DNA of 28,890 bases from Syntrophaceae bacterium UBA1163 (GTDB lineage: Bacteria; Desulfobacterota; BSN033; UBA1163), in contig DBZJ01000138.1 in the NCBI GenBank assembly GCA_002311635.1, positions 390-29,279 of the forward strand, read 5' to 3'. The notes beneath the pieces are model-generated. The model was not told the origin of the DNA. It saw only the letters and a list, made by a program, of their open reading frames with translations, and made no database searches. Both the position numbers and the translations under genes were made by a program. This document shows, one piece after another, positions 1 to 28,890 of this stretch (the first letter of the stretch is position 1; each line of letters starts with the position of its first letter).

Positions 1-43
1 CCTCATTTATTGAGGGCGGAGTCGGTCGGCAATGAATGCCGAC
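1..43. repeat. Two small hairpins beyond the 3' end of the first operon
   Basis: Two adjacent perfect inverted repeats are visible: CCTCA/TGAGG at 1-15 with a 5-base loop, and GTCGGCA/TGCCGAC at 25-43 with a 5-base loop. They lie just downstream, on the minus strand, of the gene that stops at 64. Neither is followed by a T-run on the minus strand, so a classical intrinsic terminator is not supported. They look more like a dispersed extragenic palindrome. Confidence 0.45.
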
Positions 44-63
44 GCTACTCTATTTGACCTTTG

Positions 64-1101
64 TCATTTGTAATTGATTTGAACTTGATTCACCTTCGGT
101 TCATCACTCCGTGCGACATTTGAACTTTGTAATTTCTTCTGCTCTTCCACGACATCCCGGAACGCCTCCAGCCGGGTGGTCAATCCTTCCCTTCCGGTAT
201 GTTCGTCAAGGGAGAGAATGAGCAGGGGGACGGAGGCTCTTCCCTGGACTTTCAACCTTCTTTTGATAAATTCTTGAAGAAGGGCATCGATACCGCACTT
301 AAAGGAGGTAAGGAAGACCACTCCATCCACCCCATCGGATAGAAAGTGAAACAGAGACCCTACAATTTCTCTCCCGGACGACCAGTAGATCTCTTTGGAG
401 AGGTCAGAGACTTCTCGATCGATCTCCTTTTCGGAAAGAAGATCAGAGGTAACGATCTCCATTTGCAAACTTTTCGCCAGGGCAAGGAGGTCTTTGTTGA
501 TATCGGTGTCGAAGAGATTGTAAGGATGACCGATGAAAGCGATACGGAACGGAGCTTTTTTTCTCACGGGCGACATTGGAACATCCATTTCGAAAAGCTG
601 GGCCGTGGGAAGCCGGTTGATTCGGTCCACCCAATCCTTCTGAAATTTGGAAAAAGACTTCTCTGCCTCTCGAAAGGCCCTCTTGCTCTCTTGCCTTGAG
701 GCGCCCAGCTTTTCACCGATCCTTAGAAAAGTCTGAAGAAGGGACATTCCTCCTTTTCGAAGATCGATGGTTTCGTCAAGGATGGAAACATTTCCTTCCG
801 TAGCAAGCCGCACGATGTCGGGGGCTCCCCGAAACTTAGGACACATGATGTAAGTTCGATGAATACTGACTAACCGAGGGATAAAAAGATGATCCACCTT
901 GTCTTTCAATTGAACTGCATGCGTGACCAGAAGTTTCATCGGAAGACAACTGTCTTCGAAATAGATGATCTTCTCCTTCTGTCTTGCCCCGTCGGAAATC
1001 TTCACCCTCCAGCCCAGCCTTTCAAAAAAAGGGCGCCAGAGAGGAAGGTAGCGATAAAACATCAGGGCTCTGGGAATGCCTATGCGGCCTTTCTCTTCCA
1101 T
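64..1101 (-). CDS. DUF2229 / CoA-dehydratase-activase-related protein (COG3580/COG3581-like), second copy
   Basis: This 345-residue protein resembles the domain found fused to, or beside, the ATP-dependent activases of 2-hydroxyacyl-CoA dehydratases and benzoyl-CoA reductases. Seen: the N-terminal IGIPRALMFYRYLPLW block, Cys52 in SCLPMK followed by FIPRLVS, Cys87 in MCPKFRG, Cys269 in SFKCGID, and a C-terminal LDEHTGREGLTTRLEAF block. The cysteines suggest an Fe-S cluster, which is inference. An open frame continues upstream to 1323, but the ATG at 1101 is chosen because family similarity begins there. It overlaps the end of the preceding gene by 22 bases, so translation is probably coupled. 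No activase ATPase domain is present. The last 25 or so residues are encoded in low-complexity, repeat-like DNA. The family call is fairly secure; the substrate is unknown. Confidence 0.8.
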   Translation of the reverse strand: MEEKGRIGIPRALMFYRYLPLWRPFFERLGWRVKISDGARQKEKIIYFEDSCLPMKLLVTHAVQLKDKVDHLFIPRLVSIHRTYIMCPKFRGAPDIVRLATEGNVSILDETIDLRKGGMSLLQTFLRIGEKLGASRQESKRAFREAEKSFSKFQKDWVDRINRLPTAQLFEMDVPMSPVRKKAPFRIAFIGHPYNLFDTDINKDLLALAKSLQMEIVTSDLLSEKEIDREVSDLSKEIYWSSGREIVGSLFHFLSDGVDGVVFLTSFKCGIDALLQEFIKRRLKVQGRASVPLLILSLDEHTGREGLTTRLEAFRDVVEEQKKLQSSNVARSDEPKVNQVQINYK

Positions 1102-2180
1102 TCCAACATCTCCACAAAGGCCTCGAGAAGTGTCTGAATGCGGCCTTCGATCTCTTGCTCGTCCAGGATGAGCGTCAGGATAGGAATGTCTCGGTCCCTC
1201 CCGACCTTTGTCAGAATTCCAGAGGCGGTGGTCTCCGGCATGCAGGCAAAGGGCATGAGATGGACGATCCCGTCGTATCCTTCTTGGGCTCTCAGGATGG
1301 CCTCGCCGATGGAGATATTGCATTCTGCGCCGACATCGTAACCCAGGTAAGCCTTTGATGCTTCGAAGAACCGAACGCGTTCCGAAGCCCGATCCGCCTT
1401 ATTTTTGCGAAGACTCCTCAGAATATGAGTGGAGAACCAGGAGGTGCGCGTTACTTCGACGCCCAGTTCCCCCAGCTTTTGCTCCACTCCTCGATTGATA
1501 TGGGGGTCCATGACCGTATAAAGCTCGCCCACAATGGCGACCCGAAACGGGATGCGGGACCGGTCTTGCTCCATTTCCTGAAGAAGGGTCTTTCCATTTT
1601 GAATGGCTTCTTCGACGGTCTTTTGAGTTTTCGCCTCATCTACCAGGGAGAGGGCCTTCTTCAGTCGCTTTTGAGTCTCTCCTTTCTTGAGCTCCATCGG
1701 TCTGACCTTCATGGCCAATCGTTCTAAGGCTTCACAGGCCATCATCTTCTTCCATCCCATCCAGAGCCCGTAAGGGAAGAAGAGAACGTTTCTGGCGCTC
1801 AATTCTTTTCTCAGATCCTTCGTCTCCTCGTGATTCTTCCAGAGGGCCTTCCAGCTAAATCGAGGTGGAATCGTCAGCCATCGATAATGAAGGCCCATAT
1901 CTTCGAGGATCACTTTTTGGACAAGGTCATAGAGTCCGAGACGGCAAGGAGGCCCACTGCCGACCATCACAATGGTATCCGCCCCCATCTGAAGGGCTTC
2001 GATAAAATTTCCCAGGATGATTTTGAAAGGAAGACAGATACACTCATTCGAGTGGAGGACACCCAGGGTCAGGGTCTTGCGACTGGTTTCAGGAGGAAGG
2101 ATGTAAGGAATGCCGGCGGTCTCTGCGATCGCCTTGCAGAAGATGTGCATCGAGCCCAGACGGGGAAAGGTCACCTTCAT
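1080..2180 (-). CDS. DUF2229 / CoA-dehydratase-activase-related protein (COG3580/COG3581-like), first copy
   Basis: This 366-residue protein belongs to the HgdB/DUF2229-type superfamily often annotated as CoA protein activase. Visible features are FPRLGSMHIFCKAI at the N terminus, the double cysteine C47/C49 in NECICLPFK, GSGPPCRLG with Cys79, a second Rossmann-like half beginning IPFRVAIVGELYTVMDP, then AECNISIGEA and FACMPE, and a C-terminal LDEQEIEGRIQTLLEAF block. That last block matches the LDE...TRLEAF end of its downstream partner, so the two are probably paralogous subunits. Its start overlaps the stop of the radical SAM gene by four bases (ATGA). Members of this superfamily bind Fe-S clusters and take part in low-potential reductions or their activation. 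Here neither an activase ATPase nor a catalytic dehydratase is in view, so the reaction is unknown. Confidence 0.8.
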   Translation of the reverse strand: MKVTFPRLGSMHIFCKAIAETAGIPYILPPETSRKTLTLGVLHSNECICLPFKIILGNFIEALQMGADTIVMVGSGPPCRLGLYDLVQKVILEDMGLHYRWLTIPPRFSWKALWKNHEETKDLRKELSARNVLFFPYGLWMGWKKMMACEALERLAMKVRPMELKKGETQKRLKKALSLVDEAKTQKTVEEAIQNGKTLLQEMEQDRSRIPFRVAIVGELYTVMDPHINRGVEQKLGELGVEVTRTSWFSTHILRSLRKNKADRASERVRFFEASKAYLGYDVGAECNISIGEAILRAQEGYDGIVHLMPFACMPETTASGILTKVGRDRDIPILTLILDEQEIEGRIQTLLEAFVEMLEWKRKAA

Positions 2181-3586
2181 CCATGTCTACCCACTACCTT
2201 TTTCCCTGTCGAAAGGGGCTCGGGGGTTGGACCCTCCATTTTTTCTTTCCAGGCGGCTTCCGCAATCTCTCCGTAAGCTTTCGCGTAGCTGTCGATGGCC
2301 TGTGCAAAATCCGTAAAAAGCTGCTCTGCCCCTTCATGGGTAAAGTATTTTGCGTACTGAAGGGCAAACTCCCTCCCTTTCTGAGGGTGATCGATCAGGG
2401 GACAGGCTCGAAACAAGTTCTCCGAGAAAGGCTGGTGGGATCGCATTTCCTTGAAGAGAGGAGAATTGAGAGCTTCCATGAGAGACTTCTCTTTGATATT
2501 GTCAGAAGCAAAATGGCAAAAGATACAGGGCTCGACATCCCCCTGGGCATTCACATGAAAGTACTTCCTCCCCGCGGCAATGCATCCCTGAGTGAGACAG
2601 CCATCGTTCCAGAAATCAACGAAAAGCATCGGTTTGGTGGCCCGAAAATAGGCCAGCCGTTCCCTTGCCCGACACCTCTGCTCAGGAGTCACCATGAGGG
2701 AGAGATCAGGGTTTCTTCCGATGGGGACGTAATGGAAGTTCCAGAGAAGGATGCATCCTCGCTCCACCAGAAAATCGACAAAGGCATCGCTCGTCAGGAC
2801 ATCGTGATTTTTGGAAGTCTGCGTCGTGGAGACAGCAAAAAAGATCCCAGCTTCTTTGAGTCGATCCATCACCCGCAGAGCTCGATCGAACTGCCCCTTG
2901 CCTCTTCTTCCATCGGTTTCTTCTCTGAGCCCTTCGAGGCTGATTGCGGGAGAGACATTCCCCAGAGCCACGAATCGATCGATCATCTTCTCGTCGATCA
3001 AGGTGGCATTGGTATAGACCTGAAACATCATATCATCATGCTTTTCAAAGAGGTCGAAAAGATCCTGCCTCAAGAAGGGTTCTCCGCCCGTCATCATGAC
3101 CAGATGGATACCCATCTCTTTACATTCCCCCATGAGCCGATCCAGCACCTCATAAGGAAGATCCTCCTGGGAATAGACCCCTGAATAACAACCATAGCAA
3201 TTCAGGTTGCACCGCATCGTCGGGCTGATCAACATGGCGTCCGGCGGATAAAATCCCCTTTCTGCCTCAAAGGCCTTTCTTCGATTGGTGCCCACGAGGA
3301 GTTGGTTAACGATGAAGTTGGAGATGAGTTTTCTCCGATGATGGGGATGCGTCTCGCTGAGAACCCTCTTCGCAATCGACAGACCGGGATGATTGGTTTG
3401 GAACAGGGTGCGAATCCATCGAATCTTCTCTCGATAGGATTCCTTTTGGGGAATTTTCTCCGCAAGATAGGTCAGACGGATCAAATTCTCTGTGGAGGCG
3501 CCTGCCAGGAGAGAAAGAGCGCTCGCGGTGAATTTTTCTATGGAATATCGCTTCGCTCGCTGATAAAAATCCATCTTCCTCCTCAC
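2177..3586 (-). CDS. Radical SAM protein with SPASM/Twitch-like C-terminal cysteines
   Basis: The 469-residue product carries the radical SAM cluster motif CNLNCYGC (Cys126, Cys130, Cys133), the SAM-binding GGEP at 167-170, and a C-terminal cysteine set: C330, C335, C354 and C357 (EPCIFC) and C395. The C-terminal set suggests one or more auxiliary Fe-S clusters of the SPASM/Twitch type. The first 110 residues are an all-helical extension that I do not recognise. The gene starts four bases inside the end of the glycosyltransferase gene and ends four bases inside the DUF2229 gene, so all are probably translated as one coupled operon. An alternative start is Met5. The family assignment is secure. 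The substrate is unknown: SPASM enzymes include peptide modifiers, but no small precursor peptide gene is seen nearby. Confidence 0.88.
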   Translation of the reverse strand: MRRKMDFYQRAKRYSIEKFTASALSLLAGASTENLIRLTYLAEKIPQKESYREKIRWIRTLFQTNHPGLSIAKRVLSETHPHHRRKLISNFIVNQLLVGTNRRKAFEAERGFYPPDAMLISPTMRCNLNCYGCYSGVYSQEDLPYEVLDRLMGECKEMGIHLVMMTGGEPFLRQDLFDLFEKHDDMMFQVYTNATLIDEKMIDRFVALGNVSPAISLEGLREETDGRRGKGQFDRALRVMDRLKEAGIFFAVSTTQTSKNHDVLTSDAFVDFLVERGCILLWNFHYVPIGRNPDLSLMVTPEQRCRARERLAYFRATKPMLFVDFWNDGCLTQGCIAAGRKYFHVNAQGDVEPCIFCHFASDNIKEKSLMEALNSPLFKEMRSHQPFSENLFRACPLIDHPQKGREFALQYAKYFTHEGAEQLFTDFAQAIDSYAKAYGEIAEAAWKEKMEGPTPEPLSTGKKVVGRHG

Positions 3587-4272
3587 CAGAACAGACCCCG
3601 AAGAAAAAGCATACAGACGATCCAGGTATCGGCCACTGGCCTGAAATGGCTGGAGCCGGTTCCGTCAATTCTGGGCGTATTGATAGGAACAGATAACACA
3701 CTGAACCCCTTTTTGCAAGCTTTAATAAGGAGTTCCAATTCCGTCTCGAATCGGGATGTCGAGAGCTCGACCGCCCTTAACACCTCCGTCCGAATGAGTC
3801 GAAACCCGGATTGGCTGTCCAAAATGTCCGAGTGGCAGAGCCGTGAAACAGCCTTTACCCCCAAACGATTCCAAAAGCGGCGGAGGAAGGTCATTTTGTC
3901 AAACTCCGTTGCCCGGGAGGCAATGAGGATATCGGGTTTGACGCTTTGAAAAATCCTGAGAAGGGACGGGATTTCTGCGGGATCATGTTGACCGTCTGCA
4001 TCCAGAGTGATCACCACCCGATAGTCTCTTTGGAGGATATATTGGAATCCTGTCCGAAGGGCAGCCCCCTTTCCAAGGTTAAGGGGGTGCACCAGGAGTT
4101 GGACTCTATTTTCCAAAGCCAACCGCTTCGTCTCATCCGAAGATCCGTCATCGACGACAACGATATCGCTTTTGAGAGGTTCGATTTTTTTTAGAACCGA
4201 ACCAAGAGTGTCCTGAGCATTATAAGCAGGGATGAGGATACAGATTTTATCCGACCGTTGCATACAATCCAT
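3583..4272 (-). CDS. Family 2 glycosyltransferase (dolichyl-phosphate mannosyltransferase-like)
   Basis: This 229-residue GT-A fold enzyme begins ILIPAYNAQDTLGSVL and has the nucleotide-binding VVDDGSSDET, NLGKGAALRTG, and the metal-binding DADGQHDP (Asp91/Asp93). SQSGFRLI and ETELELLIKACKKG are typical of DPM1-like enzymes, which usually transfer a sugar to a polyprenyl phosphate at the cytoplasmic face of the membrane. A short hydrophobic end, WIVCMLFLRGLFW, may touch the membrane, but the long C-terminal membrane domain of some relatives is absent. It is the first gene of a four-gene minus-strand operon. Two ATGs are possible, 4272 and 4263, and neither has a strong ribosome binding site. 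Acceptor and sugar donor are unknown. Confidence 0.85.
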   Translation of the reverse strand: MDCMQRSDKICILIPAYNAQDTLGSVLKKIEPLKSDIVVVDDGSSDETKRLALENRVQLLVHPLNLGKGAALRTGFQYILQRDYRVVITLDADGQHDPAEIPSLLRIFQSVKPDILIASRATEFDKMTFLRRFWNRLGVKAVSRLCHSDILDSQSGFRLIRTEVLRAVELSTSRFETELELLIKACKKGFSVLSVPINTPRIDGTGSSHFRPVADTWIVCMLFLRGLFW

Positions 4273-4301
4273 TGCTTACGATTTAAGATAACTGTGATAT
4301 C

Positions 4302-4510
4302 TTGACCCACAAAGCACCAAATTCCAAGTGCTAAGCTTCAAATAAATCTCCCCGCCTGCCGGCAGGCAGGAATAACCAAGAGTTCGAATTCAAAACCCCT
4401 CACCCTCCCCTCTCCCCGCCGGGGAGAGGGATAGGGTGAGGGGCGTCATTGGGTTTTGCTGATTGGAATTTATTCGTAATTTGGGATTTCGAAATTAGAA
4501 TTTTGACTCC
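4302..4510. repeat. Composite intergenic repeat element with three palindromes
   Basis: The gap between the glycosyltransferase and the ATP-grasp gene is filled by repeats. The left end contains AGCACCAAATTCCAAG with AAATAAAT nearby, and the right end contains GATTGGAATTTATTCG and AATTTGGGATTTCG, a loose inverted copy of the left. Inside are a perfect 14-base palindrome GCCTGCCGGCAGGC at 4354-4367 and a large hairpin at 4396-4443 whose outer arms are CCCCTCACCCT and AGGGTGAGGGG. The same word vocabulary recurs around 8843-9125. No ORF in this gap resembles a protein. Confidence 0.7.
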
Positions 4511-4568
4511 CAAGCTCTTTAGATCTGTATCTCCCTTTGGCGTTTCAAGAGTTGATATGTCAGGTATT

Positions 4569-5726
4569 TCATCGTCTCTCCAAAAATCGTTTCATTTCAG
4601 CATCGTACAGGAAGGTGAAAAAGGTTGCAACCGATCCCAACAACGGAAGGGGGTCATCTTTTGAAAACACATCATAGCAAGTATTGGGATCAAAGAAGTT
4701 GAAGAAGGAAGGATCAAGGCCAAAACGTTGCGGATGGTTCAAAAAATGAAGGATGTCCCCCAGGAGAAGCCAGCGAAAACGTTTCCCCACGGCGTAGTGA
4801 AGAACGGGGTCGAAATGTTCCTTCCTGGCCATCTTCAAAATGAGAAAGGGAAAATCAACTCCAGATACAATGGCCAGCTGTAATGAGCCCCAAAAGCGGG
4901 GGTTCACCTCCATCAATTTCGGAATCCCATCTCTTGGATCGACTTTGAATTCGACCATGCCCACGCCAACCCAATTTAACGACTTAAGGAGGGAGAGGCC
5001 CAACTCCATGATCTGAGGATGTTCTATCCCTTCCGCCAACGTGCTGGGACCTCCTTGAATCGGATACATCCTCAACTTCTTATGAACGAAGGCAGCCTTG
5101 ACGTTCGAAGCCTCATCAAACAGGGCGGACAGCCCAAAGGTCCCTCCTCCGTCGGGAATCCATTCCTGAATCAACGGAAAAGGATACCGTCCATGGACGT
5201 TTTGATAAGACGAGCTGAGGTCCTCCCCCTTCTTTACATAGACTATGCCAAAGGAGCCGGAACTGATCCGCGGTTTAATCACTGCTGGAATTGGAATAGA
5301 GGAGGATGAAGAAGTAGGAAGGTCATAGAATGTTTTGGGCGTTGGGATCCCGTGGGCTTCTGCAAACCGTATAAGATTTCCCTTGTCCCGCACGAATTCA
5401 ATCTTTTTCAAATCGGGAATGAGGAGGTAAGCATATTTGGAGATTTCAGAATGATATTTCGCCAGCGAAAGCAGCGTTCCCTCTTCCATGGGGAAGAGGC
5501 AGTCGTACTGTTTTTTTTTAATCTCTCTCAGAATAAATTCAATAAATTGATTTGGGGATTGCTGTGGTGAAGGATAGACCAGACGCCTGGTGCAATACCT
5601 CGAAAAGAAGGAGGTATTCAGGCATGTCCGCTCTCCGACAGTGACAGGGACCCCTTTCCGACCAAGGGATCGAACCACAGCCAATGATTTTCTAAAGTGC
5701 CCATCCGTGACCAGAACACGCGCCAT
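4569..5726 (-). CDS. ATP-grasp family ligase
   Basis: The 385-residue protein has a small Rossmann-like N-terminal domain (ARVLVTDGHFRKSLAVVRSL) followed by an ATP-grasp fold. Seen are IPAVIKPRISSGSFGI with the ATP-binding lysine, FPLIQEWIPDGGGTFG in the linker strand, and the metal-ligand stretch LMEVNPRFWGSLQLAIVSG. Such enzymes join a carboxylate to an amine or similar nucleophile through an acyl-phosphate. The open frame extends 18 codons further upstream, to 5780, but those codons lie in repeat DNA. The ATG at 5726 (MARVLVTDG) matches where the family begins. Repeat-filled gaps separate it from radC upstream and the glycosyltransferase downstream, so it is probably its own unit. The substrates cannot be told from sequence. 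Confidence 0.8.
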   Translation of the reverse strand: MARVLVTDGHFRKSLAVVRSLGRKGVPVTVGERTCLNTSFFSRYCTRRLVYPSPQQSPNQFIEFILREIKKKQYDCLFPMEEGTLLSLAKYHSEISKYAYLLIPDLKKIEFVRDKGNLIRFAEAHGIPTPKTFYDLPTSSSSSIPIPAVIKPRISSGSFGIVYVKKGEDLSSSYQNVHGRYPFPLIQEWIPDGGGTFGLSALFDEASNVKAAFVHKKLRMYPIQGGPSTLAEGIEHPQIMELGLSLLKSLNWVGVGMVEFKVDPRDGIPKLMEVNPRFWGSLQLAIVSGVDFPFLILKMARKEHFDPVLHYAVGKRFRWLLLGDILHFLNHPQRFGLDPSFFNFFDPNTCYDVFSKDDPLPLLGSVATFFTFLYDAEMKRFLERR

Positions 5727-5829
5727 GAACTTATATTGCGGATTTCGAAATGCGGATTGCGGATGAACATCTAATACCAAATCTGTCGTTTGAATTTAAA
5801 CTCCGCAATCGCCACTCCGCAATCCGAAA
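5727..5829. repeat. GCGGATT-word inverted repeat between radC and the ATP-grasp gene
   Basis: Short words built on GCGGATT and its complement dominate this gap. ATTGCGGATTTCG and ATGCGGATTGCGGATG lie on the left, near 5735-5765, and ACTCCGCAATCG and CTCCGCAATCCG lie on the right, near 5800-5827. The two sides form a loose inverted repeat around an AT-rich centre. An open frame runs through the left arm into the ATP-grasp gene, which would mislead automatic start calling. Confidence 0.65.
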
Positions 5830-6519
5830 TCAGATTAGTCCTTCGTCAGCCAGGCTTCGATAACTCTCGCCTGCCAAGATGATATGATCATAAACCTTGA
5901 TCCCAAGAAGCCGGCCCGCGTCCACCAACTGTTTGGTGATTCGAAGATCCTCTTCACTGGGGCTTGGATTTCCACTCGGGTGATTGTGGATCAGAATAAC
6001 CCCTGCGGCAGGTTCCAAGAGAGCTTCACGAAAGACATCCCTGGGATGGACGATGCTCGCCTCGAGTGTCCCTTCTGAAATCGTCACGTCTTTAATCAAA
6101 CGATTCGCTCTGTTGAGGAGAATGACTTTGAAAACTTCTTTCCTGAGGTCTCTCATCAACGGCAGATAGTGGCTCGCCACATCCGCAGATCGCTTGAAAG
6201 AGACTTTGGAGCCCTCTTTCTGGGATTGAAACCTTCTGACTAGCTCAAAGGCGGCAGAGAGCGTAGCGGCCTTGGCAGATCCAATCCCCTTGACCTTCAT
6301 CAATTCCGAAGGGGAACGGGAAAAAAGCTTCTGGAGTGATTGGTACCGGTCTAACAGCTCCCTCGCTAAATCGACGGCTGTCTTCTTCCTCGTCCCCTTT
6401 CCAAGTAAAATGCCCAAGAGCTCTGCTTCGGCGAGGGGTTGGGGACCATGTTGAAGAAGCCGTTCCCTGGGTCTCTCCTTTTCGGGCCATCGGGTAATTT
6501 TGTAAGAGGACTCGGCCAT
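5830..6519 (-). CDS. radC: RadC family JAB1/MPN-domain protein
   Basis: The 229-residue product has the normal RadC size and layout. The N-terminal helix-hairpin-helix-like region contains ERLLQHGPQPLAEAELLGIL and KVKGIGSAKAATL. The C-terminal JAMM metalloprotease-like domain has EGTLEASIVHPRDVF and the zinc-binding HNHPSGNPSPSEED, with DHII further on. RadC was first linked to DNA repair, but its actual biochemical role remains unsettled, so the name reflects family only. The gene starts six bases after tatC ends and is probably co-transcribed with tatB-tatC. Its 3' end runs into the GCGGATT-type repeat. Confidence 0.93.
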   Translation of the reverse strand: MAESSYKITRWPEKERPRERLLQHGPQPLAEAELLGILLGKGTRKKTAVDLARELLDRYQSLQKLFSRSPSELMKVKGIGSAKAATLSAAFELVRRFQSQKEGSKVSFKRSADVASHYLPLMRDLRKEVFKVILLNRANRLIKDVTISEGTLEASIVHPRDVFREALLEPAAGVILIHNHPSGNPSPSEEDLRITKQLVDAGRLLGIKVYDHIILAGESYRSLADEGLI

Positions 6520-6525
6520 GACTGA

Positions 6526-7305
6526 TTAAGTCGATGCAGGGGATCCTGTCTTAGTCCCGTCACTTTCAGAAGAAACCGGCGCAGGTCTTCTCCCAAAAAT
6601 CCTGCAAAGCAGGATGCTCAGTTCGTAGAGTCCCACCAGAGGAACGGCCATGAGCACCTGAGAGATCATGTCAGGGGACGGGGTAACCACTGCCGCAAAG
6701 ATGAAGATAAGGAGAAAGGCGTATTTCCTCTGCCTGGCCAACATCTTCGCATCAACGATTCCGATCTTCGACAGAAGGACCAAAGCCACAGGAAGCTCAA
6801 AAACGAGACCGCAGGCCAGCAAAAACTTGAGGCTGAAAGAGAGGTATTCCTTCATGCTCGGCATGGGTTTAATGATGTCGGTGGCATAACCCAAAAGAAA
6901 CTTAAAACCGACGGGGATCGCAACATAATATCCGAAGAGAATCCCTAAGGCAAAAAAGAGTGAGCTGCCGAGCACAAAGGGAACCACATATCTCTTTTCT
7001 TTTTGATAAAGACCCGGGGCAACAAAAACCCAGATTTGGTACACGATAAAAGGCGATGTCACGATGATTCCGGCGATGAGCGCCACCTTCATGTATGTGA
7101 AGAAGGCTTCGGCTACGCTGGTAAAAATGAGCGATCCCCCCTTGGGCATCAATTCGTTCGTCAGCGGGGCGGCGAGGACGTTGAAGATCGTATCGGCGAA
7201 GGCATAGCAAAGAATGAAACCCACCCCTATCGCGATAAATGAAAAAATGAGCCGCTTCCTCAATTCCTGAAGGTGAGCGGTGAGGGGGAGTTTTTTTTCA
7301 TCCAT
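6526..7305 (-). CDS. tatC: Sec-independent (Tat) translocase subunit TatC
   Basis: TatC is the polytopic inner-membrane receptor for twin-arginine signal peptides and forms the core of the Tat complex, which exports folded and often cofactor-bearing proteins. The 259-residue protein has the expected cytoplasmic N-terminal helix PLTAHLQELRKRLIFS, about six membrane segments, and the conserved FELPVALVLLSKIGIV and TPSPDMISQVLMAVPL blocks near the C-terminal half. Its start overlaps the end of tatB by eight bases, and radC follows after six bases. The length is ordinary for the family. Confidence 0.95.
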   Translation of the reverse strand: MDEKKLPLTAHLQELRKRLIFSFIAIGVGFILCYAFADTIFNVLAAPLTNELMPKGGSLIFTSVAEAFFTYMKVALIAGIIVTSPFIVYQIWVFVAPGLYQKEKRYVVPFVLGSSLFFALGILFGYYVAIPVGFKFLLGYATDIIKPMPSMKEYLSFSLKFLLACGLVFELPVALVLLSKIGIVDAKMLARQRKYAFLLIFIFAAVVTPSPDMISQVLMAVPLVGLYELSILLCRIFGRRPAPVSSESDGTKTGSPAST

Positions 7306-7699
7306 GGGAAGGAATCCCTTCTTTGGGCTCCTCGGGTTCCCCTTTCTTTTCCTCTTTTACCTCTTTCCGCTCGGCTTGGACGGAAGCCCCTTCAACGGCA
7401 GGTGTCTCCGGAGGGAGAGACGACTCCGGATGTGCAGATGTCTCTTCTGTGGTAGGCGATTCATGAGAAAGCTCTTCGGCTAGATTGGCTAAAAGACTTT
7501 TGTCCACAAGGGTCTGTTTAAATTCTTCTAAGCCTTTCGTCTCTGCCTCAAAACTTTCTTTAATCTCTTCGGTCGCCTTCTTAAACTCCCTCATGGCTTT
7601 CCCGAAAGCCCTCGCCAGTTCTGGGAGTTTATTAGGACCAAAGACGATCAAGGCAATGGCCACGATGATCAACAGTTCCGGGAATCCGATATTAAACAT
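7298..7699 (-). CDS. tatB: TatA/TatB-family Tat translocase subunit (TatB-like)
   Basis: The 133-residue protein has one N-terminal membrane helix (MFNIGFPELLIIVAIALIVF), the GPNKLPELARAFGKA hinge and amphipathic helix, and a charged helical tail ending in an acidic, proline-rich stretch. The MFxIGxxEL start and long tail favour TatB over TatA, although bifunctional TatA/B proteins look similar. No separate tatA is seen in this window. The ATG at 7699 is preferred over upstream codons because GGAGGA lies directly upstream and the family begins there. A possible promoter (TTGCAA at 7739-7744, TATAAA at 7715-7720, 18-base spacer, minus strand) would leave a very short leader, so I hold it loosely. 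It leads the tatB-tatC-radC cluster. Confidence 0.88.
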   Translation of the reverse strand: MFNIGFPELLIIVAIALIVFGPNKLPELARAFGKAMREFKKATEEIKESFEAETKGLEEFKQTLVDKSLLANLAEELSHESPTTEETSAHPESSLPPETPAVEGASVQAERKEVKEEKKGEPEEPKEGIPSHG

Positions 7700-7769
7700 A
7701 GATCCTCCATTAAATTTATACCACAATTTTTCTTCTTATTGCAATGGCCCCCTTCCCCTTCGCTCCCCA

Positions 7770-7847
7770 GAGACTGTGTCGTAATTAACGAAAAGCCATC
7801 CTAGTTCCGCCCATATCTACCCTTCGTTACGTTAATGATACAGTCTC
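7770..7847. repeat. 78-bp imperfect inverted repeat, MITE- or IS-end-like
   Basis: The left arm at 7770-7792 starts GAGACTGTGTCGTAATTAAC. The right arm at 7823-7847, read on the other strand, starts GAGACTGTATCATTAACGTA. The arms match closely at their outer 14 bases and end in the same ACGAA, with a two-base length difference between. Thirty bases lie between them, with no ORF. The outer GAGACTGT-type ends look like insertion-sequence termini, so this may be a miniature element or a deletion remnant. It sits in the divergent gap between tatB and the plus-strand TIM-barrel gene. No clear target-site duplication is visible. Confidence 0.6.
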
Positions 7848-7908
7848 CCAAGGGAGAACGGATAGGAGGGTTGTTGTCTGTCCCAACGGGGAAGAAACTG
7901 GAGAGGAA

Positions 7909-7937
7909 TTGAGTTTAGTCATATGGCATGCTATAAA
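7909..7937 (+). promoter_or_regulatory. Probable sigma70-type promoter for the TIM-barrel gene
   Basis: TTGAGT at 7909-7914 and TATAAA at 7932-7937 are separated by exactly 17 bases on the plus strand. The next gene on this strand starts at 8080, giving an untranslated leader of about 135 bases in which I see no clear structure. The remainder of the 380-base gap from 7700 holds only the inverted repeat at 7770-7847. Confidence 0.5.
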
Positions 7938-8079
7938 TTATTTTGTTAGGGTTTTCGACTTATTTGGTTTGTCGGATCTATCTGGCTACAACAAAAAACA
8001 GAATAAGAACTAGATAGGCCAACAGAACAAAGAAGACCGAGAAAATGTTAGGAGATTCAAGAATCCGGAGATCTTAAGG

Positions 8080-8874
8080 ATGACTATCATTCACGTAAAT
8101 GTGCCTTATTCCATGCTGCTTTCTCGCATCGATTTTGCGATCAAGAACCAAGTCCATCCTGAAATTTATTTCAGTGCGGAAGATTTGGATGCCTGCCGTA
8201 AAAAAGATGCTCAACGCCTGTCACGAACCCTCCAAGAAAACCAATTGGAAACTACCCTCCATGGTCCGTTCATGGACTTAAGCCCTGGAGGAGTGGATCG
8301 AAGGGTGAAGGAGGTGACCCGTGACCGACTTTTGAAAACGATCGAATTGGCCCATTTCTTCAAACCTAAGATGATCGTCTTTCACCCAGGATACGAGAGA
8401 TGGAAATTCGATGGCGATGTCAAACTTTGGCTCGACAGCAGTCTCGAAACCTGGAAACCTTTGGTTAAGAGAGCAGAAGATATGGGGTTGACGCTTGCCA
8501 TTGAAAACGTTTTTGAAGAAACTCCCGAGTCCATCAAAAATCTTCTGGAGGAGATCGATTCCCCTCACTTTCGATTCTGTTTCGACACAGGCCACCACAA
8601 CGTCTTCAGCAAGGCCCCTCTTCCTATTTGGATGGAAGCCTTGGGAGGATTTTTGGGTGAGGTTCATCTCCACGATAATCACAAAGAGATGGACGAACAT
8701 CTTCCGATGGGGGAAGGAGGATTCGATTTCAACCAATTCTTTGCACTCCTTTCACAGTACAAACTGAATCCTCTTTACACCATCGAACCCCACGAAGAAG
8801 CTCACCTCTGGAGAGGATTGGAGGCGGCAAGAAAATACCTGAGCACCAAATCCCAAGCACCAAATTCCAAATAA
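8080..8874 (+). CDS. Sugar phosphate isomerase/epimerase-like TIM-barrel protein (AP endonuclease 2 fold)
   Basis: The 264-residue protein fits the xylose-isomerase-like TIM barrel superfamily (AP_endonuc_2), which includes sugar epimerases, endonuclease IV and related metal enzymes. Candidate metal or catalytic residues are His61 (LHGPF), His102 (FHPGY), Glu142 (AIENVFEE), Asp169 and His172 (CFDTGHHN), His196/His198 (EVHLHDN) and Glu236 (YTIEPHEE). This arrangement matches a divalent-metal site at the barrel mouth. GGAG lies nine bases upstream of the ATG. The gene stands alone on the plus strand between two minus-strand clusters. Its last ten or so codons (TKSQAPNSK) and its stop are supplied by the CACCAAAT-type repeat, so the C-terminal tail is probably not functional. 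The substrate is unknown. Confidence 0.8.
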   Translation: MTIIHVNVPYSMLLSRIDFAIKNQVHPEIYFSAEDLDACRKKDAQRLSRTLQENQLETTLHGPFMDLSPGGVDRRVKEVTRDRLLKTIELAHFFKPKMIVFHPGYERWKFDGDVKLWLDSSLETWKPLVKRAEDMGLTLAIENVFEETPESIKNLLEEIDSPHFRFCFDTGHHNVFSKAPLPIWMEALGGFLGEVHLHDNHKEMDEHLPMGEGGFDFNQFFALLSQYKLNPLYTIEPHEEAHLWRGLEAARKYLSTKSQAPNSK

Positions 8875-9125
8875 ATTTCAATCACCGAAGGCTACATCTA
8901 AAAATGCCATGCCTCCCCCGATTTTTATCGGGTAAACTTCAACAGGAATCCAGAAGGTCCCAACAATACCGTCTCCCGGCGCAGTTTACACATACTGGAT
9001 AGGGAGCGGAAGTGATAAACCGGTAATTATTAAAGATACCACAGAATTCAAAACAACGCTGTTTCGGTCATTGGAGATTGGAATTTAGAAATTGTTTGGT
9101 ATTTGGGATTTGTAATTTGGAATTT
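8843..9125. repeat. Paired inverted word-repeat flanking a short non-coding stretch
   Basis: The left arm near 8843-8886 contains GAGCACCAAATCCCAAGCAC and CAAATTCCAAATAAATTTC. The right arm near 9066-9125 contains ATTGGAGATTGGAATTTAG and GGTATTTGGGATTTGTAAT, a loose inverted copy. Between them is a perfect CCCGAT/ATCGGG hairpin at 8917-8932 with a TTTT loop, and otherwise nothing that looks coding. The element lies between two convergent genes and might serve as a transcription barrier, although neither arm ends in a clean terminator T-run. A related element lies at 4302-4510. Confidence 0.65.
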
Positions 9126-9133
9126 TTCTCCTT

Positions 9134-9847
9134 CTACATCTCACCCAGATAGGCTTTCCGTACCATCTCGTTCGCGCGCAAATTCTCCGCTGTGTCGCTG
9201 AGCACCACAGAACCGCTTTGCAGCACATAGCCGTGATTGGCAATTTGGAGGGCCATCCGCGCGTTCTGTTCAACGAGAAGGATCGTTGTCCCATCGGTAT
9301 TCAATCGCTGGATCGTTTCAAAGATACTATCGACCAGCACCGGCGCCAAACCCATGGAAGGCTCATCCATTAAGAGAAGCCGCGGGTTTGCCATCAGGGC
9401 CCGACCCATCGCCAGCATCTGTTGCTCCCCTCCGCTTAGCGTACCCGCTACCTGTTTACTGCGCGCCTTCAGCCTTGGGAAGAGCGTGAAGACCCTTTCG
9501 AGGTTTGTCCGGATCAACTTGGGATCTTTGCAGCCGAAGGCGCCCATTTCCAGATTTTCCATCACGGTGAGTTGGCCGAACACGCGCCGTCCTTCAGGGA
9601 CCTGCACGATCCCTTTGACCACAATCTCATGAGCGAGATAACGGATAAGGTCTTCAGAGTCGAAGCGGATCGACCCGAGCCGTGGCCGCAACAGGCCACT
9701 GATTGTTCTAAGCAAGGTGCTCTTGCCCGCTCCATTCGCTCCGATCAGAGTGACGATCTCCCCTTTTTCAACGGAAAGCGAAACCTCTTTGAGGACATGG
9801 ATCTGCCCGTAGTAGGTATGGATGTTTTCGACTTCAAGCATCGGCAT
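9134..9847 (-). CDS. livF: Branched-chain amino acid-type ABC transporter ATP-binding protein LivF
   Basis: The 237-residue ATPase has Walker A GANGAGKST at 36-44, the signature LSGGEQQMLAMGRALM, Walker B LLLMDEPSMGLAP and a switch region ILLVEQNARMAL. NIHTYYGQIHVLK and the short length are typical of LivF rather than LivG. It is one of two nucleotide-binding subunits that power import through LivH/LivM at the cytoplasmic face of the inner membrane. It is the last gene of the minus-strand liv operon, 15 bases after livG. The first ATG (9847) is used; an ATG two codons later is also possible. Liv systems carry branched-chain amino acids but also amides, urea and aromatic acids, so the substrate is not certain. 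Confidence 0.93.
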   Translation of the reverse strand: MPMLEVENIHTYYGQIHVLKEVSLSVEKGEIVTLIGANGAGKSTLLRTISGLLRPRLGSIRFDSEDLIRYLAHEIVVKGIVQVPEGRRVFGQLTVMENLEMGAFGCKDPKLIRTNLERVFTLFPRLKARSKQVAGTLSGGEQQMLAMGRALMANPRLLLMDEPSMGLAPVLVDSIFETIQRLNTDGTTILLVEQNARMALQIANHGYVLQSGSVVLSDTAENLRANEMVRKAYLGEM

Positions 9848-9862
9848 GTCGCTTACACTCTT

Positions 9863-10654
9863 CTACCCACTGGCGCTCCGAGCTTGGACCTCGCTCCTTC
9901 GGCCTAAGTACGCCTCGATGACCTGCGGGTTATTCTGAATTTCGGCCGGAGTGCCTTCAGCAATCTTCTCCCCATAGTCTAATACCGTCACGGTCTCTGA
10001 GATACCCATTACCACTTTCATCTGATGTTCGATAAGAAGGATGGTGATGCCCAATTCATCCCGGAGGTGACGAATAAAATCCATCATCTCTTGGGTCTCC
10101 CGCGGATTCATTCCAGCAGTCGGCTCGTCGAGGAGAAGGAGTTTTGGCCGGTTGGCGAGGGCTCGGGCAATTTCCAGCCGCCGTTGGTCGCCATAGGGAA
10201 GGTTCTTCGCCAGAAAATCATCTTTTGCAGAAAGGTTGACGAACCGGAGGAGATTCTGTGCCTCTTCTGAAGCCTCTTTCTCCTCTTGCCGGGTGGCAGG
10301 CCATCCCAAGACGATGCCGACGAATCCCGCCCTCAGATGACTATGAAGGCCCACCAGGACATTCTCCTTCGCCGTCAGATTGGGGAAGAGGCGAATATTC
10401 TGATAGGTTCGGGAAATCCCGAGCCGAACGATTTGATCAGGCAAGAGGCCCACTAGTGAATGGCCGTCCAAGAGAATTTCTCCAGCTTCAGGCCGGTAAA
10501 ATCCCGTGACACAGTTGAAGAAGGTCGTCTTGCCCGCACCATTGGGCCCGATGACGCTGTGGATCGCATGCTCTCGGACCTCCAGGTCCAACTCATCCAG
10601 CGCAACCAATCCGCCGAAGCGTTTCGTAGCTTTTCGTGCCGTGAGAATAGCCAT
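9863..10654 (-). CDS. livG: Branched-chain amino acid-type ABC transporter ATP-binding protein LivG
   Basis: The 263-residue ATPase carries Walker A GPNGAGKTT at 36-44, the LivG-specific signature LPYGDQRRLEIARAL in place of LSGGQ, Walker B LLLDEPTAGMNP and the switch histidine in LLIEHQMKVVMG. The C-terminal extension GEKIAEGTPAEIQNNPQVIEAYLG is the usual LivG tail. It pairs with LivF to energise import. It starts nine bases after livM and ends 15 bases before livF, consistent with one transcript. The length is normal. Confidence 0.94.
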   Translation of the reverse strand: MAILTARKATKRFGGLVALDELDLEVREHAIHSVIGPNGAGKTTFFNCVTGFYRPEAGEILLDGHSLVGLLPDQIVRLGISRTYQNIRLFPNLTAKENVLVGLHSHLRAGFVGIVLGWPATRQEEKEASEEAQNLLRFVNLSAKDDFLAKNLPYGDQRRLEIARALANRPKLLLLDEPTAGMNPRETQEMMDFIRHLRDELGITILLIEHQMKVVMGISETVTVLDYGEKIAEGTPAEIQNNPQVIEAYLGRRSEVQARSASG

Positions 10655-10663
10655 AAGATCTTT

Positions 10664-12334
10664 CTATTTACCGGAGGCAGCGCCTGATGCCGATTCGATC
10701 TCAGGGGCTTCCTCCCTGTGCAACTCCTGACGCCGTTTGGCCTCTGGCCACAGGCCCTCGGGCCGCAGAATCATCATGGCCACGAGGGCGGCCCCATAAA
10801 CAAGAAGACGATACTCAGCGAACTCCCGAAGCAACTCCGGGAGTCCCACGAGAGCGATGGCCCCTACGATGACTCCGGGAATGCTTCCCATGCCTCCCAC
10901 GATAATGAGACAGAGGATGTTAATAGAAATCATCACGCTGAAACTGTGGGGATAGACCGATCCGAGTTTGCTGGCGAAGATGGCGCCGCTCAACGCGGAG
11001 AAGCCAGCGCCGGTGGCAAAGGCAAGCAGCTTGGCGGCGACAAGATTGATTCCCATGGCCTGGGCCACGTCCTCATCTTCGCGGACTGCCATCCATGCGC
11101 GGCCCAACCGGGAATCTCTCAGACGCCAGGAGATAAAGCCGGCAAGCAAACATCCGGCAAGAATGAGATAGTAGATCTGCTGGGGGGTGGCGAATTCTAC
11201 GCTTCCAATAGAGGGCCTTGGTATTTTAGCAATACCCTGTGCTCCGCCCAGCCATGGCCGCAGAAAGTCAGAGAGGACGAGAATGCGAATGATTTCGCCG
11301 AAGCCAAGGGTCGCGATGGCCAGGTAGTCGCCACGCATCTTGAGGACGGGTATGCCTAATAGGATACCGGACACCACTCCCGCGACGATTGCAAAAGGAA
11401 GAGCCCCCCAAAATGACAGATTCAAAAAACCCAGCTCAGGCGACGTTAATACGGCAACCGTGTAGGCGCCGATGGCAAAGAAGGCCACGTAACCGAGGTC
11501 CAAGAGGCCAGCGAAACCAACGACGATATTGAGGCCCAAACCCAGCAGAACAAACAGACCCACAATGGTCAATACTTCGCTTAGAAAGAGGCCAAGAATC
11601 TGCGGCAGGGCAAGTAAGATAACGGCGAGAAGAAACGAACTTGTTATCCTTAGTACGCGTTGGTTTGTAGGAGGCAGACGCCGCAGGCTTGTTTTCATCT
11701 TGCTTCCACTTTTCCTCCAAAAGTAAGAAATGGCGGCAATGAGAATAAACAACGATACCGCGCCCTGAACCGTGAGCCCGTTTATAGGGAAGAACCACTG
11801 GTTGATCTCCGCAATGGGTCCCCAAGGAGCAAAGATGGCCCGGAGCAAATCTTGCAGCAAACCAGCCATCGCCACACCTGCCAAGGACCTGATCAATACC
11901 CCACGGAGAAGCGAGGGAGAAAGAAAGAGCAGACCCGAGAGTGAGCTACTCAGAGTTCCAAAAATAAGAAGCAGGAGGATACCGGTTCCTATTCCTTGAT
12001 TAAAAGTGAGCAGTTTAAAAAGATCCGGCGATGCGTTGATGAAGACAGCCCTTAGTCTTACCATACTTCCGAGGATAACCAACAATGACAGCAGTCCACC
12101 AATGATCAAACCCGAAATGAGACTGTTGGCCAAAACCCATAAGGGCTCGGATCGATTAGTCCGTTTTGCAGCCAGGTAGCCTGTAAACATCGCGACTACG
12201 AGCAACAGGGTCTGCCCCATCGAAATGACGTCGCTAATAATATAGCGTTGGCTAAACGCCTCCACCATTCCGACGAGTGCCAACAGGACTTCTATGATCC
12301 CTCCGATCAGTCCGATTTTGATTCCCTGTCTCAT
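10664..12334 (-). CDS. livM: LivM-type ABC permease with a long N-terminal membrane extension
   Basis: The C-terminal 320 residues or so are a standard LivM permease: LGLGLNIVVGFAGLLDLGY, FFAIGAYT, LKMRGDYLAIATLGFGEIIR, DSRLGRAWMAVREDEDVAQAMGIN, and GGMGSIPGVIVGA. About 220 residues precede it, with roughly six further hydrophobic segments that I do not recognise. The total of 556 residues is far above the usual 300-420. The first ATG (12334, MRQGIKIGLIGG) is chosen; a TTG sixteen codons upstream would also be open. The protein should sit in the inner membrane beside LivH and form half of the translocation path. livG follows after nine bases. A 230-base gap containing a dispersed repeat separates it from livH, so read-through or a second promoter must supply it. 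Confidence 0.88.
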   Translation of the reverse strand: MRQGIKIGLIGGIIEVLLALVGMVEAFSQRYIISDVISMGQTLLLVVAMFTGYLAAKRTNRSEPLWVLANSLISGLIIGGLLSLLVILGSMVRLRAVFINASPDLFKLLTFNQGIGTGILLLLIFGTLSSSLSGLLFLSPSLLRGVLIRSLAGVAMAGLLQDLLRAIFAPWGPIAEINQWFFPINGLTVQGAVSLFILIAAISYFWRKSGSKMKTSLRRLPPTNQRVLRITSSFLLAVILLALPQILGLFLSEVLTIVGLFVLLGLGLNIVVGFAGLLDLGYVAFFAIGAYTVAVLTSPELGFLNLSFWGALPFAIVAGVVSGILLGIPVLKMRGDYLAIATLGFGEIIRILVLSDFLRPWLGGAQGIAKIPRPSIGSVEFATPQQIYYLILAGCLLAGFISWRLRDSRLGRAWMAVREDEDVAQAMGINLVAAKLLAFATGAGFSALSGAIFASKLGSVYPHSFSVMISINILCLIIVGGMGSIPGVIVGAIALVGLPELLREFAEYRLLVYGAALVAMMILRPEGLWPEAKRRQELHREEAPEIESASGAASGK

Positions 12335-12413
12335 ATTGAAGTGACTAAAGTGATCTAAAGTTATAAGTGAGCTAACTTGCAACCGGATACAACCCGTTTG
12401 CTAACCCGCTATT

Positions 12414-12557
12414 CCGTCATGCCGGACTTGAGGAGCCCGCCCCGTACTTGATACGGGGGCATCCAGACGTCGTCCCGATGAAAGTCGCGAACCATCTCAA
12501 TATTGGGTCCCGGTTTTCACCGGGAACCCTGGATTCCGGCTTTCGCCGGAATGACGA
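12414..12557. repeat. Dispersed palindromic repeat within the liv operon
   Basis: The outer ends are inverted copies: CGTCATGCCGG at 12414-12424 and CCGGAATGACG at 12547-12557. Inside lie a CCCGTA/TACGGG hairpin near 12441-12456, a TCCCGGT/ACCGGGA hairpin near 12508-12524, and ATTCCGGCTTTCGCCGGAAT at 12533-12552. This is a form of the common CCGGCTTTCGCCGG type of interspersed palindrome found in many environmental bacterial genomes. It lies between livH and livM and could dampen or process the transcript. The gap holds no credible gene. Confidence 0.75.
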
Positions 12558-12612
12558 CCTCTGATGAAAACCATAAATTTGTGGACAAACTTTTAATATA
12601 GTCCGCTCATCT

Positions 12613-13674
12613 TTAGGCTTTTTTGATAGCCAACCGCTCGCCGAGAATGCCCGTGGGTCGAAAGATCAGCACGAGGACGAGCAGGGTAAAGGCAATGGCG
12701 TCTTTCAGTTGGTACGGCGCCACAATACCCAGGCCATCGAGAAAGAGGCTGGGTCCCACCGATTCGACGAGGCCAAGAAAAATTCCTCCTAGCATGGCGC
12801 CAGGAATATTGCCGATGCCTCCCAACACTGCTGCCGTAAAGGCCTTGATCCCCGGAACAAAGCCCATGAAAAAGTGCACCTGCTTGAACATAAGAGCGTA
12901 GAGAACGCCGGCGGCTCCGGCCGCCATCCCCCCGATCACGAATGTCGTCACAATCATCCGGTCGATGTTGATACCCATCAACGTGGCGACCTCCTTATCC
13001 TCCGACACCGCGCGTATCGCCTTACCCACTCGGGTGCGCTGAATAAAGGTATAGAGGCTGATCATGAGAAATGCCGCGGCCCCGATCACAACAGCTTGAA
13101 ACTTTAAGATCCGGAATCCACCGATGACCATCGGGCTTTCCAGTATTTTCACCGTGGGGTAGGCTTGGAAACCCGAGCCGTAAAGCCCCCGAAAGGTGTA
13201 TTGCAAAAAGAAAGAGGCCCCGATCGCCGTGATGAGGGGAACCAGGCGGGGCGCGTTCCGTAGGGGGCGGTAAGCAACGCGTTCGAGAAGAACGGCGATC
13301 AGAGTTGACGTGGCCATAGAAACAATGAAAACGATGAGAAGGCTGACGATGGGCTGACGATCGAGGAAACCCGAGTTGTTGAGAGAAGCTGCGACAAAAT
13401 AAGCGGTGTAAGGACCGCTCATGAAGACCTCTCCGTGGGCAAAATTGATCATCCGAAGAGTGCCGTAGACCATGGTGTAACCCATGGCGATGAGGGCGTA
13501 GATGCTTCCTTGAGCTAAACCGAAGATGATGAAATCGAACCAGTGCCGGGAGGTATATCGGCCTGCGGCCAAAGTGGCGATGGACCCAGAAACAATCAAG
13601 GCCAAAATGGCCGCCCCGATTAGCCACATGAGAATATCTGTGACCTTAATAGATTCTTCCCATCGTTGCCGCAT
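12613..13674 (-). CDS. livH: Branched-chain amino acid-type ABC permease LivH
   Basis: The 353-residue polytopic protein carries the LivH core: FGLAQGSIYALIAMGYTMVYGTLRM, given here only in part as GLAQGSIYALIAMGY, then MINFAHGEVFMSG, AYRPLRNAPRLVPLITAIG, RTRVGKAIRAVSEDKEVATLMGIN (core RTRVGKAIRAVSED) and AAVLGGIGNIPGAMLGG. These are the usual permease and ATPase-contact blocks. It pairs with LivM as the membrane channel. An ATG at 13713 is also open, but 13674 has AAAGGA upstream and loses only thirteen residues without hydrophobic character. About 60 residues precede the core, including one extra hydrophobic segment. The binding-protein gene livJ lies upstream across a gap of roughly 190 bases. 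Confidence 0.9.
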   Translation of the reverse strand: MRQRWEESIKVTDILMWLIGAAILALIVSGSIATLAAGRYTSRHWFDFIIFGLAQGSIYALIAMGYTMVYGTLRMINFAHGEVFMSGPYTAYFVAASLNNSGFLDRQPIVSLLIVFIVSMATSTLIAVLLERVAYRPLRNAPRLVPLITAIGASFFLQYTFRGLYGSGFQAYPTVKILESPMVIGGFRILKFQAVVIGAAAFLMISLYTFIQRTRVGKAIRAVSEDKEVATLMGINIDRMIVTTFVIGGMAAGAAGVLYALMFKQVHFFMGFVPGIKAFTAAVLGGIGNIPGAMLGGIFLGLVESVGPSLFLDGLGIVAPYQLKDAIAFTLLVLVLIFRPTGILGERLAIKKA

Positions 13675-13862
13675 AGGAATGCTCGTCCTTTCAGACCGGC
13701 TCACAAATCGCATTTTGCCATTACTTTGGACAAATGGTCAAGAACAGATTCACTTCTTATTGCGACTTTGTTTTGGAGGGACGATTCTTTGGCCCGGCTC
13801 ATCCTGGCTGTTTGCAAGAGCTCCGGGTTTCTTTAAGAAGTCAAGTTCCTTTGAGCGGGAAA

Positions 13863-15119
13863 TCAGTAGGGTTTCCAGAAGGGTTTATCCGGCATCACCA
13901 ACTTCTTCACATTGTCCGCGGTCGTCTGATAGACCGCGATTCTCGGATCCGCACAGTCACCATAGGCGTCGCAGGTGAGCGTCCCTGTCAATCCCTTAAA
14001 GCCCTTGGTAGCGTAGAGAGCATCCCGGAGGGCCTGGCGACCGATGTAGAGTGTACCGTCCGGGGCTTTCTTGGCCACCTTTTCAATCGCTGCAAAAATG
14101 ATCATGGTCGCATCGTAGGCATGGGCATGAAAAACAGAAAGTGGTTTTCCGCCGTATTTCTTCTGATGTTTTTCCAAGAAGCTTCTGTAGCCCCCGGCAA
14201 AAGCGGAGAAGTCAGGGCTTGAGTGAAACATGCCGATCGCTGCCTCACCCGCAGCCTTGTAGAAATCCGGAGAGAACATGCCATCGGCACCCATGAGATA
14301 AACCCTCTCCAATCCAGCTACCTCTTTCACCTGGCGCGTGATATGGCCGCCTACGGCGATAAAGACCGGGTAGTAGATGAACTCGGGTCTGCCTGTCGCA
14401 ATCTTGGTCAGCACCGGGCGCATATCCGTGTCGGTTGGAGCAACAGCTTCTTGAGAGGTAATGATTCCACCCAATCTCTTGAAGGTCGCGACGAAGACCG
14501 CCTGTAGTTGTTCGGAATAGGGGCTGCCATCGTGAATGGTCGCCGTCCTTTTAACAGCTAATTTCTTGCGGGCGAACTCGGCGGCGACAGCTCCTTGTAC
14601 TTTATCATTGTGCGCCGTGCGCAGATAACCGGCATATTCCGGCCCGCGCTTCGGAGACGTCAGTTCCGGTGCGGTATTGGAGGGTGAAACCGTCACGATT
14701 CCGGCTCTCCAAAGGATTGGCGCCCCCGGGCGAGCCTCGCTCGAGCAAGTCGATCCAATCGCTGCTACGATGGTAGGGTCCGAAGCGATTTTGGTCGCAG
14801 CCGCCTGACCTCCTTCGGGATTACAGCCTGTGTCTTCAACGGTTAACTTAATGGGAAAGCCAAGGAGCTTTCCGCCTCTATCCTCAATGGCAATCTCCAC
14901 ACCTCGTTTGGAATCGATGCCCAACGTAGCTTCCGACCCGGCTACGGCGAACCAGCATGCGATATGGATGGGTCCGCCGGGCTTGATCTTTACCACTCCG
15001 ATCCTATCTTCGTATTCAAAAGATGATTTCGGCTTTGCAGGCGAAGCTGCTGGTGCCGAGGCCACACCCAAACCAAGTACCATAATCAGAACCATAACGA
15101 CGCAAGCAAGCTGTTTCAT
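13863..15119 (-). CDS. livJ: Periplasmic substrate-binding protein of the Liv-type ABC importer
   Basis: This 418-residue protein begins with a clear signal peptide, MKQLACVVMVLIMVLGLGVA followed by an ASAPAA-like cleavage region, and continues with a type I periplasmic binding fold. Recognisable blocks are RGVEIAIEDRGGKLLG, AAIGSTCSSEARPGAPI, VTVSPSNTAPELT, and HAHAYDATMIIFAAIE. It captures the ligand in the periplasm and delivers it to LivH/LivM. The ATG at 15119 is supported by AGGGG six to ten bases upstream; the frame also extends to a TTG at 15197 without family similarity. The gene opens the operon directly after a good promoter. The ligand may be an amino acid, but related proteins bind amides or aromatic acids. 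Confidence 0.9.
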   Translation of the reverse strand: MKQLACVVMVLIMVLGLGVASAPAASPAKPKSSFEYEDRIGVVKIKPGGPIHIACWFAVAGSEATLGIDSKRGVEIAIEDRGGKLLGFPIKLTVEDTGCNPEGGQAAATKIASDPTIVAAIGSTCSSEARPGAPILWRAGIVTVSPSNTAPELTSPKRGPEYAGYLRTAHNDKVQGAVAAEFARKKLAVKRTATIHDGSPYSEQLQAVFVATFKRLGGIITSQEAVAPTDTDMRPVLTKIATGRPEFIYYPVFIAVGGHITRQVKEVAGLERVYLMGADGMFSPDFYKAAGEAAIGMFHSSPDFSAFAGGYRSFLEKHQKKYGGKPLSVFHAHAYDATMIIFAAIEKVAKKAPDGTLYIGRQALRDALYATKGFKGLTGTLTCDAYGDCADPRIAVYQTTADNVKKLVMPDKPFWKPY

Positions 15120-15168
15120 AGGTACCCCTATTCTGGCAACTCCATTCAAGTTGTCCTCTTCTCGGAAA

Positions 15169-15197
15169 AATATTAATGAAAAATAGACTCTTGTCAA
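15169..15197 (-). promoter_or_regulatory. Sigma70-type promoter of the liv operon
   Basis: Read on the minus strand, TTGACA (complement of 15192-15197) and AATATT (complement of 15169-15174) are separated by 17 bases. The livJ start codon at 15119 lies about 45 bases downstream of the -10 box, with an AGGGG ribosome binding site. No repeat or operator-like palindrome is obvious around it. Confidence 0.7.
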
Positions 15198-15328
15198 CCG
15201 TTTCTATCCAACAGGATCCCTCCACGGAATCTATCCTACTCAAAATTCAGCAGGCTCATCCTATGGGAAACGCCATCTCCGAGTGAATCCGTCTTAAATT
15301 CCGCATGTATTCCAAACCTAAAAATAGG

Positions 15329-15356
15329 TTGACACGTAACAAAATATGTATATAAT
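15329..15356 (+). promoter_or_regulatory. Near-consensus sigma70 promoter of the sensory cluster
   Basis: A perfect TTGACA at 15329-15334 and a perfect TATAAT at 15351-15356 are separated by 16 bases, one less than optimal. Transcription should begin near 15363 and read through the structured leader to the histidine kinase start at 15538. Confidence 0.8.
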
Positions 15357-15362
15357 CTCCTC

Positions 15363-15513
15363 CAAGAAGTCATATTAGAGTAGGGGGGCCATTAATCCTT
15401 TAACGGTGGGGAAAGGTAATGGTAAACCCTGACCGTGCAACGAAAATGGAGCTCTCATTGTTTCGCCCTGCCTGTGGCTGACAGGCGAGGTCAGAACTAT
15501 GAGGGCTTTTTTA
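15363..15513 (+). ncRNA. Structured leader RNA with three-way junction and intrinsic terminator (unassigned attenuator or small RNA)
   Basis: The leader contains a bulged hairpin (CCATTAATCCTTT at 15389-15401 with AAAGGTAATGG at 15412-15422). A closing stem follows (CTGACC at 15429-15434 with GGTCAG at 15489-15494) that brackets two more hairpins: CGAAAATG/CATTGTTTCG at 15441-15465 and GCCTGT/ACAGGC at 15470-15486. Together these form a three-way junction. AGCTCTCAT at 15450-15458 can instead pair with ATGAGGGCT at 15499-15507, just before a T-rich run (TTTTTTATTT), which would make a terminator. The two folds compete for 15450-15458. I do not recognise the consensus of any known riboswitch. 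It could be a riboswitch, another attenuator, or a separate small RNA of about 150 bases. Confidence 0.6.
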
Positions 15514-15537
15514 TTTGTTTAGTATGAGGGTGCCAGG

Positions 15538-17484
15538 ATGAAAGATCAATACAAAACAAAAAAACAACTCATTGAGAAATTGGAGGTTTTACGCAATCAG
15601 CTCGTTGGACTTAAAAAGGCAGAAACTAAACGCAAGCGTGCAGAGGAGGATTTGAAAGTAAGGGAAGATTCCCTTCAAAAAGTAATCGAACAAACACCCA
15701 ACGCAATCTGGATATCAGATGAGCACGGAACCGTAATAAGAATGAACCAAGCGCTTAGAGATCTTTTGGAAATAACCGACGGGGAAATCATAGGGAAATA
15801 TAATATATTAAGAGATGTCCAAGTTATAAAGCAAGGCTTTCTTCCTTTAGTAAAGAGCGTATTTGAAGAAGGCATGACCGTTAATTTTGTGATTGATTAT
15901 TACACTGAAAAGGAGAAGCAAGTTGAATTAGCACACAAAACACATAAAGTGCTTCAAATAGTTCTTTCTGCAATCAAAAATAAAGATGGCAAGTTAGTTA
16001 ATGCTATTTGTCAACATAGGGACATCACCGAGCGCAAGCACGCAGAGGAAGCGTTGCGATTAGCAAGTGCTTATAACCGGAGTTTGATTGAAGCCAGTCT
16101 TGATCCACTTGTGACGATCGGTTCGGATGGAAGGATCACAGACGTGAATGCTGCTACGGAGAAGGTTACCGGCCATTCCCGTGGAGAACTTATTGGCACT
16201 GACTTCATGGACTATTTTAGCGAACCTGAGAAGGCGAAAGCAGGATACCAGCAGGTGTTTCAAGATGGTTTCGTCCAGGATTATGCTCTTGAGATCCGCC
16301 GGAACGACGGACATCTGACACCGGTCCTGTACAATGCCTCGGTTTACAGAGACGAACAAGGGAAGGCCATCGGAGTATTTGCTGCGGCACGAGATATCAC
16401 CCAGCGCAAACGGGCGGAAGAAGCGATAGAAAGCTTGGCGAGATTCCCCTCTGAAAATCCCAGCCCCGTCTTGCGAGTTAAACGAGATGGCACTCTGCTC
16501 TACGCCAACGGGGCCAGTTATATGCTTCTTCACGACTGGCAACTGGAGATAGACAAACCGGCACCATTGGCTTTGCAGGAGGCGGCTTCTGAGACATTGA
16601 CACAGCAGACCAGAAAAATGATTGATACGGAGCATCGTCAACGGATCATCTCATTTTTTGTTGCCCCTATTGTGAATGCCGGCTATGCCAACTTCTATGG
16701 CCGGGATGTCACTGAGCGCAGGCAGGCGGAGGAGGAGATCCGCAACCTCAACGCCGAATTGGAAAAGCGCGTCCGTGATCGAACCGCGCAACTTGAAGCT
16801 GCCAACAAGGAACTTGAAGCCTTTTCCTACTCTGTCTCACACGACCTGCGTGCGCCGCTTCGGGCAATTGATGGGTTCTCACGCGTGATACTGGAAGATT
16901 ATACCGACAAACTCGATGACGAAGGTAAACGGTATCTGAACATCATCGAAAGTAATACCAAAAAGATGGGTCAACTTATTGATGATCTTCTCGCCTTCTC
17001 TCGTTTAGGGCGACAGGAGATAAGAGTTTCAGAAATGGACATGGGGAAATTGGCAAAGTCTGTTTCTGAGGAACTTAAACTTGCTGTTCCTGAGCGGAAG
17101 TTAAACATCACTATAAACACTCTCATTCCCGCTCAGGGAGACCAGGCAATGGTTCGCCAGGTCTTTGTCAATCTTTTGTCCAATGCTGTCAAATTTACAA
17201 GACCAAGGGACACTGCATTCATTGAAATAACCGGTTCAGGAGAGGGAAATGAAAATGTTTATTCTGTCAAAGACAATGGGGTGGGGTTTGATATGCAATA
17301 TGTAAATAAGTTGTTTGGCGTTTTCCAGCGACTTCATAGCTCTGAAGAATTTGAAGGAACAGGCGTCGGACTTGCCATTGTCCAACGTATTATCCACCGA
17401 CACGGTGGACGTGTATGGGCCGAAGGGAAGGTGAACGAGGGAGCTACCTTTTATTTCACACTTCCACGAGAGAGGAGGGAATAA
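15538..17484 (+). CDS. PAS-domain sensor histidine kinase (phytochrome-type kinase core)
   Basis: The 648-residue protein has no clear membrane segment, so it is probably cytoplasmic. After a coiled coil (1-45) come two PAS domains (about 45-165 and 175-295), each ending in a PAC-like DITERK or DITQRK. A third, degenerate PAS follows (about 300-395), then a coiled linker. The dimerisation domain has His435 in [19 protein letters not shown], as in Cph1-like kinases, and the ATPase domain has the N box [16 protein letters not shown] and GTGVGLAIV. It should autophosphorylate His435 and pass phosphate to the receiver encoded one base downstream. The GAGGG ribosome binding site lies just after the leader terminator. 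The signal is unknown; no chromophore-binding GAF domain is present. Confidence 0.92.
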
Positions 17485-17485
17485 G

Positions 17486-17929
17486 ATGACTATTACAAAT
17501 GAGATTGAAATTCTTTTGGTTGAGGACAATCCCAACGATGTTGAGCTAACCCTCAGGGCACTGAAGAAAAACAATCTAACCAATAGAGTGCAAGTGGTAA
17601 AGGATGGAGCAGAGGCCCTGGAATATATCTTTGCCAATGGGGCCTATGCTTATCGGAAAGTTGAACACCATCCTAGGGTGATCCTCCTTGATCTAAAGCT
17701 TCCCAAAGTAGATGGTTTAGAGGTTCTGCGCCGAATAAAGTCGGACGAGCGAACAAGGGTCATTCCAGTCGTTGTGTTGACCTCATCAAAGGAAGAGAGA
17801 GATCTCGTGGAAAGCTACAAACTTGGAGCGAACAGCTACATCACTAAGCCCTTAGATTTCGAGAGCTTTGTCAAATCGGTCGCAGAGCTAGGGCTCTATT
17901 GGTTGCTCCTGAATCAGCCGCCCCGATAA
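17486..17929 (+). CDS. Single-domain response regulator (CheY/Rcp1-like)
   Basis: The 147-residue protein is a lone receiver domain with the acidic pair Glu13/Asp14 in LLVEDNPND, phosphoacceptor Asp69 in [12 protein letters not shown], the switch Thr99 in VVVLTSS, and Lys121 in YITKPLDF. The [12 protein letters not shown] start and the long loop before the phosphoacceptor are typical of Rcp1-like regulators that partner phytochrome-type kinases. It starts one base after the kinase stop codon, so the pair is probably translationally coupled. There is no DNA-binding or enzymatic output domain, so it must act by protein contact or as a phosphate shuttle, perhaps to the hybrid kinase that follows. 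Confidence 0.93.
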
Positions 17930-17962
17930 AAGAACAATGAGGGAAGGCCAGAAGGGGAACTC

Positions 17963-20317
17963 ATGGACAAGAAGCTTCGCATCCTGATACTGGAAGACGT
18001 CCCCGTCGATGCCGAGTTGATGGAACGAGAATTACGCAAAGGAGGAATTAAATTCTCCTCGAAGCGAGTGGACACAAAGGAAACCTTCCTAAAGGAACTA
18101 AAAGAGTTTGAGCCGGATCTCATCCTCGGTGACTACAAACTTCCCTCCTTCGACGGTCTCTCGGCCTTGGGAATCGTTCAGGAGAATTGTCCCAACGTGC
18201 CCTTTATCTTCATCTCCGGGACCATCGGCGAGGAATTGGCCATAGAAACCCTCAAATCGGGCGCGACAGACTATGTTCTCAAAGACAGACTATCGCGTCT
18301 TGTACCTGCTGTAAGCCGCGCTTTGAGGGAAGTCGAAGAGCGAACTGAGCGCAAGCGGGCGGAAAAATCCCTGCAGGATTCAGAAAAGAGATACAGAGAG
18401 GTCGTGGAGAACGCGACAGAGATTATTTATACGGTCGATGAGAGCGGAAATTTCACTTATGCCAACCCGGCTGGGTTGAAGGCGACCGGCTATTCACTTG
18501 GGGAACTTCGGCAACTTAATTATGCGGATCTTGTGCTTCCCGAACACAAGGAAAGAGTCTCTCAGGTATATGTCAACCAGATCCGGGAAAAACTTCCAAA
18601 GACATATGTTGAGTTCCCTTTTTCGGGCAAGGGTGGAGAAGTCATATGGTTCGGCCAAAATTCGACACTCGTTATGGATCGCGACAAAATCGTTGGATTT
18701 CATATCATCGCCCGCGACATCACTGAGCGCAAGCAAGGCGAGAGTGCGTTACGTGAGAGTGAAGAAAGATACCGAACGCTTGTCGAAACCTCTCCCGATG
18801 CCATTACGCTTTTGGACCTAAATCTCAACATTGTTATGGCCAACCGGCCGGCTTTGGTCTTATACGGGTCTGAAAGCCTTGAAGAGGTAATCGGGCGCAG
18901 TGCACTGGACTTTATCGCTCCGGAGGATCGACTGCGTGCAATGGAGGAGGCACGAAGAATGTTGGGAACTGGAAGCATTGCAACCACCGAGTTTACCCTA
19001 TTGAGGAAAGGGGACGTCTCTTTCCCCGCCGAGCTGAGTGCCTCATTGATCCTGGATGGGGAAAAGAAGCCTCTCGCCATTATCTGTGTCACCAGAGATA
19101 TCAGTATCCGCAAGCGGAGTGAGGAAGAAAGGACAGCCCTTGAAGACCAGCTTCGCCAATCGCAGAAGATGGAGGCCATCGGCCAATTGGCAGGCGGTGT
19201 TGCCCACGATTTCAATAACCTATTAACCGTCATCAAAGGCTATTGCCAACTCTCGCTCGCCGAAATGAAAGAGAGCACCCCTATAAAGGATGTCCTTGAG
19301 GTGATTAACAAAGCCGCTGAGAAAGCGGCCGATCTCACCCGCCAACTCCTGGCCTTCAGTCGGCGCCAGATCATGGAGGTGAGAGTACTGGATCTAAACG
19401 CCCTTTTGCAAAATCTTGACAAGATGCTTCGCCGGATTATCGGCGAGGATATTGAGCTGGTGACGCTGTTAGGAAAAGATGTCGGAAGAGTCAAGGCAGA
19501 TCCCGGGCAGATTGAGCAGGTGGTCATGAATCTCGCAGTCAATGCCAAGGATGCGATGTCCAAAGGGGGGAAACTTATCATTGAGACAGCCAACGCGGAG
19601 TTAGACGAGGCGTATGCACACGCTCATGTGGCCGTGACGCCCGGTCGTTATGTGATGATCGCGGTAAGCGACACAGGGGTGGGGATGGGGCCGGAGGTCA
19701 GGGATCGGGTCTTCGAGCCCTTTTTTACGACAAAAGGCAAGGGCAGGGGGACAGGATTGGGTTTATCGACGGTCTATGGGATTGTGAAGCAAAGTAGCGG
19801 GAACATCTGGGTCTATAGTGAGCCTGGGAAAGGGACGACCTTCAAAATCTTCCTGCCTCGTGTCGATGAACCCGCCGAGAAACTCAGGGCGCAAGCGGTA
19901 AAGGAAGAGTTTTCTCTCGGAAGTGAGACAATTCTTGTCGTGGAGGCCGATAAAGAGGTCCGGAACTTAGCGGTACGGATTTTGAAAAGGCAGGGTTACA
20001 CTGTTTTGGACGGAAGCTACGGGGACGAGGCCCTTAATGTTTGCAGGAACCATCAGGGCCCAATCCATCTGCTACTGACAGATGTAGTTATGCCCGGGAT
20101 GAGCGGTCATGAGTTGGCAAAACGTTTGGAATCCTTCCACCCCGAAATGAAGGTGCTCTATATGTCTGGCTATACCGACGACGCGATTGTCATGCACGGT
20201 GTTTTGGTGCGAGGGGTCAATTACATCCAGAAGCCCTTTACCGTGGATGCCCTGGCAAAAAAAGTAAGGGAGGTGCTCGAACAGTCACGGCAGAATTCGG
20301 AATCCACCTTGCACTAA
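17963..20317 (+). CDS. Hybrid histidine kinase: REC-PAS-PAS-HisKA-HATPase-REC
   Basis: The 784-residue protein opens with a receiver (1-125; Glu11/Asp12, Asp57 in [11 protein letters not shown]). Two PAS domains follow (about 137-260 and 262-385), then a dimerisation domain with His415 in [17 protein letters not shown], an ATPase domain ([32 protein letters not shown]), and a C-terminal receiver (about 655-775) with Asp707 in [12 protein letters not shown] and IQKPF. The GVAHDFNN box and ending receiver are common in Desulfobacterota hybrid kinases. In the final receiver the usual acidic pair reads Glu661-Ala662, so one metal ligand is missing. It lies 33 bases after the single receiver, with an AAGGGG ribosome binding site. 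It probably receives phosphate through the first receiver and joins the same relay. Confidence 0.92.
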
Positions 20318-20796
20318 GGCGCTTGCTCATTGAGATAATCCCACACTCTAAAGCCCTCCTTTCGAGCAGCCTCCGCCAACCCCGAATCTGCCGTCACCAG
20401 GATCGGCTGGGCTTCTTGAAACCTGGAAAAGAGGTCTTTTTTAATGGTGATGATTTGATAAGCATCGACGATGTCAAGACCGTATCGCTTGGCTGTTTTT
20501 TCGACTTCCCAGAATATCTCACTATCCGAGATGTCCATATCGGCGAGCTCAATGCGGTCGCCTATGTAGCCCCTTAAGATATCGCCCGCCTTGAAGTATG
20601 TCTCTTGATCGATCCCCTTGTGTGAATATATCGACTTCAATGCCCCAAGAGCCTCCGCAAAGCAGAACGATGTGGCATAGAACGTCGATGCAGGTTCCGC
20701 CGACATATACTTTTCGATCGCCTCGCTACCGCTCTCCTTTACTGCGAGCTTAAACAACGCCGACGCATCTAAGTAGTACACACGCTGAGAACCCAT
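20314..20796 (-). CDS. PIN-domain protein (VapC-like ribonuclease fold), no antitoxin seen
   Basis: The 160-residue protein shows the four acidic positions of the PIN nuclease fold: Asp10 in YYLDASALFK, Glu48 in FAEALGAL, Asp108/Asp111 in LDIVDAYQ, and Asp137 in LVTADSGLA. These bind divalent metal in VapC toxins and other PIN RNases. GGAGGAG lies eight bases before the ATG. Its stop codon overlaps that of the hybrid kinase by four bases in convergent orientation. Nothing upstream resembles a VapB antitoxin, so it may be a solitary PIN RNase, a toxin with a lost or unlinked partner, or part of a degraded module. Confidence 0.82.
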   Translation of the reverse strand: MGSQRVYYLDASALFKLAVKESGSEAIEKYMSAEPASTFYATSFCFAEALGALKSIYSHKGIDQETYFKAGDILRGYIGDRIELADMDISDSEIFWEVEKTAKRYGLDIVDAYQIITIKKDLFSRFQEAQPILVTADSGLAEAARKEGFRVWDYLNEQAP

Positions 20797-21114
20797 AGGC
20801 TTCTCCTCCGGTGGACTCAGACATTATTATTTTTAACAATCTGATGCCGCATCCTTGTAACGCATGAATACAACTGATCCGGCCGGGATCACCAGGTTTT
20901 AAAATGATCGACCATGGTTCGGAATATACACCCCTTTTCGAAATTTTGGAAGTGAAGATTTTAAAGGGAGAAAGAGGGACGGAAAAGGACAGCCGATCCG
21001 TCGACAATGCTGGGATGTTCTTGTGCTCAGGATTCTAATGATGATGGGATTCCAATGCCCGCCCTTCCCTCCCCTCGCAGGAGAGGGAGGGGCAGGAGAC
21101 TACGAATCATACAC
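20797..21114. other. Intergenic stretch with one extragenic palindrome
   Basis: This 318-base gap has no credible gene. An open frame on the minus strand (20750-21007) overlaps the PIN gene start and shows no protein-like composition. Near its right end, about 21065-21096, CCCTCCC pairs with GGGAGGG in a hairpin resembling the larger CCCCTCACCCT palindrome at 4396-4443. I see no clear promoter. Confidence 0.5.
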
Positions 21115-21447
21115 TTATGAAGTGAAGGAGGAAACCCCGATTTTCCCCTCTAACTCCTTCACCTTCGCCTCAAGCTGAAAAATCTTCTCTTCGGTGACTT
21201 TCTTATAGCTCTCCATATCCACATCTTTAGAGGCTAATTGTCTATTTTTATATTCAACTTCGTCCCTTAACCGATTCATTTCGGCTTCCTTCGCATTCGA
21301 TTCCCTTCGCAACTTTGCCATCTGTTGTTTCAGCAAGGCCGCCTCATTCTTTTTGGGTTTTCTCGCGCCTGCCGATCTTACCACCTTTTTGGGCTTGGTT
21401 TTGACCTTCTTCACCTTAGCTTTGACCTTCTTAATCTTCTTCGCCAT
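21115..21447 (-). CDS. Small lysine-rich, histone H1-like protein with coiled coil
   Basis: The 110-residue protein has a strongly basic N-terminal tail, about residues 1-35, made of lysine, valine, alanine and proline (AKKIKKVKAKVKKVKTKPKK). A charged helix with heptad-like spacing follows and ends in KIFQLEAKVKELEGKIG, a likely coiled coil. No enzyme motif is present. The tail resembles bacterial histone H1-like or AlgP-type DNA-binding tails, so nucleoid or RNA binding is possible but only inferred. The ATG at 21447 is chosen because AAGGGGGG lies upstream; an ATG six codons earlier lacks such a site. It stands alone between the PIN gene and thiC. Confidence 0.7.
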   Translation of the reverse strand: MAKKIKKVKAKVKKVKTKPKKVVRSAGARKPKKNEAALLKQQMAKLRRESNAKEAEMNRLRDEVEYKNRQLASKDVDMESYKKVTEEKIFQLEAKVKELEGKIGVSSFTS

Positions 21448-21503
21448 AGCTTTTCCCCCCTTCATTAGATTTTAGATTTGCCATTCCTGAACGTTTAAGG
21501 GAC

Positions 21504-21523
21504 AGGTTTTAGATTTAAAACCT
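21504..21523. repeat. Perfect hairpin between thiC and the lysine-rich gene
   Basis: AGGTTTTA and TAAAACCT form a perfect eight-base inverted repeat with a GATT loop. It lies about 85 bases downstream of the thiC stop on the minus strand and upstream of the lysine-rich gene. No T-run follows on either strand. It could be a weak 3' end for thiC or an operator for the small gene. Confidence 0.4.
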
Positions 21524-21607
21524 TATTCCGCGTTCGGCCGTCCGCCACGTACCACGTAGGGTGCTTGGAAGCTCTGAACCTCACATGGCTCGGGGCGCGA
21601 CAACCCA

Positions 21608-22891
21608 TTAAGCCTCATTAAAAAAATCCTTTAGCCTTTTGATGGCACAAAACTCTCCGCACATCGTGCAGACGTCTTGTTCCCCGGATTTGCCTTCCTC
21701 ATGATAGCGCTTTGCTTTCTCCGGGTCAAGTGAAAGTTCTATCTGCTTCTCCCAGTCAAAAGCCAATCGAGCCTTTGCCATCGCAATATCCCTTTCAAGG
21801 GCTATCTTATTTCCCCGTGCAATATCAGCAGCATGACCCGCAATTCGGGCAGCAATTACTCCTTCCCGGACATCTTCAACGGAGGGCAACTTGAGATGCT
21901 CCGAAGGCGTCACATAACATAAGAAATCTGCTCCTGCTTTGCCCGCTACAGCACCGCCAATGGCGCAGCTGATGTGGTCATATCCCGGAGAAACATCGGT
22001 CACCAATGGTCCGAGTACGTAAAAAGGAGCTCCCCTGCACAACCTCTTTTCCAAAAGAACATTGGCTTCGATCTGATCGAGCGGGACATGGCCGGGTCCT
22101 TCGATCATGACCTGAACTCCCTCCGCCCATGCCCTTTCCGTCAATTCTCCGAGGAGAATCATCTCCTCCACTTGAGGCCGGTCTGTGGCATCTGCCAGGC
22201 AGCCTGGCCTCAACCCGTCTCCCAGGCTCAACGTCACATCGTGCTTTTTTGCGATGTCCAAGAGTCGATCAAAATGTTCATAGAGCGGATTCTCTCTGCG
22301 ATTGTAAATCATCCATTCAATGAGAAAAGAGCCACCCCGGCTGACCACTCCCAAGACCCGATGCGCTTTCCGCAACCTCTCCATAGCACTCCGGGTTACA
22401 CCGCAATGGACCGTTATAAAGTCGACGCCTTCCTCTGCCTGACGCTCAATGACTTCGAAGAGATCTTCAACCCGCATTTTGGCAAGAGCCTTCCTCTTCT
22501 TAACCGCTTCGATAGCCGCTTCGTAAATAGGAACGGTCCCCACAGGGATAGGAGAATGACGAATGATCTCCTTGCGGATGACGTCGATATCTCCACCTGT
22601 GCTCAGATCCATCACTGTATCGGTCCCGGCTTGAATCGAAACCTCAAGTTTTTCCAGCTCCTCCTCTAAATCGACGTGATCAGAAGAAGTCCCGAGGTTC
22701 GTATTCACCTTGATCCGGAGCCCTTCTCCAATCCCTGTGGGCCTCACCCCGCGATGGCTTGGATTGGCCGGGATAACCACTCGACCAGAAACAATATTTT
22801 CCCGGAGCCGTCCCACAGAGACCCCCTCTTCTCTGGCGACCCTCTTCATTTCCTGCGTGACAACACCCTTTTGGGCTTCTATTTTTTGCAT
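21608..22891 (-). CDS. thiC: Phosphomethylpyrimidine synthase ThiC
   Basis: ThiC is a cytoplasmic radical SAM enzyme that rearranges aminoimidazole ribotide into HMP phosphate, the pyrimidine half of thiamine. The 427-residue protein is the short form lacking the N-terminal extension of the E. coli enzyme. Seen are IKVNTNLGTSSDH, TVMDLSTGGDIDVIR, VDFITVHCGV, ESPGHVPLDQI-like EGPGHVPLDQIEAN, DVSPGYDHISCAIGG and the C-terminal cluster motif CTMCGEFC (Cys408, Cys411, Cys415). That motif has CX2CX3C spacing, one residue shorter than the CX2CX4C of long ThiC proteins. The gene starts 13 bases inside thiD and shares its TPP riboswitch control. Confidence 0.97.
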   Translation of the reverse strand: MQKIEAQKGVVTQEMKRVAREEGVSVGRLRENIVSGRVVIPANPSHRGVRPTGIGEGLRIKVNTNLGTSSDHVDLEEELEKLEVSIQAGTDTVMDLSTGGDIDVIRKEIIRHSPIPVGTVPIYEAAIEAVKKRKALAKMRVEDLFEVIERQAEEGVDFITVHCGVTRSAMERLRKAHRVLGVVSRGGSFLIEWMIYNRRENPLYEHFDRLLDIAKKHDVTLSLGDGLRPGCLADATDRPQVEEMILLGELTERAWAEGVQVMIEGPGHVPLDQIEANVLLEKRLCRGAPFYVLGPLVTDVSPGYDHISCAIGGAVAGKAGADFLCYVTPSEHLKLPSVEDVREGVIAARIAGHAADIARGNKIALERDIAMAKARLAFDWEKQIELSLDPEKAKRYHEEGKSGEQDVCTMCGEFCAIKRLKDFFNEA

Positions 22892-23703
22892 CGTGGTATC
22901 ACCTTCCTCGCTAAAGTTTGCAGTAGGCAGTCAGCAAAAGGATTGACAGGACCCGCTCCTTTTCCAAGGGTGAGGCCGGATTGGATCGCCATGGTGATAA
23001 AAGTCTTCGCCTTTGTCACCGCTTCATCGACCCTGTCTCCTTTCGCCACAAGTGTTGCAAGCGCTGAGGCGAAGGTGCAACCTGTGCCGTGAGTATTTTT
23101 CGACTCAATCCTTGGTCCTTTCGCCTCGGTAAATTTTTTCCCGTCATAAAGCAGGTCAACTGGCATCCCTTTCAGGTGACCTCCCTTCACCACCACATGT
23201 TTTGCCCCCATTCTGTGAATGAGACGGGCGGCGCCCTTCATTCCTTCCAGAGAGTCTACCCTTAATCCGGTGAGGGCCGATGCCTCCATGAGGTTCGGCG
23301 TAATCAGCCACGCGAGGGGAATCAATTTTTGGATGAGGGCATCTTGAGCATCCCTTCGAAGAAGAAGGGTCCCGCCCTTTGACACCATCACCGGATCCAC
23401 CACCACCTTCTTCACCTTATACTGCTTAATTTTCTTCGACACGACATCAATGATTTCCCCATTGACCAGCATCCCCGTCTTGATCGCATCCGCGCCGATG
23501 TCCGAGAGAACGGAATCGATTTGGGCCCCGACAAATCGGGCAGGAATCTCATGGATGCCTTGAATTCCCAACGTGTTTTGTGCTGTGACGGCCGTAATCA
23601 CACTCATTCCGTAACCGCCGAGCAGGCTGATGGTTTTCAGATCTGCCTGAATTCCTGCTCCGCCTCCGGAATCCGATCCGGCAATCGTCAGTATTCGTTT
23701 CAT
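22879..23703 (-). CDS. thiD: HMP / HMP-phosphate kinase ThiD
   Basis: ThiD phosphorylates hydroxymethylpyrimidine and its monophosphate to HMP diphosphate, the form used by thiamine phosphate synthase. The 274-residue ribokinase-fold protein begins ILTIAGSDSGGGAGIQADLK. It has AITAQNT-like TAVTAQNTLGIQGIHE, DAIKTGMLVN, VVDPVMVSKGG, LITPNLMEASALTG and the anion-hole NTHGTGCTFASALA near the C terminus, with the catalytic-base aspartate position replaced by the family's usual cysteine (GTGCTFAS). AAGGGGAG precedes the ATG. It is first in the thiD-thiC transcript, about 35 bases after the riboswitch terminator. Confidence 0.96.
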   Translation of the reverse strand: MKRILTIAGSDSGGGAGIQADLKTISLLGGYGMSVITAVTAQNTLGIQGIHEIPARFVGAQIDSVLSDIGADAIKTGMLVNGEIIDVVSKKIKQYKVKKVVVDPVMVSKGGTLLLRRDAQDALIQKLIPLAWLITPNLMEASALTGLRVDSLEGMKGAARLIHRMGAKHVVVKGGHLKGMPVDLLYDGKKFTEAKGPRIESKNTHGTGCTFASALATLVAKGDRVDEAVTKAKTFITMAIQSGLTLGKGAGPVNPFADCLLQTLARKVIPRCKK

Positions 23704-23732
23704 CTCCCCTTCATTTCAAACGGAAAGCCAAA

Positions 23733-23769
23733 AAACAAAAGCCGTAATCCCAATGGAGGTATTACGGCT
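23733..23769 (-). terminator. Intrinsic terminator of the TPP riboswitch
   Basis: AGCCGTAAT at 23740-23748 and ATTACGGCT at 23761-23769 form a nine-base perfect stem with a 12-base loop. On the minus strand the stem is followed by TTTTGTTTTTT. It sits between the aptamer and thiD, as expected for a transcriptional OFF switch: bound TPP favours this hairpin and stops transcription before thiD-thiC. Confidence 0.85.
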
Positions 23770-23782
23770 CGCTTTTCTTTTC

Positions 23783-23877
23783 CGCTTCCCTTCGCTGGAA
23801 TTACCCAAACAGGTTCGGAGGGTCTCCCTATCCCACTGCCGCAGGACAAGGACTCTCAGCCCAATGAGCTCCCCTAG
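23783..23877 (-). promoter_or_regulatory. TPP riboswitch aptamer (THI element)
   Basis: On the minus strand the conserved blocks occur in the right order: GGGGAGC, then GGGCTGAGA, a variable arm, GACCCTCCGAACCTG, GGGTAAT and CCAGCGAAGGGA. These form the pyrimidine- and pyrophosphate-sensing arms of the classic aptamer. Its position upstream of thiD-thiC and the adjacent terminator confirm the function. Confidence 0.97.
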
Positions 23878-23893
23878 CTATCTCTTTAAAACC

Positions 23894-23922
23894 ATTATTA
23901 CGAAGAAATTGTAATATGTCAA
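23894..23922 (-). promoter_or_regulatory. Promoter of the thiD-thiC transcript
   Basis: On the minus strand a perfect TTGACA (complement of 23917-23922) is followed after 17 bases by AATAAT (complement of 23894-23899). Transcription would begin about 20 bases upstream of the riboswitch aptamer, which fits well. Confidence 0.65.
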
Positions 23923-23970
23923 TCAGTCCCTTTGAAGAAACAGTCTGCTTCCAGTTGGGGGACGTATGGA

Positions 23971-23992
23971 GGGAGGCCTATGGGAGGCCTAT
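23971..23992. repeat. Tandem 11-base repeat in the thiD/hppA divergent gap
   Basis: GGGAGGCCTAT is repeated twice back to back; each copy contains the palindrome AGGCCT. It lies between the thiD promoter and the hppA promoter. It could be a pair of regulator sites or chance. The remainder of the gap from 23923 to 24131 shows nothing else that I can support. Confidence 0.4.
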
Positions 23993-24131
23993 ATCTCAAA
24001 CTGACCGTGTCTACCGATGAAGGGTTAAGCCCAGTCCAAGACAGAATCTATTATAATTTTATGAAATAATTGATGTATTCTCTGCGACATCCATAGCATA
24101 TTAACTCAGGGAAAACTTTGTGAAAAATTTC

Positions 24132-24160
24132 TTGACTTCTCGAAACCTTTGCTTTATATT
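24132..24160 (+). promoter_or_regulatory. Sigma70-type promoter of hppA
   Basis: TTGACT at 24132-24137 and TATATT at 24155-24160 are separated by exactly 17 bases. The hppA start at 24245 follows after about 85 bases, with AGGAGAGGG as a strong ribosome binding site. Confidence 0.7.
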
Positions 24161-24244
24161 CTACCCGAACTTTTTGGCAAATCTTCCCTACAAAAGTTAT
24201 TACACTTCATAACTTTGCGGGGATCATAAAGAGGAGAGGGCGTT

Positions 24245-26761
24245 ATGAGAATAAAAAATGTATGGTCAAAGTTATTGTTGTTGATGGCAGGTGCTTACCT
24301 GCTCATCCCCCTCGCGGCTTTTGCCAGCGAGGCGGATCTCGCGATACCCGACTTGCATAAAGGTGCTCCCTATACCCACCTGGGCGGGATAAGGCCGTGG
24401 TATCTTCTCTTCTATGGCGCGTGCATCATCGCAGGTACACTTGGAATCAGCTTATTTCTGCGCCACCAGGTCAAGAAGCTGCGAGCCCATGAGTCGATGC
24501 TCAAAGTGTCCGAAACCATCTTTCAGACCTGCCGCACCTATCTGATCCAGCAGGGCAAATTTCTGATCATGCTGTTCCTGTTTATTGCCGCCGCCATGAC
24601 CTTCTATTTTCTGGCCCTGAAGGGCGAGGGGATCCCCACTCTGCTGCTGGTCTTGTTCTTCTCGGTGGTGGGTATGGGCGGTTCCTATACCGTGGCCTGG
24701 TACGGCATTCGAATCAACACCTATGCGAACTCCCGTACCGCTTTTGCCTCGCTCGCAGGGAAGCCCTGGGATGTGGTAAATATTCCTCTTCGCTCCGGGA
24801 TGAGCGTTGGGCTTTTCCTCATTTCCCTCGAACTTGTCATGATGGTGATCATTCTTCTCTTCGTACCCCGTAACATCGTCGGCTACTGCTTTCTTGGATT
24901 TGCCATCGGTGAATCTTTGGCCGCCTCCGCGCTGCGGATCGCCGGAGGTATCTTCACGAAGATCGCTGACATCGGCTCCGACCTCATGAAAATTGTTTTC
25001 AAGGTGAAGGAAGACGACCCACGTAACCCTGGTGTGATTGCTGACTGCACGGGTGACAATGCGGGCGATAGCGTGGGCCCCACGGCAGACGGTTTCGAGA
25101 CCTATGGCGTTACTGGCGTGGCGCTGATCGTTTTTATCACGCTTGCCGTTATCAGTTCCGACAGCGCGACCAAGGAGGCCATCCAGGGGAAACTCATCGT
25201 GTGGATTTTTGCAATGCGGTTTCTCATGGACTTCTGCTCCGGGCTTTCCTATTTTGTCAATCAGGCTATCTCTTCCGTAAAATATAGGGGAAAGAAAGAG
25301 ATCGATTTCGAAGAACCTCTCATGAGGCTGATCTGGATCGCCGCCGCGCTGTGCATCAGCACCTCGTTTGTGATGAGCTACCTCCTGATCAGCGATCTCC
25401 AGGTTCTGAAAGGGGGCGTGCTTACCCCGATGCCCCATGTCTGGTGGCAACTTGCCATGATCATCAGCTGTGGCACTCTGGCAGCGGTTCTCATCCCCGA
25501 ATTCACCAAGATCTTTACCAGCTCCAAGTCGAAGCACGTCCAGGAGATTGTGACCGCCTCGCGTGAGGGAGGCGCATCCCTCACCATACTGTCCGGTATC
25601 GTTTCCGGCAACTTCAGCGCTTTTTACAAAGGCATGCTGATCGCCTTCCTCCTGGGCATCGCCTACTTCGTCAGCCTTTTGATTCCAGCCGAGGTGATCA
25701 ATTATCCATCCATCTTCGCCTTCGGTCTCGTCGCCTACGGATTCCTCTGTATGGGCCCGGTCAACATCGCTGTCGACTCTTACGGTCCGGTCACGGACAA
25801 CGCCCAGTCCATATTCGAGCTGGCGCAGACCGAAACGATTCCCGGCATCAAAGAAGACATTAAGAAGAATTTCGGGTTTGATCCCAACTTCGAGGAAGGC
25901 AAGCATTACCTCGAGGCCAACGACTCCGCGGGCAATACCTTCAAGGCAACGGCGAAACCGGTGCTCATCGGCACCGCGGTGTGTGGCGCAACAACGATGA
26001 TCTTCTCGATCATCCTGCTACTCCAGAGCAAGAACATGCTGAATGTGCAGCTCACCGATGCGCCCATTATTATCGGCCTGATTTGCGGCGGCGCAGTGGT
26101 CTACTGGTTCTGTGGGGCCTCCATGCAGGCGGTTACCACCGGGGCTTATCGGGCGGTCGAGTTCATTAAAAAGAACATGAACCTGGAAAAGACAACAGCC
26201 GATATCGAGGATTCCAAGACGGTTGTCAAAATCTGTACCCAGTACGCGCAGAAAGGGATGTGGAACATCTTTATCGCCCTGATATCCGTCACACTGGCTT
26301 TCGCGCTGCTGAACCCCAATTTCTTCGTTGCGTATCTGATCTCCATCGCCTGCTTCGGCCTCTTTCAGGCCATTTATATGGCGAACACCGGCGCCGCATG
26401 GGACAATGCCAAGAAGATCGTTGAAGTCGACCTCGACCAGAAAGGCACGCCGCTCCACGCCGCGACGGTGATTGGCGACACGGTGGGCGATCCCTTCAAG
26501 GATACCTCTTCCGTATCCCTGAACCCTATCATCAAGTTCTCCACTCTGTTTGGCCTGCTTGCGACCGAAATTGCGATCGCGATGGCGGTAGACGCGAAGG
26601 AGGCCAGTTCCACAAACTACGCTCCCTATATCGCTATTCCGCTGTTTATCGTGGGGCTCATCTTCGTGTGGCGTTCATTCTACAAGATGAGGATACCAAT
26701 AGAGCCAGCCGCCGAAAAACTGCCAACGGCGGAAGTAAAGATCGCTCACGTCCACGAATAA
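24245..26761 (+). CDS. hppA: Divergent membrane-bound ion-translocating pyrophosphatase
   Basis: This enzyme splits pyrophosphate and pumps H+ or Na+ across the inner membrane. The 838-residue protein has many membrane helices and clear family blocks: EDDPRNPGVIAD (256-267), GDNAGDSVG, ADGFETYGVTG, GPVTDNAQSI, NTGAAWDNAKK and VIGDTVGDPFKDTSSVSLNP. Lys567 in GNTFKA occupies the position that marks potassium-independent members. The DX7KXE substrate signature is degenerate: from Asp242 it reads DIGSDLMKIVF, so the normal Lys and Glu become Ile250 and Phe252. Length exceeds the usual 650-750, with a signal-like N-terminal helix and an enlarged first region. These traits fit an evolutionarily divergent M-PPase clade, of which some members are known as Na+-regulated proton pumps. 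The pumped ion is not certain. It has its own promoter and terminator. Confidence 0.92.
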   Translation: MRIKNVWSKLLLLMAGAYLLIPLAAFASEADLAIPDLHKGAPYTHLGGIRPWYLLFYGACIIAGTLGISLFLRHQVKKLRAHESMLKVSETIFQTCRTYLIQQGKFLIMLFLFIAAAMTFYFLALKGEGIPTLLLVLFFSVVGMGGSYTVAWYGIRINTYANSRTAFASLAGKPWDVVNIPLRSGMSVGLFLISLELVMMVIILLFVPRNIVGYCFLGFAIGESLAASALRIAGGIFTKIADIGSDLMKIVFKVKEDDPRNPGVIADCTGDNAGDSVGPTADGFETYGVTGVALIVFITLAVISSDSATKEAIQGKLIVWIFAMRFLMDFCSGLSYFVNQAISSVKYRGKKEIDFEEPLMRLIWIAAALCISTSFVMSYLLISDLQVLKGGVLTPMPHVWWQLAMIISCGTLAAVLIPEFTKIFTSSKSKHVQEIVTASREGGASLTILSGIVSGNFSAFYKGMLIAFLLGIAYFVSLLIPAEVINYPSIFAFGLVAYGFLCMGPVNIAVDSYGPVTDNAQSIFELAQTETIPGIKEDIKKNFGFDPNFEEGKHYLEANDSAGNTFKATAKPVLIGTAVCGATTMIFSIILLLQSKNMLNVQLTDAPIIIGLICGGAVVYWFCGASMQAVTTGAYRAVEFIKKNMNLEKTTADIEDSKTVVKICTQYAQKGMWNIFIALISVTLAFALLNPNFFVAYLISIACFGLFQAIYMANTGAAWDNAKKIVEVDLDQKGTPLHAATVIGDTVGDPFKDTSSVSLNPIIKFSTLFGLLATEIAIAMAVDAKEASSTNYAPYIAIPLFIVGLIFVWRSFYKMRIPIEPAAEKLPTAEVKIAHVHE

Positions 26762-26810
26762 ACCTATGGAGCAGGACGGCCTGCCTGCGCTTGGCATAGA
26801 GTAGATATCA

Positions 26811-26846
26811 AAAGCCCTCACCCTCTTCAGGATGAGGGCTTTTTTA
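26811..26846 (+). terminator. Intrinsic terminator of hppA
   Basis: AAAGCCCTCA and TGAGGGCTTT form a stem with a 12-base loop, followed by TTTTTTATT on the plus strand. It lies about 50 bases after the hppA stop. The A-run before the stem could make it work in both directions, but no minus-strand gene ends nearby. Confidence 0.88.
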
Positions 26847-26994
26847 TTGGCGAAAGCAACAGCTGGGTTTGAAAGATTAGTTCTGAAAGGTCACATTTTC
26901 TTCAGATTCGCCGATTTCGTGCAGGATTGATTTTTTCTACGACCTCAACGCACGGCGGGCAATCGCCCATCCGCACGGGTGAGTTATTAACCTT

Positions 26995-27717
26995 TTATTT
27001 TTTCCCTCCGTACATTGTAAATATCCCATATTTATAGAAGCAATCCACATCCTTAAATCCAATAGCCTGTAGTAGGTTGAGTTGTGCAGTTAAAACGTCA
27101 GGCTTGTTATCTGCATTGTCTTTATATTTCCAAACAATGTCTTCATAATGGCCGCCCTCAATCCCTAAAAATGATTTTCTTTCATCAATCCATTGCTTCC
27201 AAAGTAAAAGATACCACTGCTCAAGTGCGTCTGAGGGAGCAAGGACAACATCGATATTCAAAAAATAGCCGTCAACCTTCAAGTGGGAGTAAATGGTCCT
27301 GAATAAGACCGTTTTCTCCTCCATCGTCAGATGATGGATCGCCAGTGAAGAAACTATGAAATCATAATTTTGGAGAAGAGTGGTTTTGTTGAGAAGCTCT
27401 TGAAAACTTGCTCGGATAAAATGAACATTTTTAAAATCTTTCAGCCGATCCTTAGCCCTATTCAGCATATCTTCAGAGCCATCTATCAAAGTGGCCTCTA
27501 TTGAATTATCAATTTTTAAAAGCTCATCTATGACAATTCCGTCTCCGCACCCAAGGTCAAGAATACTGCTATTTCGTTTATTGCTGTTGAAATGCTTATA
27601 AAAAGACTTCAAAATTTCAAGCAGTCTCTTCCGCTCCACGATGTAAACATCAGCACTATCCCTGTATTCCTGCGTATATTCTGGCTTCGCCCATTGTAGA
27701 TCGTTAAATTCTGTCAT
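26995..27717 (-). CDS. Class I SAM-dependent methyltransferase
   Basis: The 240-residue protein has the Rossmann-fold methyltransferase motifs: motif I ILDLGCGDG at about 52-60, the acidic end of strand 2 in ATLIDGSEDMLNRAKD, motif II/III-like FIRASFQELL, and FIVSSLAIHHLTMEEK with the IHHL segment common in small-molecule methyltransferases. The acceptor is unknown. Its DNA is visibly richer in A and T than hppA or the liv genes, which hints at recent acquisition. It has no operon partner within 80 bases upstream. The next gene, a hydrolase on the same strand, may be co-transcribed. Confidence 0.85.
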   Translation of the reverse strand: MTEFNDLQWAKPEYTQEYRDSADVYIVERKRLLEILKSFYKHFNSNKRNSSILDLGCGDGIVIDELLKIDNSIEATLIDGSEDMLNRAKDRLKDFKNVHFIRASFQELLNKTTLLQNYDFIVSSLAIHHLTMEEKTVLFRTIYSHLKVDGYFLNIDVVLAPSDALEQWYLLLWKQWIDERKSFLGIEGGHYEDIVWKYKDNADNKPDVLTAQLNLLQAIGFKDVDCFYKYGIFTMYGGKK

Positions 27718-27797
27718 AAATATACTTTCTCGATTTTAGGTTAACGCTACGGGCCGCCGGGAGCTGGATATATTGCCTATTGCGGTGTACGCCATGG

Positions 27798-28433
27798 TTA
27801 TGTGAAAACTGCCTTTTTGACGGCTCTTGCACTTGTTACCTGGACACCGATGCTCGACATTTCTTCCTTTCCCTTGGCGTATAAACCAGAAATAGCATCC
27901 TCCACCAATGCGATCTTGAAGTCTCGTTCGCTTGCCTGGTAAATCGATGTTCTTGGACAATTCGGAAAATTACACCCGACGAACACAAGAGTGTCTACCC
28001 CGAGCTTGCTTAGGTGGGAGTCGAGTGGCGTATTGTAAAAAGCTCCCCACCTTGGCTTATACATTACAACCTCGTGGCTGCTGATTTCCTGCACCTTCCC
28101 GGACAGAAGCAAGTCAAAATTCAAACGGACAGGACGTCGAAATATCTCGGATGCCAATTCACAGCCAGAGGTACCCTCCAATAGTATTTGCGCCCCGTTC
28201 TCAACAGCCTCTTTGCGGCACAAGTCAACATTGCTTCCATCTTTCTTGTATATCCTGACGATATGCACGATGGGCATTCTTTGGTCTCGATAGGCGTCCA
28301 ACACCATCTTCATGTTTGGCAAAGCCGCCGACGTCCCGGGGATTTCGAAAGGTTGCCCGTCGAGCGTGTCACGCTGGGTATCAATTGAGATCAGGGCCGA
28401 TGATCTAAAACTTGGTTCGCTATATTTCTTCAC
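27798..28433 (-). CDS. Isochorismatase-family cysteine hydrolase
   Basis: The 211-residue protein shows the catalytic triad of the family: Asp18 in ALISIDTQRD, Lys126 in MYKPRWGAF, and Cys159 in VGCNFPNCPRTS, with the preceding residues in the cis-peptide position. This superfamily includes isochorismatase, nicotinamidase and N-carbamoyl amidases. The GCNFPNCPRTSIYQASERDF region is in line with family members but does not single out a substrate. It begins 63 bases after yraN ends and lies 80 bases before the methyltransferase. The bound metal site of nicotinamidases is not obvious. Confidence 0.85.
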   Translation of the reverse strand: MKKYSEPSFRSSALISIDTQRDTLDGQPFEIPGTSAALPNMKMVLDAYRDQRMPIVHIVRIYKKDGSNVDLCRKEAVENGAQILLEGTSGCELASEIFRRPVRLNFDLLLSGKVQEISSHEVVMYKPRWGAFYNTPLDSHLSKLGVDTLVFVGCNFPNCPRTSIYQASERDFKIALVEDAISGLYAKGKEEMSSIGVQVTSARAVKKAVFT

Positions 28434-28496
28434 CTTAATGCTCTCCTTGTCCCTATTTCTTACACGTATTTCTTAGGGGAGAAAGGACGTAAAGGG

Positions 28497-28890
28497 TTAT
28501 GGCCAATTCAAATCGAAGGCGTTCTTGATCAGTTCGATTTCTTCTCCCTTTTGCCCGAGGAGAATGGCCACCACATCAAACCGAGCTTTCACGTCTTCAA
28601 GCTTTTTCTCTTTTAAGAAATTGAGGGCTACTTTGGAAAGTTGCCTTTGCTTAAAATTAGTCACGGCCAGCTGGGGAGGACCAAAGTGCATTGATGTCCG
28701 AGTCTTCACCTCAATAAAGACCAGGGTGTCTTTCTCTTTGGCAATAAGGTCCATTTCCCCCAACTTGCACACATAATTTGTTTCAATGATCCGATACCCT
28801 TTCTTCTTCAAAAATCGAAGGGCCACCTCCTCGCCCTTCTTCCCGAGTTCTTTCTTTTCTGTTCGTGGTCCGTGTCCGTGATCCGTGTCC
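28497..28890 (-). CDS. yraN: YraN/UPF0102 family endonuclease-like protein, 5' end outside the window
   Basis: The visible 130 or so codons encode a restriction-endonuclease-like fold protein of the YraN family: KKGEEVALRFLKKKGYRII, NYVCKLGEMDLIA and LVFIEVKTRTS, matching the E...D...ExK layout of that nuclease fold. Function in the cell is not settled. A GTG at 28826 could start a 109-residue protein, but that would cut off the conserved GKKGEE helix. The frame stays open upstream to the window edge through KKELGKKGEE, so the real start lies at or beyond the edge. The outermost codons fall in CCGTGTCC-type word repeats, so they may not be part of the real protein. Confidence 0.85.
   Translation of the reverse strand, partial: DTDHGHGPRTEKKELGKKGEEVALRFLKKKGYRIIETNYVCKLGEMDLIAKEKDTLVFIEVKTRTSMHFGPPQLAVTNFKQRQLSKVALNFLKEKKLEDVKARFDVVAILLGQKGEEIELIKNAFDLNWP

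Follow-up and report, generated by a model that had tools for sequence, protein, structure and literature searches.

The SAM-II riboswitch is an H-type pseudoknot. In the SAM-II leaders that precede Sinorhizobium metA and metZ, a small fold is reported to sequester the Shine-Dalgarno (SD) sequence upon ligand binding (metA), a Rho-independent terminator lies shortly 3′, terminated leaders accumulate as small RNAs beside the read-through mRNA, and a first start codon (AUG1) is in frame with that of the main gene (AUG2) (PMC9373788). For the motifs uORFC-8-2 (cysS) and uORFC-6-1 (hflX), translation of a short upstream open reading frame (ORF) is proposed to affect downstream transcription, and the odc1 motif joins a ribosome-binding site sequestered in a conserved stem to a short upstream ORF (PMC8632094). 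In the cbrX-cbrA pair of Pseudomonas putida, the ORF just ahead of a sensor kinase gene is reported to influence that gene's expression through translation (PMC6591292), and ANTAR antitermination needs an ANTAR domain and two stems with six-base loops carrying A at position 1 and G at position 4 (PMC3369931). Titles and abstract openings, a scope that does not prove absence, yielded no terminator leader of the layout described here ahead of PAS kinases.

The window (the whole stretch of 28,890 nucleotides that was analyzed) contains the following features at the locus under study.

15329..15356, plus strand: perfect sigma-70 promoter, TTGACA-16-TATAAT (−35 box 15329-15334, −10 box 15351-15356)
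15363..15512, plus strand: putative leader RNA of ~150 nt, its start placed by promoter spacing and its end set at the T-run
15397..15416, plus strand: S1 hairpin, CCUUU 15397-15401 with AAAGG 15412-15416, 5/5 pairs, invariant in 2/2 sequences
15403..15436, plus strand: S2 helix, ACGGU 15403-15407 with ACCGU 15432-15436 and GGG 15409-15411 with CCU 15428-15430, 8/8 pairs kept
15408..15481, plus strand: SD GGGG (15408-15411) and short ORF (15419-15481, MVNPDRATKMELSLFRPACG) of 20 codons, which enters the left arm of the terminator
15450..15512, plus strand: predicted intrinsic terminator, stem AGCTCTCAT 15450-15458 with ATGAGGGCT 15499-15507, T-run 15507-15512 (fold, hairpin scan and alifold)
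15519..15537, plus strand: ribosome-site region of the kinase, repeating the right-arm octamer TATGAGGG (copies at 15498-15505 and 15523-15530)
15538..17484, plus strand: PAS histidine kinase, first gene downstream (domain scan)
17486..17929, plus strand: response regulator with a receiver domain only (domain scan)
17963..20317, plus strand: PAS hybrid histidine kinase with receiver domains (domain scan)

Set beside the described systems, this locus shares with the metA and metZ leaders a small fold over an SD sequence and a terminator shortly 3′; unlike them, it gives no SAM-II match and precedes kinase genes, and the AUG1 in frame with AUG2 likewise sets those leaders apart. With the cysS and hflX motifs it has in common a short upstream ORF proposed to act on transcription of the gene behind it, but those motifs carry cysteine codons or conserve an Arg-Leu-Arg peptide, whereas the leader has neither a codon run nor a conserved peptide, and here the ribosome site of the ORF lies under a conserved fold. 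The ribosome site in a conserved stem and the short upstream ORF also recall odc1, of which 272 examples are known and whose 11-residue peptide is conserved, against two examples and no conserved peptide for this leader. An ORF just 5′ of a sensor kinase gene is shared with cbrX-cbrA, for which the available text mentions no leader terminator. As in antitermination by ANTAR response regulators, two-component proteins accompany a terminator leader, but the S1 loop has ten bases in place of six, and ANTAR control was rejected since none of the three downstream proteins contains the ANTAR domain (PF03861), receiver, PAS and kinase domains being the only ones found.

A preliminary description of this DNA had recognized, by eye, no known riboswitch consensus and had proposed a covariance search against Rfam. 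That search has now been run and agrees: at gathering thresholds no family matches the leader, and a permissive scan of 15280-15600 returned eight matches up to E 10, all under their gathering scores and none of them SAM-II. A known riboswitch was accordingly rejected. The sole match above gathering score in the whole window is an ordinary TPP riboswitch at 23770-23885 on the minus strand, upstream of the ORF at 22879-23703 and of ThiC (21608-22891).

The promoter at 15329-15356 matches the consensus at 12/12 positions with a 16-nt spacer, as had been described. The 4.08 Mb genome contains 27 perfect promoters with 15-18 nt spacing and a single copy of a reversed control pattern, so sites with the perfect pattern are probably real promoters in this genome. 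The one ahead of the leader is presumably strong. Two of the perfect promoters (L091 and L092, G000:C176) are identical, spacer included, and lie 3.4 kb apart on one contig, a possible duplication.

The RNA downstream of this promoter is predicted to fold stably, with −61.8 kcal/mol for 15363-15537 against a dinucleotide-shuffle mean of −49.1 (z −3.1; 0/200 shuffles as good). The terminator stem before a T-rich run that had been noted earlier is present at 15450-15512, where a stable G+C-rich stem is directly followed by the T-run, an arrangement that predicts intrinsic termination. When the 350 nt behind every one of the 27 perfect promoters were scanned for hairpins, it scored highest (−32.0 kcal/mol, next −22.3), and in the two-sequence alignment introduced below it has an alifold z of −8.8 (500 column shuffles); a simple terminator scanner with a loop limit of 8 nt reported none at the leader.

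Searching the leader by BLAST against 99 genomes (its own included) returned a single homologue, in a genome of the same genus (G002, hereafter the relative; E 2.9e-13). When compared by blastn with 16 kb around the homologue, positions 15322-15515 match 5686-5871 of locus L039 (70.4% over 196 columns, E 2.5e-16). The conserved block runs from just 5′ of the −35 box to just 3′ of the T-run, and the relative's promoter (L039 5694-5721) is also a 12/12 match; the same sequence around the element occurs in PEUO01000148.1, a Deltaproteobacteria metagenome assembly. Among the other BLAST matches, a short stretch in G096 (L003) was judged unrelated by eye, and one in the relative (L004) resembles the terminator alone. 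The latter lies at 1510-1570, away from the element, and forms a hairpin of the terminator type that resembles the leader's, with CTGCCTACCGCAGGCAG at its core and an A/T run at each end; perhaps this is a dispersed hairpin type that the leader has recruited.

Searches with model R1 detected the element in 2/5 genomes of the genus and 2/17 of the family (E≤1), in 2/23 of the class (E≤0.1) and, with stricter filters, in 2/395 of the phylum (E≤0.01). A weak match in a third family genome (L042, E 0.13) is chance-like and shows by eye no such promoter or core. Allowing up to two mismatches, the core pattern occurs at 25 places in 22/148 genomes, compared with 14 occurrences of a reversed control, and 23 of these 25 places lie within stop-free frames of at least 178 codons, with no TATAAT in the preceding 110 nt. 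Its exact form was found at three loci among 84,980 genomes: one is the relative itself (L043), a second lies inside a 426-codon frame (L044), and neither this second locus nor the third (L045) has a TATAAT in the 100 nt before it. Viral contigs yielded neither the exact core pattern (0 occurrences) nor relatives of the first kinase. The element is thus probably a genuine control element of narrow distribution, and, with only 23 genomes in the class sample, part of this narrowness stems from limited data. What has been kept in two species of this thinly sampled class, with different next genes, is a compact RNA unit running from promoter to terminator, with conserved helices and belonging to no known family.

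The whole leader, aligned between the two species, yields a z of −6.5 with 0/500 column shuffles as good, and the part before the terminator a z of −3.1 to −3.4 (equaled by 0.2% and 0.6% of 500 column shuffles), the alifold z of −3.4 and the 0.6% being those of 15385-15447. These column shuffles preserve identity and gap classes. Two short helices form the core. S1 covers the stretch between the SD sequence and the start codon of the short ORF and is extended in this genome by CCAUUA/UAAUGG; being invariant, it offers no covariation evidence. S2, which covers the SD sequence itself, keeps 8/8 pairs in 2/2 sequences, one pair through a two-sided change and two through one-sided changes. Sliding the S2 partners by 1 to 3 columns reduces pairing from 100% to 35-65%, although the +3 slide likewise contains one two-sided change. 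A per-pair shuffle control, in which 261/500 shuffles reach the observed S1/S2 values, is non-discriminating because the alignment holds two sequences, and with two sequences found the covariation evidence is thin. Together, S1 and S2 may form an H-type pseudoknot.

Other folds proposed for this RNA fared differently. The bulged hairpin of the preliminary description was recovered at about 15381-15431. The closed three-way junction of that description, built on CTGACC (15429-15434) and GGTCAG (15489-15494), both present in the sequence, was to be tested by covariation in the stems, but three of the six pairs are lost in the relative. Enforcing the junction gives −45.3 kcal/mol against an optimum of −54.8 (9.5 worse) and, for a transcript ending short of the right terminator arm, −39.1 against −43.0 (3.9 worse). 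The junction and terminator stems do cross and, when nested, exclude each other, as had been claimed, but on its energy cost and the loss of pairs we reject the junction as the switch.

The short ORF begins at ATG 15419, with its GGGG seven bases upstream. In the relative, GAGG and ATG occupy the same alignment columns and the ORF extends to 62 codons, so that the open frame crosses the left terminator arm in both species. Codons 2-10 show no third-position bias (differences by codon position 3/4/3), and selection on the peptide therefore lacks support; a conserved leader peptide was rejected on this ground. Nor does the leader fit an amino-acid leader-peptide attenuator, as MVNPDRATKMELSLFRPACG has no amino-acid run and the peptide is poorly conserved and lacks a coding signature. 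Only the act of translating this ORF could then matter. The 62-codon ORF of the relative ends 4 nt before the start codon of the following MNT gene (L002 1527-1720), which could reflect translational coupling or chance.

Downstream, the kinase SD (GAGG, 15526-15529) starts 13 nt past the T-run and its ATG (15538) lies 25 nt past the end of the T-run, with no promoter of at least 9/12 matches in between, in a scan that is blind to weaker or other-type promoters. Kinase expression consequently probably needs read-through. This geometry, along with the fact that one relative retains the complete unit, bears out the description of a terminator leader ahead of PAS kinases. The broader suggestion of a control region for a sensory cluster holds in part: PAS kinases do follow here, but the next genes downstream in the relative are an MNT/HepT pair, with no kinase, and sensor- and regulator-like frames begin, by eye, only about 1.2 kb past the terminator, which makes the tie to a sensory cluster loose. 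The farther frames comprise a probable sensor, whose first 108 residues match no Pfam family, followed by regulator-like and hybrid-kinase-like frames (both by eye). Hybrid kinases of the two element loci show similarity short of clear orthology, the best match in the relative lying on another contig. A set of branched-chain amino acid transporter genes lies upstream of the leader on the opposite strand; upstream of the relative's element are a BKACE gene and frames that by eye resemble this transporter class and are in part similar by tblastx.

Our tentative preference, with a probability of roughly 0.4, is that the kinase operon has a cis-acting leader working by read-through and opened by translation of the leader ORF. 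Transcription would start at the consensus promoter, many transcripts would stop near 15512 as an RNA of about 150 nt, and the kinases would be made from read-through. S1 and S2, conserved as helices and conceivably joined in a pseudoknot, would cover the ribosome site of the short ORF. Once a metabolite, a protein or temperature opened this site, ribosomes crossing 15450-15481 would occupy the left arm of the terminator, which could then not form, and transcription would proceed into the kinases. In favor of this reading are the unit shared with the relative, the alignment's folding beyond column shuffles, the retained S1 and S2, the matching SD and ATG columns with a frame open through the left arm in both species, and the short distance from T-run to kinase. 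Against it count the sample of two sequences, the missing coding signature, the failure of a 5′-end antiterminator to beat shuffles and the MNT/HepT pair of the relative, as well as genome G014, which encodes a kinase with an 88%-identical C-terminal part in a different arrangement and in which model R1 finds no element. If this proposal is true, RNA reads a second signal that sets how much of a sensor kinase is made.

The main rival is a stand-alone gene for a trans-acting small RNA, with the kinases downstream by accident or living on leaky read-through, and the different next gene of the relative gives it that standing; we consider it quite possible, though less probable than the cis-acting leader. 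The element has its own promoter and terminator, as expected of a trans-acting small RNA, the similarity spans almost exactly the interval from −35 box to T-run, and its terminator-like hairpin is the strongest of the 27 perfect-promoter loci. Against a stand-alone gene stand the closeness of the kinase SD to the T-run with no intervening 9/12 promoter and the result of the same scan in the relative, where none lies between the terminator and the MNT start.

An undescribed riboswitch or protein-bound attenuator whose S1/S2 core, once bound, would set termination directly, independently of leader translation, appears unlikely. The compact conserved core just 5′ of the terminator and the lack of an Rfam match speak for it, but no alternative pairing with the terminator arm beats shuffles: an antiterminator pairing from the 5′ end to the left arm was rejected, since out of 1000 shuffles 54% for the window and 10% for the relative reach its duplex energy. 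The restriction to two of the 23 class genomes weighs against it as well, and because the next genes differ in those two, no ligand can be guessed.

An elaboration of the preferred reading would add a second lock. The octamer TATGAGGG has just two copies in the window, counting both strands, and as isolated strands the left arm and the kinase ribosome site are predicted to form a duplex of −13.7 kcal/mol, a value reached by 0.95% of 2000 shuffles, compared with −13.9 for the arm's true partner; 18 other start regions, hand-picked from the 67 ORFs of the window and one of them with an alternative start, give −2.9 to −10.3 kcal/mol with the left arm. With the octamer pairing imposed, the complete read-through transcript folds to −51.1 kcal/mol, against −62.6 when free, a penalty of 11.5. 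When 15489-15507 is barred from pairing, the kinase SD and ATG are covered with mean probabilities of 0.61 and 0.79, in a register other than the octamer pairing (the SD by 15464-15469, the ATG by 15456-15458); with only 15495-15507 barred, coverage is just 0.11 and 0.01. The left arm is hence predicted to mask the kinase ribosome site strongly as an isolated duplex and weakly in the whole RNA, and the second lock was dropped from the best explanation because of that weak whole-RNA folding. The left-arm region would in this double lock both end transcription and mask the kinase site, ribosomes on the short ORF would open both, and the start of that ORF would be gated by a small undescribed pseudoknot sensor. 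We regard the combination as improbable; if true, it would give sensor-kinase synthesis its own RNA-level signal. Improbable, too, is a passive leader whose strong promoter and partial terminator merely lower kinase expression, a reading in keeping with the fact that no analysis shows switching but at odds with conservation of the interval between promoter and terminator.

Two further observations concern a kinase and a CbiR-like protein. The kinase, at 4074-5897 of locus L066 and adjoining a gene that by eye resembles a binding protein, shares 88% identity with the window kinase over the latter's residues 405-645 but differs in its sensor half, possibly through a recent domain exchange. Elsewhere in the window, at 8080-8874, lies a protein resembling the cobamide-remodelling CbiR, scoring under the curated cut-off (71.4 of 105 bits).
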